From NCBI GenBank assembly GCA_947495135.1, contig CANLXN010000002.1:186001-250000 (forward strand): DNA of 64,000 nt, given 5' to 3'. Origin of the DNA: an uncultured Flavobacteriaceae bacterium. Lineage in GTDB: Bacteria; Bacteroidota; Bacteroidia; Flavobacteriales; Flavobacteriaceae. Of the stretch, positions 1 to 64,000 are shown in pieces. Every line of letters begins with the position of its first letter. The stretch's first letter is position 1. Below the pieces are notes generated by a model. It was not told the DNA's origin. It was given only the letters and a program-made list of their open reading frames with translations, and searched no databases. A program made the translations under genes and the position numbers.

Positions 1-92
1 TGACCTTACTCATTATAGGATATGTGCTCATCATTGTCGCCGCTATCTTCATCATTCGGAAAAAGAATAACAAAACAAAAGGCAGTTCGTAA
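1..92 (+). CDS. C-terminal end of a membrane protein (partial)
   Basis: An open frame enters from the left edge (codons from position 3) and stops at TAA 90-92. The 29 visible residues are one strongly hydrophobic helix (TLLIIGYVLIIVAAIFIIR) followed by a lysine-rich tail (KKNNKTKGSS). This pattern suits a final transmembrane helix with its C-terminus in the cytoplasm. The family cannot be recognised from this fragment. It converges on folD, whose stop lies 18 bases away. Confidence 0.6.
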   Translation, partial: TLLIIGYVLIIVAAIFIIRKKNNKTKGSS

Positions 93-109
93 ATACTCTA
101 AAAATTTGA

Positions 110-991
110 CTATCGGAGCCTTCTTTGCTCTCTGGCAAGCAAAGTATTTTTTAATAACATTGCAATGGTCATTGGACCTACTCCCCCAGGAACTGGCGTA
201 ATGAATGAAGCCTTTTTACTTACATTTTCAAAATCCACATCTCCCTTGATCACGTAACCCTTCGGATGCGAATCGTCTTGGACACGGGTAATCCCAACAT
301 CTATAATTACAGCATCGTCTTTCACCATTTCAGCTTTCAGAAAATCGGGCACCCCCAAAGCGGAGATAACAATATCTGCCTGAGAAGTAATTTGAGTAAT
401 ATTCTTGGTGTTACTGTGCGTTAAAGTAACGGTACTATTTCCTGGCCAGCCTTTTCTACTCATTAAAATACTCATGGGTCTACCTACAATGTGGCTTCGT
501 CCAATAACAACCGTATGCTTTCCTTTGGTGTCTACATCGTAACGCTCTAGTAATTCTAAAATACCGAAAGGAGTAGCTGGAATAAAAGTACTCATATCTA
601 AAGCCATCTTTCCAAAGTTCTCTGGGTGAAAACCGTCTACATCCTTACTTGGATCCACAGCTAATAACACTTTTTGCGTATTAATTTGAGGCGGCAATGG
701 TAATTGAATGATGAATCCGTCGATGTCGTCGTTATGATTCAGTTCGTCGATCTTATCTAGCAATTCTACCTCACTCGTAGTGTTTGGCATTCTAACCATA
801 GTCGACTCAAAACCTACTCGCTCGCACGATCTTACTTTACTTCCAACGTACGTAAGACTAGCACCGTCATCACCTACCAAGACAGCCGCTAGGTGTGGCA
901 CTTTTTCGTTGTTGTCCTTCATTTTTTGGACTTCAGCCTTAATTTCTTCTTTAATGTCGTTTGAGATTTTTTTACCGTCGAGGATTGTCAT
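110..991 (-). CDS. folD: Bifunctional methylenetetrahydrofolate dehydrogenase / methenyltetrahydrofolate cyclohydrolase
   Basis: FolD interconverts 5,10-methylene-, 5,10-methenyl- and 10-formyl-tetrahydrofolate in the cytoplasm, using NADP, and so supplies one-carbon units for purine and formyl-Met synthesis. The 293 residues are full length. Visible family motifs are YVGSKVRSCERVG near residue 48 with the catalytic lysine, QLPLPP near 96, DVDGFHPEN near 117, the Rossmann segment VVIGRSHIVGRP near 161, and the C-terminal signature TPVPGGVGPMTIAMLL. It follows ffh and the four-helix-bundle gene on the same strand, probably read through from them. The usual CTP before the nucleotide domain is ATP here (FIPATPFG), a tolerated variant. 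Confidence 0.97.
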   Translation of the reverse strand: MTILDGKKISNDIKEEIKAEVQKMKDNNEKVPHLAAVLVGDDGASLTYVGSKVRSCERVGFESTMVRMPNTTSEVELLDKIDELNHNDDIDGFIIQLPLPPQINTQKVLLAVDPSKDVDGFHPENFGKMALDMSTFIPATPFGILELLERYDVDTKGKHTVVIGRSHIVGRPMSILMSRKGWPGNSTVTLTHSNTKNITQITSQADIVISALGVPDFLKAEMVKDDAVIIDVGITRVQDDSHPKGYVIKGDVDFENVSKKASFITPVPGGVGPMTIAMLLKNTLLAREQRRLR

Positions 992-1018
992 GTTCTAAAA
1001 GTATTCGGTTAGCAGTTG

Positions 1019-1444
1019 CAGTAGGCAGTTTAATTGTCTACCCCAAACTTACTTGGGTTATTAATCATAAAATTCAAAATCTTACCTATTTCTAGGCTCT
1101 TTTCTATAAGTTCCGATTTAGCCTCCAAAGAGATGTAACCACAAGAAAATGCAAAATGCAACCAAGTCTGGGTTTCTGAATTCTCGGCATCACTATCGGT
1201 TAACTTACTTATAAAGTGTTTTTCACATCTTCTTTTTCGATATGCTTCGGAAATATTCGCACAAACTGCCCTAGAGCTTCTTTTAATCTGGTCTGTTAAC
1301 GGGTACGTTTCTTCTTTTAGAAATGACTTCGAAACTTCAAAAATTTCCATCGCTAAGTCAAACCTTTATCGCATGCCATTAACTTCTTAAAACTCATATC
1401 CCAACTATCAATTCGTTTTACTGCCTAGTGAACACTGCCTACTG
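1019..1444. repeat. 11-bp inverted repeat bracketing the four-helix-bundle gene
   Basis: The sequence cagtaggcagt at 1019-1029 recurs exactly as its reverse complement, actgcctactg, at 1434-1444. A degenerate partial copy, actgcctag, sits at 1420-1428. The two arms directly abut the small gene between them: its stop codon begins at 1030, and the right arm ends 4 bases from the ffh stop. The arrangement looks like an inserted cassette between ffh and folD. No target-site duplication could be recognised. Confidence 0.6.
1030..1350 (-). CDS. Four-helix-bundle protein (23S rRNA intervening-sequence protein family), N-terminally frameshifted
   Basis: The 106 residues match the small basic four-helix-bundle family first known from intervening sequences in 23S rRNA; its cellular role is not established. 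Diagnostic segments are EVSKSFLKEETYPLTDQIKRSS, VCANISEAYRKRR, HFISKLTDSDAE and the C-terminal INNPSKFG. The usual N-terminal helix is missing from this frame. It is found one frame over, starting at ATG 1397 (MSFKKLMACDKG), which hits a stop at 1353-1355. One extra A in the run at 1360-1362 would rejoin the two as MSFKKLMACDKGFDLAMEIFEV. The gene therefore looks broken by a single-base deletion, although ATG 1350 could still give a shortened product. It sits inside an 11-bp inverted repeat. Confidence 0.8.
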   Translation of the reverse strand: MEIFEVSKSFLKEETYPLTDQIKRSSRAVCANISEAYRKRRCEKHFISKLTDSDAENSETQTWLHFAFSCGYISLEAKSELIEKSLEIGKILNFMINNPSKFGVDN

Positions 1445-1448
1445 AATA

Positions 1449-2777
1449 TTACTTCATCTTCCCCATCATCTGCATCATCTTTCTTCCGCCGCCTCCTTGC
1501 ATCATCTTCATCATTTTGCTCATTTGGTCAAATTGTTTTAACAATTGATTTACCTGCTGAACAGAGGTTCCGCTACCTTTACCAATACGCTTTTTTCTGC
1601 TTGCATTAATCATTGAAGGTTTGGTGCGTTCATCTGGCGTCATAGAATGAATAATGGCTTCAATATGTTTGAAAGCATCGTCGTCTATATCAATTCCTTT
1701 CATCGCTTTCCCCGCTCCAGGAATCATTCCTACCAAATCTTTCATGCTTCCCATTTTCTTCACCTGTTGGATCTGTTTTAGGAAGTCATCAAAACCAAAT
1801 TGGTTCTTTGCTATTTTCTTCTGAAGCTTTCTCGCTTCTTCTTCATCAAATTGTTCTTGGGCTCTTTCCACAAGAGAAACAACATCTCCCATCCCCAAAA
1901 TACGATCGGCCATACGAGCTGGGTGGAATACATCAATAGCATCCATCTTCTCACCTGTCCCAATAAATTTGATAGGCTTATCTACTACACTTTTAATAGA
2001 TATCGCAGCTCCACCACGTGTATCTCCATCAAGTTTAGTTAGAACAACCCCTTCAAAATTAAGTCGGTCGTTAAAAGCCTTAGCCGTATTCACCGCATCC
2101 TGTCCCGTCATGGAATCCACCACAAACAGTGTTTCTTGCGGATTAATAGCCGCATGTACATTCGCGATCTCCGTCATCATCTCCTCGTCCACCGCCAAAC
2201 GACCTGCCGTATCGACGATTACTACATTGTGCCCATTCGCTTTGGCATGAGCAACCGCATTCTTCGCAATAGAAACTGGGTCTTTATTCCCTTCTTCGCT
2301 ATATACCTCAACGCCTATTTGATCTCCAACCACATGCAATTGATTTATCGCCGCAGGACGGTATACGTCACAGGCAACCAAAAGTGGTTTTTTAGTTTTT
2401 TTCGTTTTTAAAAAGTTCGCAAGCTTACCAGAAAAAGTAGTCTTACCACTACCCTGTAAACCAGACATTAAAATAATACTCGGTGAACCTCCTAGGTTAA
2501 TTCCAGCAGTTTCCCCACCCATTAATTCGGTCAACTCATCTTTTACGAGCTTCACCATTAACTGCCCTGGCTGAAGGGTTGTTAACACATCCTGCCCTAA
2601 CGCTTTTTCCTTTACGCGTACGGTAAAATCTTTGGCTATCTTGAAATTAACATCGGCGTCTAATAGTGCACGACGAACTTCTTTTAATGTTTCGGCTACG
2701 TTTACTTCTGTTATACTTCCATGTCCTTTTAGGACGTGAAGTGCTTTATCCAGCTTATCGCTTAAATTATCGAACAT
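1449..2777 (-). CDS. ffh: Signal recognition particle protein
   Basis: Ffh is the SRP54 GTPase. With 4.5S RNA it binds signal sequences emerging from the ribosome and targets them to the membrane receptor FtsY. The 442 residues show the N domain (1-90), the G domain with GLQGSGKTT near 111, DVYRPAAINQL, DTAGRL and TKLDGDTRGG, and a methionine-rich M domain ending in the run MSKMMKMMQGGGGRKMMQMM. Length and motifs are normal. It is the upstream member of a minus-strand group leading to the four-helix-bundle gene and folD. Confidence 0.98.
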   Translation of the reverse strand: MFDNLSDKLDKALHVLKGHGSITEVNVAETLKEVRRALLDADVNFKIAKDFTVRVKEKALGQDVLTTLQPGQLMVKLVKDELTELMGGETAGINLGGSPSIILMSGLQGSGKTTFSGKLANFLKTKKTKKPLLVACDVYRPAAINQLHVVGDQIGVEVYSEEGNKDPVSIAKNAVAHAKANGHNVVIVDTAGRLAVDEEMMTEIANVHAAINPQETLFVVDSMTGQDAVNTAKAFNDRLNFEGVVLTKLDGDTRGGAAISIKSVVDKPIKFIGTGEKMDAIDVFHPARMADRILGMGDVVSLVERAQEQFDEEEARKLQKKIAKNQFGFDDFLKQIQQVKKMGSMKDLVGMIPGAGKAMKGIDIDDDAFKHIEAIIHSMTPDERTKPSMINASRKKRIGKGSGTSVQQVNQLLKQFDQMSKMMKMMQGGGGRKMMQMMGKMK

Positions 2778-2853
2778 ATTCTTTTCTTTCTTTAACTACC
2801 TATGTTTCCACCCACTTACTTCATCAAAATTTCAGTAGACAGACTTCCGTACA

Positions 2854-2907
2854 CCGAAGCTTCGGAATGTGATGACTCCCTGCGCCGAGGCTTCGGAATG
2901 TGATGAC
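2854..2907. repeat. Tandem pair of 23-bp repeats containing a palindrome
   Basis: Two copies of ccgaNgcttcggaatgtgatgac lie at 2854-2876 and 2885-2907, offset by 31 bases and differing at one position. Copy 1 begins with the perfect 12-bp palindrome ccgaagcttcgg (2854-2865); copy 2 has ccgaggcttcgg. They lie 77-130 bases upstream of the ffh start and about 70 bases beyond the histidine kinase stop. They could be a repeated operator or a decayed intergenic repeat. Confidence 0.6.
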
Positions 2908-2976
2908 AAAGATAGTAATTGAAGAGAGAGTTACAAAGACAGTAGTGGGTAAAGATTGTAAGGTAATTTGAAGGTA

Positions 2977-4650
2977 TTAAAGTGGTAGGAATACCGAAAA
3001 CTCGGAACCTTCATTTAGCTTACTTTCTACTTCAATATGGCCTGAATGCCTTTTCGCAAAATCTGCACAAAGAATAAGACCCAGACCAGTTCCCGTTTCT
3101 TCCTTGGTTCCTTTTTCGCTAACCAGATCGGTCAACTTAAATAAAGAATCAATGAGTTCCTCACTCATCCCTACTCCACTATCCTTTACTTTAATAACAA
3201 GGAATTGCTCATTAACATGTGATCGAATCAAAACTTCGCTTCCAGGATGTGAGTATTTAATAGCATTAGAAATCAAATTTCTAATGATCGTGCTTAACAT
3301 CTGGACATCGCCCCTGTAGACTCTGTTCTCGGCCAAATCATATTTCAATTTTATGTCTTTTTCTAGAGCTTGATGTTTGAGCACGCCTCCTACCTCGAGG
3401 ATAAGTTCATTCATCTCAATATTGGAAAGAATAAAATCGATTTCGCCCGTTTGAGATAATGCCCATCTCAATAAATTATTCAGAAGATTGACCGTATTAC
3501 CAGTGGATTCGCTTAAACTATTGATGATAAGATTAAGATCCGGATTATCAATTTTCTCCTCTTTAAGCAAGTACAACAACCCTTCTATAGCACTTAAAGG
3601 CTGTTTCATATCGTGCCCAATTATCGAAAAGAACTTGTTTTGAGTTGCCGTAAGCGACCTTAATTCCTTATTCTGACTTCGAACCTCCTCACGCCTTTTC
3701 TCTAATAATAGATTGCTCTGGGTTAATTCGCTATTGAGCTTTTTCGATTTACCAACTTGAAGTGTTACCACCAATGCTAATAAGGCAAACGTCAAATACC
3801 AAAACAATAGAATTAAGGAAAAATTACCCTTGTCTGTATAAGGTATTTTATAAGCCGTACCCAACGTTATCTCATAACCGTAGTATTCTATATCGGAATA
3901 AATATAAGTGGATAAATCTGTGTTGTAATTCATATAGTACTCAGGGTCCGCTTTAGTGGAATAGACTTTTGTACGGTTATACACACGATATCTATCAAAA
4001 TCGTGACCATCCTTGGTCTTAAAGTGAAAAACAAAATCATCTCTAACATCATAATTGTCGTAGATACTTTGAATAACCGATTTAAAATCCAATATAGGAG
4101 CTACATATCCTAGTGTCTCCCCTTCCCTATGTACTCTAAAATTTATAGGCAGACCTACCCAGCCCTCCAGAAGGTTGAGCGGAGGAAACATACGTAACGA
4201 ATCCATATTCATTAGTTGGTCCAGCATTTCGATTTTCTCTTTACTCCTAATAGAAGAGACCGACTTACCCACCAAATTAGCGGAGTTCATGGAAGTACGT
4301 GTAAAAGATTGTTTAAATACGTGAGCAGTATCAATAAAAGAAACAACCACAGAATCTTGACTCTTTATGTCATCAAATTGATTGCGTACAAACTGCTGAA
4401 AATCTGTCGCAGTAGGAAGGTCTTTGGACATATTTACGTAAGAGCGCATTCCAGACACCATACCCGCGAACTTATCCAAAGAACTCGAAAATTGATTAAC
4501 GGCGTCTTTATGGATATACTCTAACTTTAACCTGCTCGCCTCTCTTTCTTTTTCCTGAAATGATTCATTTAGAAAAAAAATAAACAAGCCCGCAGCTAGC
4601 AGAAAAAAAACAAATATGAGCCAATGACTCTTAAGCTTTAAAAGCCTCAT
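2977..4650 (-). CDS. Membrane-bound sensor histidine kinase
   Basis: This is a 557-residue two-component sensor. Residues 10-28 form a membrane anchor, 29-275 are predicted extracytoplasmic, and residues 277-299 are a second membrane helix. A coiled linker (302-335) leads to the phosphoacceptor motif FFSIIGHDMKQPLS with His346. The ATPase domain shows RNLISNAIKYS (N-box, about 457), DSGVGM (about 490) and GTGLGLILC (about 521). The sensing region, with GMRSYVNMS, has the general layout of a CHASE-like domain, but the ligand is unknown. No response regulator gene is adjacent, so its partner lies elsewhere. Its stop is about 200 bases from the ffh start. Confidence 0.93.
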   Translation of the reverse strand: MRLLKLKSHWLIFVFFLLAAGLFIFFLNESFQEKEREASRLKLEYIHKDAVNQFSSSLDKFAGMVSGMRSYVNMSKDLPTATDFQQFVRNQFDDIKSQDSVVVSFIDTAHVFKQSFTRTSMNSANLVGKSVSSIRSKEKIEMLDQLMNMDSLRMFPPLNLLEGWVGLPINFRVHREGETLGYVAPILDFKSVIQSIYDNYDVRDDFVFHFKTKDGHDFDRYRVYNRTKVYSTKADPEYYMNYNTDLSTYIYSDIEYYGYEITLGTAYKIPYTDKGNFSLILLFWYLTFALLALVVTLQVGKSKKLNSELTQSNLLLEKRREEVRSQNKELRSLTATQNKFFSIIGHDMKQPLSAIEGLLYLLKEEKIDNPDLNLIINSLSESTGNTVNLLNNLLRWALSQTGEIDFILSNIEMNELILEVGGVLKHQALEKDIKLKYDLAENRVYRGDVQMLSTIIRNLISNAIKYSHPGSEVLIRSHVNEQFLVIKVKDSGVGMSEELIDSLFKLTDLVSEKGTKEETGTGLGLILCADFAKRHSGHIEVESKLNEGSEFSVFLPL

Positions 4651-4855
4651 TTAAAACTGATTTGGGATGGGCAAGGTAATCAAATTGGACAGCACCACTA
4701 GGTAGCTTTGTCCATAATATACGTCAGACACCGAAAACAGCCGCGAATATATCAAATTATACGTAATTCAACGTCTATTCCATTCACTTTATCTGATTTT
4801 CAAAAGAAAATCCGCAACTTAAATTCCCTACATTTATACCACTAAACCCAACCAA

Positions 4856-5932
4856 ATGCGACTTGCTTTCCTTCCAGTTCTTCTACTTTTCATACTCCTT
4901 TCATCTTGCGCAGAAACCAAAACGAAAAAGTCCTTAAAAATTCGACATCAAAAAGACACCATTGGTTTTGCCCAATACAACTGGCAACTCGATAGCTTAA
5001 TTGCAAGAATGGACCCCAAAGACCAGGAACCTGAAGATGCAGTGTACAAAGCCGCTATTTGTCCGCACGACGATTATGCCTATGCTGGCGGACTCATTTA
5101 CAAAACCCTCCAAGGCATTAAAGCGAAAACAGTGATTCTGGTAGGTGTTGCACATAGAGCGGGGAATTTCAGGTTAAAGGATCGAGTTATTTTTGGGTCT
5201 TATAACAAATGGCAATCTGCAAACGGTACTATACAAGTTTCACCTATGCGGGATCAAATTCTTCAGAAACTAAAAAAAGAAACGTTTACAGTGCACGATT
5301 CTATGATGCAATTGGAGCATTCGCTGGAGGCCATCACACCCTTTCTACAAAAACTAAATCCGGAAGTAGAAATTATTCCCTTGCTGGTTCCGTATATGAA
5401 ATTTGAAGACATGGAGACCTTTTCGCAAGATGTATCCATGGCACTTTGGGACATCATGAAAGCGCAAAAATTAGCTTTTGGTGAAGACGTAGCAATTGTA
5501 ATTTCTAACGACGCCATTCATTACGGAAATACAGATTGGGGAGGCAGCAATCTGGCTCTGTTTGGTGTAGACTCTATTGGAAACGAAAAAGCACGGCAAA
5601 AAGATCTCGAACTCATAAACTCAAGCCTTTTAGGGAAGATCACCAATAAAAAGGTAGAAGATTTCACCAAGACCACAGTAATGGAACACGATTATAAAGA
5701 ATACAAATGGACCTGGTGCGGAAGGTACTCCACTCCTTTTGGTTTGTTGTTGGCTCGCGATCTAAACTTCATGGCAGAAGAAGAACTCAGCACATCCCTA
5801 ACTGGCACCCTCATCGATTACCGAAGCAGCCTCCACAACCCACACATCGAAGTAACCGACCTAGGCATGGGACATACCGCACCCGCCTCCAACTCCCACT
5901 GGGTGGCCTTCGTGGGAATTGGGTACTATTGA
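4856..5932 (+). CDS. Memo-family (AmmeMemoRadiSam system protein B-like) lipoprotein
   Basis: The 358-residue protein carries a lipoprotein signal (LLFILLSSC, lipidated Cys18) followed by a Memo domain. The family metal-binding positions appear intact: His71 in ICPHDDYAYAG, His100 in VGVAHRAGNF and Cys288 in WCGRYSTPFG, with the family segment EHSLEAITPFL near 154. Memo proteins are related to extradiol-type dioxygenases and copper/iron-binding redox proteins; the bacterial reaction is not established. The usual AMMECR1 (A) and radical-SAM partners are absent from this neighbourhood. An envelope location is inferred from the lipobox. The next gene in the same direction is a GH3 hydrolase, 199 bases away. 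Confidence 0.88.
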   Translation: MRLAFLPVLLLFILLSSCAETKTKKSLKIRHQKDTIGFAQYNWQLDSLIARMDPKDQEPEDAVYKAAICPHDDYAYAGGLIYKTLQGIKAKTVILVGVAHRAGNFRLKDRVIFGSYNKWQSANGTIQVSPMRDQILQKLKKETFTVHDSMMQLEHSLEAITPFLQKLNPEVEIIPLLVPYMKFEDMETFSQDVSMALWDIMKAQKLAFGEDVAIVISNDAIHYGNTDWGGSNLALFGVDSIGNEKARQKDLELINSSLLGKITNKKVEDFTKTTVMEHDYKEYKWTWCGRYSTPFGLLLARDLNFMAEEELSTSLTGTLIDYRSSLHNPHIEVTDLGMGHTAPASNSHWVAFVGIGYY

Positions 5933-6038
5933 GGTTTTGATAAAAAAAAGAAAATTTAAGAAAACAAATCTCATCCGCTACGATTTAAACATAATTAACA
6001 GTCCCTAAGAGGGGATAAGAAAAAGCTCCAGATTTCGC

Positions 6039-6046
6039 TACCTTTG
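6039..6046 (+). promoter_or_regulatory. Candidate -7 box for the GH3 gene
   Basis: TACCTTTG matches the Bacteroidota -7 consensus TAnnTTTG and lies 86 bases before the GH3 start. No convincing -33 TTTG was found at the expected distance, so only half of the promoter is supported. Confidence 0.35.
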
Positions 6047-6131
6047 AGTTCCACCTGCTCATTAGGTAGAACACAACAAACCGTCGAACCCACTTAACCG
6101 TTTCAAGAACATCAACTATTCAACTATTCAA

Positions 6132-7262
6132 ATGATTAGATCCTTACTTGCACTATTACTGACCTCCGCTATTTTTTCATCAGCAAACGCACAATCCAAC
6201 CAACTCCAAGATTTTTATCAATACGATCCCGTCATAGAACATCGAGTAGATGAAATTTTTCATGCACTGAACGATACCACCCGCGTAGCACAAATGATCG
6301 TTACCTCAGCTGGGGAATTGGGGAAGCCAGATAGTATCGTCCTAAAACTAGCCAAAGAGAACAAAATAGGCGGCGTGGTTTTTTTAAAAGGCGCTAAAGA
6401 AAATCACAAACGGCTTATCGATAGCCTCGATGCCATTAGCAGCTTGGGAGCGCAAATCCCACTGTTATTTTCGATCGATGCAGAGCCCAGTTTATTTAAC
6501 GGTAGGTTACAAGGAACGGAGTCGCTTATGAACACCATCGATATTAAAACTACTAGTGAGGCAGATTCTGTTGCAAGGATTATTAACAAAGACCTGCTTG
6601 AAATAGGCTTTCGTCAAAATTTCGCACCTGTTGCAGATATCAGTCCGGGAAATGAAGCCATCAAAAACAGAAGCTTTGGCGACAACAAAGAACAGGTAAT
6701 TGCGCTCAGCAAGCAATTTATTGAGACTACCCAAGAACAAGAAATTATTGCAACTGCCAAACATTTTCCAGGCCATGGCTTGGTGAAAGGCGACACCCAC
6801 AAAAAATCGGTTTATATAGACGGGGAATTACAAGAGTTAGATGTGTATCCACCGCTTATTGAGGCTGGCGTTCTTTCCATAATGATGGCGCATATTACGA
6901 TCACCAATAATCCAACTTATAACACCAACGATCTTCCTGCAAGCTGTTCAAGAAATATAGTAACCGACTTGCTAAAAGGGGAGCTAGGCTTTAAAGGCCT
7001 CGTAATTACAGATGCTTTAAACATCATGAAAGCGGTGACCATTATCGAGAATGCTCCTTTGGTTGCCTCCAAAGCTGGTAACGATATGTTATTGATGCCC
7101 ATAGACGAAACCAAAGCCATTAATTCGATTCTTGCCGAAATGGAAATCGATTCAGACTACCGAAGACAGGTGGAGCAATCGGTTAAGAAAATCATCCGTT
7201 TGAAAGTGTTTTTGGGTCTGTTTCCAGAGGAGGATGAGGCCACTGCGGTGCTCGACGAATAA
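6132..7262 (+). CDS. Glycoside hydrolase family 3, NagZ-like beta-N-acetylhexosaminidase, secreted
   Basis: This 376-residue single-domain GH3 enzyme has a type I signal peptide (MIRSLLALLLTSAIFSSANA-Q). It carries the NagZ-type signature KHFPGHG at 210-216 followed by DTH with His223, the Asp-His pair that serves as acid/base in beta-N-acetylglucosaminidases. The likely nucleophile is Asp294 in LVITDALNIMKAV. Family knowledge points to removal of terminal beta-GlcNAc, for example from muropeptides or chitin oligosaccharides. The periplasmic signal sets it apart from cytoplasmic recycling NagZ. It lacks the C-terminal domains of larger GH3 glucosidases. The exact substrate is not settled by sequence. 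Confidence 0.88.
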   Translation: MIRSLLALLLTSAIFSSANAQSNQLQDFYQYDPVIEHRVDEIFHALNDTTRVAQMIVTSAGELGKPDSIVLKLAKENKIGGVVFLKGAKENHKRLIDSLDAISSLGAQIPLLFSIDAEPSLFNGRLQGTESLMNTIDIKTTSEADSVARIINKDLLEIGFRQNFAPVADISPGNEAIKNRSFGDNKEQVIALSKQFIETTQEQEIIATAKHFPGHGLVKGDTHKKSVYIDGELQELDVYPPLIEAGVLSIMMAHITITNNPTYNTNDLPASCSRNIVTDLLKGELGFKGLVITDALNIMKAVTIIENAPLVASKAGNDMLLMPIDETKAINSILAEMEIDSDYRRQVEQSVKKIIRLKVFLGLFPEEDEATAVLDE

Positions 7263-7390
7263 AGCTAAGTTGAACTCTTCTACTACCTATTCTGGTGACC
7301 AGTGGGACAACAATCCTGAAATAGGTTTTGTGTATCACAATTGCTGAGTTACTCACATTCTCATATACAAATCTACCGGTTAGATACGCC

Positions 7391-7428
7391 TAGAATGTAC
7401 TGTTACCGTTGAGTTTGGTAACATTCTA
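7391..7428 (+). terminator. Imperfect hairpin after the GH3 gene
   Basis: The arms TAGAATGT-(actg)-TTACC and GGTAACATTCTA pair across a short loop, with a 4-base bulge, and a weak T-rich tail follows. It lies 129 bases after the GH3 stop and 24 bases before the next start, so it could be a terminator or a leader hairpin. Confidence 0.35.
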
Positions 7429-7451
7429 TTGCTTTTTCAGACTAATAGAGT

Positions 7452-8123
7452 ATGTTTGGTGTAGGTTTGGCGAGTGCCGCTATGAATTCAGTTCTAAAGA
7501 ACAATAGGAACTTACTACGTAAAAAAAGTATATTTAAAAACGAGGAAAGGTTTCTTCGTACCAATCCGGACCATCTTCAAGGTATTAGGAGCAAGATTAC
7601 TGTTCAGAAAATTTCAGCTAAACAACTGAAAAACATCCGAACTAAAACGCAGAAAGAACAAAAGAAAGAGATTTTCAAAATTAGCATGTTCATTCTACTA
7701 TCAATAGCAATTTTAATCATCTTATTCTTTACCCTCCTAACTCCTACTCCACAAGAAAGAGAATTAGCGAATATTCAATTAGCAGCTAAGAATACCGCCA
7801 TATTTGAGCAAAAGAAAGCGGAATTTCTCTTTTTCATCGAAGACGGGGATACTTGGTTGAAATCCCATAAATATCACAATGCAATTTTTCAATACAAAAA
7901 GGCACTTGAGGTATTTCCTTCAGAATACGATGCTCACTACCGTTTGGCCGTAGCATATAGTTTTCAGTGCCAATACGAATTTAAAGGCTGTAAAGAAGGC
8001 GCGGTAGAAATCCGAAATATGGAAAAACAACTTTCCATGTCGTCCATGAGTTATGCTGAAATTTTTACCAAACGAGAAGAAATTCGTAAAATAAAACAAG
8101 TTTTTGAACATTGGGGTGAGTAA
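7452..8123 (+). CDS. Membrane-anchored hypothetical protein with a TPR-like C-terminus
   Basis: The 223-residue protein resembles an uncharacterised flavobacterial family that starts MFGVGLA...MNSVLKNNR. A basic N-terminal region of about 75 residues (RKKSIFKNEER, KTQKEQKKEI) precedes one membrane helix (about 77-98). The C-terminal part holds at least one TPR-like helix pair (AIFQYKKALEVFPSEYDAHYRLAVAYSF, about 138-165). The layout suggests a membrane-tethered scaffold; no function is known. Its pre-helix segment (ISAKQLKNIR...EQKKEIFK) resembles that of the 88-residue protein at 8882, with the HExxH membrane protein between them. Confidence 0.75.
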   Translation: MFGVGLASAAMNSVLKNNRNLLRKKSIFKNEERFLRTNPDHLQGIRSKITVQKISAKQLKNIRTKTQKEQKKEIFKISMFILLSIAILIILFFTLLTPTPQERELANIQLAAKNTAIFEQKKAEFLFFIEDGDTWLKSHKYHNAIFQYKKALEVFPSEYDAHYRLAVAYSFQCQYEFKGCKEGAVEIRNMEKQLSMSSMSYAEIFTKREEIRKIKQVFEHWGE

Positions 8124-8270
8124 CTTTGCAGACTATATTTATACATAGGTCTTTAGCCAATCTGTTGAATTAAAATATGTATGTTTAAAATATCTAAGGC
8201 CTAATGTTAGTAAGTGTAATTCTAAATAATATTATAAAACCGTTACGGTGCTGGAAACGTTTTTGATCAA

Positions 8271-8819
8271 ATGACACAAAAAAAGATAGGCTTTAAATAT
8301 ATTTTAATCATCACCGTAGCCGTGCTATTTACATGGCTTCTGCACGAATTTGCCCATTGGGTGGTTTACAGAATACTTGGCTTTGAAGCATTAATGACGT
8401 TGAATAAAGTTTCCAACCTAAGTCCGACCAAACTAACGGTTGAACAAAGTATCATTACCTCCGCTGCTGGACCATTGATAACCGTCGTACAAGCTGTCAT
8501 CGCTTTTTCGTTCCTTCAATTAAACAGGTGGAGCAGCTATGTGTATCCATTCCTCTTTGTAGCATTCTATATGAGACTGGTCGCCGGATTAATGAATTTC
8601 AAAATGCTTAATGACGAAGGAAGAATTAGTGAGTTTCTGGAAATAGGTACATTTACAATCCCCGTTCTTGTAAGCTCACTCTTATTCTTTATGGTTTACT
8701 ATATTTCAAAAAAACACCGTCTACACTGGAAATTTCATTTGGCAACAACGCTGCTGGTAATTGCAGGTAGTACTATTCTTATTATGTCTGATCAATTATT
8801 GGATATTAGAATACTCTAA
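8271..8819 (+). CDS. Polytopic membrane protein with M50-like HExxH motif
   Basis: The 182 residues form about five membrane helices. The first helix ends in LLHEFAHW, an HExxH zinc-protease motif (about residues 25-29) placed as in site-2 proteases. Further on are SAAGPLIT, which resembles the M50 Gly-Pro-Leu segment, and NDEGRISEF in a later helix, which could supply the acidic third ligand. I infer a minimal M50-type intramembrane metalloprotease or a related membrane protein. The third-ligand assignment is weak because the canonical LDG/NxxPxxxxDG motif is absent. It is flanked by two small membrane proteins. Confidence 0.6.
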   Translation: MTQKKIGFKYILIITVAVLFTWLLHEFAHWVVYRILGFEALMTLNKVSNLSPTKLTVEQSIITSAAGPLITVVQAVIAFSFLQLNRWSSYVYPFLFVAFYMRLVAGLMNFKMLNDEGRISEFLEIGTFTIPVLVSSLLFFMVYYISKKHRLHWKFHLATTLLVIAGSTILIMSDQLLDIRIL

Positions 8820-8881
8820 TAGCGAACAAATTAATGCTGGTAGATAGAAAATAATCTATTTCCCTTGAGGCACTTTACAAT

Positions 8882-9148
8882 ATGAACGGAAGCTTAGGAC
8901 ATTTTAAAGCAATCCTTCAAAGACGCAAGGAACGGCAGCAGAAGAGCGAAGGTAAGTTTGAAAAGCAAAAACCTAGCTACTCTTCAGAACAACCGCCTGC
9001 ATATAACTTTCCAAAGCTCAGTGAACAAGAACTAGAAAAAGTAAAGCAAGATATAAGACTCAAAATAAAAGCTGAAAATAAGAAACAGCTGTTAATTCTT
9101 GTCGCCGTAGCAATTTTGCTTTTGTCGGTTCTATTCTATTTACTATAA
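8882..9148 (+). CDS. Small single-pass membrane protein
   Basis: This 88-residue protein is a charged, cytoplasm-facing stretch (LQRRKERQQKSEGKFEKQKPS, then NFPKLSEQELEKVKQDIRLKIKAENKK) followed by one C-terminal membrane helix (about 69-88). The segment before the helix resembles the one before the helix of the 223-residue protein at 7452. The two may be members of one uncharacterised flavobacterial family that differ in what follows the helix. No enzyme motif is present. Confidence 0.65.
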   Translation: MNGSLGHFKAILQRRKERQQKSEGKFEKQKPSYSSEQPPAYNFPKLSEQELEKVKQDIRLKIKAENKKQLLILVAVAILLLSVLFYLL

Positions 9149-9206
9149 AACTTTCAGAAACAAGGAAGCAAACGATACTTTTGCACCGTTCGCCTTTGTC
9201 TTTTTA

Positions 9207-10067
9207 TTAATTTTTCTTCTTCAAATACCTTCTAAGAAAGAAAAACAGGATTAAACCAAATAGAATAAGTGGCCACATATGGATGGCCCCCAAAACAATT
9301 CCTTCAATAATTTCCCATCCAAAAGCAAAACCGTTTTTAGACTTGTCGGCAAAGCTCTTTTTATAGCTTGTAGGTTCGTCTTTATATTCGACTGTTTCGT
9401 AAAGATCGATCTGAATGGTGCTATAAGCCACCTTGCTAGTTAGGTATTTCAATCTTCCCTGCGCAGCTTCAATCTCTTCCTGTATCACTCTCAACTTTTC
9501 TTCTGTATCGAGAATATCTTTTACCGTTTTAGCATTTCTTCTCAGCACTTCTTCATACCGTTGTTTTACCTCCATTTTTGTTTTTAAACGCGATTGGATA
9601 TCGATAAACTCTTCAGTAACATCTTTGGTAGTAATATTTTCGTACTCCACGAACGAAACGACATCCCCAAAAGAGTTCATCATTTCGTCAAAATGCTGCT
9701 CTGGTACTTTTACGGTGAACCTATTTTCAATCTGATACAAATTGTTTTGAAACCTTAAATCTGATATATACGCATTATACTTAGTCGCTAGTTTCTTGAT
9801 TTCGGCGGTAGCAACCTTTACATCATCTACCTTGTATTTAACAGCGGCAGATTTAATAATTTTCAAGTCGGCTGGCATTTTACTTCCGCCCACCAAATCT
9901 CCTTCTGTACCTTCCAATTGATCTACCCCTGCATAGGTTTCGGAAACATCTACAGACTCCATGGCCAAGTCTTCGTTATAGCTTTTGGAGTTACAGGCTG
10001 AAAATAATACTAGGATGCCGAAAAACGCTGCTATTTTAGCAACCGATTTAAATGGTGTTGTCTTCAT
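9207..10067 (-). CDS. DUF4349 domain lipoprotein
   Basis: The 286-residue protein has a lipobox (ILVLFSAC, Cys25), a DUF4349 body and a C-terminal membrane helix (about 257-278) with a KKKN tail. Family features include KIIKSAAVKYKVDDV near 68, the segment TKDVTEEFIDIQSRLKTK near 155, and a long coiled coil (about 165-205, EEVLRRNAKTVKDILDTEEKLRVIQEE shortened) before a beta segment (SKVAYSTIQIDLYE). DUF4349 proteins are envelope proteins of unknown role, often found beside anti-sigma factors; no such neighbour is seen here. It converges with the 88-residue gene and is divergent from the gene at 10199. Confidence 0.85.
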   Translation of the reverse strand: MKTTPFKSVAKIAAFFGILVLFSACNSKSYNEDLAMESVDVSETYAGVDQLEGTEGDLVGGSKMPADLKIIKSAAVKYKVDDVKVATAEIKKLATKYNAYISDLRFQNNLYQIENRFTVKVPEQHFDEMMNSFGDVVSFVEYENITTKDVTEEFIDIQSRLKTKMEVKQRYEEVLRRNAKTVKDILDTEEKLRVIQEEIEAAQGRLKYLTSKVAYSTIQIDLYETVEYKDEPTSYKKSFADKSKNGFAFGWEIIEGIVLGAIHMWPLILFGLILFFFLRRYLKKKN

Positions 10068-10198
10068 AATTTTATATTTTTAAGGATTACTTCGACAAAC
10101 CTAAGCACCTCTTTGCGTGTTGCTTTGGAAAACCCCTGTAAAGCAATTGTAAACTATTTTACAATTTTTAATTATTTGAAATACAGAATAATAGACAA

Positions 10199-11104
10199 TT
10201 GAGCCAAAACGAAAAAAATCTTTTTCAACTCCTTATCCAGCACATTGGGCACACCTTTTTGCAGGACCATCCAGAGGCTCCAGCCATCGAAAAATGGAAA
10301 GGAAGTGAGATTGTGTCCTTTCAAGAAGATCTTTTTCACAAGGTAAAAGGGAAGGTGAGTGAAAAATGGTTTTACACCTATATAAAGAACGATGCCAATA
10401 AATTACCACGAATAGACATACTCAATTTGTTGAGTTCTTATTGTGGTTACAAGAATTGGAATGATTTCAAAGCAAAGAACAGGCAGAACATTAAGGAAAA
10501 CACCATCTCCGAAACCCCTAAAAAAAGGTCTCATTTAAAATGGCTGTATCTTTTGTTTCCCATTGCGCTTGTTTTCTATCTCTATATAAAAACGGAAAAC
10601 AACTTTCATTTTTGCCTTGTAGACGAAGACAAAAACGAACCTATCTCACACTTAGTGGATGTCAAGATCTTTCAGAAAGGACAATCACCTTTGTACCTTA
10701 AAACAGATAGTTCTGGTTGCTTCACCTTTCAGACTAAAGACAATGATGTGAAATTTGTGGTGCAATCTCCTTATCACAAAACAGACACTATTTACAGAAA
10801 TATTGATGCAGGTAAAAACCCCATCATTAAATTAAGGACAGACGATTATGCCCTTATGCTTCAATACTACACCAACGGCAATACAACCGACTGGAGTAAA
10901 CGAAAAAAACAGTTACAGCATCTCATCGATGATGAGGCACAGATCTATCAATTGTTTTCTCAGAATGTAGGCATTGAATTATACACAAAGGAAGAATTTA
11001 TATCCAAACTCACCATTCCAACCAGTAGTTTAAAGAATATTCAAATTCTTGATAAGAAGTATGTAGATGGAAAAATTATTAAACTGAAATTTATGGTGAA
11101 ATGA
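10199..11104 (+). CDS. Single-pass membrane protein with a conserved Bacteroidota N-terminal domain
   Basis: The 301-residue protein begins with a cytoplasmic domain (1-95) containing WKGSEIVSFQEDLFHKVK, VSEKWFYTYIKN, LPRIDILNLLSSYCGY and WNDFKAKNR. I recognise this as a recurring Bacteroidota domain of unknown function. A membrane helix (about 117-132) is followed by an exported beta-rich region with a regulatory-like segment (YLKTDSSGCFTF). No ATG exists in frame, and an upstream stop lies at 10169. Translation therefore seems to start at TTG 10199, giving MSQNEKNLF. Its stop overlaps the next start (ATGA, 11101-11104), so the two are translationally coupled. Confidence 0.78.
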   Translation: MSQNEKNLFQLLIQHIGHTFLQDHPEAPAIEKWKGSEIVSFQEDLFHKVKGKVSEKWFYTYIKNDANKLPRIDILNLLSSYCGYKNWNDFKAKNRQNIKENTISETPKKRSHLKWLYLLFPIALVFYLYIKTENNFHFCLVDEDKNEPISHLVDVKIFQKGQSPLYLKTDSSGCFTFQTKDNDVKFVVQSPYHKTDTIYRNIDAGKNPIIKLRTDDYALMLQYYTNGNTTDWSKRKKQLQHLIDDEAQIYQLFSQNVGIELYTKEEFISKLTIPTSSLKNIQILDKKYVDGKIIKLKFMVK

Positions 11105-11598
11105 GAAAGATGCTCTACATAATAGTCTGTGCTTGGCTCATCACTTCTTGCGCTAATAGAAAAACGGAGGCCGATACCAGCGACATGGTGCTAGCTGAAG
11201 AATCCGGTCTATATGAATTGGAAGGAAATGAAACGCTCGTCAACTTTAACTATGAAGATCTTGCAACTGAAAAGCTACAGGATTATCTAGACCTCTATGT
11301 TTTGAATAAAAAACACCCAGAATTTGAATTAGACATAACAGCCCGTTTAAAAAATCTTTCAGAAAAAGCGCTTGAAATTCCAGAAAACGAGGTATTAATG
11401 GAGCTTCGAAATATAAGAGCTAAAGACGAAGTAGAGAAAATTTCAGATAGCATTCAACACATCGCCTTTTATTTTGACAAGGTCACCAACCAAAACACCA
11501 TTACAGATTCGATTATAGCCGTCATTAAAACCGAGGAAGTTATGCTAGACGGCAATAAAATGAAGTCTACCAAAGTTACTTTTAAGAACTTTAAATAA
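11101..11598 (+). CDS. Lipoprotein of unknown function, coupled to the upstream membrane protein
   Basis: The 165-residue protein carries a lipoprotein signal (IIVCAWLITSC, Cys17) and a mostly helical, acidic mature region with LQDYLDLYVLNKKHPEFELDI. No known domain is recognised. The start overlaps the preceding stop by 4 bases, which indicates an operon with the gene at 10199 and probably a shared envelope role. It converges on the DEAD-box gene with only 3 bases between the stops. Confidence 0.7.
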   Translation: MRKMLYIIVCAWLITSCANRKTEADTSDMVLAEESGLYELEGNETLVNFNYEDLATEKLQDYLDLYVLNKKHPEFELDITARLKNLSEKALEIPENEVLMELRNIRAKDEVEKISDSIQHIAFYFDKVTNQNTITDSIIAVIKTEEVMLDGNKMKSTKVTFKNFK

Positions 11599-11601
11599 GT
11601 C

Positions 11602-12882
11602 TTATTTCCTCCTTCTGCTGTTTTGAGATTTACCGCGATTGTTAGAATTGTTAGGTCGAGTGGATTTAGATCCATTTCTACTATTTTGTCTCCCTCGCTG
11701 GTTTTGTGCCTTATTCGCCGCCTTTTTATCTAAAACTTCTTGTAAGCTTTCGGTAGGTTCGAAACCTTCGAGTACTTCTGTTTCTAGTTTTTGCCCGAGT
11801 AATTTTTCGATGCCTCTCACATATTCATTTTCATCAACACTTACAATAGAAATAGCTTCTCCCGAGGCTCCCGCTCTACCTGTACGACCAATACGGTGCA
11901 CGTAATCTTCTGGAATATTTGGCAGTTCGTAATTAATTACATGCGGCAACAAAGGAATATCTAAACCGCGCGCTGCGATATCTGTGGCAACCAAAACCCG
12001 TACTTTACCGCTTTTAAAACCGGCAAGCGCTTTAGTTCTTGCACCCTGACTCTTATTTCCATGAATGGCTGCAGATGTGATTCTGGCTTTCTCTAGTTTT
12101 TGTGATAATCTATTGGCACCATGCTTTGTTCGTGTAAAAATAAGCACCTGCTCCCAGTCTCCTTCGGAAATAAGCTTAACAACCAGATCGGTCTTTCTAC
12201 TTTTATTGGTTCGATATACTTTCTGGCTTACCTTTTCTGCTGTTGTATTTTCTGGCGTTGCTTCGACCATCACGGGATGGTGCAGAAAACTACCCGCTAA
12301 TTGTTTGATTTCCTTTGAAAAAGTTGCCGAGAACAACAAATTTTGTCGGCGTTTCGGCATTAAAGCAAGAATTTTCTTGATATCTCTAAGAAACCCCATG
12401 TCTAACATACGGTCTGCTTCGTCTAACACTAATATTTCCACACTTGATAAAGACAATGCCTTTTGTGAATGCAGATCTAATAGACGACCAGGAGTAGCCA
12501 CCAGAATATCCACTCCTTGACGTAACGTACGAATTTGCGGATTAGCATTTACACCTCCAAATATCACCATAGAACGAATATCAACAAACTCTGAGTATGT
12601 TTTTACATCCTCCAAAACCTGCGCAGCCAATTCTCTCGTTGGAGTTAGAATCAACGCCCGAATAGGACGATTTCTTTGTTGATGTCCATTGGACAAAATC
12701 TGAAGCATTGGTAAGGTAAATCCTGCTGTCTTTCCAGTTCCCGTTTGGGCAGAGGCCAGCACGTCCTTACGTTCAAGTACTACTGGAATTGCTTTTTGCT
12801 GAATAGGTGAAGGGGTAGTATATCCTTTTTTGCTAATTGCTTTTAGCAGGGCATCGGACAGCCCTAAAGATTTAAATGACAT
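11602..12882 (-). CDS. DEAD-box ATP-dependent RNA helicase, RhlE-like
   Basis: The 426-residue helicase shows all core motifs: the Q motif ([10 protein letters not shown]), [60 protein letters not shown] and [10 protein letters not shown]. The C-terminal tail (about 385-426) is rich in Asn, Arg, Ser and Lys ([22 protein letters not shown]) and likely binds RNA. Such helicases remodel rRNA and mRNA structures in ribosome assembly and RNA decay. RhlE is the closest subfamily by length and short basic tail, but the assignment among RhlE-like paralogues is open. Confidence 0.95.
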
Positions 12883-13033
12883 ATAAATTGTTTGTGAAAT
12901 GACAAACTATATTTAGGGGCCATTCCTTTTTCTTGCGGTAAAGGTAGTGTTAATTTTCTCCATGATTGACGAAGTATGAAACTATCACAAATACTTCCTA
13001 AAGCTGGGACCAAATAGTAGCGTAAACAAAAAA

Positions 13034-13070
13034 ACCGCCTGAATACCTTGGGAGAGGTAAAACAGACGGT
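13034..13070 (-). terminator. Intrinsic terminator after the fasciclin gene
   Basis: Read on the minus strand, ACCGTCTG (13070-13063) pairs with CAGGCGGT (13041-13034), with one G-U pair, and a T-rich tract from 13033 to 13025 follows. It lies about 50 bases beyond the fasciclin stop and upstream of the DEAD-box gene. Confidence 0.75.
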
Positions 13071-13121
13071 CATTCATAACTAACTAACCAATCAAATTAC
13101 GAACATTTGATGTTTTCAATA

Positions 13122-14081
13122 TTATAGTTGTGGTAAGATCACCTTGTCAATAGCGTGAACTACTCCGTTAGCAGCTTGCACATTGGTTACAATAATGTTA
13201 CTTACTCTACCATTTAAATCGGTAATTGTTGCATTTGTTGCGTCAATTTCGATGTCTGCACCTAAAGTTCCTACCGTTCCATCAACTAGAGATTCTGCTC
13301 TTACGTTTGCTCCAGCAATAACGTGTGTATTTAAAGTTGCAGTTAAAGTTGCACCGTCGATATCACCCAATTCGGTTGCACCAAGTTCAGTTAATAAATC
13401 TCCGAAAGCAGCGTCGGTTGGAGCGAAAACAGTGAAAGGAGCAGGATCTGTTCCATTTGCAGTTGACAAAACAGATACGAAATCTGGTTGATCGTCTCTC
13501 GTTAACGCAGCTACTAAATTAGAAAATGTTGGATCTGCAGTTGCAAATGTAACTACTGTTGGAAGACCAATTACGGCATCCACAGCGTGGATCACTCCGT
13601 TGCTAACTGGCACATCGGCCGTAGTAACAGTAGAAACACCATTTAATCTAACACCAGAATCCAAGTTCACATAAAGACTAAGCGCATCGGCTGTTGTACC
13701 GTAAGTTGCTAGCGAATTTACATACCCAGTAGACAATTGAGTAGATTCTACTTTACCTGTTACTACATGGTTTAATAATATTTGTGTAAGTACTTCAGTT
13801 GGCACTTCACTTAAATCAGCAAAACCATTATCTGCTAAGAAAGTATCGAATGCCGCGTTATTTGGCGCAAAAACTGTGTACTCTGCTGTACCATCAAGAG
13901 TTGCAACTAAACCTGCCGCATCTAACGCAGCAAGTAAGGACGAGTAATCTGAACTAGCAGAAACAAAACCAGCAATTGTTGGATCTGGATCTGGGGTAGT
14001 TCCGTTATCATCATCATCACTACATGAGAATACAAGTAAAGCCAATAATGCAATTAGGGGAAATTTCAATAAGTTTTTCAT
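13122..14081 (-). CDS. Lipoprotein with two fasciclin (FAS1) domains
   Basis: The 319-residue protein has a lipobox (LLVFSC, Cys20) followed by DDDDNG, an acidic stretch like the flavobacterial surface-export signal. Two FAS1 domains follow (about 36-175 and 176-318). Each shows the conserved TVFAPNNAAF or TVFAPTDAAF segment and the second conserved box with NGVIHAVDAVIGLP or NGVVHAIDKVILP. FAS1 domains mediate adhesion or matrix interactions, so a surface-exposed adhesive role is inferred. The gene stands alone between its own terminator and the lipoprotein at 14252. Confidence 0.93.
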   Translation of the reverse strand: MKNLLKFPLIALLALLVFSCSDDDDNGTTPDPDPTIAGFVSASSDYSSLLAALDAAGLVATLDGTAEYTVFAPNNAAFDTFLADNGFADLSEVPTEVLTQILLNHVVTGKVESTQLSTGYVNSLATYGTTADALSLYVNLDSGVRLNGVSTVTTADVPVSNGVIHAVDAVIGLPTVVTFATADPTFSNLVAALTRDDQPDFVSVLSTANGTDPAPFTVFAPTDAAFGDLLTELGATELGDIDGATLTATLNTHVIAGANVRAESLVDGTVGTLGADIEIDATNATITDLNGRVSNIIVTNVQAANGVVHAIDKVILPQL

Positions 14082-14210
14082 AATATATTTTTATAAGTTG
14101 TTTGTTTAGTGATAGAACAACGGCAACCCATAAATTACTACCCACAAAATTGGTTTTAGTATATGTTTAACATATTGTTTATTTCTTTAACAAAATATAT
14201 AAACAAAAAA

Positions 14211-14236
14211 AACCTCCCAAATAGGGAGGTTTTTTT
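14211..14236. terminator. Bidirectional intrinsic terminator
   Basis: AACCTCCC (14211-14218) and GGGAGGTT (14224-14231) form an 8-bp stem around the loop aaata, with an A-run on the left and a T-run on the right. It ends the minus-strand lipoprotein gene whose stop is at 14252, and also works in the plus direction. Confidence 0.88.
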
Positions 14237-14251
14237 AATGTCTTGTGTTCT

Positions 14252-14905
14252 TTAATCACATAGGGGTATAACAGTCAAAATTTCATCTTTCAATTCCTCA
14301 TTAGAATTAAAGGTTAAAATCAAACCTGTATTAGTGGTCATCTTTACTGGATAATTTACACTGGCCACTGTATTTTCATTAATTAAATCCAATGATGTAA
14401 ATGTATCTCTATCGTGATTGAAAATTAAAGTGTCAAAATTAGTGGTTTCAGTATTGTAGATTGCTACACTAATTGGATATACAAAATCTATACATGTGAT
14501 ACGTTCATTAAACAACTGCCCATTTTGGCATTGACTAATAAGTGTTTCGAATGCATTAAGATTAGGAACCTCCACCTCTATATAGTTTGCAAGCGTCATA
14601 GTTATTGGAAACTCAGGAATCAACTCGTCATACATATTAAAAGGAGCAAGATCTTCCACCGAGTTTACCGTGTACAGCTCTCCGTTGTAACTGCACATGT
14701 AAGGATAGTTGATACTGAAACAATCTGAATCATCCACCACATTATCAAAGGAGCCGTCGTGAGAACTCACCAATTTCATAAGTGAAGTTAGTTGTCTATC
14801 CTCATCTACACCAATAGCATCTTCCTTACTCTCAACAACTGTAAACTCTTCCTCCTGACAGGCGAACAATGCAAAAAGCATTAAACAGGCTATTATTTTT
14901 TTCAT
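14252..14905 (-). CDS. Four-repeat lipoprotein divergent from the first ECF sigma/FecR/TonB module
   Basis: The 217-residue protein carries a lipobox (FALFAC, Cys16) followed by QEEEF, an acidic start typical of surface-exported flavobacterial lipoproteins. The mature part contains four repeats of a beta-rich unit around [YF]P-x-x-(hydrophobic), then an acidic or asparagine-rich NG turn and a hydrophobic helix: SDCFSINYPYM, EFPITMTLAN, TCIDFVYPISV and ASVNYPVKMTT. The same four-unit layout forms the N-terminal third of the 592-residue lipoprotein at 21483, which also sits divergent from a sigma/FecR/TonB module. It may be the partner or cargo of the adjacent receptor, but no function is established. 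Confidence 0.75.
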   Translation of the reverse strand: MKKIIACLMLFALFACQEEEFTVVESKEDAIGVDEDRQLTSLMKLVSSHDGSFDNVVDDSDCFSINYPYMCSYNGELYTVNSVEDLAPFNMYDELIPEFPITMTLANYIEVEVPNLNAFETLISQCQNGQLFNERITCIDFVYPISVAIYNTETTNFDTLIFNHDRDTFTSLDLINENTVASVNYPVKMTTNTGLILTFNSNEELKDEILTVIPLCD

Positions 14906-14920
14906 ATCAGCATTTTTTTT
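14906..14920 (-). promoter_or_regulatory. A-rich leader element shared by two paralogous lipoproteins
   Basis: Read toward the lipoprotein, the sequence is AAAAAAAATGCTGAT directly before the ATG. The paralogue at 21483 has AAAAAAAATGCTGTT in the same place (23276-23262). The match covers 14 of 15 bases, so this is a conserved translation-initiation or promoter-proximal element. Confidence 0.5.
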
Positions 14921-14986
14921 CGAGACATCATCTTTCGTCTGTTAATATAACAACTTTACTTTAAAAATTCCTACTCACAATATTTA

Positions 14987-14994
14987 TATCTTTG
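14987..14994 (+). promoter_or_regulatory. Candidate -7 box of the first sigma factor gene
   Basis: TATCTTTG matches TAnnTTTG and lies 15 bases before the ATG at 15010, which would give a very short leader. No matching -33 TTTG at 19-21 bases was found. The promoter could be autoregulated by the sigma factor. Confidence 0.35.
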
Positions 14995-15009
14995 CTACAA
15001 ATTCGTTTA

Positions 15010-15525
15010 ATGAGTAAACCTCTTTTTGAAAATGTTTGTGATGAACAGGTATTTGCGCAATTACATAAAAAATTAGCGCAAGACCTTCACAACTTTATAT
15101 TCTACAAATTTGGCAACCAGGTAATTCCTGAAGACAAGGTTCAGGAAGCCTTTATAAAACTATGGAACAACTGCAAAGAAACTCCTGTTGAAAAAGCAAA
15201 GAGCTTCTTATTTACGGTTGCAAACAATTTAACTCTAAATGAATTAAAGCATCAAAAAGTGGTGCATAAATTCCAAGAACACAAACCAAAAGAACACACC
15301 AACGAATCTCCTCAATTTATTTTAGAGGAAAGCGAATATAAAATGAAATTGGAAAGAGCAATTTCAAAACTTCCTGAAGGACAACGAGTCGCTTTTCTTC
15401 TAAATAGGATAGAAGGTAAAAGACATAAGGAAATAGCCGAACTTTTGGGAATCTCCCGAAAGGCCGTTGAGAAGCGGATTTACACGGCTTTGAGCACCCT
15501 AAGAAAAGAAATTAGTGAAATTTAA
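15010..15525 (+). CDS. ECF-family RNA polymerase sigma factor (module 1)
   Basis: This 171-residue FecI-type sigma factor has region 2 (EDKVQEAFIKLWNNC, SFLFTVANNLTLNELKH) and region 4 (LPEGQRVAFLLNRIEGKRHKEIAELLGISRKAVEKRIYTAL shortened). The start was placed at ATG 15010 (MSKPLFENVCDEQ). An upstream TTG at 14992 would overlap the -7 box, and the paralogue begins MSELENVCKKEH at the equivalent point. It should be held inactive by the FecR protein encoded next and should transcribe the fecR-receptor genes, and perhaps the divergent lipoprotein, when the receptor senses its ligand. Confidence 0.92.
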   Translation: MSKPLFENVCDEQVFAQLHKKLAQDLHNFIFYKFGNQVIPEDKVQEAFIKLWNNCKETPVEKAKSFLFTVANNLTLNELKHQKVVHKFQEHKPKEHTNESPQFILEESEYKMKLERAISKLPEGQRVAFLLNRIEGKRHKEIAELLGISRKAVEKRIYTALSTLRKEISEI

Positions 15526-15577
15526 GATTATTTTGGTAGGAATTTTAAGAAGTGAATTGTTTTATATATGAATTCTT

Positions 15578-16480
15578 ATGAAAAAGGAAGATTTAATTAT
15601 TAGATGGTTGGATAACAACCTCGATGAAGAAGAGCTAAAGGCGTTCAAGGAATTGGACGCCTCTAGTGATTTCCTCAAGATCGACGCAGCTGTAAAGCAG
15701 TTAAAAGCGCCGGAATTTGACGCGGAGGAAAGTTTAGCACGACTAAAAGCGGCATTACCTGTACAACAATTGGATCAACACAAGCACCAGTGGAAAAAAT
15801 ATATTAGTTCTATTGCAGCCGTACTTGTAGTTGCTATTTGTTTATATTTTACCGTTTTCAACACTAATGAAGTTAATTATTTAGCGAAAAATGGAGAAAA
15901 GACAGAATTTATCTTACCAGATAATTCAGAAGTTATCCTAAACGCTGGCTCTCATATTTCTTTTGAGGAAAAAAACTGGAGTGATAATCGTTCTCTTCAG
16001 TTAGAAGGTGAAGCGTATTTTAAAGTAGCCAAAGGAAAAACATTCACGGTGAAAACAACGAAAGGAGATATAACCGTTCTAGGAACCGAATTTACCGTAA
16101 ATGTGCGTCCTCAACTGTTCGAAGTAACCTGTTTCGAAGGAGTCGTAGATGTAATTTTTAATGGCAAATCGATGAAATTAATGGCTGGACACCACTTTTT
16201 AGTTTATAATGAAAAGGTGCAACGTCAAGAAATTAGTATTACAGAACCTTCTTGGATACACACAAAGTCTTCTTTTACAAGTATTCCGTTCAACGAAGTT
16301 GTTGAAGAGCTGGAGCGTCAATACAATATTACAGTTACTGGAGAAAGCACAAAAAACGAAATGCTTTTTACCGGAAGTTTTACTCACGAAAATTTGGAAA
16401 CTGCCTTGCAAGCTATCACAATTCCCCTTAACTTGTCTTACGAATTAAGTGGAACAAAAGTGGTGCTTAAAACCAAATAG
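15578..16480 (+). CDS. FecR-family anti-sigma factor (module 1)
   Basis: This 300-residue inner-membrane regulator has a short cytoplasmic sigma-binding region with a low-complexity acidic start, a membrane helix (about 76-94), and a periplasmic FecR domain with FILPDNSEVILNAGS, LEGEAYFKVAKG, VLGTEFTVN and CFEGVVDV. The C-terminal domain (about 230-300) has FNEVVEELERQYNI and FTGSFTHENLETALQAI, which in FecR proteins contacts the receptor STN domain. It lies between its sigma gene and receptor gene, with 2 bases to the next start. It relays receptor occupancy to the sigma factor. Confidence 0.93.
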   Translation: MKKEDLIIRWLDNNLDEEELKAFKELDASSDFLKIDAAVKQLKAPEFDAEESLARLKAALPVQQLDQHKHQWKKYISSIAAVLVVAICLYFTVFNTNEVNYLAKNGEKTEFILPDNSEVILNAGSHISFEEKNWSDNRSLQLEGEAYFKVAKGKTFTVKTTKGDITVLGTEFTVNVRPQLFEVTCFEGVVDVIFNGKSMKLMAGHHFLVYNEKVQRQEISITEPSWIHTKSSFTSIPFNEVVEELERQYNITVTGESTKNEMLFTGSFTHENLETALQAITIPLNLSYELSGTKVVLKTK

Positions 16481-16482
16481 CA

Positions 16483-18984
16483 GTGACCCAAATCAGAAAG
16501 GCTACATTACTTTTTTTTATTCTTTTTACTTGTTTTGCCACTGCGCAAGAACGCATAACCGTGCGCCAATATCTCAAGACCTTAGAAGCCAAATTTCCTT
16601 ATAACTTTTCCTTTAAAGATTCGGATCTTACAGACCAACTTATTGTTCCCAATACTTCAGCTAATTTTGAAGAGGTTTTAGATTTTCTTCGGAAAAACAC
16701 CCTTCTCGAATATAATTTACTAGAAGATCGAACCATCGCACTTCGGAAAATAGATGGTCTAGCTAGCCTCTGCGGCACCATTTACAATATGGAAACCGAT
16801 GCTCCATTTGAAGGTGTGAAAATAACAACACCCTATCAAGAGTCTGTTTCGGCAATGGATGGAACCTTCAACCTTCAGCTTCGGCGACCCGATGAAGAAA
16901 TTCGGTTGGAATTCATTGGGTTTGAATCGCTGCGTTTGTCTGGAGTAAACTTTCAGAACAAACCCTGCGCGAAAGTCACTCTCTCACCTAAGTTAGAATA
17001 CCTAAATGCAGTAAATCTTTCTAATTATTTTGCAAAGGGCATCTCTAAAAACGAAGATGGCTCACTCAATATCAACTACCAAGATTTCGACATTCTCCCA
17101 GGACTTATAGAGCCAGATGTGCTTTTAACTATTCAAGCCCTTCCTGGAATACAAAGTGTAAATGAAACGGTTTCTTTCCTTAATATCCGTGGCGGAACTA
17201 ACGATCAAAACCTGATCCTTTGGGACGGAATCAAGATGTATCAAAATGGACACTTTTTCGGGCTCATTTCTGCCTTTAACCCTTTTCTAACGCAAGATGT
17301 AACTGTAATGAAGAACGGTTCTCCCGCGTCTTACGGAGATGGTGTTTCTGGGGTGATTTCTATGGAAGGTAAAGAAGCTATCAATAAGGAATTTAAAGGT
17401 GAAATTGGTGTAAACTTAATTAGCACAGACGCTTTTGTGGATGTGCCTTTGGGTGAAATTGGCTCTGTTCAAGTAGCTGGACGGAAATCTTTAAACAATC
17501 TCTTGAAAACACCCACCTACGATTCTTATTTTGAAAAAGCCTTTCAAAATACAGAGCTCACTATTACCAATCCAGATATTTTGCCTACTTCTAATGACGA
17601 TTTTAGTTTCTTCGACACTAGTTTTAGAATACAGGTACAGCCAACAGATAAAGATTTTTTTAGAGCAAACTTTTTAGCGCTTGGTAATTCGCTTGAATTT
17701 CTAGAAAATGCCAATATTAATGACACACTTCAATCCCGAAAAAGTGATCTTTTACAAAATAATGTTTCAGGTGGATTTTACTACAAAAGGCTCTGGAATG
17801 ATCGATTTACAACCGATATACAATTTTACGGGTCTTCTTATGAGTTACAAGCTAGTAACTTTGACATTATAAACAATCAGCAGTTATTTCAGGCGAACGA
17901 TGTTTTAGAGTCTGGTATAAAAGCAAAAGGGAGGTATGAAATCTCAGAAAAACTTGCTGGTGAAATAGGATATCAGTTCAACGAAACTGGCATTACTAAT
18001 TTTGTTCGAATTAACAATCCGTTTTTCGAACAAAGAGATAAACAAGTCCTCATTACCAATAGTGGTTTTGCGGAAATCAGCTACCGCCCATCAAATAAGA
18101 CATTACTTAATTTGGGGCTTCGGATGAATCACATCGATAAATTTGATGAAATTTTATGGGAGCCACGTCTAAGCTTCAATCATCAATTTCTTGATTATTT
18201 TACGTTCGAAATTTTAGGCGAATTAAAGAGTCAGACGACCTCTCAGATTATTGACTTTCAAAACGACTTCCTCGGGATCGAAAACAGGCGTTGGGTCTTA
18301 TCTAGTCCTGGAGAAATCCCTATTATTCAAGGAAGACAGCTTTCAGCCGGACTCGCATTTAATCGGAAAGGTTGGCTTGTAAGTGCAGAGCCTTACATTA
18401 AGAAAGTAACAGGTATTACATCACAAAGCCAAGGTTTTCAAAACCAATTTCAAAACCTCCGAACGACGGGAAGTTATACCACTTATGGCGTAGATTTTCT
18501 ACTAAATAAGCGATTCAAAAAAATAAATACTTGGTTGAGTTATTCGTACGCAGATAACGAATATGAATTTAACGAATTTATTCCGCAGAGTTTTCATAAT
18601 AATATAGACATCAGACATACACTCACCTATGGCATTAACTACTCTCTCAACAATTTCAATATTTCGGGAGGTTTTAATTGGCATACAGGTAAACCAAATA
18701 CTCCACTAGTTCCAAGTGCTGAAATTATAGATGAAGAAATTAATTTCGGAATGCCAAATTCTACAAATATCCAGGACTACTTTCGGGTAGATATTTCAGG
18801 GACTTATCAATTCAAAATGGGCAAATCAACAGAAGGCTTCGTAGGGCTTTCTATATGGAATCTACTGGACACTAATAATGTTACCAATCAATTTTTTCGA
18901 ATTAACAGTGAAGAAGAAATTGAAGAGATCGATGAACTGGCATTAGGTTTTACACCAAATATATCTTTCAGATTGAGATTTTAA
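16483..18984 (+). CDS. TonB-dependent outer-membrane receptor with STN signalling domain (module 1)
   Basis: The 833-residue receptor starts at GTG 16483, 2 bases after the fecR stop; there is no ATG nearby in frame. Order of parts: signal peptide (ending ATAQ, about 23), STN domain (about 25-90), a carboxypeptidase-regulatory-like beta domain (about 93-170), a plug (about 190-300, QALPGIQSVNETVSFLNIRGG shortened) and a beta-barrel ending in FRLRF. It has no SusD partner next to it. The STN domain and the sigma/FecR pair imply transcriptional self-activation on ligand binding. It is clearly paralogous to the receptor at 24819 (shared KKVTGIT, SQGFQNQFQ, NWHTGKP or NWHSGKP). The ligand is unknown. 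Confidence 0.92.
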   Translation: MTQIRKATLLFFILFTCFATAQERITVRQYLKTLEAKFPYNFSFKDSDLTDQLIVPNTSANFEEVLDFLRKNTLLEYNLLEDRTIALRKIDGLASLCGTIYNMETDAPFEGVKITTPYQESVSAMDGTFNLQLRRPDEEIRLEFIGFESLRLSGVNFQNKPCAKVTLSPKLEYLNAVNLSNYFAKGISKNEDGSLNINYQDFDILPGLIEPDVLLTIQALPGIQSVNETVSFLNIRGGTNDQNLILWDGIKMYQNGHFFGLISAFNPFLTQDVTVMKNGSPASYGDGVSGVISMEGKEAINKEFKGEIGVNLISTDAFVDVPLGEIGSVQVAGRKSLNNLLKTPTYDSYFEKAFQNTELTITNPDILPTSNDDFSFFDTSFRIQVQPTDKDFFRANFLALGNSLEFLENANINDTLQSRKSDLLQNNVSGGFYYKRLWNDRFTTDIQFYGSSYELQASNFDIINNQQLFQANDVLESGIKAKGRYEISEKLAGEIGYQFNETGITNFVRINNPFFEQRDKQVLITNSGFAEISYRPSNKTLLNLGLRMNHIDKFDEILWEPRLSFNHQFLDYFTFEILGELKSQTTSQIIDFQNDFLGIENRRWVLSSPGEIPIIQGRQLSAGLAFNRKGWLVSAEPYIKKVTGITSQSQGFQNQFQNLRTTGSYTTYGVDFLLNKRFKKINTWLSYSYADNEYEFNEFIPQSFHNNIDIRHTLTYGINYSLNNFNISGGFNWHTGKPNTPLVPSAEIIDEEINFGMPNSTNIQDYFRVDISGTYQFKMGKSTEGFVGLSIWNLLDTNNVTNQFFRINSEEEIEEIDELALGFTPNISFRLRF

Positions 18985-18986
18985 AG

Positions 18987-19016
18987 TTGTTCATTTTCAT
19001 TTATTCGCTATCTTTA
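18987..19016 (+). promoter_or_regulatory. Promoter of the M28 peptidase gene
   Basis: TTG at 18987-18989 and TATCTTTA at 19009-19016 are separated by 19 bases. They match the Bacteroidota TTG/TAnnTTTG promoter layout apart from the last base. The promoter lies 27 bases before the ATG at 19043. Confidence 0.5.
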
Positions 19017-19042
19017 TCAGTACCCAATTTTATTCCTAAAAC

Positions 19043-20518
19043 ATGAAAAAACATCTATTACTAATAATCGCCTTAACAACATTCACATTTTCATTTGCTC
19101 AAACTGAAAAAGAAAAAGTGTTAAACACCGTCCATAAAAATACTATTGAAGGACATATTTATTTCCTGGCAGACGACTTGTTAAAAGGCCGCCAAACGGG
19201 CACTCCTGAAAATAAAATTGCAGCTTCCTATCTCGCAAATACCTTACGAAGTTATGGTGTTAAACCAAATCCTAAGACTGGAGATTATTATCAGTTAATG
19301 AGTCTATTAGAAAAGGGTAAGCCAAAGAACTTATCACTATCCATAGATGGTAAAAATATAGAGGATGTTGTTGCAATAATGCCAGACATGGTTAACTATC
19401 AAGATAAAGTGGTATTTCTTGGACATGGACTTGCAAGCGATTATAAAGGGAAAAATGTTAAGGACAAAGTGATTGCTATTAAGGGTGGAAGTCCAAAAGC
19501 TTCAGATCCTGAAACATTTTTTGGATTGAGAGATGAGAAGAAAGAATTAGCTAAAAAAGCGGGCGCTTTAGGTATCATCGAGCTAATAGATACCAATTCG
19601 AACGTATGGAACTTCATAGACCACAATTTTAACAGGACTCGACTTACTCTTTCAGAAGAAACTGCCGTAGAGGAGACAACGCAAACCGGATATGTTTGGG
19701 TTAAAGATGAGGGTGGAACTATTGCCAGTAGTATGGCATCTGGAAAACACAAGGCGGATTTACAAGTGGAGCCTACGAAAACACAATTTGTAACATCTCA
19801 AAACGTAATAGGTGTGGTTGAAGGTACAGATCCAGTTTTGAAAAAAGAATACATTATCTATTCTGCACATTACGACCATGTAGGAATAGGCTCTCCCGAT
19901 GCTACTGGAGACACCATTTATAACGGAGCAAGAGACAACGCTGTTGGAACAACAACTGTACTTAGTATGGCGCAAAACTTAGCGTTGTATCCTACTAAGC
20001 GCTCTGCTTTATTCATTCTATTTACTGGAGAAGAAATGGGGCTTCTAGGCAGCTCTTATTATGTAGAAAACCCCGTATTGCCTTTGGAACAGATGGTCTA
20101 TTGTTTTAATAGCGATAATGCAGGATATAACGACATTACGTCTGCCACCATTGTCGGCTTACCTAGAACCACAGCAAGTAAAAATATTATTGATGCAGCT
20201 ACTGAATTTGGAATTACCGCAATCGATGATCCTGCTCCAGAACAAGGTCTTTTTGACCGCAGTGATAATGTGAATTTTGCCATGAAAGGTATTCCCGCTC
20301 CTACCTATTCAATGGGTTTTAGATCGTTTGATGGAGATGTCACCAAATATTACCACCAACCTGGAGATCATGCAGATAGTATGGACTACAACTATTTAGA
20401 AAAGTTTTTCCGATCGTATGTGTTGGCCGGAAGAATGATTGGTAACGACCCAGTGACTCCCTTCTGGACACCTGGCGACAAATACGAAGAAGCAGGTAAA
20501 AAACTATACAATCGTTAA
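19043..20518 (+). CDS. Secreted M28-family zinc aminopeptidase with inserted PA-like domain
   Basis: The 491-residue protein has a signal peptide (TFTFSFAQ). Residues about 90-250 form an inserted protease-associated-like region, and the peptidase domain surrounds it. Expected metal ligands and catalytic residues of the M28 family are visible: His276 and Asp278 (SAHYDHVG), Asp298 (GARDNAVG), the Glu330-Glu331 pair (FTGEEMG), Asp358 (NSDNAG) and His438 (YYHQPGD). It should remove N-terminal residues from peptides in the periplasm or outside the cell. It lies between the two sensing modules and is coupled by a TAATG overlap to the next lipoprotein. Confidence 0.92.
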   Translation: MKKHLLLIIALTTFTFSFAQTEKEKVLNTVHKNTIEGHIYFLADDLLKGRQTGTPENKIAASYLANTLRSYGVKPNPKTGDYYQLMSLLEKGKPKNLSLSIDGKNIEDVVAIMPDMVNYQDKVVFLGHGLASDYKGKNVKDKVIAIKGGSPKASDPETFFGLRDEKKELAKKAGALGIIELIDTNSNVWNFIDHNFNRTRLTLSEETAVEETTQTGYVWVKDEGGTIASSMASGKHKADLQVEPTKTQFVTSQNVIGVVEGTDPVLKKEYIIYSAHYDHVGIGSPDATGDTIYNGARDNAVGTTTVLSMAQNLALYPTKRSALFILFTGEEMGLLGSSYYVENPVLPLEQMVYCFNSDNAGYNDITSATIVGLPRTTASKNIIDAATEFGITAIDDPAPEQGLFDRSDNVNFAMKGIPAPTYSMGFRSFDGDVTKYYHQPGDHADSMDYNYLEKFFRSYVLAGRMIGNDPVTPFWTPGDKYEEAGKKLYNR

Positions 20519-20919
20519 TGTACAGCCGGTATCTCTTTCTTTTATTAATTTGTGCATCTCTGATTCAATGTAAAACGGGAAAAGACTTGAATATTTCTTA
20601 TACATATACTGATCAAAATAATAATGTCATTTCTATTTCTTCGGAAAGGATCACCTACAATCCTATTGCAGCCGAGGAAAGTTCCTCTGGAACCTACAGC
20701 GGCGGAGATCCCAAATCGGTAAAAATTTCCGAAGAGAACTTTCAAATAATTTCCAGAAAAGCCGAAGAACTCTTTGACGGTGCCCCAAAAAATGTACGAA
20801 GAGAAATGCTAACCTCAGTCCTCTCTAAACGAGTAAATGAACAATCTACAAGAGTTATTTTGTCCAAATCTGCCTTAAGAAACGATTTTGAGAAACTCTT
20901 GTTAGAGTTTTTAAAATAG
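20518..20919 (+). CDS. Small lipoprotein of unknown function
   Basis: The 133-residue protein carries a lipobox (LICASLIQC, Cys18) followed by KTGKD. The mature part is short and polar, with ISYTYTDQNNNVISISSERITY and a C-terminal helix ALRNDFEKLLLEFLK. No domain is recognised. Its ATG overlaps the M28 stop by one base, so the two genes form one translational unit and may act together at the envelope. A strong terminator follows directly. Confidence 0.68.
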   Translation: MYSRYLFLLLICASLIQCKTGKDLNISYTYTDQNNNVISISSERITYNPIAAEESSSGTYSGGDPKSVKISEENFQIISRKAEELFDGAPKNVRREMLTSVLSKRVNEQSTRVILSKSALRNDFEKLLLEFLK

Positions 20920-20920
20920 A

Positions 20921-20954
20921 AAAAGAGCCATACTATTTAAAGTATGACTCTTTT
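20921..20954. terminator. Bidirectional intrinsic terminator
   Basis: AAAAGAG-c-CATACT and AGTATG-a-CTCTTTT form a 13-bp stem with one internal mismatch around the loop atttaa, with A and T runs on either side. It separates the small lipoprotein gene from the converging gene at 20974. Confidence 0.88.
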
Positions 20955-20973
20955 CATTAGGGGCAAAAAAAGA

Positions 20974-21459
20974 TTATAACTTTTCGAAGGTCAGTTGGTC
21001 TGTCCCACCGTTTCCTCCACTAACATCTATGAGTTCCATTTTGTTAGCACTAATAGAAACGATATCCCAGTCATCGTTTAAATCTTCAAAATCGTTGGTT
21101 TGAGGTACATTGAAAAAGATATTAAAATCGTCATCATCCGACGAGTTTCCATCATCATCACTAGACGAGTTCGAATCGTCGTCATCAACAGACCAAACAC
21201 CATCTACTGTTAAAGAACCTTTTACAGCGACGAGTGTTCCATCTGGATTAAACGAAAACTCGAATCCACTGAAATCTCCCGTTTCATCATCTCCAGAATC
21301 AATAAATCTGGTTATCTGCCAGGTGCCTGCTTCTGCAATTTGCATTGTTTCTTCTGCACTCGTAAGGTTAGAACTTTGGTCATCGCTGGAGTCATCAGAC
21401 TCACAAGAGATCAACCCCAGTATTAAAGAAGCCACTATTATTAAATTTCCAATTTTCAT
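20974..21459 (-). CDS. Single-domain lipocalin-like acidic lipoprotein
   Basis: The 161-residue protein carries a lipobox (LILGLISC, Cys19) followed by ESDDSSDD, a surface-export-like acidic start. The single domain (about 45-161) reads GTWQITRF, FSFNPDGTLVA, VDGVWSV, then an acidic insert, then NDDWDIVSIS and ELIDVSGGNGGTDQLTFEKL. It matches each of the three C-terminal repeats of the neighbouring 592-residue lipoprotein, so one gene probably arose from the other. It lies 23 bases after that gene on the same strand. The Asp/Gly-rich DVSGGNGGTD loop could bind calcium; this is inference. Confidence 0.75.
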   Translation of the reverse strand: MKIGNLIIVASLILGLISCESDDSSDDQSSNLTSAEETMQIAEAGTWQITRFIDSGDDETGDFSGFEFSFNPDGTLVAVKGSLTVDGVWSVDDDDSNSSSDDDGNSSDDDDFNIFFNVPQTNDFEDLNDDWDIVSISANKMELIDVSGGNGGTDQLTFEKL

Positions 21460-21482
21460 ACGCTCAGGTTTAATATTAATTA

Positions 21483-23261
21483 TTATAATTTTTCTAAAAT
21501 CAAGTCGTCAATTCCACCGTTACCACCACTTACATCTTGGAGTTCCACACGGGTTTGAGTAAAGTCAATTACATCCCAATTGTCATTAAATTCCTCGAAT
21601 GGTAATTGAATTCCAAAGTCCAATACTAAATCTAACTCGCCTGTACCTGTTACACTCCAAGTTCCGTTATTGGTATTACCGCCATTTGTAGCGACAACGG
21701 TCCCGTCTGAACTAAATTCGAGTTGATAACCACCGTAATCTCCAGTTTGATCTTCTCCATCTTCTGAATAGCTAGCTACGATCCAAGATCCTTCGATTAT
21801 TATCTCACTTAGATCTCCATTTCCACCTCCACAGGAACCGTCAAACGGATCTCGACCAAATGTGAGAGAATCGGTTCCGCCATTTCCACCACTTACATCG
21901 TTAAGACGAATAACACTTATATCAAATTCGATCACATCCCAATTATCATTTAACTCTTCAAATGGATCGTCATTTCCATTGTCATTAAAGTTCAAAACCA
22001 GCGCTAATCCATCACCATCATTCTGAACAATCCAATTTCCATTTCGGGTCTCGGTAGTACTTACAGCTGTAACACTTCCATTAGAGTTAAAAGAAAATTG
22101 GTAATCGATATAATCACAGGCATCGCCATCACCATCGTCCTCTTCGTACAGGTTCACATACCAAGAACCATCTGTTAAAACTTCAATTAATTGGTTAATT
22201 TCATTTCCACCACCGCTGGAAGGTTCTCTTTCGAAAACAAGAATATCTGTACTTCCATCGCCTCCACTTACATCGCGTAAACGGATAATATTTTCGTTGT
22301 ACTCCACTATATCCCAGTCGTCGTCGAGTTCATCAAAAGGATTGGTTGTTCCATAAAACAATGTCAATTCGGGATCATCGTCAGAGCTGTCAAGACCCCA
22401 AGTACCATTTATTGTCTGACTACTATTTACTGCTTGCGTAGTTTCATCTGTATCAAAACTGAATTCGTAATCAGCAAATAGTGCTGTTTGATCTATATCG
22501 TCAAAATAATTAGTGACATACCAAACACCTTCGGTCAAGTTTTCTACAAAGGCCTCTTCGTCAAAATTGTTATTGTCATCGTCACAATCAATACCGTCCA
22601 AAATATCTTCTAATTGGGTATTGCTTGTAATCTCCACACTTTCTCCATTCACGATAACTACAATAGGAAAATCCACGCTAAAGATCTCTCCTTCTTCCAA
22701 CCCTGTTAGAAATAGAAAGAGTTCAAGATTATTATTTACAGTAACTGTATCGGTTTGATCGTTGTTCGAATCAAACACAAAGAAGCTAACAGGGTATACT
22801 AACTGCACACAATCGATCGTATCTTCAATGTCATCAATTTCGCAACTGGCGATCAATGCATTTAGCTCTTCTTGATCGTTTATCTCAACTTCTGAAAAAT
22901 CACCTAGAATTACCGTTACAGGAAATGAAATTTCTACTGTATCCGTGTCATTTGGAAATTGATCAAAAATTTCTTCAACCAGATCAATATCATCTTCATC
23001 ATTAATAATCACTTCTTGTCCGTTGGCTATTACAGTTATAGGCAATTGTAGAGAGAAACAATCGCTTCCGTCAATAATATCATCCAAATCCCCATCGTTT
23101 TGAGTGGTCTGAATAATGAGACCAGTAAGAGGAGAATTCGCTGAAATCGTTCCCTCTGTATTGGTTTCATCTATAAATTCCTTTTCTTCTTTTTGACAAG
23201 AAGAGAACGTAAACATCGAAACTAACATAAATAATATAGCATAGCATTTTTTCGTTTTCAT
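21483..23261 (-). CDS. Large acidic lipoprotein: four-repeat domain plus three lipocalin-like repeats
   Basis: The 592-residue protein carries a lipobox (FTFSSC, Cys22) followed by QKEEKE, close to the flavobacterial surface lipoprotein export signal. Residues 66-226 hold four beta units (SDCFSLQLPITVIANGQ, VEISFPVTVILG, DCVQLVYPVSFFVF, FSVDFPIVVIVNG) that parallel the complete 217-residue lipoprotein at 14252. Three lipocalin-like repeats follow (about 242-345, 362-470, 488-592). Each runs W(Y/I)V, a FSF or LEF strand, NG(T/N)W and NDNWDV or DDDWDI, ending in DVSGG(N/D)G. The protein is very acidic. It is divergent from the second sigma gene and co-directional with the single-repeat gene at 20974. 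Confidence 0.78.
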   Translation of the reverse strand: MKTKKCYAILFMLVSMFTFSSCQKEEKEFIDETNTEGTISANSPLTGLIIQTTQNDGDLDDIIDGSDCFSLQLPITVIANGQEVIINDEDDIDLVEEIFDQFPNDTDTVEISFPVTVILGDFSEVEINDQEELNALIASCEIDDIEDTIDCVQLVYPVSFFVFDSNNDQTDTVTVNNNLELFLFLTGLEEGEIFSVDFPIVVIVNGESVEITSNTQLEDILDGIDCDDDNNNFDEEAFVENLTEGVWYVTNYFDDIDQTALFADYEFSFDTDETTQAVNSSQTINGTWGLDSSDDDPELTLFYGTTNPFDELDDDWDIVEYNENIIRLRDVSGGDGSTDILVFEREPSSGGGNEINQLIEVLTDGSWYVNLYEEDDGDGDACDYIDYQFSFNSNGSVTAVSTTETRNGNWIVQNDGDGLALVLNFNDNGNDDPFEELNDNWDVIEFDISVIRLNDVSGGNGGTDSLTFGRDPFDGSCGGGNGDLSEIIIEGSWIVASYSEDGEDQTGDYGGYQLEFSSDGTVVATNGGNTNNGTWSVTGTGELDLVLDFGIQLPFEEFNDNWDVIDFTQTRVELQDVSGGNGGIDDLILEKL

Positions 23262-23276
23262 AACAGCATTTTTTTT
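23262..23276 (-). promoter_or_regulatory. A-rich leader element, second copy
   Basis: Read toward the 592-residue lipoprotein, AAAAAAAATGCTGTT precedes its ATG. It matches the element before the paralogue at 14252 in 14 of 15 bases, although the flanking intergenic DNA differs. Confidence 0.5.
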
Positions 23277-23283
23277 GTTTTGT

Positions 23284-23291
23284 TATATTTG
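23284..23291 (+). promoter_or_regulatory. Candidate -7 box of the second sigma factor gene
   Basis: TATATTTG matches TAnnTTTG and lies 72 bases before the ATG at 23364. No correctly spaced -33 TTTG was found; the T-rich stretch just upstream belongs to the divergent lipoprotein leader. Confidence 0.35.
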
Positions 23292-23363
23292 AAACAGGTA
23301 TGCAACAGTTTACCCTACCCCTTATTCATTTTTTTTATTTTTCAATCAATAATTAACCTATCC

Positions 23364-23873
23364 ATGAGCGAATTAGAGAATGTTTGTAAAAAAGAGCATT
23401 TCAACAAGGTCTATAATGACCACTCACAAGCTATTTGGAGGTTTATATATTTTAAATGCGGGGATCAAGCTCAAGCAGACGATCTTGTGCAGGAATCGTA
23501 CGTAAAACTATGGCAGAATTGCGCAAAGGTTAGTGCTTCGAAGGCGAAATCGTATTTATACACCGTAGCCAATAATCTTTTTTTGAATGAAGTTGCTCAC
23601 AAAAAAGTTGTCTTGCAACATGCCAATTCTAAAAAGAAAACATTTAATAACCAATCGCCAGAGTACTTATTGGAAGAAAAAGAGTTTTACGAAAAGTTAC
23701 AGGCAGCAATAGCCAATCTTTCAGAAACCCAAAGAACTCCCTTTTTACTTAATAGAATTGAAGGAAAAAAATACAGCGAAATAGCCGAAATCTTAGGGAT
23801 TTCAGTGAAAGCAGTAGAAAAGCGCATGAGTCAAGCCTTGGCCATCCTTAGAAAGGAAATTGGAAATATTTAA
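23364..23873 (+). CDS. ECF-family RNA polymerase sigma factor (module 2)
   Basis: The 169-residue FecI-type sigma factor is a close paralogue of the one at 15010. Region 2 shows ADDLVQESYVKLWQNC and SYLYTVANNLFLNEVAHKK. Region 4 shows LSETQRTPFLLNRIEGKKYSEIAEILGIS and KAVEKRMSQALAILRKEI. The start was placed at ATG 23364 (MSELENVCKKEH), which aligns with the start of the paralogue. The open frame extends upstream to a TTG at 23280 that would add an unlikely hydrophobic leader. It is expected to be controlled by the FecR protein encoded next. Confidence 0.92.
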   Translation: MSELENVCKKEHFNKVYNDHSQAIWRFIYFKCGDQAQADDLVQESYVKLWQNCAKVSASKAKSYLYTVANNLFLNEVAHKKVVLQHANSKKKTFNNQSPEYLLEEKEFYEKLQAAIANLSETQRTPFLLNRIEGKKYSEIAEILGISVKAVEKRMSQALAILRKEIGNI

Positions 23874-23929
23874 AAATTAGGTAGGGTAAAAAGAAGTTGA
23901 ACTGTTCTAACTAAGAGGATTTAAATGCA

Positions 23930-24838
23930 ATGATGGATAAAAACTACATTTTACACAAATATTTAAATGGTAACGCGTCACCTGAAGAGCTTCAATTGCT
24001 CAAGGAGAGTCCTGAATATGCGGGATATTTTAAAATTGCTGCAGCTTCTGAAAATCTAGACACTCCGGTATTCAATAAGGAAGGCAATTTTGAACATCTA
24101 ACAGCGAAAATAGATCAGTCATCTAAAGTTAGAAAAATAAGTTTCGTTAAAAGTTTTGTGCGGATAGCCGCCATGGTCACTATATTACTAGGAGGGTACT
24201 ATTTCTTCTTTAGCGGAAATACAACTGTCAAAACAGACGTAGCCCATAAAGAATCTTTTTCACTTCCGGATAAATCGGAGGTAGTTCTAAATGCCCAGTC
24301 TGAAATTTTTTACGACCAAAAAAACTGGGAGAAAAAAAGAAGCCTAAACCTAAAAGGAGAGGCCTATTTCAAGGTAGAAAAAGGTGAGAAATTTTCAGTA
24401 ATAACACCCCAAGGAACGGTGAGTGTTTTAGGTACTCAGTTTAACGTATTTGCTCGCGACTCGACTTTTGTGGTTAAATGTTTTGAAGGATTAGTGCGAG
24501 TAGCTTTTAATGACACATTAGTAAATGTTCCCTTCGGAAATGTGTTAGAAATACGAAATAATGAGTTGATAATGAAAACCGAATTACATCAAGATTCTCC
24601 GAATTGGGTGTTAAACGAAAGTAGGTTTCAGAATGCCTCTCTTGCAACGGTCTTAGCCGAACTAAAAAGACAATATCCAGTTAACATAACTGCTCCAAAT
24701 GTAGGTGATAAAAAGTTTACTGGCGCATTTACGCATACTGATCTAAAGGTCGCGCTGCGTTCCATTTGCGACCCTTTAAAGTTAGACTTCACAATAAATG
24801 GTGATGAAATAAACCTCTATGCAAAGCAAGGGAAATAG
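23930..24838 (+). CDS. FecR-family anti-sigma factor (module 2)
   Basis: The 302-residue protein is built like module 1 FecR: a short cytoplasmic region, a membrane helix (about 76-94) and a periplasmic FecR domain (FSLPDKSEVVLNAQS, LKGEAYFKVEKGE, VLGTQFNVF, CFEGLVRV). The C-terminal receptor-contact domain shows LATVLAELKRQYPV and FTGAFTHTDLKVALRSICDPL. Two ATG codons stand side by side at 23930 and 23933; either could be used. It overlaps the receptor start by 20 bases, unlike module 1 where 2 bases separate the genes. Confidence 0.93.
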   Translation: MMDKNYILHKYLNGNASPEELQLLKESPEYAGYFKIAAASENLDTPVFNKEGNFEHLTAKIDQSSKVRKISFVKSFVRIAAMVTILLGGYYFFFSGNTTVKTDVAHKESFSLPDKSEVVLNAQSEIFYDQKNWEKKRSLNLKGEAYFKVEKGEKFSVITPQGTVSVLGTQFNVFARDSTFVVKCFEGLVRVAFNDTLVNVPFGNVLEIRNNELIMKTELHQDSPNWVLNESRFQNASLATVLAELKRQYPVNITAPNVGDKKFTGAFTHTDLKVALRSICDPLKLDFTINGDEINLYAKQGK

Positions 24839-27380
24839 ATGTACTCTCTTTACTGTTTTCATCCTTATCCTGGGAATGGGAATGAATTCCTTTGCCCAGA
24901 CAACAGAAACTGCTGAACTTCAATTAGTAATTGAACAATTGGAAAAACAATATAATGTGCGATTTTCGTATGTCCCCAAACAGCTCTCCGGAATTGCCGT
25001 GCTAATCCCATCCAATGAACTAGACCTAGCACAAGCCATAAAAAGTCTGGAACAACAGACTTCTTTGACCTTCAAAAAAATTGATGATCGTTACTTTTCA
25101 ATTTCAGAAAACGATCCAAAAGCTGGAAGTATATGTGGTCTTCTATTAAACCAGTGGACGGGTTTACCTCTCGAAGGTGCGCAAATATTTGTTGGCGAAA
25201 ATTTATATGCAACCATCAGTGACGCAAATGGCCGCTTCTTCATTCCAAAAAAATTTTCATCTGAGATAATACAATTTCAATTTCTTGGTTACGAGTCGAT
25301 GGAAATCAAGGGAATGGGGTCTAATCCAGAATGTGAAACTTTCCTAATGCAAGCCAGTATATTTGACCTAAACGAAGTTCTAATTGAACTTTTTCTAGTA
25401 AAAGGTATTCAAAGAAATTTGGATGGATCTACCAGTCTCAATGCCGAGAATTTCGGATTGCTGCCAGATCAAAATCAGAGTGACGTGCTTCAGATGACAC
25501 AGGTACTCCCAGGAATAGAAAGCAGTAATGAGACTATTTCAACTATTAACATGCGTGGAGGTTCTCATGATGAAAACTTAATTTTATGGGAAGGTGCGAG
25601 AATGTATCAAAACGGTCACTTTTTTGGCTTAGTATCACCTTTCAACCCGTATTTGACTTCGAAAGTTGAGGTATATAAAAATGGCACACCGGCTCATTAT
25701 GGGGAGAGTGTTTCAGGGGTTATCGACATTAAATCTAATGATCAAATTTCAAAAAAAATCAACGGTGGATTGGGCATTAACTTTCTAGATGCACAAGGAT
25801 TTATAGACATTTCCCTTTCAGAGAATTTCGGAATGCAATTATCCGTAAGAAGTTCAATAAACGGTCTCTTTGAAACCCCAGTTTACGATAATTTTACCGA
25901 GCGAATATTTCAAGATACCGAGATAACAAATGCCATAAACAGTATATCCAACGCAAGTTTAGTTACTAGACAGTCCTTTAATTTTTTCGATATTGGGGCT
26001 AAATTTTTATGGGACGCATCTGAAAAAGATCGAATAAGATTAAGTTTACTTACCATTGACAACGGCCTTGATTTTAATGAGAGACTCACCTTATTAGATC
26101 GCTCTACCAACAGTAACCTTGCACAAAGAAGTGCAATTGGGAGTTTGTCATGGCAACGCAAGTGGTCTCCAAAATATACAACCAACTTATCCATAGCCAC
26201 TTCCTATTATTTATTGGAATCCCTCAATCGAGATATATTCACCACCCAAGAAATATATCAAGAAAATGAAGTACTAGACCTGGGCATCAAATTAGACTTC
26301 CAATGGAAAATTGAAGACCAGTTAGAACTAAAATCTGGGTATCACTTCACAGAAACTGGTATATCAAATACTCAGGATGTAAACCTACCAAGATTTAGAG
26401 ACCTCACTAAAGATGTATTGAGATCACACATATTACATGGGAGTTTAATATGGACATCTACCGATGAAAACACCCAAATAACCGCTGGAGCTCGAGCAAA
26501 CTATTTTGAAAAATTCAAAAAAGCCATTCTAGAACCCCGATTGCATTTGTATCAGGAATTAGGTTCCAATTTTGGGATTGAGTTAGGAGGTGAGTTTAAA
26601 AGTCAGACTACCACACAACGCATCGATTTTCAAAGTGATTTTCTTGGGGTGGAAAAAAGGCGCTGGGTTATCTCTAACGATGCGGACGTTCCCATTAAAC
26701 AAAGCAAACAAGCTTCTGTGGGTCTAGTTTATAAAAAGAAAGATTGGTTTATAAATGCGGAAACATTTTATAAGAAAGTAACCGGTATCACCAGTAGAAG
26801 TCAAGGTTTTCAAAATCAATTTCAATTTATAAACACAACTGGCAGCTATGAAGTCCGTGGCCTAGAATTAATCGTAAACAAGTGGCAGAATAATTTTAGC
26901 GGGTGGATTAGCTATCGATATAATACGAATAAATATATTTTTGGTGACTTGACACCTACCATTTTTCCAAGTAATATTGATATTGAACATACTGGAACCC
27001 TTGCAGGCTCTTATGATTTAAATAATTGGAAATTTGCATTGGGATTCAATTGGCACAGTGGCAAACCATATACTAAACCCATAACTGGTGACGAGATTAT
27101 AACTGAAGGAGATGATGTTCTCATTAACTATTCCCGCCCCAATGAAGAACGGCTTCCCGACTACCTGCGCTTAGACGTGTCTACCGAATATCGATTGACT
27201 ATCTCCGATCAAACAGATTTAAAACTAAATTTAAGCTTACTCAATATATTAGACAAAGATAATATATTGAATATTCGATATGCCTTGGAAGAACAAGGGA
27301 GTGGAATTATCACATTAAAAGAAATTAAAGAAAGATCGTTGGGTTTCACACCTAATCTTTCTGCGCAGCTTCTATTTTAA
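24819..27380 (+). CDS. TonB-dependent outer-membrane receptor with STN signalling domain (module 2)
   Basis: The 853-residue paralogue of the receptor at 16483 has the same order of parts: signal peptide ending NSFAQ (about 27), STN domain (about 30-95), carboxypeptidase-regulatory-like domain (about 105-180, GSICGLLLNQWTGLPLEGAQIF shortened), plug with LPGIESSNETISTINMRGG, and a barrel ending in LSAQLLF. It starts inside the end of fecR. There is no SusD gene. It likely imports or senses a ligand and signals through FecR. Divergence between the two barrels suggests different or variant ligands. What is bound cannot be read from sequence. Confidence 0.92.
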   Translation: MQSKGNRCTLFTVFILILGMGMNSFAQTTETAELQLVIEQLEKQYNVRFSYVPKQLSGIAVLIPSNELDLAQAIKSLEQQTSLTFKKIDDRYFSISENDPKAGSICGLLLNQWTGLPLEGAQIFVGENLYATISDANGRFFIPKKFSSEIIQFQFLGYESMEIKGMGSNPECETFLMQASIFDLNEVLIELFLVKGIQRNLDGSTSLNAENFGLLPDQNQSDVLQMTQVLPGIESSNETISTINMRGGSHDENLILWEGARMYQNGHFFGLVSPFNPYLTSKVEVYKNGTPAHYGESVSGVIDIKSNDQISKKINGGLGINFLDAQGFIDISLSENFGMQLSVRSSINGLFETPVYDNFTERIFQDTEITNAINSISNASLVTRQSFNFFDIGAKFLWDASEKDRIRLSLLTIDNGLDFNERLTLLDRSTNSNLAQRSAIGSLSWQRKWSPKYTTNLSIATSYYLLESLNRDIFTTQEIYQENEVLDLGIKLDFQWKIEDQLELKSGYHFTETGISNTQDVNLPRFRDLTKDVLRSHILHGSLIWTSTDENTQITAGARANYFEKFKKAILEPRLHLYQELGSNFGIELGGEFKSQTTTQRIDFQSDFLGVEKRRWVISNDADVPIKQSKQASVGLVYKKKDWFINAETFYKKVTGITSRSQGFQNQFQFINTTGSYEVRGLELIVNKWQNNFSGWISYRYNTNKYIFGDLTPTIFPSNIDIEHTGTLAGSYDLNNWKFALGFNWHSGKPYTKPITGDEIITEGDDVLINYSRPNEERLPDYLRLDVSTEYRLTISDQTDLKLNLSLLNILDKDNILNIRYALEEQGSGIITLKEIKERSLGFTPNLSAQLLF

Positions 27381-27424
27381 TTTTAGCTTATACATACTTA
27401 AACTACCTGTTTTCATATAATTTG

Positions 27425-27492
27425 CTGTACTCAATGTTTTCTTTGATAGTAAACTCCCTGTAAAAAAGGAATTTAGCGGTGTTAAAATCTCA
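27425..27492 (+). promoter_or_regulatory. Shared promoter/leader element, copy 1
   Basis: CTTTGATAGTAA (27441-27452) is followed, 27 bases from the TTTG start, by the -7-like box GAATTTAG (27469-27476), and then by AAATCTCA (27485-27492) four bases before ATG 27497. The spacing is identical to the elements at 28195 and 29138. The most upstream block is only partly conserved here (11 of 23 positions against copy 2). Confidence 0.6.
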
Positions 27493-27496
27493 CACC

Positions 27497-28039
27497 ATGA
27501 AAAACTATATTCTTATCTGCGTAATTACACTATTTTTTCTACACACCAACAATACAAAAGCCCAGAATTGTTCACAAGGCCTCACTATGATTAACGACTT
27601 ATGGCAAAACTTCGATCCGTTAGATTTAATTAACGATAAGCAAGCGGTCAACTCACAGGTAAACAAATTAAAGAGCGAAGTAGCCTCGTTTGCTAAAATG
27701 AGCTTAAAGAAAGACGCCCCCAGATTGCTCCCCGTTGGTTCTTCCGAAAAGAAAATCAATTTAAAACACAATAGAAAACGAATTTTTGTCACCACCCCCA
27801 TCAAGCAAGAAAATATAGTGATAACTATTACACGACCAGAAACCGAGACGGAGGTTACCGTCGTGATTTGTTATCATACTTTAAAAGGGGAAAGCGCGAA
27901 CCTAGAACAAATTACTTTTGGAAAGAGTGAAGAAAAGGAAATTAGTATTCCTTTGGAAAACGTTCAAGGAAAAATATTAAGTGTTAATATTAAAAACGAA
28001 AGTCTGAAAAAAATAGCTTATCGCATCTCTGCTAGATAA
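27497..28039 (+). CDS. Secreted protein of unknown function, first of three with a shared promoter
   Basis: From ATG 27497 the product is 180 residues (MKNYILICVITLFFLHTNNTKAQ signal peptide region). A GTG six codons upstream is also open but lies in the conserved leader. The C-terminal half (about 95-180) is a beta domain ending in GKILSVNIKNESLKKIAYRISAR. It resembles both halves of the 246-residue protein at 28302, which end ...KVKIVNQSVANTFSYQLQI and ...KVELRNVSVGNTIKYRMNA. The mature protein is basic. No enzyme motif or known domain is recognised. A strong terminator follows, so it is probably monocistronic. Confidence 0.72.
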   Translation: MKNYILICVITLFFLHTNNTKAQNCSQGLTMINDLWQNFDPLDLINDKQAVNSQVNKLKSEVASFAKMSLKKDAPRLLPVGSSEKKINLKHNRKRIFVTTPIKQENIVITITRPETETEVTVVICYHTLKGESANLEQITFGKSEEKEISIPLENVQGKILSVNIKNESLKKIAYRISAR

Positions 28040-28060
28040 CTCCCCGTTTATGATTGAAGA

Positions 28061-28085
28061 AGAGCCGCAATAGCGGCTCTTTTTT
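28061..28085 (+). terminator. Intrinsic terminator
   Basis: AGAGCCGC (28061-28068) and GCGGCTCT (28073-28080) form a GC-rich 8-bp stem around the loop aata, followed by TTTTT. It lies 21 bases beyond the stop of the first secreted-protein gene. Confidence 0.93.
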
Positions 28086-28194
28086 ATTTACAGTAGTCCT
28101 AAAACTCTGCTACAACCACACTAATTTATATGCTAAAACAACCAAAGCAATTAGGCAAATTTCTTAAAAAAAACATCCCTACTGGAAATCATAC

Positions 28195-28297
28195 ATTTTC
28201 TACCTCTAATGGAATTCTTTGATAGCAAGACCGTTAAGCCAAAGTAATTTAGCACCAGAGAAAAACAATAACTAATATAAATTCAATTTAAATCTCA
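28195..28297 (+). promoter_or_regulatory. Shared promoter/leader element, copy 2
   Basis: ATTTTCTACCTCTAATGG then AATTC (28195-28217) matches copy 3 in 19 of 23 bases. TTTGATAGCAA follows, then TAATTTAG (28245-28252) exactly 27 bases from the TTTG start. AAATCTCA (28290-28297) lies four bases before the ATG. TAATTTAG resembles the TAnnTTTG -7 box, so the upstream block would be an activator site. Confidence 0.68.
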
Positions 28298-28301
28298 CAT
28301 T

Positions 28302-29042
28302 ATGAAAACTCTTAACACTAAACAAATTATGAACATTTCAAAATTAGCTCTAGTCGCTTTTATATTTTCGGCTTTTACATTTCAAATGCAAGCGCAAAGC
28401 TGTGCAACTACTTTAAAGTCGAAAAGCGGAAAAGTATACTCTGCAAATCCAGCGACTATTAAGACCACTTCTTCTTCAAATCAAGTAACGGTAAGAATGA
28501 GAAAGACTGCTGGTAAGGCAGAAACTCAAGTTAACTTTTACATCGATGGGGTTCAACAATCTCAGGTATTGGAATATGATAATGGAACTTATATTCCGTC
28601 GGGATGGCAAACAAGAACGTTCCCAAACATGAATGGGAAGGAAATCAAAGTAAAAATTGTAAACCAATCTGTTGCGAATACTTTCAGCTACCAGTTACAA
28701 ATCAATGGAGAAAGAAGGTCTGTTGCAAGCACAGGTGGACCAGTAGACGGAAATCTTGTTGGGCAAACCAATAAGACTATTTATACTAACGGATCATGTA
28801 CTCCTAACACACGTGTAATTGTTCGCAGAAGAGGTGGTAAAGCTCGTGCAAACATTAGAGTTTGGGAAAAAAGAAGCAATGGTACATGGAGACGTTTAGA
28901 CCAGTACAATCAGACACTAGAGAAAAATCAAAACATGAAAAACTTTGTAGTGAACTCTAGAAGAGAGCTAAAAGTAGAACTTCGTAATGTATCGGTTGGA
29001 AACACCATCAAATACAGAATGAACGCCTTAGCTTCAAACTAA
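28302..29042 (+). CDS. Secreted basic protein with two related domains
   Basis: This 246-residue exported protein has a signal peptide ending MQAQS (about 32). Two similar domains follow. Domain A (about 40-137) shows VTVRMRKTAGKAETQVNFYIDG and then KEIKVKIVNQSVANTFSYQLQ. Domain B (about 150-244) shows TRVIVRRRGGKARANIRVWEKR and then RELKVELRNVSVGNTIKYRMN. Both contain a (K/R)GKA turn and end in the same beta-hairpin pattern, which also closes the protein at 27497. It is strongly basic, consistent with binding a polyanion or the cell surface. A second methionine at residue 10 could also start translation. The function is unknown. Confidence 0.72.
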   Translation: MKTLNTKQIMNISKLALVAFIFSAFTFQMQAQSCATTLKSKSGKVYSANPATIKTTSSSNQVTVRMRKTAGKAETQVNFYIDGVQQSQVLEYDNGTYIPSGWQTRTFPNMNGKEIKVKIVNQSVANTFSYQLQINGERRSVASTGGPVDGNLVGQTNKTIYTNGSCTPNTRVIVRRRGGKARANIRVWEKRSNGTWRRLDQYNQTLEKNQNMKNFVVNSRRELKVELRNVSVGNTIKYRMNALASN

Positions 29043-29062
29043 CAGATCAAGTTGATGTTTAC

Positions 29063-29104
29063 AGGCCAGCTTCCTCCGCCTATTGAGAAGGAAGCTGGCC
29101 TTTC
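29063..29104 (+). terminator. Intrinsic terminator
   Basis: AGGCCAGCTTCC (29063-29074) and GGAAGCTGGCCT (29090-29101) form a perfect 12-bp stem followed by TTT. It closes the 246-residue gene, 20 bases after its stop. Confidence 0.92.
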
Positions 29105-29137
29105 TAATTGTAAGAAACGTCCTAACAGAATTCTGGT

Positions 29138-29215
29138 ATTTTTTACCCCTCATAGAATTCAATGAAGCCCCTTTAGCCTAGTCGAACTACCTTAGTACAA
29201 CCCTTAAAAATCTCA
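29138..29215 (+). promoter_or_regulatory. Shared promoter/leader element, copy 3
   Basis: ATTTTTTACCCCTCATAG then AATTC (29138-29160) matches copy 2 in 19 of 23 bases. TACCTTAG (29188-29195) lies at the same 27-base offset as in the other copies. AAATCTCA (29208-29215) lies two bases before ATG 29218. Confidence 0.65.
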
Positions 29216-29217
29216 TC

Positions 29218-29760
29218 ATGAAGCTTCTATCCACAATTATTATCGCAGTAATTTCAATCGCAATGAACGCACAACAACCCAAAGTATACAGCATAGAACC
29301 TGTACCAAATCAAGAAGTATCATACGTTGGAAACTTAAATGAAGGGACTGAAATGAACGACTTATCCTGGGCATGGAATAGCTCTGTTGCCTGTTTCCCT
29401 GAAACTCAAAAAAGTAAATTCACTGGGAAGCACTTATTTTTTACTGGTATTATTCCGAAGTACAGTGAAATGACAGTGACCGTAATACCTAATGATCCTA
29501 CTAAAAACATGAGTATTTATGCGTATGAAATTGGGGTAAATAATACATCTTTAGTCCCAAATTTAACGCAATGTATTCGCTGCGAAGCAGATCATTTCCA
29601 AGAAAGAGACTTTGTTGGAAGGCCACCGCAAGACCACACAAGGACCGTAGGAGACCTTATTGCTATAAATAGACCATACCGCGTTGTGATTGGCGTAACA
29701 GGTGCAGAAGGATTAGAAGAAGGGGATTTTGTCTTAAAAGTGTCCATGAAGACGCGATAA
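29218..29760 (+). CDS. Secreted protein with a PPC-like beta domain
   Basis: The 180-residue exported protein has a signal peptide ending SIAMNAQ (about 18). The mature region is beta-rich, with LFFTGIIPKYSEMTVTVIPND, MSIYAYEIGVNN, one CIRC pair and a closing PYRVVIGVTGAEGLEEGDFVLKVSM shortened here to its core VVIGVTGAEG. The end resembles bacterial pre-peptidase C-terminal (PPC) domains. It is third in the series of genes with the common upstream element and the last before the sensor kinase. The role is unknown; a surface or extracellular binding function is inferred. Confidence 0.68.
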   Translation: MKLLSTIIIAVISIAMNAQQPKVYSIEPVPNQEVSYVGNLNEGTEMNDLSWAWNSSVACFPETQKSKFTGKHLFFTGIIPKYSEMTVTVIPNDPTKNMSIYAYEIGVNNTSLVPNLTQCIRCEADHFQERDFVGRPPQDHTRTVGDLIAINRPYRVVIGVTGAEGLEEGDFVLKVSMKTR

Positions 29761-29814
29761 CATTTTAAAAAATTATAGCTAACTTAGGCTACACTAACAC
29801 ATTAACCAACCATT

Positions 29815-31851
29815 TTGACACTACTTTTTTCTTTATCAACCATACTTTTTAAACTCAAAATTAGGCATAGCCTGCTCATCTGCTTTATCATCTTACCGAT
29901 AGTTTGTTTTTCGCAGCAGCCAGAGATATCCAAGGAAGAGCAAATGAATCTAGTAATTTCTTCTCTTGATACAATTGACGGGAATTTGAACAAGGTGAAA
30001 ACACTTACCACCTTAGCGGGACAGAATAGATATATTCCCGCTACCAGAAAACTAATAGATAAAGCACTCGATATTTCTTCTATTATTGACGAACCACGGC
30101 TAAAGGCACACTCGTATTACTCGCTAGGTAATTATTATTATTACAACTCAAAAACAGATTCTTGCCTTTCAGCAATGGACAAGGCACTGAAATATGTCGA
30201 ACAAACTGAAGATCCGCTACTAAAATCTTCGATTCTATCCACTAAGGGTGGAGCATATACCAAACTAGGAGCAGTAATACTTGCTATTTCAACCAGTATC
30301 GAGAGTGGAAATATTCTTGAGAAAATAGATACACTCCAACTTACAGAAGATGAATTAAAAAAGTATAAAGGACAGCAACTAGTATTAAATAATAGTCTTG
30401 CCAATTTGTACAATAGTACTGAAGACTTCGACACAGCGATTGAATATTATGACAAAGCCTACGACGCAGCAGTAAAATTAGGATCCCTACCTAACGGCGC
30501 AATTATCTTAAACAACAAAGGTGATTTACTTATAAAAATAAACAAGTTAGAGGAAGGTCTTGAAGTACTAAAACTATCAAAAGAGCAAAAATTGGACGCT
30601 GGACTTCCAGCACGATATATTGCTAGATCCGATCTAAACATTGGTATGGCTACTTACGCCATGGGCAACTACGACGATGCGCTTAAAAGTTATGAAAGCG
30701 CCTTAACTGTTTTTGAAGAAGGCAATAACGAACTTGGTATTTTACAAGTACTTGGAGAACGTGGAATACTATATAACAGTTATGGAAGACACGAAGCAGC
30801 CATAATGGACTGCGAAAGGTCGAAGCAACTTGCATTAAAAATAGACGATTCTGAATACCTGATGAAAACTTGTAATTGTCTCTATGAAGCGAATAACGCG
30901 TTGGGGAATTATGAAACCTCTCTAAAAAACCACGAAATGTACAGCAGGGTGAAGGATTCCATCTTTAACGAAAAAAATATCCGAAAAATCACTCAAGTGG
31001 GAATGCAGTACGAATTCGATAAAAAAGAGGCCGAACAACAACTCATTATTGAAAAAAAGAACCGTCAGAAAAATCAGATTTTGGTTGGGCTTTTTGCTCT
31101 GATTGTATTCGCATTTATGATTTTCATATTTTTCAAGAAACGCCTAAAATACACCAGAACAATCGCCGCGAAGAACAAAGCTATTCAGCAACAAAAAATC
31201 ACCCAACTTCAGCAAGAAAACAAATTAACCGCCATGAGCAGCATGATCGAAGGACAGGAGGCAGAAAGACTCCGTATTGCCAAAGATCTCCACGATAGTT
31301 TGGGCGGACTCCTGAGTACAGTGAAAGCACATTTTGGCTCAATTCAGAAAGAGAAAACCGACTTATGCGATATCCCACTTACGGACAAAACCAGTAAGTT
31401 AATTGACGAAGCCTGTATTGAAGTACGTAGAATTTCACATAATATGATGCCCCACGCGCTCAGCATTTCTGGATTAGAAGGCGCCATTCAGGACATGACT
31501 GAAAATCTCAACGAACAATCGTACGACGCCACTTTTGAAGCAAACTCAGTTCCAAAATTAGAATCCACTAGAGAGATCATGATTTACAGACTTATACAGG
31601 AAATTGTATCGAATATCCGTAAACATGCAAATGCTAAGTCCATTTTGATCCAACTGTTAGGCCTTAATAATGAAGTCCACCTTCTCATCGAAGACGATGG
31701 TAAAGGTTTTAATTACGAAGAAGCCGTTCAAAAAAACGGCCTTGGATTAAAAAGCATTAACAGTAGAGTCGAATTTCTAAATGGGCGTATAAATTGGGAT
31801 AGTGAAGTAAGTAAAGGAACAACCATCAACATAAACATTCCGGTATCATGA
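29815..31851 (+). CDS. TPR-containing sensor histidine kinase (HisKA_3 type)
   Basis: The 678-residue sensor has an N-terminal signal or anchor (about 18-34), extracytoplasmic TPR-like repeats (about 60-390, e.g. YYSLGNYYYYNSKTDSCLSAM and MATYAMGNYDDALKSYESAL), a membrane helix (about 421-440) and a coiled coil (445-485). The phosphoacceptor motif RIAKDLHDSLGG contains His493. The ATPase domain has QEIVSNIRKHANA, DDGKGF and GLGLKSI. No ATG lies before the signal sequence, so TTG 29815 is the likely start. Its stop overlaps the regulator start (ATGA, 31848-31851). Such kinases pair with NarL/LuxR regulators; the signal is unknown. Confidence 0.9.
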   Translation: MTLLFSLSTILFKLKIRHSLLICFIILPIVCFSQQPEISKEEQMNLVISSLDTIDGNLNKVKTLTTLAGQNRYIPATRKLIDKALDISSIIDEPRLKAHSYYSLGNYYYYNSKTDSCLSAMDKALKYVEQTEDPLLKSSILSTKGGAYTKLGAVILAISTSIESGNILEKIDTLQLTEDELKKYKGQQLVLNNSLANLYNSTEDFDTAIEYYDKAYDAAVKLGSLPNGAIILNNKGDLLIKINKLEEGLEVLKLSKEQKLDAGLPARYIARSDLNIGMATYAMGNYDDALKSYESALTVFEEGNNELGILQVLGERGILYNSYGRHEAAIMDCERSKQLALKIDDSEYLMKTCNCLYEANNALGNYETSLKNHEMYSRVKDSIFNEKNIRKITQVGMQYEFDKKEAEQQLIIEKKNRQKNQILVGLFALIVFAFMIFIFFKKRLKYTRTIAAKNKAIQQQKITQLQQENKLTAMSSMIEGQEAERLRIAKDLHDSLGGLLSTVKAHFGSIQKEKTDLCDIPLTDKTSKLIDEACIEVRRISHNMMPHALSISGLEGAIQDMTENLNEQSYDATFEANSVPKLESTREIMIYRLIQEIVSNIRKHANAKSILIQLLGLNNEVHLLIEDDGKGFNYEEAVQKNGLGLKSINSRVEFLNGRINWDSEVSKGTTININIPVS

Positions 31852-32492
31852 TAAATGTATTTATAGTAGACGACCACAAAATGGTTATAGAAGGGCTTAA
31901 ATTATTACTACAAAATGAAGAAAACATCCAAGTTGTAGGGTTCGCTCTAAGCGGAGATGAGGCCTTGGAGGAGATTCCTAAGCACGAAATCGATGTAGTT
32001 TTACTAGACATTAATATGCCGGGCATGAATGGAATTGACACTTGTAAGAAACTCCACAAAACGCACCCTAAAATAAAAGTAATCGCTATTTCAATGCACA
32101 AAGAAAGCAGCCTCATAAAACTAATGCTTGGCAACGGTGCAAACGGATATGTCCTCAAAAATGCTGGACAGGAAGAGGTAATTACCGCAATTACTTCGGT
32201 CTACGAAGGCAAAAATTATTTAGACGATACCGTAAGCGAAATTGTACTCAACGCTTTGGTAAACAAGTCTGAGCAAAAGAGCAAAAGTCCGTTTCCGTCT
32301 TTATCTAGAAGAGAAAAGGAAATTTTAGAATGTATCTTAGACGAGCGAACTACCAACGAAATTGCAGATAAACTTCACATAAGTTTTGGTACCGTAGAAA
32401 CCCACCGAAGAAATATGCTCATCAAAACTGGTGCAAGAAACACAGCCGGTCTGGTCCGAATTGCATTGGAATATGAACTCCATAAAGCCTAA
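31848..32492 (+). CDS. NarL/FixJ-family response regulator
   Basis: The 214-residue regulator has a receiver domain (1-120) with acidic Asp8-Asp9, phosphoacceptor Asp54 in VVLLDINMPGMNG and a conserved Lys near 103 (VLKNAG). A LuxR-type helix-turn-helix (about 148-208) carries LSRREKEILECILDERTTNEIADKLHIS and VETHRRNMLIKTGARN. It overlaps the kinase gene by 4 bases, so the pair is co-translated. Its DNA target is unknown. The shared upstream element of the three secreted-protein genes just before the pair is an obvious candidate. Confidence 0.95.
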   Translation: MINVFIVDDHKMVIEGLKLLLQNEENIQVVGFALSGDEALEEIPKHEIDVVLLDINMPGMNGIDTCKKLHKTHPKIKVIAISMHKESSLIKLMLGNGANGYVLKNAGQEEVITAITSVYEGKNYLDDTVSEIVLNALVNKSEQKSKSPFPSLSRREKEILECILDERTTNEIADKLHISFGTVETHRRNMLIKTGARNTAGLVRIALEYELHKA

Positions 32493-32513
32493 TAACTAAC
32501 TAAATATACAATT

Positions 32514-33197
32514 ATGAAATCTTACATTTTTGGAGCGGCTATCGCCTTGCTCCTCACCGCCTGTGCGTCTGATACAGAACAAAAAGGTCTCGACTATATC
32601 GCACAAATTTATGATGGAAACGCTTCTTATTCGAAAAGTGTTGAGACTAACCTTGGCCAAGAAACCATGAAGAAGTTTAACGTAAAACTGTCTGGAAGTA
32701 AGATGATTGACAGTCTTAAACCAACCGTATCTACTGCAAATATTGCACTACTAATGTACCAGAGTTTTACTCCAGAGGAACAAAAAAACTATACCCATAT
32801 TGATGTAGAATTAGTCAATGCAAAAAATGATACGGTCTCCTATTACTACCCTACCGAAGTTATGCAAGGGATCGACAAAAAGGCACTTTCGTTTCATCGA
32901 TTTTCTGAGAGCCTCATAGAAGGAGATTATCGCAAGCTGGATATCCTTACAGACAAATCGCATATTCCTGGATCTATTGCCAAAGCAATGCAGGCCGAGA
33001 TTGAAAAGTATGAAAAAGTCTATGGCAATCTCTTGTCGTACGAACCCTTTGGATTAGCAGAAGAGAAGCATCCTAAAGGCGCTTTTTATCAATTTCAAGG
33101 TAATTTACAGTTTGAAGACGGAACAAAAGTACCTTACTTCGTCGTAGTCTTAACCGCTCCCGACAATAACCAAGTTGTTGGCTTTAAAGTGTTTTAA
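32514..33197 (+). CDS. Lipoprotein of unknown function
   Basis: The 227-residue protein carries a lipobox (IALLLTAC, Cys17). The mature part is an alpha/beta region with MKKFNVKLSGSKMID, then FHRFSESLIEGDYRKLDIL and a C-terminal beta segment (FQGNLQFEDGTKVPYFVVVLT shortened to FVVVLTAPDNNQVVGF). It suggests a small cystatin/NTF2-like fold, but no family is named with confidence. It follows the response regulator by 21 bases in the same direction, so it is probably co-expressed. It converges with argS with a single base between the stops. Confidence 0.68.
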   Translation: MKSYIFGAAIALLLTACASDTEQKGLDYIAQIYDGNASYSKSVETNLGQETMKKFNVKLSGSKMIDSLKPTVSTANIALLMYQSFTPEEQKNYTHIDVELVNAKNDTVSYYYPTEVMQGIDKKALSFHRFSESLIEGDYRKLDILTDKSHIPGSIAKAMQAEIEKYEKVYGNLLSYEPFGLAEEKHPKGAFYQFQGNLQFEDGTKVPYFVVVLTAPDNNQVVGFKVF

Positions 33198-33198
33198 C

Positions 33199-34980
33199 CT
33201 ACATCCGTTCAGGAACCTCAATACCTAACATAGCGAACGCATTTTTAATTACTTCCGCTACGGCTCCAGAAAGTTGTACGCGGAAGTTTTTTTCTTCCTC
33301 CGTATCTGCGCCAAAAATCGATATATTTTGAAAGAACGAATTATACATTTTCACCAGATCGTAAGTGTAATTTGCGATCAATGCTGGACTGTAATTTGCA
33401 GCGGCAATTTGAACGGTTTCTGGAAATAATTGTAATTGCTTAAGTACTTCTTTCTCTTTATCCTGTAAAACAACTTGAGAGAAGCTTACTGCTGTATTGG
33501 TCGAATTTAAATCTGCTTTTCTAAGTATGGATTGAATACGGGCATACGTATATTGAATAAATGGCCCTGTATTTCCTTGAAAATCCACACTTTCTTCTGG
33601 GTTGAACAAAATCCTCTTTTTAGGATCTACTTTTAGAATATAATATTTCAAAGCTCCTAGACCAATGGTACGGTAGAGCTTTTCCTTTTCTTCTTCTGAA
33701 AAATCATCAATTTTCCCCAGTTCTTCCGAAATGTTCTGGGCGGTTTGAGCCATATCCGCAATTAGATCATCTGCGTCCACAACTGTACCCTCTCTACTCT
33801 TCATTTTTCCTGAAGGTAAATCTACCATTCCATAGCTAAGGTGATGTAAATTCTGCGACCAACTGAAGCCTAATTTCTTCAGAATTAAAAACAGTACTTT
33901 AAAATGATAATCTTGTTCATTTCCAACAGTATAAATCATTCCGTTGATATCTGGTTGATCTTTTACACGCTGTATTGCGGTACCAATATCTTGTGTCATG
34001 TAAACGGCGGTGCCATCACTTCTCAATACGATCTTTTCGTCCAAGCCATCTTCAGTAAGGTCACACCAAACTGAACCGTCTTCTTTTTTGAAGAATACCC
34101 CAGACTTTAAACCATCGATAATATTGTCTTTCCCTAGCAAATAGGTGTTGCTTTCGTAATAGTAGCTGTCAAAATCTACTCCAATTGTCTTGTACGTTGT
34201 ATCAAAACCTTTGTACACCCAGCCATTCATCATTTTCCACAGGTCCACAGTTTCTTTATCTCCAGCCTCCCACTTTCTAAGCATTTCTTGGGCTTCCAAT
34301 AAAATAGGGGCTTCAGCCTTCGCTTCTTCTGTTGTTTTTCCTGAGGCCTCTAAAGCGGCAATTTCCTTTTTGTATTCTTGATCAAATCGCACATAATAAT
34401 TACCAACCAATTTATCCCCTTTTAGACCACTGCTATCCGGAGTTTCATTATTCCCGTAACGTTTCCAGGCCAACATACTTTTACAAATATGAATTCCGCG
34501 ATCGTTGATAATTTGTGTTTTATACACTTTCTTCCCAGCCGCTTTCAGAATCTCTGCGACCGAATAACCAAGCAGTACATTTCGGATGTGTCCAAGGTGC
34601 AATGGCTTATTCGTGTTTGGCGAGGCATACTCTACCATCATGGCGTCGTCTGTAGTTTCTACAAGCCCATACTTGGAAAAGTTAGATACATTTCCGAAGA
34701 AATCAAGAAAATAAGCATCACTCAAGACCAGATTCAAAAAACCTTTAACCACATTAAAAGAACTCACTTCTGGCACCTCTTTCACCAGGTAGTTACCAAT
34801 TGCCTCTCCAATTTGCACCGGATTGCCCTTTACCAAACGCAACATAGGAAATACAACTACGGTGATATCTCCTTCAAAATCCTTGCGAGTAGCCTGAAAT
34901 TCGACTGTTTCCAATTGGGCATCATAGACAGATGAAACTGCCTGCTTTATATGTTGCGAAAGCGTGTTTTGAAGACTCAT
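33199..34980 (-). CDS. argS: Arginyl-tRNA synthetase
   Basis: This class I synthetase charges tRNA-Arg. The 593 residues show the N-terminal additional domain, the HIGH-type motif HLGHIRN in SPNTNKPLHLGHIRN, the KMSK-equivalent SGKMKSREGTVV, and the C-terminal anticodon-binding helical domain ending MLGIEVPERM. Length is normal. It is a stand-alone minus-strand gene, convergent with the lipoprotein at 32514 and divergent from the gene at 35140. Confidence 0.98.
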   Translation of the reverse strand: MSLQNTLSQHIKQAVSSVYDAQLETVEFQATRKDFEGDITVVVFPMLRLVKGNPVQIGEAIGNYLVKEVPEVSSFNVVKGFLNLVLSDAYFLDFFGNVSNFSKYGLVETTDDAMMVEYASPNTNKPLHLGHIRNVLLGYSVAEILKAAGKKVYKTQIINDRGIHICKSMLAWKRYGNNETPDSSGLKGDKLVGNYYVRFDQEYKKEIAALEASGKTTEEAKAEAPILLEAQEMLRKWEAGDKETVDLWKMMNGWVYKGFDTTYKTIGVDFDSYYYESNTYLLGKDNIIDGLKSGVFFKKEDGSVWCDLTEDGLDEKIVLRSDGTAVYMTQDIGTAIQRVKDQPDINGMIYTVGNEQDYHFKVLFLILKKLGFSWSQNLHHLSYGMVDLPSGKMKSREGTVVDADDLIADMAQTAQNISEELGKIDDFSEEEKEKLYRTIGLGALKYYILKVDPKKRILFNPEESVDFQGNTGPFIQYTYARIQSILRKADLNSTNTAVSFSQVVLQDKEKEVLKQLQLFPETVQIAAANYSPALIANYTYDLVKMYNSFFQNISIFGADTEEEKNFRVQLSGAVAEVIKNAFAMLGIEVPERM

Positions 34981-35086
34981 TAGCTCTTTAATTTTAATAC
35001 TTTAGGTCAATTAATTCTTTGGAGAACAAGGATGCAAAGTTAGAACTTTATTTTACACCGGCCTTATATGTTTAGTCGTATTTGCG

Positions 35087-35094
35087 TACCTTAG
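35087..35094 (+). promoter_or_regulatory. Candidate -7 box
   Basis: TACCTTAG is identical to the -7-like box of the secreted-protein gene at 29218 and lies 46 bases before ATG 35140. No -33 box was found. Confidence 0.3.
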
Positions 35095-35139
35095 AGTAGT
35101 CAATTCTGAATTTGAACATTCACCTAAATAAAACTGAAA

Positions 35140-35571
35140 ATGCTTCGAAATGTCTCCTACAACAACAAAACCATTACCAAAGAAATTGAAGAGGCAGTTG
35201 GCAAACCTTTTGGGCTCGTTGAGCGATTCAAAATGGGTGGAATAGGCTCTCCTAGGTTGGTTATAGAAGAATCTAGCATTCAGATTCAAAATCTACTTAT
35301 CCTTGATAATAAAATCAATTACGGAAATATTGAAATGCGTCCCAACGGAATAATTGTAGGATTTAGAGCCTTACTGGAATCGTATGCCCTCATTATTCCT
35401 TTTCATAAACTAACCATCTACAAAGGGAAAAGTGAACAGTATTCCATCTATCGAGACAACTACTTTGTTAAAATCCAGGCACGTTCAAAAGATAAAGCTG
35501 TTCATAAGTTTATGAGCAAGTTATTAGATGAAAAAGTGGAGAGATCTGGAACTCGTATTGAGGATCTGTAG
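35140..35571 (+). CDS. Conserved hypothetical protein
   Basis: The 143-residue cytoplasmic protein, with no signal or membrane helix, is alpha/beta, with MGGIGSPRLVIEESSIQIQN, YGNIEMRPNGIIVGFRALLES and ALIIPFHKLTIYKGKSEQYS. It ends in a basic helix (RSKDKAVHKFMSKLLDEK). I recognise it as a conserved flavobacterial hypothetical protein. The PH-like run of beta strands followed by one helix is suggestive only. It is divergent from argS. Confidence 0.7.
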   Translation: MLRNVSYNNKTITKEIEEAVGKPFGLVERFKMGGIGSPRLVIEESSIQIQNLLILDNKINYGNIEMRPNGIIVGFRALLESYALIIPFHKLTIYKGKSEQYSIYRDNYFVKIQARSKDKAVHKFMSKLLDEKVERSGTRIEDL

Positions 35572-35648
35572 TTATAAGCTACAACTACTTCTTAAGGATT
35601 CCATCTGCATTGGGTCAAGTTCGCTCCTAATTTTAAAATACAATAAGC

Positions 35649-35816
35649 TTACCTTCTACTTTTTGCTAAGAGAGCCGCTAAGGCTCCTAAGATTCCTAGA
35701 ATAATTTTGGGAAGTGCCTGTTTAGTAGTTTCAGGAACATTACTTGTATAGTCATACACGCCCCAAACAATAAGTGCCAGACCAGCGAGTGTTAAGAATA
35801 AACGGAGTATTTTCAT
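35649..35816 (-). CDS. Small two-helix membrane protein, 55 residues
   Basis: On the minus strand an ATG at 35816 opens a 55-residue frame ending at TAA 35649. It has a first membrane helix (LRLFLTLAGLALIVWGVY, about 4-21), a short polar loop (DYTSNVPETTKQ) and a second hydrophobic helix (ALPKIILGILGALAALLA) with an AKSRR tail. Low-charge helices and a positive C-terminus are typical of a real membrane microprotein. It lies between the hypothetical gene at 35140 and the divergent epimerase gene. Confidence 0.6.
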   Translation of the reverse strand: MKILRLFLTLAGLALIVWGVYDYTSNVPETTKQALPKIILGILGALAALLAKSRR

Positions 35817-35880
35817 AAGTACTTTTGAAGTCTAAAAATACAGGAATTTCTTCGTATCTTTAAAAGAAAGTACGTCTGCT

Positions 35881-37305
35881 ATGAAAATTCTTCTTACCGG
35901 TGCCAATGGCTACATAGGCATGCGGCTTTTACCCATGCTTCTTGAACGCGGGCATGAAATTATTTGCGCCGTAAGAAATGAAGCGAGGCTTTCTGTAAGT
36001 GAAGCTATCCGTAAGCAAATTGAGATTGTAGAAATTGATTTTCTTAACGATCCTACACCTGAGAAAATACCCAACGACATTGAGGCTGCTTACTATTTAA
36101 TTCATTCGATGTCCAGTTCTACTTCAGACTTTGATGAAAAGGAAGAAACCTCTGCTCGAAATTTCAACACCTATCTAGCGCATACCAATTGCAAGCAAGT
36201 TATTTATGTAGGAGGAATTGTAAACGAGCAGAACCTTTCCAAACATTTGTGGTCTCGAAAAAATGTAGGAACCATTTTGGGCTCTGGAAACGCCAAAGTA
36301 ACTATTTTAAGAGCCGCAATTATTGTAGGTTCTGGGAGTGCCTCTTTTGAAATTATTCGAGATTTGTGCGAGAAATTACCCGTTATGATCACTCCAAAGT
36401 GGGTGAAAACTAAATGCCAGCCTATCGCTATTAGAAATGTAATGGAGTATTTAATTGGAGTTCTAGGTAATGAACAATGTATGGGTGAATCTTTCGACAT
36501 TGGAGGACCAGATATACTCACCTATAAACAAATGATGCAAGCCTATGCTAAGGTTAGAAAATTACGTCTATTCATTTTAGATGTACCTTTTTTATCGCCT
36601 AAACTCTCTTCTTATTGGTTGTATTTTGTTACTTCCACCTCCTATAAATTAGCTCTAAATCTTGTAGACAGTATGCGTATTGAGGTGATCACTAAAGACA
36701 ATCGATTGCAAAAAATACTGAATATTGAGCCCATTTCATATATAGATGCCATTAGGTTGGCGTTTGAGCGAATTGAACAAAATCAAGTGATATCGAGCTG
36801 GAAAGATTCTTTTGTGAGTGGGAGATTTAGAAAAGAACTAAAACAATATGTAAAAGTGCCTGTATACGGTTGCCTAAAAGACAAGCAATCTATAAAAGTT
36901 GACGACCCCAAGAAAGTATTAGAAAACATCTGGTCCATTGGTGGAAAAAAAGGATGGTATTATGCCAATTGGCTATGGAAAATAAGAGGAGGGTTTGATA
37001 AACTCATCGGTGGAGTAGGACTTCGGAGAGGCCGCACACATGTAAACAAAATTTACGAAGGTGATGCCTTGGATTTTTGGAGAGTCATTTTAGCAGACAA
37101 GGAAGAAAAACGTTTACTACTCTTTGCTGAAATGCGCGTTCCTGGAGAAGCTTGGCTCGAGTTCGACATTGACGATAATAATGTATTGCATCAAACCGCT
37201 ACCTTTCGTCCCAAAGGCCTTTTTGGCAGGCTGTATTGGTATACTATGCTGCCATTTCATTACTTTATTTTTGGAGGAATGATACGAAGGATTGCTAATA
37301 AGTAG
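35881..37305 (+). CDS. NAD(P)-dependent epimerase/reductase-like protein with a DUF2867 domain
   Basis: The 474 residues form two parts. Residues 1-300 are an atypical short-chain dehydrogenase fold with the nucleotide motif TGANGYIG (7-14). The typical catalytic YxxxK is not evident: VIYVGGIVNEQNLSKHL takes its place. Residues about 320-474 are a DUF2867 domain (GKKGWYYANWLWKIRGG, DFWRVILADKEEKRLLLFAEMR, PFHYFIFGGMIRRIANK). Family members may act on small hydrophobic or sugar substrates, but no reaction is established. It is a stand-alone plus-strand gene divergent from the 55-residue gene. Confidence 0.85.
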   Translation: MKILLTGANGYIGMRLLPMLLERGHEIICAVRNEARLSVSEAIRKQIEIVEIDFLNDPTPEKIPNDIEAAYYLIHSMSSSTSDFDEKEETSARNFNTYLAHTNCKQVIYVGGIVNEQNLSKHLWSRKNVGTILGSGNAKVTILRAAIIVGSGSASFEIIRDLCEKLPVMITPKWVKTKCQPIAIRNVMEYLIGVLGNEQCMGESFDIGGPDILTYKQMMQAYAKVRKLRLFILDVPFLSPKLSSYWLYFVTSTSYKLALNLVDSMRIEVITKDNRLQKILNIEPISYIDAIRLAFERIEQNQVISSWKDSFVSGRFRKELKQYVKVPVYGCLKDKQSIKVDDPKKVLENIWSIGGKKGWYYANWLWKIRGGFDKLIGGVGLRRGRTHVNKIYEGDALDFWRVILADKEEKRLLLFAEMRVPGEAWLEFDIDDNNVLHQTATFRPKGLFGRLYWYTMLPFHYFIFGGMIRRIANK

Positions 37306-37379
37306 CTTCAACTCCACCCGGCCACCGAAGCTTTACTACCATTTTATGAAAAACGTCCAACAACTGAGCGAAGTTGAAG

Positions 37380-38312
37380 TTACTCCTTTGGTAAAAACAC
37401 CTCGGCCATCATACATCTTGCGCTTCCTCCGCCACAAGTTTCGATAGTAGTAAGGTCACTGCTTAAAATTTCTGAGTGTTTGTTAATTGCAGCAATTTGT
37501 TCTGGGCGCAGGCTATCGTGAGCGGCTTGACTCATTACCATATATTTTTTATCATTGGCCCCTTTTACTTGAAGCATATTACCCGCAAATTGATGCATTT
37601 GTTCTTCAGATATTTCAATGACTTCCTTTCCGCTTCTTCGGAGGTGGTTGAGGACGTTTTTCTTTTCTCGTTTGTCGTCAATGGTATCTAAACAAATAAC
37701 ACAAAACTTTTCGGCCAAAGCCATCATCACATTGGTATGATATATAGGTAATCGTTCACCGTCCGCCGTTTGATTCGCGGTAAATACAACCGGAGAATAT
37801 TCAAAATCTTCACAAAACTCAATAAAGAGATCTTCGTCTGCTCTAGGAGATAAGGCGCAATAGGCAATTTGGTTAACCCTGTCCAATAATAGGCTCCCAG
37901 TTCCCTCCAGAAAAACAGCTTCTTCTTCGGCAGAGGTATAATCCATATATCCTTCTACCAGAAAACCTTCTTCTTCCAATCTATCAATTATTTCTTCCCT
38001 TCGCTCTCGTCTTCGGTTTTCTGCGAACATTGGATAAAGACCTACTGTTCCGTTGTTGTGAAAACTCACCCAATTATTAGGGAAAATCGAATCTGGTGTA
38101 TCCATTTCTAACACGTCATCTTCAACAATTACCTTTACTCCTACTGCACGTAACTTTTCAACGAATGCGTCAAACTCGAGTTGTGCTTTTTCATTAATTT
38201 CTCCATTCTTAAAATCCAGCTGCTCCTGAAAATAATTATTTACGGCGGTCTCTTCGTTCATTCGAAAAGCCACAGGACGAATCATCAAAATAGTATCGGT
38301 AATTTGGCTCAT
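37380..38312 (-). CDS. CtlX-like arginine deiminase-fold hydrolase
   Basis: The 310-residue enzyme belongs to the guanidine-modifying (amidinotransferase/deiminase) superfamily, CtlX branch. Family features are ILMIRPVAF near the start, DSIFPNNWVSFHNNG (about 88), EGTGSLLLDR (about 134), YHTNVMMALAEKFCVICLD and the catalytic Cys in ETCGGGSARCMMAEV. CtlX acts in citrulline use in Francisella; the reaction of flavobacterial members is not proven. A second enzyme of the same fold is encoded at 40213, with three opposite-strand genes between them. Confidence 0.88.
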   Translation of the reverse strand: MSQITDTILMIRPVAFRMNEETAVNNYFQEQLDFKNGEINEKAQLEFDAFVEKLRAVGVKVIVEDDVLEMDTPDSIFPNNWVSFHNNGTVGLYPMFAENRRRERREEIIDRLEEEGFLVEGYMDYTSAEEEAVFLEGTGSLLLDRVNQIAYCALSPRADEDLFIEFCEDFEYSPVVFTANQTADGERLPIYHTNVMMALAEKFCVICLDTIDDKREKKNVLNHLRRSGKEVIEISEEQMHQFAGNMLQVKGANDKKYMVMSQAAHDSLRPEQIAAINKHSEILSSDLTTIETCGGGSARCMMAEVFLPKE

Positions 38313-38429
38313 TATAGGTGTAATTTTGAGCGTAAATTTACGAGTTTTTATAATTGAAATATGCTTAAAAATTAGGTAACTTGATGAACTACAAATAAAG
38401 CCGATTAACCTATTGATTTGAATAGTTTT

Positions 38430-39032
38430 ATGAGTAAAAATGAAAATACAAATAAAATTTATTGGTCCCAGCGATACTTAGAAGGAAAGACGGGCTGGGA
38501 TATAGGAGCCCCTTCGACACCGCATAAAGAATACATTGATCAATTGTCTAACAAGGAGATTTCCATTTTAATTCCTGGTGCGGGAAATGCTTATGAAGCA
38601 GAATATCTTCACTTAAGTGGATTTACAAACCTAACGGTTCTAGACATTTCAGAATTACCGCTGGAGCAGCTAAAAAAAAGAGTGCCATCATTTCCAGAAA
38701 CCAGTCTTATTTGTGAAGACTTTTTTGAACACACTAACACCTACGATCTCATATTGGAACAAACCTTTTTTTGTTCTTTTGAACCTACTTCGGAAAACAG
38801 ATTTCGCTATGTAGAAAAAATGGCTTCTTTGTTAAACCCGAATGGAAAACTAGTAGGATTGTGGTTCAAACATCTCCTCGAGGTGGACGGAGGCCGGCCT
38901 TTTGGCGGTAGTAAAAAAGAATACCTTAGTTACCTTTCACCTCACTTTTCCGTAGAAATCTTCGAAGATTGCTACAACTCTATCCCCCCTCGTTCTGGAA
39001 ATGAATTGTTTGGGATTTTTAAAAAAAAATAA
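38430..39032 (+). CDS. TPMT-family SAM-dependent methyltransferase
   Basis: From ATG 38430 (MSKNENTNKIYW) the product is 200 residues. A TTG 12 bases upstream is also open but less likely. TPMT-type features are WSQRYLEGKTGWDIGAPS, the SAM-binding loop ILIPGAGNAYEAEYL, and LVGLWFKHLL with the following GGRPFGGSKKEYLSYL. Family members methylate sulfur, selenium, tellurium or halide substrates; this protein could be any of these. It starts the three plus-strand genes that interrupt the pair of deiminase-fold genes. Confidence 0.9.
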   Translation: MSKNENTNKIYWSQRYLEGKTGWDIGAPSTPHKEYIDQLSNKEISILIPGAGNAYEAEYLHLSGFTNLTVLDISELPLEQLKKRVPSFPETSLICEDFFEHTNTYDLILEQTFFCSFEPTSENRFRYVEKMASLLNPNGKLVGLWFKHLLEVDGGRPFGGSKKEYLSYLSPHFSVEIFEDCYNSIPPRSGNELFGIFKKK

Positions 39033-39105
39033 ACGTTCCAAAATTTCAGAATAACCAGAAACAAAACCTAATAAAAGATATGTTCAATTTGATTAAAACT
39101 AAACC

Positions 39106-39666
39106 ATGACCGAAAAACAAAAGATGCTGGCAGGAGAAATGTACGATCCGCTAGATCCTGTATTGGTAGAAGACAGACATGCTGCAAGAATCGGGTTTCA
39201 AAAAATAAATGCATTATCAGACGAGTATAAGGACTCCCGACAGGCACTCCTAAAAGAACTCCTCAGTAATTCTGGAAACGGACTGTGGATAGAGCCACCT
39301 TTTTATTGCGACTACGGTTACAACATCACTTTAGGAGATAATGTATTTATGAATTTCAATTGCTGCATTTTGGATGTGGCTCCTGTAACCATTGGTAACA
39401 ATGTAATGATGGCACCCAATGTTCAGATCTATACCGCAACTCACCCTTTAGAGGCAATGGAGCGTAATTCAGGTAGAGAATTTGCAAAATCAATAACCAT
39501 TGGAAACGACGTTTGGATTGGTGGGAATGCTGTGATATGCCCTGGGGTAACTATAGGCAACGGAGCTGTAATTGGCGCGGGAGCGGTAGTAACCCGAGAT
39601 ATTCCAGACAATGTATTTGCAGCCGGAAATCCAGCCAAGCCAATTAAAGAAATAGACAACGGTTAA
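39106..39666 (+). CDS. Maltose/galactoside O-acetyltransferase-like hexapeptide protein
   Basis: The 186-residue enzyme has an N-terminal Mac domain (MTEKQKMLAGEMYDPLDP) and a left-handed beta helix of hexapeptide repeats (ITLGDNVFMNFNC, VTIGNNVMMAPNVQIY, ITIGNDVWIGGNAVICPGV, IGNGAVIGAGAVV). The catalytic His lies in YTATHPLE. Such enzymes transfer acetyl from acetyl-CoA to sugar hydroxyls in the cytoplasm. The natural acceptor is uncertain. It follows the methyltransferase by 73 bases. Confidence 0.93.
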   Translation: MTEKQKMLAGEMYDPLDPVLVEDRHAARIGFQKINALSDEYKDSRQALLKELLSNSGNGLWIEPPFYCDYGYNITLGDNVFMNFNCCILDVAPVTIGNNVMMAPNVQIYTATHPLEAMERNSGREFAKSITIGNDVWIGGNAVICPGVTIGNGAVIGAGAVVTRDIPDNVFAAGNPAKPIKEIDNG

Positions 39667-39757
39667 AGTCATCATTTTATAATCGACGACACCATTAAAC
39701 GCAACCCGCAACCGCATGGAGTATCTTATTAAAAAAGAAAAACTAAAAAATTAAGCT

Positions 39758-40177
39758 ATGAAATCAAAACAGATCATTTTAATGGCGGTACTCATAAGTA
39801 TCATGCTTGGTAGTTGCAAGAACGACGACGATAGTACCGATACCGCTAACGGTTTACAAGGAACATGGAACCTTAGTAATGTCAATGGCGGACTGATAGG
39901 CATAAATATTGAATACTCAAAAAATGAAGTAATTTGGACCTTCAATGAGAATATTGGCACCTTAACTGTGACCAATAACATTATGACTACCGGTCCCGAG
40001 CAAATATATTCTGGTCCCGAAACTGGAACCTATTCTTACGATATTGTCTTGGAAGATGAAAGTGAAATTATCTACATCGATGGCCAGGAACGTGGAGTTC
40101 TAACAATAGAGGCCAATACTTTTTATATTGATGCTGGTCTAGCTACCGACGGTTTTCTCTCTAAATATATTAGATAA
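39758..40177 (+). CDS. Small lipocalin-like lipoprotein
   Basis: The 139-residue protein carries a lipobox (ISIMLGSC, Cys20) followed by KNDDDSTD, a surface-export-like acidic start. The mature part is a short lipocalin-like beta-barrel sequence opening with LQGTWNLSNVNGG, then WTFNENIGTLTVTN and TGTYSYDIVLEDES. Members of this group are common orphan surface lipoproteins in flavobacteria; the ligand is unknown. The plus-strand group ends here and converges on the gene at 40213. Confidence 0.75.
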   Translation: MKSKQIILMAVLISIMLGSCKNDDDSTDTANGLQGTWNLSNVNGGLIGINIEYSKNEVIWTFNENIGTLTVTNNIMTTGPEQIYSGPETGTYSYDIVLEDESEIIYIDGQERGVLTIEANTFYIDAGLATDGFLSKYIR

Positions 40178-40212
40178 TTGAACTGTTCATGTACTTTTTA
40201 GCCTATTAAAGA

Positions 40213-41127
40213 TCAATCTCTAATGAGCGGCATGGTGGAGCAACGCAATAGACCCTCTTGCTTTGCTATCTCTGCATATGGAACCTCTTCTACTGTAAAC
40301 CCTTGCTCTCTTAACCTTGCATTGAGCCTAGTAAAGTTTCTTTCTGAAATAATCACCTTTTCAGAAATACTAAAAACATTGCTATTCATATGGTACATTT
40401 CATCTTTTGTAATATGAAAACAGTTCTCCTTTCCGAAGAAGTCAACCAACCATTGATACTCTTCTTCCTCTAAAAAACCTTCCTTATGAATAATACATTT
40501 GTCGGTTCCAATGGGTTGAAAACAACAATCCAAATGAAGAGCGTTATCGCGAGCTACAGTATTTGACTTTCGCAGATTAAAAGACTTCACCGTTTTATTG
40601 GGAAAGGTTTCTTCTAAATGTTTTACCGCGGCCATGTTTGTTCGAGCCGTAATATAGTCTGCATAATCGTCCTCTCTATATGTTCCTACAAGAATATAAT
40701 CGCCCCATGGCATAACATCTCCGCCTTCCACATGTGCTTCTTCTGGAAATTGAATTATTTTATCAGGTGAAATTTGATCGAGCACATATTTAATCGCTTC
40801 AATCTCGCCATCTCGATCTGGAAGAATATTGGCTTTTATAAAAATATCGTCGATTACAAAACCAATATCTCGGGCAAAAATCTGATTGTAATCCTGAATA
40901 ATTTCTGGACGATAAACCTTCACATCGTATTTTTTAAATACAGCTGCCACAGCCTCCATCTCCCGCACCATATCTGCCTCTATTGGATATGTACCAGCCT
41001 TTATATGACTTGCACTCTTAGGATCATACGCATCCTCTAACTTTGGAGTTGGGCCTACACTTTCAGCTGTACCTAAAACCACCGCTCTAAGGCGTGAAGT
41101 TTCATTTTTGACGTTTAATTGAATCAT
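40213..41127 (-). CDS. Dimethylarginine dimethylaminohydrolase / arginine deiminase-family enzyme
   Basis: The 304-residue enzyme has the guanidine-modifying fold. Visible active-site segments are FARDIGFVIDD (about 89), the Glu-Gly-Gly-Asp run HVEGGDVMPWGDYIL (about 149), the catalytic His in DNALHLDCCFQP and the C-terminal Cys in EGLLRCSTMPLIRD. Homologues hydrolyse arginine or methylarginines to citrulline; the exact substrate is uncertain. It lies next to gltA on the same strand, after the gltA terminator, and has a same-fold relative at 37380. Confidence 0.88.
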   Translation of the reverse strand: MIQLNVKNETSRLRAVVLGTAESVGPTPKLEDAYDPKSASHIKAGTYPIEADMVREMEAVAAVFKKYDVKVYRPEIIQDYNQIFARDIGFVIDDIFIKANILPDRDGEIEAIKYVLDQISPDKIIQFPEEAHVEGGDVMPWGDYILVGTYREDDYADYITARTNMAAVKHLEETFPNKTVKSFNLRKSNTVARDNALHLDCCFQPIGTDKCIIHKEGFLEEEEYQWLVDFFGKENCFHITKDEMYHMNSNVFSISEKVIISERNFTRLNARLREQGFTVEEVPYAEIAKQEGLLRCSTMPLIRD

Positions 41128-41259
41128 AGTCGCAAATATACTAATCTTTGTTAGTTACATTTTATTTTAATCTATCCCAGCCGTCATTATATTCGAAAGC
41201 ACAATTTTCTTAAAACGAACAAATTACAGCTCATAACAAGCTTTTGGCTTGGCTTCACA

Positions 41260-41290
41260 AAAAAAGCACCCACAAAATGGGTGCTTTTTT
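41260..41290. terminator. Intrinsic terminator of gltA
   Basis: GCACCCA (41266-41272) and TGGGTGC (41278-41284) form a 7-bp stem extended by an A-run on one side and T-run on the other. On the minus strand it lies 20 bases beyond the gltA stop. Confidence 0.93.
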
Positions 41291-41309
41291 ATATAATTAT
41301 ATTGGGCTA

Positions 41310-42596
41310 TTATCTGTTGTCAATCGATTTAAAAGGACGATGGTTTTCACCGATGTATATTTGACGAGGACGACCAATTGGCTCCTTACGCAAACGCATC
41401 TCTTTCCATTGAGCAACCCACCCCGGTAAACGTCCTAAAGCGAACATCGCTGTAAACATTTCCACAGGGATTCCCATCGCTCTATATATAATTCCCGAAT
41501 AAAAATCTACATTTGGATATAGTTTTCTATCCACGAAATAAGGGTCACTTAAGGCTTCTTTTTCCAAACCTTTTGCAATCTCTAATATTGGATCTTCTAC
41601 GCCCAAATCGTTCAAGACCTCATCGGCAGCTACCTTAATAATCTTAGCACGTGGATCAAAGTTTTTATAAACTCTATGTCCAAAGCCCATTAATCTAAAA
41701 GGATCATTTTTATCTTTTGCCTTGGCCATATACTTCTTAGTATCTCCACCATCTGCCTTAATTGCTTCAAGCATTTCAATTACAGCTTGGTTGGCACCTC
41801 CATGTAGCGGCCCCCAAAGAGCACTCATTCCAGCCGAAAGAGAAGCAAAAAGTCCAGCATGAGAAGAACCAACTATTCTCACAGTAGAAGTAGAGCAGTT
41901 TTGCTCGTGATCTGCATGCAGAATTAGTAATTTATCCAACGCATTCACCATCACCTTATTTGAATTATACTCCCCACTAGGCTTCTTAAACATCATCTTA
42001 AGGAAATTGTCAACATAACCTAAATTATCATCTCCGTAGTCTAATGGCAAGCCAGCATTTTTTCGATATGCCCATGCACAAAGCACGGGAAACTTAGCCA
42101 TAATTCTAACAATGGCGTTATACATTTCCTCTTCGCTATCTACATTCACCGAAGTAGGATTAAAAGCAATCAAAGCACTGGTCAATGACGCCAAAACTCC
42201 CATTGGATGGGCCGATTTAGGAAAACCATCTAGAATTTTCTTTACGTCTTCATCAACATGTGATTGATTTTTAATATCACTATCAAACTTCGCAAGTTGC
42301 TCTGTTGTAGGTAATTCACCAAAAATCAATAAATAGGCAACTTCCAAGAAATCTGCCTTCTCCGCGAGTTCCTCTATAGAATATCCTCTGTAACGAAGCA
42401 CTCCTTTTTCACCATCTAAAAATGTGATCGCACTTTCGCAAGAACCTGTATTTTTATAACCTGGATCGATCGTTATAACACCATCGGTTGCTGCACGAAG
42501 TGTTTTGATATTGATAGCAACCTCGTTTTCAGTTCCTTCTATAACTGGAAACTCGTATTTTTTTCCATCTATTTCTAGAGTAGCATTCTTTGACAT
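41310..42596 (-). CDS. gltA: Citrate synthase
   Basis: GltA condenses acetyl-CoA and oxaloacetate to citrate in the first step of the TCA cycle. The 428-residue protein is the large hexameric (type II) form, with an N-terminal region containing VITIDPGYKNTGSCES. Conserved active-site segments are DHEQNCSTSTVRIVGSS, GPLHGGANQAV and FGHRVYKNFDPRAK. It is closed by the terminator at 41260 and preceded by the GH9 gene, 138 bases upstream on the same strand. Confidence 0.98.
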   Translation of the reverse strand: MSKNATLEIDGKKYEFPVIEGTENEVAINIKTLRAATDGVITIDPGYKNTGSCESAITFLDGEKGVLRYRGYSIEELAEKADFLEVAYLLIFGELPTTEQLAKFDSDIKNQSHVDEDVKKILDGFPKSAHPMGVLASLTSALIAFNPTSVNVDSEEEMYNAIVRIMAKFPVLCAWAYRKNAGLPLDYGDDNLGYVDNFLKMMFKKPSGEYNSNKVMVNALDKLLILHADHEQNCSTSTVRIVGSSHAGLFASLSAGMSALWGPLHGGANQAVIEMLEAIKADGGDTKKYMAKAKDKNDPFRLMGFGHRVYKNFDPRAKIIKVAADEVLNDLGVEDPILEIAKGLEKEALSDPYFVDRKLYPNVDFYSGIIYRAMGIPVEMFTAMFALGRLPGWVAQWKEMRLRKEPIGRPRQIYIGENHRPFKSIDNR

Positions 42597-42734
42597 ATAG
42601 CTTTTTTATTTTTATATTTTTTACAAATTATATCCTCTTTTTAGGCGGCAGGCATAATGATGCTAATTTACGAAAATTTGGTCGATTTCTTTAACAATTC
42701 CCTTCCCTTCTTACACTAAAAGGAACAAATTTTA

Positions 42735-45362
42735 TCACCTTATAATAATGCGTTTAGTCGTTACAATTTTATCTCCTGAAATTTTCAGCAAATAAATACC
42801 GGAAGCAAGTCCCTTAGCCGAGATTTTCAATTCATTCCCAACTGCTCTATGATTCACCTTAATAGCTGTTCCGTTGATATCGAAAACTTCCACAGTTAGT
42901 AATTCGGCATCAGTACCAACTCTTCTTACGGAGAATTCTCCACGATTAGGGTTTGGATATACCACTGCTGAAATACTTGTATCATCTCCTGCAGAAGAAG
43001 CGGCTAGTATATTATCGTTCAAAATAGCATTCAAATATCCATAAACAGCCAAGCTTGGAGCATGGTTTTGATGAATGGTAAATTCTGAATGTCCCAAATA
43101 AATACGTGCATTGCTATTACACTCAAAATGAGGCCATTCTTCAGCTGGCGGACTGGACTGAAAATAATAGAACGAAGCAGAAGATAAACCGTACAAAGGC
43201 AAACCAGGAATATTTTCTCCTTGGTATTGCCAATTGTCAATGTGTAAGGGGTCTGATGAGTAGTGTTCTGCTCCAATCGCGTCCGCACCAGTAATGTACA
43301 CCCAATTTCCAGGGTTTCCACCCAAGTTTATGTCATTACTAGCCAATACAGCACTCAAAATAGTTGGGTCGTTCGAAAAATAATAAGCCATTAATTGCTC
43401 AAAAACAAAAGGAGTTGAACTGGAGTTACCTCCAAGTGGTGGGTTAAACCTACTTGAAATATGACGAAAAGGAAAGTCATCCTTATCATTAAGACCCCAA
43501 GTATAAGCCCAATTCTGTATGGCTTGAATTTGTATATTTTGAAGCGTTTGGGCGGCACTATCAAAGTTTGACCATTTATCTATTGGAATAAGTGCAAACG
43601 CATAGGTGGCAAACTCTTCATCACGCTGCTGAAAAACATATAAATCTGAACTAGCGTCTACGACACTTGTATTATCCATATAATAATCTAAATATTCCTG
43701 CTCACCAGTAACGCTGTATAACATAGCAGAAGCCATTAAAGGAAGGTCGGGAAACTTCCCCGAAATAGGAAAACCAGCTACCTCAAGCTCGAAATCGCCG
43801 CTTTCTTGATTTGCATTCGCCCATTCATAAGCTGCAATAGCCTCTGCTATATAAATAGGCGCCTCATTTGTTGGATCGCCAGCCTCTTCTAATGCCAATG
43901 CAAATTGGGCAGCAGCAGCAGCAAAGACGTAAGAAACTCCTGGATCTTCCCTATAAACATACCACATCTGTTCGCTTGAAGAATTACCAGAACCGTCGTT
44001 CCAGGAAGGAGCATAATAATTGTCTGTTTCCTTTCCGCCACAAATACCTCCAGTGGCGCCTTTAGTCCTTCTGAAAAAATCCAATGTCCATCTCACCTCG
44101 TCTAATAAATCTGGAATTCCATTATCGCTCTCGGGTATATTAAATTGCCCATCGTAAAAGCCATCAGGTGCCATCAAATAAGCGAAAGTCACATACAGTG
44201 GCAAACTGAGATGCTGTGTATAAACATCATGATCTCCAGCATCAAAATGCCCTCCGCTTCCCCAGGGAAATTCATCTGGAGAGTTCATCCAGGAAGCAGG
44301 ATTTGTAGGGTTGATGAGATTGGTAGCTTGGGCAGGCAATTCGGTAAAACTTTGATTATCGCCTTGGGTATTATCCAAGCGACGGAAATTAGAATACGTG
44401 ATTTCAAAACCATCCACGCCTGGCATGTGATCTACGGGTTTTGGCAGATTAGAATATGGAGTGCTCCTGTCTATTCCGCTTCGTTGATGAAATAGTCCTT
44501 CTGCCAATAATTTGAACACTTCATCATAGGCTTTATTAGTTATTCTGAAAGGGTTAGAACTCCCTACCCCTTCAATCACCACTTTATATTCTTCATCATC
44601 TTGAGTACTTATGGTTGTTCCCACTTCCGAGAAATTGAAATCCCACACTGAAGATCGCGTCCAGAATTCATTGGCCAAACCACCACCAAAACCTGTAGGA
44701 GCATCACCTAACCTAAATTGCAGTCCGTTTTCTCCACTTCCAGAATAAATAATTTCGCCATCGGAAACCCTAACCACATGACAGGTAGTTCCTTCCAAAT
44801 CTGTAAAATCCTCCGCATTTGATGTATTCGACACGCTTTTCCCAAGCCAATGAGAGACATAGGCGTATTTCTCTTCCGCAGAGGCAATCATCGCGACCTG
44901 ATTTACATGAACGCTTTCAGAAACAAATTCGAAAACATTAAAAGTGAAATTATAAGATGGTAGAGCGGCATTTATATTGGAAACCGCAACATTGTACGTT
45001 GAACCAGGAATCATTGGGGTTGGCAACTCTAAATAGACATAATATTCAAAAAGTCCTTTTTGTTCTTTGCTTTTAAAATAGTTAGCTACTGGATTTTGAG
45101 GAGATGTATAATTGGCGTCCTCTGCACTGGTAATACTGAAATTTGACTGAATTAAAGCCTGTGCCTCATCAATTTGTCCAAAGTAGTCTTCATTTGGCGC
45201 GTCATAGATATAGTATTCAGTCCAATTGGTGAGATTCTTTTCTCCTTCATCAAATTTAAGCAATAATGTGTTTTCGCTTACCGCTGTAAATGATAATAAC
45301 TGCTCCTGTGCTTGAATAATACATGAAAAAAGCAACAGAATGGGGATGGGTAGTGTTTTCAT
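42735..45362 (-). CDS. Secreted GH9 endoglucanase-like enzyme with T9SS sorting domain
   Basis: The 875-residue exported protein has, in order: signal peptide (ending IIQAQ, about 19), an N-terminal beta region (about 20-145), a CelD-like immunoglobulin domain (about 150-260), and a GH9 catalytic domain (about 270-785). The GH9 catalytic base region is GGHFDAGDHD with Asp374/Asp377, and the proton donor is Glu760 in GHSEFTIHQNHAP. The C-terminal type IX secretion domain (about 800-875) has VYPNPNRGEFSV and SGIYLLKISG. GH9 enzymes cleave beta-1,4-glucans such as cellulose; specificity here is not proven. It sits alone between gltA and eno with no polysaccharide utilisation genes. Confidence 0.93.
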   Translation of the reverse strand: MKTLPIPILLLFSCIIQAQEQLLSFTAVSENTLLLKFDEGEKNLTNWTEYYIYDAPNEDYFGQIDEAQALIQSNFSITSAEDANYTSPQNPVANYFKSKEQKGLFEYYVYLELPTPMIPGSTYNVAVSNINAALPSYNFTFNVFEFVSESVHVNQVAMIASAEEKYAYVSHWLGKSVSNTSNAEDFTDLEGTTCHVVRVSDGEIIYSGSGENGLQFRLGDAPTGFGGGLANEFWTRSSVWDFNFSEVGTTISTQDDEEYKVVIEGVGSSNPFRITNKAYDEVFKLLAEGLFHQRSGIDRSTPYSNLPKPVDHMPGVDGFEITYSNFRRLDNTQGDNQSFTELPAQATNLINPTNPASWMNSPDEFPWGSGGHFDAGDHDVYTQHLSLPLYVTFAYLMAPDGFYDGQFNIPESDNGIPDLLDEVRWTLDFFRRTKGATGGICGGKETDNYYAPSWNDGSGNSSSEQMWYVYREDPGVSYVFAAAAAQFALALEEAGDPTNEAPIYIAEAIAAYEWANANQESGDFELEVAGFPISGKFPDLPLMASAMLYSVTGEQEYLDYYMDNTSVVDASSDLYVFQQRDEEFATYAFALIPIDKWSNFDSAAQTLQNIQIQAIQNWAYTWGLNDKDDFPFRHISSRFNPPLGGNSSSTPFVFEQLMAYYFSNDPTILSAVLASNDINLGGNPGNWVYITGADAIGAEHYSSDPLHIDNWQYQGENIPGLPLYGLSSASFYYFQSSPPAEEWPHFECNSNARIYLGHSEFTIHQNHAPSLAVYGYLNAILNDNILAASSAGDDTSISAVVYPNPNRGEFSVRRVGTDAELLTVEVFDINGTAIKVNHRAVGNELKISAKGLASGIYLLKISGDKIVTTKRIIIR

Positions 45363-45431
45363 TTGTTCAATCTTTTAAGCTAAAAATAAAACATATCAAA
45401 ACTACTTCCTTAAAAAGTTAAGTTAAAAAAA

Positions 45432-45455
45432 CCGTCTGAAAGAATTTTCAGACGG
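45432..45455 (-). terminator. Intrinsic terminator of eno
   Basis: CCGTCTGAAA (45432-45441) and TTTCAGACGG (45446-45455) form a perfect 10-bp stem. In the minus direction a T-run follows (45430 downward). It lies 58 bases beyond the eno stop. Confidence 0.93.
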
Positions 45456-45512
45456 CTCTTGGAATTTAGTAAGTAATTTATTCCTGAACTGGTAGGTCTC
45501 AGAAGAAATGGC

Positions 45513-46847
<1,335 letters not shown>

Positions 46848-46856
46848 TTAATGTTT

Positions 46857-46901
46857 CGAAAACGTCATATTAGTGCCATATTAGAGGCTAAAACGTTTTC
46901 G
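46857..46901. promoter_or_regulatory. Possible operator: palindrome and inverted repeat upstream of eno
   Basis: AAAACGTTTT at 46890-46899 is a perfect 10-bp palindrome with a central CG, like LacI-family operator cores. A larger inverted repeat pairs CGAAAACGT (46857-46865) with ACGTTTTCG (46893-46901). Between them CATATTAG occurs twice (46866-46873 and 46877-46884). The elements lie about 58-102 bases before the eno start. The regulator is unknown. Confidence 0.4.
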
Positions 46902-46916
46902 GATTAATTCTCAATT

Positions 46917-47060
46917 ATGGATATCGGAAAAAATAATAGTTTTGATGAAATAACCACAATACGTAGATCGATTAAATTTAAAATGCGACTCTTAAATAAT
47001 TTTGACCAGCCTTTATTGAAACCGCTATTAACTGAACAAAAAAAAGGCTCATTTAACTGA
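46917..47060 (+). CDS. Doubtful 47-residue reading frame
   Basis: A plus-strand ATG at 46917 opens a 47-residue frame (MDIGKNNSFDEITTIRRS, basic and polar) ending at TGA 47060 inside the carA terminator. It follows the palindrome at 46890 by 17 bases. There is no recognisable homology or structure. It is listed only because it fills an otherwise gene-free gap. Confidence 0.15.
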   Translation: MDIGKNNSFDEITTIRRSIKFKMRLLNNFDQPLLKPLLTEQKKGSFN

Positions 47061-47068
47061 GCCTTTTT
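47041..47068. terminator. Intrinsic terminator of carA
   Basis: AAAAAGGCTCA (47041-47051) and TGAGCCTTTTT (47058-47068) form an 11-bp stem around the loop tttaac. In the minus direction it lies 9 bases after the carA stop. Confidence 0.93.
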
Positions 47069-47076
47069 TATCTTTT

Positions 47077-48180
47077 CTAGTTTTTCATATTCTCCACGAA
47101 TTGATCGAAGAGATATTTTGCATCATTAGGCCCAGGACCAGCTTCAGGGTGGTATTGAACAGAGAAGACCGGTTTGTCCTTCAGTTTAATTCCCGCAACA
47201 GTATGATCGTTTAAGTGAACGTGAGTAATCTCCACATTACTATTGGCTTCTGTTTCCTCTTTATTGATGGAGAAACCATGATTTTGAGATGTAATTTCTC
47301 CTTTTCCAGTAAGTAAGTTCTTAACAGGGTGGTTAATTCCACGGTGTCCATTATGCATTTTGTAAGTCGAAATGCTATTTGCCAATGCTAAAACTTGATG
47401 TCCAAGACAGATACCAAACAAAGGCTTATTGCTTTTTAAAATTTCTTTAGTCGTTTCTATTGCTTCGGTCAGTGGTTCAGGATCTCCTGGCCCATTACTC
47501 AAAAAGTAACCATCTGGATCGAAAGCAGCTAAATCCTCAAATGAAGCGTTGTAAGGAAACACCTTAATATAGCAGTCTCTTTGCGCAAGGTTACGGAGAA
47601 TGTTTTTCTTGATTCCAATATCTAAAGCCGAAACTTTATAGGTTGCACTCTCATCTCCAAAAAAATAGGGCTCTTGAGTAGAAACCTTTGAAGCCAATTC
47701 TAGGCCATTCATATTTGGAACCTCCGCAAGTTGTTTCTTTAATCCTTCGATATTATCAACGTCTGTGGAAATAACGGCATTCATAGCTCCATTATCACGA
47801 ATATAATTTACCAAGGCTCTTGTGTCCACATCGCTAATCGCAAAAAGATTATTAGTAGCCAGAAAATCTTCTAGAGACATATTGGCCTCTGGTCTTGAGT
47901 AGTTATAACTGAAATTCCTACAAATGAGTCCTGCAATCTTTACCGAATCAGATTCAACTTCTTCCGCGGCTGTACCGTAATTTCCAATATGAGCATTGGT
48001 AGTTACCATAAGTTGTCCGAAATAAGAAGGGTCTGTAAAAATCTCTTGGTAACCTGTCATTCCAGTGTTGAAACAAACTTCACCGAAGGCGGTACCATCC
48101 TTGTCTCCTACTGCTTTACCATAAAAAATGGTTCCGTCTGCTAATAGGATTAAGGCTTTTTTTCGTGTTTGATATTTCAT
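47077..48180 (-). CDS. carA: Carbamoyl-phosphate synthase, small (glutaminase) subunit
   Basis: CarA releases ammonia from glutamine for CarB, giving carbamoyl phosphate for arginine and pyrimidine synthesis. The 367 residues show the N-terminal CPSase domain (GEVCFNTGMTGYQEI near 33) and a class I glutaminase domain with the nucleophile Cys in GICLGHQVLALA (about 256) and His-Glu in VQYHPEAGPGP. carB is not in the window. It follows rplQ on the minus strand with a terminator between them, so it is likely a separate transcription unit. Confidence 0.98.
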   Translation of the reverse strand: MKYQTRKKALILLADGTIFYGKAVGDKDGTAFGEVCFNTGMTGYQEIFTDPSYFGQLMVTTNAHIGNYGTAAEEVESDSVKIAGLICRNFSYNYSRPEANMSLEDFLATNNLFAISDVDTRALVNYIRDNGAMNAVISTDVDNIEGLKKQLAEVPNMNGLELASKVSTQEPYFFGDESATYKVSALDIGIKKNILRNLAQRDCYIKVFPYNASFEDLAAFDPDGYFLSNGPGDPEPLTEAIETTKEILKSNKPLFGICLGHQVLALANSISTYKMHNGHRGINHPVKNLLTGKGEITSQNHGFSINKEETEANSNVEITHVHLNDHTVAGIKLKDKPVFSVQYHPEAGPGPNDAKYLFDQFVENMKN

Positions 48181-48216
48181 AATGTAAAAAAGAGTTTGAC
48201 AAAAATAGTATAAAAA

Positions 48217-48246
48217 AAAGGGATAAACTAAATAGCTTATCCCTTT
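48217..48246. terminator. Intrinsic terminator of rplQ
   Basis: AAAGGGATAA (48217-48226) and TTATCCCTTT (48237-48246) form a 10-bp stem. In the minus direction it is followed by a T-run (48219 downward). It lies between rplQ and carA and ends the ribosomal protein block. Confidence 0.85.
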
Positions 48247-48271
48247 GTTATTTTCAGTAGAAGAATTTCAT

Positions 48272-48745
48272 TTACTCTTCTTCTTTATTCGCTTTTGCTG
48301 GAGCTACTGGTGGAGTGCTTGACGCACCACCACGACGACTTCTACGAGTAGATTTCTTCTTAACAGCTTTTCCTGCGTTATAAACTTCATTGTAGTCTAC
48401 CAATTCGATCATCGCCATATCAGCGTTATCACCCAATCGGTTTCCTAATTTAATAATACGAGTATAACCACCTGGACGATCTCCAATCTTCACAGCAACG
48501 TCTCTAAACAATTCTGTTACCGCATCTTTTTGACGAAGCTTAGCCATTACAATACGTCGATTGTGAGTGGTATCTTCTTTAGACTTAGTAATCATTGGCT
48601 CAACAAAACCTCTCAAAGCTTTTGCTTTAGCCACAGTGGTGTTTATTCTTTTATGCTCAATAAGGGAACAAGCCATATTCGCTAACATTGCCTTTCTATG
48701 CGCCGTTTTTCTTCCTAAGTGATTTACTTTTTTTCCGTGTCTCAT
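48272..48745 (-). CDS. rplQ: 50S ribosomal protein L17
   Basis: The 157-residue protein carries the L17 core ([21 protein letters not shown], then [27 protein letters not shown] shortened). It is extended by a low-complexity C-terminal tail rich in Lys, Arg, Pro and Glu ([19 protein letters not shown]), a common feature in Bacteroidota. L17 binds 23S rRNA near the exit tunnel. It is the last gene of the rpsJ-rplQ block, 138 bases from rpoA, with a small hairpin between them (48775-48789). Confidence 0.98.
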
Positions 48746-48883
48746 GACATTTGTTTTATCATCTTGCTACCAAACCAGCCGTACGCTGGGAGCAAAATAT
48801 GATTATGTTTATTTATTTTACTTTGACGGTTAACTATGAGGTTAATTGTTACGTAAAAACAATACAATTAACAACAAAACCAA

Positions 48884-49876
48884 CTAGTCTTTGTCTAATT
48901 TATATTTTGAAAGATCCATTCCGAAGTTAAGGCCTTTTACATTTACCAACTCTTCTAGTTCGGTCAATGATTTTTTACCAAAGTTTCTGAATTTCATCAA
49001 ATCATTCTTGTTGTAAGATACTAGATCACCTAAAGTATCAACTTCTGCAGCTTTCAAACAGTTTAAAGCACGAACAGAAAGGTCCATATCGATTAACTTA
49101 GTTTTAAGCAACTGACGCATATGAAGAGACTCCTCATCATAAGTTTCAGTTTGTGCAATCTCGTCTGCTTCTAAAGTAATACGCTCATCACTAAATAACA
49201 TGAAGTGGTGAATCAACGTTTTAGCCGCTTCAGTTAAAGCATCCTTTGGATGAATAGAACCATCGGTCATGATTTCGAAAACCAATTTTTCATAATCGGT
49301 TTTTTGTTCAACACGGTAATTCTCTATACTGTATTTCACATTTTTGATAGGTGTATAGATCGAATCTGTAAAGATAGTACCTAAAGGCGCGTTTGCCTTT
49401 TTGTTCTCCTCTGCAGGAACATAACCTCTACCCTTCTCGATAGTAATCTCGAAATTCAAGTTTACTTTAGGATCCATATTACAGATCACAAGATCTGGAT
49501 TCAAAACTTGGAAACCAGAGATGAATTTTTGAAAATCACCTGCGGTTAATTGATCTTGACCAGAAACTGAAATTGTAACAGTTTCGTTATCGATCTCATC
49601 TATTTGTCTCTTAAAACGTGCTTGCTTAAGATTAAGGATGATTTCCGTTACATCTTCCACTACCCCTGCGATTGTAGAAAACTCATGATCTACCCCTTCG
49701 ATTCTTACCGAAGTGATCGCAAAACCTTCTAATGAAGAAAGTAACACACGTCTTAATGCGTTACCTACTGTTAATCCATAACCTGGTTCCAAAGGACGAA
49801 ATTCAAATTTCCCCTCGAAATCGGTTGAATTAATCATGATAACTTTATCAGGCTTTTGAAAACTAAATACTGCCAT
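48884..49876 (-). CDS. rpoA: DNA-directed RNA polymerase subunit alpha
   Basis: The 330-residue subunit nucleates polymerase assembly. Its N-terminal dimerisation domain (1-230) shows [21 protein letters not shown] and [20 protein letters not shown]. The C-terminal DNA- and activator-binding domain (about 250-320) shows [20 protein letters not shown] and [15 protein letters not shown]. It lies between rpsD and rplQ as in most bacteria. Confidence 0.98.
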
Positions 49877-49971
49877 ATTTTCTTCGTTTTAATTGTTATT
49901 TAGTTGCGCGGTCTATAAGTTTGAAGAATTCAAATAAACCCTTTGGCTAAATCCCAATGTGATTTTATTTA

Positions 49972-50577
49972 TTATTTAGAGTATAATTCGACGATAAACT
50001 GCTCGTTAATGTTTTCAGGAATCTGAAGACGCTGAGGAACAGAAACAAAAGTTCCTTGTTTAGTCTCAGAGTTCCAAGTGATCCACTCATATACATTACT
50101 TGAGTTTGCCAACGAACTTTCGATAGCTTCAAGAGATTTTGACTTCTCTCTAACTGCTACCACATCTCCAGCTTTTAATTGGTAAGATGGTATGTTTACT
50201 TTTTCACCATTTACAGTGATGTGACGGTGAGACACTAATTGTCTTCCAGCACTACGGCTAGGAGCTATTCCCATACGGAAAACAACATTATCTAAACGAG
50301 ACTCACAAAGTTGAAGCAAAACTTCACCGGTAATACCAGGTGCTGCTGTTGCTCTTTTAAACATATTTCTAAATTGACGCTCTAAAATACCATAGGTGTA
50401 TTTTGCCTTTTGCTTTTCAGCTAGTTGGATTGCGTACTCAGATTTTTTACCACGACGACGGTTATTTCCGTGCTGCCCTGGAGGGTAATTCCTTTTCTCA
50501 AAAGATTTGTCTTCACCGAAAATAGCTTCTCCAAACTTTCGAGCTATTTTAGTTTTAGGACCAGTATATCTTGCCAT
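49972..50577 (-). CDS. rpsD: 30S ribosomal protein S4
   Basis: The 201-residue protein is a primary 16S rRNA binder. It shows [28 protein letters not shown], the S4 RNA-binding core with [35 protein letters not shown] in pieces, and the [13 protein letters not shown] segment. The gene is preceded by a 198-base gap with two hairpins, which separates it from rpsK. This gap is a possible autoregulatory leader. Confidence 0.98.
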
Positions 50578-50672
50578 TTCAAATTGATTTTGAAGGAAAA
50601 AACTAAATTAAGGTCTTACGTTAATCCTCTAGCTCTCTTACTCCTTCGGTTGATATTTATTATTTACTAGTT

Positions 50673-50692
50673 AAGATGCCCGAAAGCATCTT
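50673..50692 (-). promoter_or_regulatory. Hairpin in the rpsD leader
   Basis: AAGATGC (50673-50679) and GCATCTT (50686-50692) form a 7-bp stem in the rpsD leader, about 96 bases before its ATG. With no T-run beside it, this looks like a leader structure rather than a terminator. Confidence 0.4.
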
Positions 50693-50739
50693 TAAATTAA
50701 ATATTTATTAAAGCCCGCAAAGGTATTAATAAAATATAA

Positions 50740-50766
50740 AAGAATCACCCATAAAGGGTGATTCTT
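50740..50766 (-). terminator. Hairpin terminator after rpsK
   Basis: AAGAATCACCC (50740-50750) and GGGTGATTCTT (50756-50766) form a perfect 11-bp stem around the loop ataaa. In the minus direction a T/A-rich tail (ttatatttt) follows. It lies about 10 bases past the rpsK stop. Confidence 0.65.
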
Positions 50767-50775
50767 CCGTATGTA

Positions 50776-51168
50776 TTATACACGACGTCTTTTAGGAGGA
50801 CGACATCCGTTGTGCGGCATTGGAGTAACATCGATAATTTCAGTTACTTCAATTCCTGCATTGTGGATAGTACGGATAGCAGATTCTCTACCATTTCCAG
50901 GTCCTTTCACGTAGACTTTTACTTTACGTAATCCTGCCTCGTGAGCCACTTTAGACGCATCTTCTGATGCTAATTGTGCAGCGTAAGGAGTATTCTTCTT
51001 AGATCCTCTAAAACCCATTTTACCGGCAGAAGACCAAGAGATTACATCCCCGTTCTTATTGGTTAACGAAATGATAATGTTGTTAAAAGAAGCAGTAACG
51101 TGTGCTTGACCCGTAGCCTCAACATTAACCTTACGTTTTTTTGTACTTTTTGAGCTAGACTTTGCCAT
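50776..51168 (-). CDS. rpsK: 30S ribosomal protein S11
   Basis: The 130-residue protein has [39 protein letters not shown] and [19 protein letters not shown] in order, ending in [14 protein letters not shown]11 forms part of the mRNA exit platform of the 30S subunit. It is 9 bases from rpsM and is followed by a hairpin. Confidence 0.98.
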
Positions 51169-51177
51169 ATCTCTAGG

Positions 51178-51552
51178 TTATTTAGTTGCTTTTTTCTTGT
51201 TAGCAACAGTTTTACGTTTTCCTTTTCTTGTTCTTGAGTTGTTCTTCGTTCGCTGCCCTCTTAAAGGAAGACCTGCTCTGTGACGAATACCTCTGTAACA
51301 TCCTATGTCCATTAAGCGTTTAATGCTTAACTGCACTTCACTACGTAATTCACCTTCGATCTTGAAAGACCCAACAGCATCACGAATTTTTCCGATTTCA
51401 TCATCGTCCCATTCGTTTACTTTTTTGTCTTCGCTTACTCCGGCTTTCTCAAGTATATCCTTCGCTCGGCTATTACCAATTCCGAAGATATACGTTAACG
51501 CGATTACACCCCTTTTTTGTTTAGGAATATCTACACCTGCGATTCTTGCCAT
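51178..51552 (-). CDS. rpsM: 30S ribosomal protein S13
   Basis: The 124-residue protein has [26 protein letters not shown] and the C-terminal [22 protein letters not shown] segment that contacts tRNA and the subunit head. It lies 3 bases after the rpmJ stop. Confidence 0.98.
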
Positions 51553-51555
51553 AAC

Positions 51556-51672
51556 TTATCCTTGTCTTTGTTTGAACCTTGGGTTCTTTTTGTTAATTAC
51601 ATATAATCTGCCTTTTCTGCGCACTATTTTGCAGTCGACACTTCTCTTTTTAACGGATGCTCTAACTTTCAT
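51556..51672 (-). CDS. rpmJ: 50S ribosomal protein L36, zinc-free form
   Basis: This 38-residue gene is too short for many gene callers. It runs from ATG 51672 to TAA 51556 and reads [20 protein letters not shown], then [18 protein letters not shown]. The classical L36 zinc ligands (three Cys and one His) are mostly missing; only Cys14 remains. This is the zinc-independent form usual in Bacteroidota. It sits between infA and rpsM in the standard order. Confidence 0.95.
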
Positions 51673-51712
51673 CTGTTCTTTTTTTATTTAGATAGGAACG
51701 AACTATTCGTCC

Positions 51713-51928
51713 TTAGTATCTATACGTTATACGAGCCTTAGTCAAATCGTAAGGACTCATTTCTAATTTCACTTTGTCTCCCGGTAACAACTTAATATAA
51801 TGCATTCGCATCTTACCCGAAATATGTGCCGTAACAATATGACCGTTTTCCAATTCTACACGAAACATAGCATTCGATAATGCTTCAACTATACTTCCGT
51901 CCTGTTCAATTGCTGGTTGCTTTGCCAT
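51713..51928 (-). CDS. infA: Translation initiation factor IF-1
   Basis: The 71-residue OB-fold protein binds the 30S A site during initiation. It shows [42 protein letters not shown] and [16 protein letters not shown], the full family pattern. It lies 2 bases after the secY stop. Confidence 0.98.
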
Positions 51929-51930
51929 AA

Positions 51931-53283
51931 TTATGCTACTGCTTTTCTGTTTTTACCGCTTTTCATTAGACCATCATAGTGACGATTTAATAAATACGAA
52001 TTAATTTGTTGCATGGTATCGATAGCTACACCTACCATAATTAGTAGAGATGTACCTCCGTAGAACAACGCCCATCCTTGCTGAATACCCATAAGCTTCA
52101 CAACGAACGCAGGGAAAATTGCGATCAATGCTAAGAATACAGAACCTGGTAAGGTAATCTGGGACATAATTCTATCTAAATATTCTGCCGTATCGGTTCC
52201 TGGTTTTATTCCCGGAATAAATCCACCACTCCGCTTTAAGTCGTCTGCCATTTTATTGGTAGGAACTGTAATCGCGGTGTAAAAATACGTGAATATAATA
52301 ATCAATAATGCAAATACTACGTTGTACCAAACTCCAAAAATATCACTGAAGTTAACTTGAAGCCATTGACCCGCAGCAGAATCTTTCATAAAACTCGCGC
52401 TTCCTAAGGTCACAGGTACAAACATAATTGCCTGTGCAAAGATAATAGGCATTACTCCAGAAGCATTTAGCTTAAGAGGAATGAATTGCCTTGCACCGAA
52501 AATGTTCTTCTCATATCCTCCGCTCGCTGTTCTTCTTGCGTATTGCACAGGAATCTTACGAACCGCCATTACTAATAGTATAGACAGTAAGATGATCACG
52601 AACCAGATAACCAATTCGATTAGAATAAGAATTAACCCTCCATTAGATTGGAATACTCTTGAATCAATTTCCTGAATAAAAGAAACAGGAAGTGTTGCAA
52701 TGATACCTACTAAAATCAAAATAGAGATACCGTTTCCTATACCCTTATCGGTAATCTTCTCACCTAACCACATTGCAAAAATACAACCAGTTACAAGAAT
52801 GATCACAGATGAAATATAGAAGGTTGGCGTTAACCCAATGATAAAAGCTTCAGCAGGAACTCCTAAATACTGGATACCTGCAATATAACTCGGTGCCTGA
52901 ACTAAACAAATTCCGATGGTTAACCAACGAGTAATTTGTGTAATTTTCTTTCTTCCACTCTCACCCTCTTTTTGTAATTTTTGAAGGTAAGGAACTGCTA
53001 TTTGCATTAATTGAACCACAATAGATGCAGAGATGTAAGGCATAATACCCAATGCAAAAACCGAGGCATTCGCAAACGCTCCTCCAGTAAATGCATTCAA
53101 TAGTCCACCTATTCCACCAGCGTCAAAGTTTCCGGCGAATTCGCTCAACTTAGAAGCATCAATTCCCGGTAGCACAACTTGCGCACCAAAACGGTACACC
53201 AATAAAAGACCTAACGTCACCATAATTCGGTTACGCAGTTCTTCTATCTTAAAAACATTTTTTATGGTTTCAATAAATTTCAT
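51931..53283 (-). CDS. secY: Protein translocase subunit SecY
   Basis: The 450-residue protein has ten membrane helices and is the channel of the Sec translocon. Recognisable parts are the plug region near [42 protein letters not shown], the cytoplasmic loop [25 protein letters not shown] in pieces, and [22 protein letters not shown]. It lies between rplO and infA. Confidence 0.98.
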
Positions 53284-53296
53284 AAGATCAATAAAA

Positions 53297-53749
53297 TTAC
53301 AATTCTACAGCTTCTCCTCCAGCGGCTTCGATAGCGGCTTTAGCAGTTGCTGTGAATTTATGAGCAGATACTTTTAATTTAGCCTTCAATTCTCCTCTTC
53401 CTAGAATCTTCACCATTTCATTCTTTCCGGCTAACCTAAGACTTACAATTGTATCAAAGTCTAAAGTATCTTTAATCTTTTTATTATCTACCAAGTCCTG
53501 AAGCGTATCCAGATTAACTCCTTGGTATTCTTTGCGGTTTATGTTTGTGAAACCGAACTTAGGAACACGACGTTGCAATGGCATCTGTCCACCTTCGAAC
53601 CCTAATTTCTTAGAATAACCTGAACGTGATTTGGCACCCTTGTGACCACGTGTTGCAGTCCCACCTTTACCAGAACCTTGTCCACGACCTACTCGCTTTC
53701 CTTGTCTTTTAACTGAACCTTCAGCTGGTTTTAAGCTACTTAAATCCAT
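53297..53749 (-). CDS. rplO: 50S ribosomal protein L15
   Basis: The 150-residue protein has the basic glycine-rich N-terminus (RVGRGQGSGKGGTATRGHKG) and the globular C-terminus (LRLAGKNEMVKILGRGELKA, AKAAIEAAGGEAVEL). It is an early 23S rRNA assembly protein, 10 bases from rpmD. Confidence 0.98.
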   Translation of the reverse strand: MDLSSLKPAEGSVKRQGKRVGRGQGSGKGGTATRGHKGAKSRSGYSKKLGFEGGQMPLQRRVPKFGFTNINRKEYQGVNLDTLQDLVDNKKIKDTLDFDTIVSLRLAGKNEMVKILGRGELKAKLKVSAHKFTATAKAAIEAAGGEAVEL

Positions 53750-53759
53750 TTTGAATATC

Positions 53760-53939
53760 TTAATTAGCTTCTACTGAAACTAGGTGATTAACTTTTTTTA
53801 TCATACCAAGAATATTTGGCGTGTCTTCGTGCTCCACAACTTGACCGATCTTTTTAAGACCTAAAGCTTCGAGCGTTCTCTTTTGGTTTTGAGTACGATT
53901 GATCGCACTTTTCACCTTTTTTACTTTAATTTTTGCCAT
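53760..53939 (-). CDS. rpmD: 50S ribosomal protein L30
   Basis: This 59-residue gene runs from ATG 53939 to TAA 53760 and reads MAKIKVKKVKSAINRTQNQK, then RTLEALGLKKIGQVVEHEDT and PNILGMIKKVNHLVSVEAN. The GLKKIGQ and GMIKKVNHLV segments identify L30. It lies between rpsE and rplO, 12 bases from the rpsE stop. Confidence 0.95.
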   Translation of the reverse strand: MAKIKVKKVKSAINRTQNQKRTLEALGLKKIGQVVEHEDTPNILGMIKKVNHLVSVEAN

Positions 53940-53951
53940 TTCTATAGTATT

Positions 53952-54476
53952 TTAACCTTTATACAATTTCTCAAGTGAAATACCTCTTTGCTTCGCTACT
54001 GTTTGGGCGCTACGCAATTGCAATAACGCATCAAAAGTTGCTTTCACTACATTATGAGGATTAGATGATCCTTGAGATTTTGATAATACATCATGTACAC
54101 CAACTGCCTCTAGAACAGCACGAACTGCACCACCAGCGATTACCCCTGTACCAGGAGCTGCAGGCAACAATGTCACTCTCGCTCCACCGTATTTTCCTTT
54201 TTGCTCATGTGGAAGAGATGCTTTGTTAAGAGGAATACGTACTAAGTTCTTCTTAGCATCCTCAATTGCTTTTGCTATCGCACTAGCAACATCTTTAGAC
54301 TTTCCAAGTCCTTGTCCAACTACTCCGTTCTCATCACCAACTACTACAATAGCTGAAAATCCGAAAGCTCTACCACCCTTAGTTACCTTAGTTACACGTT
54401 GTACACCAACTAAACGGTCTTTCAATTCTAAACCTCCAGGTTTAACTGTTTCTACGTTTTTATAATCTTGATACAT
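53952..54476 (-). CDS. rpsE: 30S ribosomal protein S5
   Basis: The 174-residue protein has the double-stranded RNA-binding segment ([20 protein letters not shown]) and the [19 protein letters not shown] domain. S5 lies at the mRNA entry site and affects decoding accuracy. It lies 4 bases from rplR. Confidence 0.98.
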
Positions 54477-54480
54477 ATTC

Positions 54481-54837
54481 TTAGAATTTTAGTCCACCCT
54501 CGCGAGCACCTTCGGCTAATGATTTAACTCTTCCGTGATATAGGTAACCTCCTCTGTCGAAAGTAATACTTTCAACACCAGCTTTAATAGCTCTTTCGGC
54601 GATTGCCTTTCCTACTAATTTTGCTGCTTCAACCTTGTTAACTTTTGAAGCGTCTACGTCCTTATCTCTTGAAGATGCTGCAGTAATTGTTTTACCATTT
54701 ACATCGTCGATAAGCTGCGCATAGATTTCTTTATTACTTCTGAAAACTGCCAAACGTGGTCGTTGTTCAGTTCCTGAAACAGTCTTGCGTATTCTATAAC
54801 GCAAACGCTGTCTTCTATTTTCTTTAGATAATGCCAT
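54481..54837 (-). CDS. rplR: 50S ribosomal protein L18
   Basis: The 118-residue 5S rRNA-binding protein shows [31 protein letters not shown] in part, [15 protein letters not shown] and [23 protein letters not shown] in part. It lies between rplF and rpsE. Confidence 0.98.
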
Positions 54838-54848
54838 AACTTAATTTC

Positions 54849-55391
54849 TTATGCAGATTTACCTGCTTTTCTTCTAATGATTTCACCTACAAACTTAATT
54901 CCTTTTCCTTTGTAAGGTTCTGGCTTGCGGAACGCACGGATTTTAGCCGCTACTTGTCCAACCAACTGCTTATCATGAGAAGTTAATTTTACAATAGGAT
55001 TCTTTCCTTTCTCACTTACTGTTTCAACTTTTACTTCAGGAGCAATATCTAAAACAATATTGTGTGAAAAACCAACTGCCAAATCTAATTTTTGACCTTG
55101 GTTACTTGCACGGTAACCTACACCTACTAGTTCCAATTCTTTAGTCCATCCTTTAGATACACCTTCGATCATATTGAATACTAGTGAACGATATAAACCA
55201 TGCTTAGATCTGTGATCTTTTGCATCAGAAGAACGTTCAACAATTACGTTTCCTTCTTCTACTTTTACGCTAACATCAGAATACTCCTGCGTTAACTCGC
55301 CTAACTTCCCTTTTACGGTAATTACGTTGTCTTTAATATCAACGGTAACACCATCTGGTACTGCTACTGGGCTTTTCCCTATTCTTGACAT
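54849..55391 (-). CDS. rplF: 50S ribosomal protein L6
   Basis: The 180-residue protein shows the two-domain L6 fold: MSRIGKSPVAVPDGV at the start, ELVGVGYRASNQGQKLDLAVGFSH in part, and the C-terminal KPEPYKGKGIKFVGE-IIRRKAGKSA. It contacts the sarcin-ricin loop region. It lies 15 bases from rpsH. Confidence 0.98.
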   Translation of the reverse strand: MSRIGKSPVAVPDGVTVDIKDNVITVKGKLGELTQEYSDVSVKVEEGNVIVERSSDAKDHRSKHGLYRSLVFNMIEGVSKGWTKELELVGVGYRASNQGQKLDLAVGFSHNIVLDIAPEVKVETVSEKGKNPIVKLTSHDKQLVGQVAAKIRAFRKPEPYKGKGIKFVGEIIRRKAGKSA

Positions 55392-55406
55392 TTCTAGTCT
55401 TTTATA

Positions 55407-55808
55407 TTAGTATACGTAACAAAGTACTTCTCCACCAACATTTTGAGCGGCTGCTTGCTTAGCTGTCATAACTCCTGCTGAAGTTGAAACAATAGCAATT
55501 CCTAAGCCGTTCAAAATACGAGGCATCTCTGAAGATCCTGAGTACTTACGTAAACCTGGTTTACTAATTCTTTGAATTCTTTTGATTACTGGGTCTTTCG
55601 TTAGCTTATCGTATTTCAAAGCTATCTTGATTGTACCTTGAGGCCCTTGCTCATCTTCGAACTTGTAACTCAAAACAAAACCTTGATCAAACAAAATCTT
55701 TGTAATCTCCTTTTTTAAGTTAGAAGCTGGCACCTCTACAACGCGGTGTCCTGCTTTAACTGCATTTCTAACTCTCGTTAGAAAATCTGCGATTGGATCT
55801 GTAGTCAT
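55407..55808 (-). CDS. rpsH: 30S ribosomal protein S8
   Basis: The 133-residue protein shows [21 protein letters not shown], the central [13 protein letters not shown] and the C-terminal [31 protein letters not shown]. In E. coli S8 represses the spc operon; whether that holds here is unknown. It lies 60 bases from rpsN. Confidence 0.98.
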   Translation of the reverse strand: [133 protein letters not shown]

Positions 55809-55868
55809 TTTTGTTAATTTGCGAATGTGGTTTTCGAACTATTTCGAACCTTCACTCCATTTATAATT

Positions 55869-56138
55869 TTACCAACTAGCCTTTCTAACACCAGGAATTA
55901 ACCCTTGGTTAGCCATTTCACGGAAGGTAACACGTGAAATACCAAATTGTCTCATATAACCTTTAGGTCTTCCAGTAAGCTTACACCTGTTGTGCATACG
56001 TATTGGAGAAGCATTTTTAGGTAACTTCTGAAGTGCTTCGTAATCACCAGCTTCTTTCAAAGCTTTGCGCTTCTCAGCATATTTTGCTACCGTTTTTGCT
56101 CTTTTCACCTCGCGGGCTTTCATTGATTCTTTAGCCAT
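55869..56138 (-). CDS. rpsN: 30S ribosomal protein S14, long zinc-free form
   Basis: The 89-residue protein is the longer form without the CxxC zinc ribbon: [20 protein letters not shown], then [19 protein letters not shown] and [22 protein letters not shown] in part. It lies 3 bases from rplE. Confidence 0.97.
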
Positions 56139-56141
56139 ATC

Positions 56142-56693
56142 TTAGTTCTTTTGAAAAGGTAATCCCAGTTCGGTTAATAATGATTTAGCTTCCTTATCTG
56201 TATCGGCAGAAGTAACAAAAGTAATATTCATTCCTTCAATTTTCTTCACCTTGTCGATATCGATTTCTGGAAAGATAATCTGCTCAGTAATTCCTAAAGA
56301 GTAGTTACCTCTACCATCAAATCCGGTAGCTTTTATTCCGCCGAAATCACGTACACGTGGCAAAGCAGAAGTTATAAGTCTATCTAAAAACTCATACATA
56401 CGTTCTCCACGCAATGTTACTTTCGTTCCAATTGGCATTCCCTTACGTAGTTTAAAGGTAGCAACATCTTTCTTAGAGATAGTTGGCACTGCCTTTTGCC
56501 CCGTAATATTTGTCAATTCGTCAACAGAATACTCAATCAGTTTCTTGTCTGCTACTGCGTTTCCAACTCCTCGAGACACCGTGATGCTCTTTAGTTTTGG
56601 TACCTGCATTACATTTTTGTAGCCAAACTCGTCTGTAAGAGCGTTCACAATTCTGCTCTTATATTCGTCCTTAAGTCTTGGTGTATATCCCAT
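56142..56693 (-). CDS. rplE: 50S ribosomal protein L5
   Basis: The 183-residue 5S rRNA-binding protein shows [24 protein letters not shown] in part, [24 protein letters not shown] in part and [22 protein letters not shown] in part. It lies 2 bases from rplX. Confidence 0.98.
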
Positions 56694-56695
56694 AA

Positions 56696-57010
56696 CTATA
56701 ATACTTGATTCGATTTTTTAGCAAATCGTACTTTTTTACCATCTTCCATCTTATATCCAACTCTCGTAGCTTCGCCCGACTTAGGATCTTTCAATGAAAG
56801 GTTTGAAATATGAATAGGAGCTTCTTTCTCAGTAATTCCACCTTGAGGACTAGCAGCGCTAGGCTTCTCGTGTTTCTTTACCATGTTTACTCCTTCTACT
56901 ATTGCTTTGTTTTTCTCAATCAGCACACGTAATACTTTACCTTCAGAACCTTTGTGGTCTCCTGCAGTAACTAGCACGTTATCTCCTGATTTTATTTTAA
57001 GCTTTCCCAT
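56696..57010 (-). CDS. rplX: 50S ribosomal protein L24
   Basis: The 104-residue assembly initiator has the KOW motif ([20 protein letters not shown]) and [13 protein letters not shown], ending in [12 protein letters not shown]. It is one of the first proteins to bind 23S rRNA. It lies 15 bases from rplN. Confidence 0.98.
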
Positions 57011-57025
57011 CTTAATTATTTCGTA

Positions 57026-57394
57026 TTAAAGCACCTCTGGTGCTAATGATACAATTTTCATAAATTGCTTGTCACGAAGTTCTCTCGCTACGGGTCCAAA
57101 TACACGTGTTCCTCTCATTTCCCCTTGAGGTCCTAAAAGCACACAGGCATTATCATCGAAACGGATGTACGAACCATCTGCTCTTCTAACTTCTTTCACG
57201 GTACGCACTACAACTGCTGTAGACACAGTACCTTTTTTGATATTTCCGTTAGGAGTAGCTTCTTTAACAGTAACAACAATTTTGTCACCAATTGAAGCAT
57301 AACGCTTTTTTGTACCTCCTAACACGCGGATCGTAAGGACTTCCTTTGCTCCGGTGTTATCTGCTACTTTTAGTCTTGATTCTTGTTGTACCAT
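57026..57394 (-). CDS. rplN: 50S ribosomal protein L14
   Basis: The 122-residue protein shows [38 protein letters not shown] and [21 protein letters not shown]. It forms an intersubunit contact. It lies 2 bases from rpsQ. Confidence 0.98.
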
Positions 57395-57396
57395 GG

Positions 57397-57657
57397 TTAC
57401 TTCGCTCTTTCAATTATTTCTACTAATCTCCAACATTTGGTTTTACTCATAGGTCTTGTTTCCATGATCTTTACAGTATCTCCTTCGTTGCAGTCGTTTT
57501 TCTCGTCGTGCGCTACGTATTTCTTCGTTTTTAAAACGAACTTTCCGTACATAGGGTGCTTTACCTTTTTTACTTCGGCAACTACAATTGACTTTTGCAT
57601 TTTATTGCTAGTCACTATCCCTATACGTTCTTTTCTTAGATTTCTTTTATCTTCCAT
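57397..57657 (-). CDS. rpsQ: 30S ribosomal protein S17
   Basis: The 86-residue OB-fold protein shows [38 protein letters not shown] and [19 protein letters not shown]. It binds the 5' domain of 16S rRNA. It lies 17 bases from rpmC. Confidence 0.98.
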
Positions 57658-57674
57658 CTTTCAGCTTCGTACAA

Positions 57675-57866
57675 TTACTGCACTTCTCTTTTAGTTAGTT
57701 CTGTCGCAATTCTAGCGATTGATCTTCTGTGACCTCTCAATTGAATTGGATTATCCAACGGTGATATAGCGTGTGCTATTTTCAAATCTGAATAAGCTTT
57801 TCTACTATCGGCTAGTGCCTCCTGTAATTCAGCCACTGATGCTTCGTTTATTTCTGATTGTTTCAT
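57675..57866 (-). CDS. rpmC: 50S ribosomal protein L29
   Basis: This 63-residue helical protein has the pattern EINEASVAELQEALADSRK and PIQLRGHRRSIARIATELTKRE. L29 sits next to the exit tunnel. It lies between rplP and rpsQ, in the usual place. Confidence 0.97.
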   Translation of the reverse strand: MKQSEINEASVAELQEALADSRKAYSDLKIAHAISPLDNPIQLRGHRRSIARIATELTKREVQ

Positions 57867-57884
57867 ATTGACAATTTCAAAAAA

Positions 57885-58304
57885 TTAAGCCTGATAATCT
57901 CTAGACATGATGAATTTCGTTTTTACTGGAAGTTTCTGAGCCGCAAGACGCAATGCCTCTTTAGCCACCTCTAAAGGCACTCCAGATAATTCAAACAAAA
58001 CTCTTCCTGGTTTAACAACGGCTGCCCAATATTCCACAGCACCTTTACCTTTACCCATACGTACCTCAAGAGGCTTTTTAGTGATCGGCTTGTCTGGGAA
58101 TATCATAATCCACATTGAACCCTCTCTCTTCATATAACGAGTAGCAGCAATACGTGCAGCTTCAATTTGACGTGCAGTCAAAAAGTTTGAATCTAAAGAT
58201 TTAATACCAAAAGTTCCATAGGATAGCTGGTTTCCACGACCTGCATTACCCTTCATACGGCCCTTTTGCATTTTACGGTATTTTGTTCTCTTCGGTTGTA
58301 ACAT
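57885..58304 (-). CDS. rplP: 50S ribosomal protein L16
   Basis: The 139-residue protein shows [20 protein letters not shown], the [20 protein letters not shown] segment and [23 protein letters not shown]16 helps to organise the peptidyl transferase and A-site region. It lies 20 bases from rpsC. Confidence 0.98.
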
Positions 58305-58324
58305 TTTCTGTTTTCTTTAAAAAA

Positions 58325-59047
58325 TTACTTTCTGTTACGACGTGATTTGTTGTTACCACCTCGGCCAGAACCGCTTTTTCCACCTTTTTTGGCCATGCCA
58401 ACTAATGGAGAAAGCTCTCTTTTACCATATACTTCGCCTTTCATGATCCATACTTTAACACCCAATCTACCATAAGTAGTGTGTGCCTCAACTAAAGCAT
58501 AGTCTATATCGGCTCTAAAAGTAGATAAAGGAATACGACCATCCTTGTACGCTTCACTACGTGCCATTTCAGCACCATTTAAACGTCCTGAGATCTGAAT
58601 TTTGATACCCTCTGCATTCATACGCATTGCAGCAGCAATTGCCATCTTTATCGCACGACGGTATGAGATTCTATTCTCAATTTGTCTAGCAACACTAGCA
58701 CCTACTAAATACGCATCAAGCTCAGGTCTCTTAATCTCATGGATATTGATCTGTACTTCTTTACCTGTAATCTTCTTAAGCTCTTCTTTTAACTTGTCTA
58801 CTTCCTGACCACCTTTCCCAATAATAATACCAGGTCTTGCAGTAGTAATAGTAACGGTTACAAGTTTAAGCGTACGCTCAATGATTACTCTAGACACACT
58901 TGCTTTACTTAAACGAGCGTGAACATATTTTCTAATCTTATCGTCTTCAGCGAGTTTGTCGCCGTAGTCGTTACCACCGTACCAGTTGGATTCCCATCCT
59001 CGTATGATACCTAAGCGATTTCCGATTGGATTTGTCTTCTGTCCCAT
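58325..59047 (-). CDS. rpsC: 30S ribosomal protein S3
   Basis: The 240-residue protein shows [20 protein letters not shown], the KH motif [20 protein letters not shown] and the C-terminal domain [15 protein letters not shown]-like ([20 protein letters not shown]). It ends in a Gly/Lys/Arg-rich tail ([20 protein letters not shown]). It lies at the mRNA entry channel. It lies 6 bases from rplV. Confidence 0.98.
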
Positions 59048-59053
59048 TTAAAT

Positions 59054-59461
59054 TTAGCTTTGTGTGTTATCGTTAGCTCCTAAAACCAGTGTTACGTGGT
59101 TGGAACGTTTTCTAATTCTGTGCGCGCGACCCTGAGGTGCGGTACGAAGTCTTTTCAACATAGTACCACCATCTACACGGATCTCTTTAACAAAAAGGTC
59201 TGCATCTTCCACTGAAGCGTCCTCGTTCTTTGCTTGCCAATTGGCAATAGCAGATAACAATAACTTCTCCAAGCGACGTGACGCCTCTTTTTGACTAAAT
59301 CTTAAAATATTAAGCGCTTTATCTACTTTCTCACCTCTTACCAAATCCGCTACTAAACGCATTTTTCTTGGTGACGTAGGGCAATTGTTCAGCTTAGCGA
59401 AGTATTGTGTCTTCTTCGCTTCCTTGATCTGCTCTGCTCTTTCTCTTTTACGAACTCCCAT
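59054..59461 (-). CDS. rplV: 50S ribosomal protein L22
   Basis: The 135-residue protein shows [19 protein letters not shown], a conserved hydrophobic helix and the tunnel-facing loop [28 protein letters not shown] in part. Its loop lines the exit tunnel, where macrolide-resistance changes occur in other species. It lies 6 bases from rpsS. Confidence 0.98.
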
Positions 59462-59467
59462 GGCCTA

Positions 59468-59746
59468 TTACTTTTTTCCTTTATTTTTTGCACCAGCGTG
59501 ACCACGGAATGATCTTGTAGGTGAAAATTCTCCTAATTTATGTCCAACCATATTTTCAGTTACATACACTGGAACGAATTGACGTCCGTTGTGAACTGCA
59601 ATGGTTTGCCCAACAAAGTCTGGAGTAATCATTGAAGCACGCGACCAAGTTTTGATAACAGTCTTCTTGTTTGACTCAACATTTGTTTGAACTTTCTTCT
59701 CTAACTTGTAGTGAACGTAAGGTCCTTTTTTTAACGATCTTGCCAT
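59468..59746 (-). CDS. rpsS: 30S ribosomal protein S19
   Basis: The 92-residue protein shows [42 protein letters not shown] in part and [18 protein letters not shown]. It lies at the head of the 30S subunit, near S13. It lies 3 bases from rplB. Confidence 0.98.
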
Positions 59747-59749
59747 AGC

Positions 59750-60574
59750 TTATTTCTTTCTACGTTCGATAATATATTTATTACTCGCTTTAGTTTTAGA
59801 ACGGGTTCTATATCCTTTCGCAGGAATGCCATTTCTAGAACGTGGGTGACCTCCTGAAGATTTACCTTCACCACCACCCATTGGGTGATCGACTGGATTC
59901 ATCACTACTGGTCTTGTACGTGGTCTTCTTCCTAACCATCTTGATCTACCCGCTTTTCCAGATACTAACAACTGGTGGTCACTGTTCGAAACAGCACCAA
60001 TAGTAGCCATACATGTAACTAAAATCATTCGAGTTTCACCAGAAGGCAATTTCACTGTAGCATACTTCCCATCTCTCGCCATTAATTGAGCAAAAGCACC
60101 TGCACTACGAGCCATAACAGCTCCTTGCCCTGGGCGCAACTCTATACAAGAAATAATAGTACCTAATGGAATGTTAGCTAAGGTCATAGCGTTTCCAATC
60201 TCTGGAGCCACCTTATCGCCTGAAACGATATTTTGACCAACTTGAAGACCGTTTTGTGCGATTACGTAACGCTTCTCACCATCTTGGTAATTAAGCAATG
60301 CGATAAACGCCGTACGGTTTGGATCGTATTCTATACTTGCAACCGTAGCAGGAACTCCCTGCTTGTCGCGTTTGAAATCGATTATTCGATAACGTCTCTT
60401 ATGACCTCCACCTATATAGCGCATGGTCATTTTTCCTTGACTGTTTCTACCTCCAGAACGTTTATTCGGAGCGAGCAAGCTCTTCTCCGGCTTATCAGTT
60501 GTAATGGCGTCAAATCCATTAACAACTCTAAAACGCTGTCCTGGGGTGATTGGTTTTAATTTTCTTACTGACAT
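59750..60574 (-). CDS. rplB: 50S ribosomal protein L2
   Basis: The 274-residue protein shows the OB domain ([20 protein letters not shown]) and the C-terminal SH3-like domain with [33 protein letters not shown] in part, including the conserved His in [12 protein letters not shown]2 is needed for subunit joining and peptidyl transfer. It lies 29 bases from rplW. Confidence 0.98.
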
Positions 60575-60603
60575 TTTTGTCTTTTTAAATCTTATCTAAT
60601 TGC

Positions 60604-60894
60604 TTAGATGTTTGCGTAAAAATCTATTGTATCACCTTCCGCCACCTGTACAATTGCTTTTTTGTAAGCATTTGTTTTACCAGTTTGGATACCCGTCTTT
60701 GTATGACGTGTTCTCCTGTCCGGGCGGACATTCATTGTGCGAACTGCAGTAACAGAAACTCCATAAGCAGCCTCAACCGCTTTTTTGATTTCTACCTTGT
60801 TCGCCTTAGGGTTCACTACAAAACCAAAACGGTTGTTCAACTCCGCATCTGCTGTAGCTTTTTCTGTAATAATAGGTTTAATTAAGATATTCAT
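60604..60894 (-). CDS. rplW: 50S ribosomal protein L23
   Basis: The 96-residue protein shows IKPIITEKATADAE, a hydrophobic core and RTRHTKTGIQTGKTNAYKKAIV. L23 is the docking site for SRP and trigger factor at the tunnel exit. It lies 7 bases from rplD. Confidence 0.97.
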   Translation of the reverse strand: MNILIKPIITEKATADAELNNRFGFVVNPKANKVEIKKAVEAAYGVSVTAVRTMNVRPDRRTRHTKTGIQTGKTNAYKKAIVQVAEGDTIDFYANI

Positions 60895-60901
60895 CCTGTT
60901 T

Positions 60902-61531
60902 CTATTTACTTAAATTTTGTTCAATTCCTTCCAAAGAACCTTCAAATAACACAACGCTATTTGCATGCATAATTTTGTAAGTGCTTAATTCTGAGCTAGT
61001 TATAACTTCAGTGCCTTTCAAATTACGAGACGACAAATATACATTATTATTTGACTCTCCCAACACAAACAAAGACTTTTTGTTTTCAAGTCCTAACGAC
61101 TTCAATACAGCTGTAAAATCTTTTGTTTTAGGTCCGTCTAATGTAAAGTCCTCAAGCACAACGATTGACTTATCATTTGCCTTCATTGAAAGAGCAGAAC
61201 GACGAGCTAATCTCTTAAGGTTTTTATTCAATTTAAAAGAGTAGCTTCTTGGTCTAGGACCGAACATTCTACCACCACCTTTAAATACACCAGACTTGAT
61301 ACTTCCCGCACGGGCAGTACCAGTTCCTTTTTGCTTCTTGATCTTACGAGTACTTCCCGTAATCTCAGCACGCTCCTTTGCCTTGTGAGTCCCTTGACGT
61401 TGATTAGCCAAGTACTGCTTCACATCCAAATATACAGCGTGGTTATTAGGCTCTATACCAAATACCTCTTTAGAAAGGTCTGCCTTTCTACCGGTATCTT
61501 TTCCGTTTATATCTACTACTGCTACTTTCAT
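60902..61531 (-). CDS. rplD: 50S ribosomal protein L4
   Basis: From ATG 61531 the product is 209 residues ([20 protein letters not shown]). The frame is open for 15 further codons upstream, but those lie inside rplC, so this start is preferred; it overlaps the rplC stop as TAATG. L4 features are the tunnel extension RKIKKQKGTGTARAGSIKSG and the globular AFPRPRSYSFKLNKN-like part (FGPRPRSYSFKLNKNLKRLA). In E. coli L4 controls the S10 operon through a leader; whether that happens here is not known. Confidence 0.97.
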   Translation of the reverse strand: MKVAVVDINGKDTGRKADLSKEVFGIEPNNHAVYLDVKQYLANQRQGTHKAKERAEITGSTRKIKKQKGTGTARAGSIKSGVFKGGGRMFGPRPRSYSFKLNKNLKRLARRSALSMKANDKSIVVLEDFTLDGPKTKDFTAVLKSLGLENKKSLFVLGESNNNVYLSSRNLKGTEVITSSELSTYKIMHANSVVLFEGSLEGIEQNLSK

Positions 61532-62142
61532 TATTTCTGAATAGTTACATAAGCATTTTTGTGACCAGGAACACATCCTTTCACAACAAGTAGATTCTTT
61601 TCAGCAACTACTTTTAACACTCTAAGGTTTTGTACTTTCACTTTTTCATTCCCCATTTGTCCAGCCATCTTCATTCCCTTGAATACTCTCGCAGGATAAG
61701 AAGCAGCACCAATAGAACCAGGAGCTCTTAAACGATTATGCTGACCGTGCGTCGCTTGACCCACACCACCAAAACCGTGACGTTTTACTACCCCTTGAAA
61801 ACCTTTTCCTTTAGTAGTACCCGAAACATCTACGAATTCTCCTTCTTGAAAATGATCTACCGTGATAGTATCACCTAATTTATATTCCTCATCAAATCCT
61901 CGAAATTCAGCGACTTTACGTTTTGCAACGGTTCCTGCTTTCTTAGCATGCCCTTCAGCAGCTTTTACGGCAGTCTTTTTGTCATCGAAACCGAGTTGAA
62001 GAGCTTCATACCCGTCAACCTCTAAGGTTCTGACTTGGGTAACAACACAAGGCCCAACTTCAATAACGGTACACGGCATATTTTTTCCGTTTGCGTCAAA
62101 GATGCTGGTCATCCCTATCTTTCTTCCAATTAACCCAGACAT
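61531..62142 (-). CDS. rplC: 50S ribosomal protein L3
   Basis: The 203-residue protein shows [20 protein letters not shown], the [20 protein letters not shown] segment with the conserved loop near the peptidyl transferase centre, and [13 protein letters not shown]. It is separated from rpsJ by 180 bases that contain a terminator-like hairpin. Confidence 0.98.
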
Positions 62143-62215
62143 AATTTATTATTTATTGATTATTACTATTTTCTATTTATATATTCTGAAAAATACCCTC
62201 TCGAAACCTTTTCAG

Positions 62216-62248
62216 AAAAAAAACAGGGTCAAAATAAATCCAACCCTG
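62216..62248 (-). terminator. Terminator or attenuator between rpsJ and rplC
   Basis: In the minus direction CAGGGT (62248-62243) pairs with ACCCTG (62229-62224) and is followed directly by an eight-base T-run (62223-62216). The stem is only 6 bp with a 13-base loop, but the T-run is clear. It lies in the 180-base gap between rpsJ and rplC. Confidence 0.6.
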
Positions 62249-62322
62249 AATATTACTTTGTTTCCGTTTTTCCCTTGCTAACAAGCTTAGGACATGTTGA
62301 TAATTCTGAACCCAGAATTAAC

Positions 62323-62628
62323 TTACACCTTGATCTCTACTTCTACTCCACTTGGCAACTCTAATTTCATTAGAGCGTCAATTGTTTTTGAAGAAGAGCT
62401 GTAGATATCCAATAACCTCTTGTAAGAACTTAATTGGAATTGCTCTCTACTCTTCTTGTTTACGTGTGGCGAACGTAGCACTGTAAAGATTTTCTTGTGA
62501 GTTGGTAAAGGGATTGGCCCTGTTACCACTGCACCAGTACTTTTAACGGTCTTTACGATTTTCTCAGCAGATTTGTCCACTAAATTATGATCGTACGATT
62601 TTAATTTAATTCTTATTTTTTGACTCAT
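62323..62628 (-). CDS. rpsJ: 30S ribosomal protein S10
   Basis: From ATG 62628 the product is 101 residues ([20 protein letters not shown]). The frame is open 13 codons further upstream, but that region overlaps the end of fusA, and the family begins at this methionine. Conserved segments are [21 protein letters not shown] in part and [19 protein letters not shown]. It lies 10 bases after the fusA stop and probably shares its transcript. Confidence 0.97.
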
Positions 62629-62638
62629 TGCTGAAAAA

Positions 62639-64000
62639 TTAAGCGTTAGTTCCTCTTGCTGCTGCAATTACCTCTTCCGAAATGTTCGAAGGTGTTGCCG
62701 CATAATGTGAAAATTCCATTGTTGATGTTGCACGACCTGAAGACAACGTTCTTAATGTGGTTACATAACCAAACATTTCAGAAAGAGGCACTTCACCTTT
62801 TACAACTTTCGCTCCAGCTCTATCACCCATATCGGTAATAGTTCCACGACGACGATTTAAATCTCCTACGATATCACCCATGTTTTCTTCCGGAGTAATT
62901 ACCTCCAACTTCATGATAGGCTCAAGGATTACAGCTCCCGCAGCCTTAGCAGCGTTCTTAAATCCAAGTTTCGCAGCCAATTCGAAAGATAATTGATCAG
63001 AATCTACTGGGTGGAACGATCCATCCTTTAGAGTCACTTTCATACTATCTACCTCAAATCCAGCTAGGGGACCATTAACCATGGCCATCTTAAATCCTTT
63101 TTCAACTGAAGGGATAAATTCTTTTGGAATATTACCACCTTTAATAACATTTACGAATTCAAGACCAACGGTTCCTTCTTCAGCAGGCTCCAATGTAAAT
63201 ACAATATCACCAAATTTACCACGACCACCAGATTGCTTTTTATAAGTTTCTCTGTGATCCGCGACTTTAGTAATAGCCTCTTTATACTCAACCTGTGGCT
63301 GTCCTTGGTTCACTTCAACCTTGAACTCACGTCTTAAACGATCTACAATAATATCTAAGTGAAGCTCACCCATTCCAGAAATAATTGTCTGTCCTGAAGC
63401 TTCATCTGTACGAACTTGGAATGTTGGATCTTCTTCGGCCAACTTAGACAAAGCCATACCTAATTTATCAACATCTGCCTTCGTTTTAGGCTCCACCGCG
63501 ATACCAATTACTGGATCTGGGAAGTCCATAGATTCTAAAATAATTGGATGCTTCTCATCAGACATAGTATCACCAGTCTTGATATCTTTAAATCCAACCG
63601 CTGCTCCAATATCTCCTGCCTCGATAAAATCGATCGCATTCTGCTTGTTAGAGTGCATTTGGTAGATACGAGATATACGCTCTTTCTTACCTGAACGATT
63701 GTTCAAGATATAAGATCCTGCATCCAAACGACCAGAATATGCACGGAAGAACGCCAAACGCCCTACAAAAGGATCTGTGGCAATCTTAAATGCTAAAGCA
63801 GCAAATGGCTCCTTTACATCTGGCTTACGTAACTCTTCTAATTCTGTATCTGGATTCACCCCTACAATACCCTCCTTATCAACAGGAGAAGGTAAGTAGC
63901 GACAAACAGCATCCAACAAGAATTGAACACCCTTGTTTTTAAATGCAGATCCACAAATCATTGGAATGATAGACATATCCATTACAGCAGCACGAAGCGC
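62639..64000 (-). CDS. fusA: Elongation factor G, C-terminal part (runs off the right edge)
   Basis: The frame is open from the right edge to TAA 62639, giving 453 residues of what is normally about 700. The first visible residues are [29 protein letters not shown] in part, within the end of the GTPase domain. Domain II ([21 protein letters not shown]), domain III ([14 protein letters not shown]), domain IV ([23 protein letters not shown]) and domain V ([28 protein letters not shown] in part) follow. EF-G drives translocation. The start codon and GTP-binding motifs lie outside the window. Confidence 0.98.

Follow-up and report, generated by a model that had tools for sequence, protein, structure and literature searches.

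The window, the 64-kb stretch of DNA analysed here, corresponds to C2:186001-250000 of a 4.29-Mb Flavobacteriaceae genome. Within it, genes for an ECF sigma factor, a FecR protein and a TonB receptor are followed by three secreted-protein genes, termed A1, A2 and C, and then by genes for a TPR histidine kinase, a LuxR-type response regulator and a lipoprotein-like protein, after which lies the convergent argS (Table 1). Many relatives have the same gene order, often with an extra A-family gene ahead of C, and in four loci of the same genus an M28 peptidase gene is found between the receptor and the A gene. Pfam analysis matched the regulator encoded at 31848 to the receiver (PF00072, 5.5e-30) and GerE (PF00196, 7.3e-16) domains and the kinase to HisKA_3 (2.9e-07) and HATPase_c (2.6e-11), and the frames of kinase and regulator share 4 bases. 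LuxR-type regulators were numerous, with tens of candidate places per genome in most of the genomes listed in a loose initial search. On the minus strand at 20974-23261, divergent from the ECF gene, are two lipoprotein-like genes with repeated, similar Asp/Ser-rich units.

The three secreted-protein genes had been read as unrelated to one another. This held for C, for which protein comparison found no relation to A1 or A2, but not for A1 and A2. Direct comparison of these two proteins was poor (best E 0.09); a one-domain relative in locus L175 matched A1 (E 2e-20) and both halves of A2 (2e-15 and 8e-8), and because both match this relative we regard A1 and A2 as distant paralogues. The predicted folds of A2 (pLDDT 74) and C (pLDDT 79) were both beta-rich. 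Since PDB matches to the two models were weak among the matches listed (TM ≤0.45 on the query), we offer 'beta-sandwich-like' as the label for these predicted folds and nothing more specific.

Table 1. Features of the locus in window coordinates.
Feature	Position	Strand	Remark
ECF sigma, FecR-like anti-sigma, TonB-dependent receptor	23280-27380	+	frequent upstream neighbours of the cluster
Dyad 1 of A1, TACCTGTTTTCATATA	27404-27419	+	core at 27409
Dyad 2 of A1, TCAATGTTTTCTTTGA	27431-27446	+	core at 27436; includes the TTTG of the sequence-only reading
-7-like box of A1, GAATTTAG	27469-27476	+	TA missing; putative start ~27481; box position as in the accessible text of PMC9723704
AAATCTCA leader motif of A1	27485-27492	+	
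Gene A1, secreted A-family protein, 180 aa	27497-28039	+	no Pfam match above cut-off
Hairpin after A1	28055-28086	+	-22.2 kcal/mol
Dyad 1 of A2, TACTGGAAATCATACA	28180-28195	+	core at 28185
Dyad 2 of A2, TAATGGAATTCTTTGA	28207-28222	+	core at 28212
-7-like box of A2, TAATTTAG	28245-28252	+	putative start ~28257
AAATCTCA leader motif of A2	28290-28297	+	
Gene A2, secreted two-domain A-family protein, 246 aa	28302-29042	+	
Hairpin after A2	29063-29101	+	-25.8 kcal/mol
Dyad 1 of C, TAACAGAATTCTGGTA	29123-29138	+	core at 29128
Dyad 2 of C, TCATAGAATTCAATGA	29150-29165	+	core at 29155
-7-like box of C, TACCTTAG	29188-29195	+	putative start ~29200
AAATCTCA leader motif of C	29208-29215	+	
Gene C, conserved secreted protein, 180 aa	29218-29760	+	
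Histidine kinase: TPR repeats, HisKA_3, HATPase_c	29815-31851	+	start codon provisional
Response regulator: receiver + GerE (LuxR/NarL type)	31848-32492	+	proposed activator
Lipoprotein-like protein, before convergent argS	32514-33197	+	conserved in many clusters

A promoter-like element precedes A1, A2 and C

One promoter-like element of about 86 bp was found upstream of 27497, 28302 and 29218. It is made up of two 16-bp dyads, TN4GAWTTCN4A, set 27 bp apart, and a -7-like box, TAnnTT[T/A]G, 33 bp past the second GAATTC. The sequence-only reading had proposed that the same layout recurs before all three start codons, and this was borne out with R1, a sequence-only profile built from 22 relatives' copies with the window omitted and the -7 columns included. 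R1 recovered the three window copies at 66.2, 37.0 and 31.5 bits (E 1e-19 to 7e-9) and gave no further match in the 64-kb window at E up to 10. A recount of the block shared between the copies at 28195 and 29138 again gave 19 of 23 identical bases, and the block starts where the first dyad ends and reaches into dyad 2. The upstream string described as common to the first two copies is TTTGATAG, found at 27442 and 28218, with AATGAAGC at the matching place in the third copy (29161). The first dyad, which is absent from that reading, has its core 27 bp ahead of the second core in all three window copies. A TAnnTTAG-like box was said to lie 27 bases from the TTTG in each case; the spacing stood, but the TA is missing in the first copy (GAATTTAG, compared with TAATTTAG and TACCTTAG). 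The A1 copy is degenerate in its cores as well, both of which read GTTTTC.

Local alignment of the 130-bp upstream regions gave a score of 23.5 both for copies 1 and 2 and for copies 2 and 3; shuffled sequences averaged 13.3 and 12.4 (sd 2.0-2.2) and reached at most 20 and 22.5 (n=300). The score for copies 1 and 3, 10.5, was at chance level. As a motif by itself TTTGATAGNAA was uninformative, with 37 genome matches against 34 in the reversed control, and so was a scan for E. coli-type sigma-70 promoters (20 sites against 16.4 expected).

The geometry is constant in related loci

To define the element, 53 upstream regions belonging to A, C and adjacent genes were examined, taken from the window and 20 loci. 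With the spacings left free, the best layout was 27 and 27 bases in all 25 regions that passed a seed score of 27, the window copies included, and in all 25 the core-to-core distance was 27 bp and the distance from the second GAATTC to the -7-like box 33 bp. L094_A', one base shorter with a score of 25, was excluded, and the start used for the regions L057_A', L058_C and L059_C lay a few bases away from the true one. For the consensus the spacing was fixed. The 22 copies from relatives align without gaps and give ccTacnnGAATTCATAnATTTTT, then CTannnGaaTTCTTTGATa, then TActTTAGca, and in these copies the letters between the boxes vary while the boxes and the spacing stay. Only two of the 21 C regions (those of the window and L090) have their own copy, C elsewhere usually lying close behind an A gene; at the named Ulvibacter locus L178 (U. 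litoralis DSM 16195), which holds three copies, one stands directly ahead of C.

Nineteen hand-chosen profile hits were added to the copy set; the hits excluded comprise, among others, L091:9868, L092:4324, L093:9510, L094:10003 and 9531, L096:6122, C4 of the window's own genome, G007:C14 and the named-relative loci. Over 44 copies, counted in fixed columns that read copies with 26-base spacing one base out, box 1 had the outer T in 41, G in 44, C in 44 and the outer A in 44, and box 2 had them in 40, 39, 38 and 39, respectively. The dyad layout is compatible with 7-2-7, with 16 bp and the heptamer TN4GA. Half-site agreement was no better than column composition for box 1 and only slightly better for box 2, in a comparison where the -7 offset was chosen and ties were resolved towards 27. 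Two dyad hits at L183:10770-10863 (genome G198) run in opposite directions from a common place and may mark a divergent element.

The -7-like box and the TTTG

When the two-box pattern was searched without -7 information, 20 sites were found in 13 of 397 family genomes, all 13 of which carry the regulator, and the reversed two-box control gave 0 sites in all 397. TAnnTT occurred at exactly +33 in 17 of the 20 sites, and any other offset between 15 and 55 had it in at most one. The box at +33 took the form TAnnTTAG in 10 sites, exact TAnnTTTG in 4 and bare TAnnTT in 3, with TAnnTT[TA]G in 14; two of the three sites lacking TAnnTT there have no ORF ≥90 aa close behind. The strict two-box and +33 counts are independent of the -7 columns in R1.

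In Bacteroidota sigma-A promoters a -33 TTTG lies some 19 bases upstream of the -7 box. Among the 44 copies, TTTG was found at spacers 15-22 before the -7-like box in none and at spacer 23, inside dyad 2, in 20, and TTG alone at spacers 16-17 in four. The distance from TTTG to the box is longer than in a normal promoter, as had been claimed, but the TTTG belongs to dyad 2. It is not a displaced -33 element, because in several out-of-cluster copies ATAG replaces it (TTTCATAGA) while the geometry stays. The accessible text of PMC9723704 and PMC6847099 describes Flavobacterium sigma-A promoters as TTTG / TAnnTTTG. The element resembles these promoters in carrying a box of TAnnTT type where their -7 box lies, of which exact TAnnTTTG is a minority form, and differs from them in that the box is mostly TAnnTTAG and an operator-like dyad takes the place of TTTG at -33. 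TAnnTTGY, given in the available part of PMC9723704 as the motif of an alternative sigma factor, fits two sites, TATTTTGC and TATCTTGC. The sigma factor using the element is probably the housekeeping one, an assignment that is uncertain because TTAG prevails, exact TAnnTTTG is found in 4 of 20 sites and a few boxes contain TTGC.

Copies elsewhere in the genome and their putative target genes

A genome-wide search with a motif built from the copies, as the sequence-only reading had suggested, yielded two further good copies, each before an unrelated secreted-protein gene. In the window's own genome R1 gave 12 hits, namely the three window copies, these two and seven weak ones (E 0.0036 to 0.35), among which C4 was inspected. 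The copy at C10:29803 (39 bits) lies upstream of a secreted CPPGAWCHP-type protein, and that at C3:93385 (25 bits) stands before a secreted protein of 1002 aa that matches YadA-head and C1q. The strict two-box pattern matched the 4.29-Mb genome three times (the A2 promoter, C10:29803 and C3:93385) and its reversed control 0 times. Random positions of the blocks would have spoken against the earlier reading, but all three strict matches have a -7-like box 49-69 bases before a start codon.

Inspection and Pfam analysis showed that the genes behind the element encode A, C and CPPGAWCHP proteins, the kinase itself, a cytochrome-like/kinase/regulator operon, C1q/YadA-head, FG-GAP and beta-helix-like proteins, and others, making at least nine types by inspection, several of them on other contigs. 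Because secreted C1q/YadA-head, FG-GAP, beta-helix-like and small Cys-rich proteins are among them, the putative target set suggests a surface or adhesion programme. The long secreted proteins with an element comprise C1q/YadA-head (L131, G000:C3:93385), C1q (L133) and FG-GAP (L132) proteins recognised by Pfam, and three assigned by look (L136, L170 and L191); before these genes the second box is often more palindromic. Two genes, which we take to be GH92-like and asparaginase-like, recur ahead of the long secreted-protein genes in G002, G007 and the window's own genome. Small Cys-rich secreted proteins of one family, sharing CPPGAWCHP(D/N)G, are recurrently found behind the element (L082:6496, L130:5952 and L173:6799), and two members tested had no Pfam match.

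Co-occurrence of the element with the regulator

Across the 397 family genomes, searched for the element with stricter filters by which weak copies can be lost, the element was found in 22 (R1, E 1e-5), the regulator orthologue in 24 (E 1e-70) and protein C in 21. All 22 element genomes carry the regulator, and at the threshold applied the element was missing from all 373 genomes that lack the regulator, which argues for the link to the regulator at 31848 that had been proposed; since kinase and regulator travel together, co-occurrence alone cannot name the binding protein. Fisher tests, in which the genomes were treated as independent though related, gave P values of 4e-34 for element and regulator and 5e-22 for element and C. 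The element genomes span 15 genera and are mutually related, and in-cluster copies are partly homologous.

Protein C is present in 17 of the 22 element genomes. In the five without it (G064, G080, G251, G265 and G324), kinase and regulator lie close to an element, which in G265 stands directly before the kinase. Four genomes have C and no element, three without the regulator (G201, G321 and G374) and one with it (G020). In the regulator genomes G020 and G198, the copies are weak or rearranged. An order-level sample of 167 genomes adds little, as element and regulator were found only in the window's own genome.

Leader motif and hairpins

An identical box had been reported two to four bases before each start codon, and indeed AAATCTCA ends 4, 4 and 2 bases ahead of A1, A2 and C, respectively. 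It was rejected as a general start signal, the pattern AAATCTCAN{1,6}ATG having 26 genome matches against 25 when reversed. It is nevertheless enriched before element genes: ATCTCA was found within 30 bases of the start in 3/3 window genes, 6/22 relatives, which are not independent, and 4/325 control ORFs (≥200 aa), which may include element genes; it is missing before 16 of the 22 relatives' element genes. AAATCTCA is separate from the element, and is a real but patchy, minor leader feature. According to the accessible text of PMC6847099, translation in F. johnsoniae benefits from adenines at -3, -6, -12 and -13.

Strong terminators were said to close two of the genes. The hairpins after A1 and A2 are stable folds (Table 1), but neither was among the 8 sites listed by a simple terminator scan (4.4 expected). 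Between C and the kinase there is no strong hairpin in the window (-4.1 kcal/mol). Given this arrangement of hairpins, the copy before C probably also drives kinase and regulator, which would be positive autoregulation.

A candidate activator-dependent promoter

Comparative evidence, namely the fixed geometry, the presence of the element ahead of non-homologous genes elsewhere and its co-occurrence with the regulator, favours the earlier suggestion of a selected, activator-dependent promoter. We consider it likely that the three regions represent the activator-dependent promoter element of the adjacent two-component system's regulon and would be bound by the regulator at 31848. With the flavobacterial sigma-A -7 box at -12 to -5, where the available text of PMC9723704 puts it, the dyads would be centred near -42.5 and -69.5 from the putative start. 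In the proposed mechanism, two regulator dimers would bind the two tandem 16-bp dyads of putative 7-2-7 geometry. The nearer dimer would stand in for the missing -33 element and recruit an RNA polymerase that most likely carries the housekeeping sigma factor to TAnnTT[T/A]G in a class-II-like manner, and the second dimer, at about -69, would assist. As 27 bp corresponds to about 2.6 helical turns, the two dimers would lie on different faces of the helix. The targets would be mostly secreted or surface proteins from unrelated families. We infer binding, activation as opposed to repression, the sigma factor, the start sites and autoregulation alike from sequence.

Other explanations were weighed against this one. 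The element could be an operator through which the same regulator represses, and NarL-type regulators do also repress according to the accessible text of PMC4549865. We judge this very unlikely, as the sites lie upstream of the -7-like box and not over it, TTTG is at its usual place in 0/44 copies, and the fixed dyad-to-box geometry would be expected for an activator. We also think it very unlikely that the ECF sigma / FecR / TonB-receptor system encoded upstream has the element as its promoter or operator. In 18 of the 22 element genomes the trio, whole or partial, does adjoin the cluster, and several of the stretches end inside the trio, but G064, G080, G251 and G390 have element and regulator with no trio match within the 14-19 kb examined. 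Furthermore, the flavobacterial ECF-type motif has CGT in the -10 region in the available part of PMC9723704, whereas the consensus at the -7 place is TActTTAGca, without CGT.

The paralogy of A1 and A2, the clear alignability of copies 2 and 3 and the position of most of the copies first found in one cluster would also be consistent with leftover homology, that is, tandem duplication of a secreted-protein gene together with its upstream region and with no regulator involved. Set against this are gene C, for which no relation to either A gene emerged, the at least nine gene types behind the element (by inspection), several on other contigs, the constancy of boxes and spacing with variable letters between them and the co-occurrence with the regulator, and we regard duplication as extremely unlikely.

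The heptamer consensus of NarL is TACYYMT. The activator-dependent reading has a counterpart in the 7-2-7 sites of E. coli NarL at napF (-40 to -49) and yeaR (-38 to -47), both of which are activated according to the accessible text of PMC4549865. The two systems are alike in that the response regulator has a GerE domain and would be alike in having a site that adjoins the -35 region of an activated promoter, and the 16-bp dyads may likewise be inverted heptamers around a 2-bp centre. They differ in that the element has the heptamer TN4GA and two tandem sites at a rigid 27 bp, and its system a Bacteroidota RNA polymerase and a TPR-type kinase in place of the nitrate sensor. A literature search, judged largely from the starts of abstracts, brought up no description of the element, the regulon or the regulator that we recognised; two papers contain the string TATGAATTCATA. 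The candidate regulon would be new, and of a known kind, that of a NarL/LuxR-type response regulator.

More tentatively, and as something we hold to be somewhat short of probable, the element may define a Flavobacteriaceae promoter class in which the -33 contact is supplied entirely by a LuxR/NarL-type regulator, bound as two dimers at a rigid tandem spacing of 27 bp. With positive autoregulation, this regulator would switch on a regulon of surface proteins (A-family, C, C1q/YadA-head, FG-GAP adhesin-like and CPPGAWCHP proteins), and AAATCTCA would be an extra regulon-specific layer in some lineages. An operator that can be read from sequence, with its exact geometry, target list and linked regulator, is directly testable. 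It may also help to explain activator function at a polymerase that uses promoters unlike those of model bacteria, and it brings several uncharacterised families of secreted proteins together in a single candidate surface programme.

Relatives of protein C

Named public relatives of C were found in Altibacter, Ulvibacter litoralis, Allomuricauda and other Flavobacteriaceae, and in three Cyclobacteriaceae/Cytophagales MAGs (L180, L181 and L182), of which L180 was excluded from the alignment owing to an in-frame stop. Protein C of these three MAGs is 64-69% identical, and the stretches examined contained no kinase or regulator match and no element. The presence of C in this setting may point to horizontal transfer.
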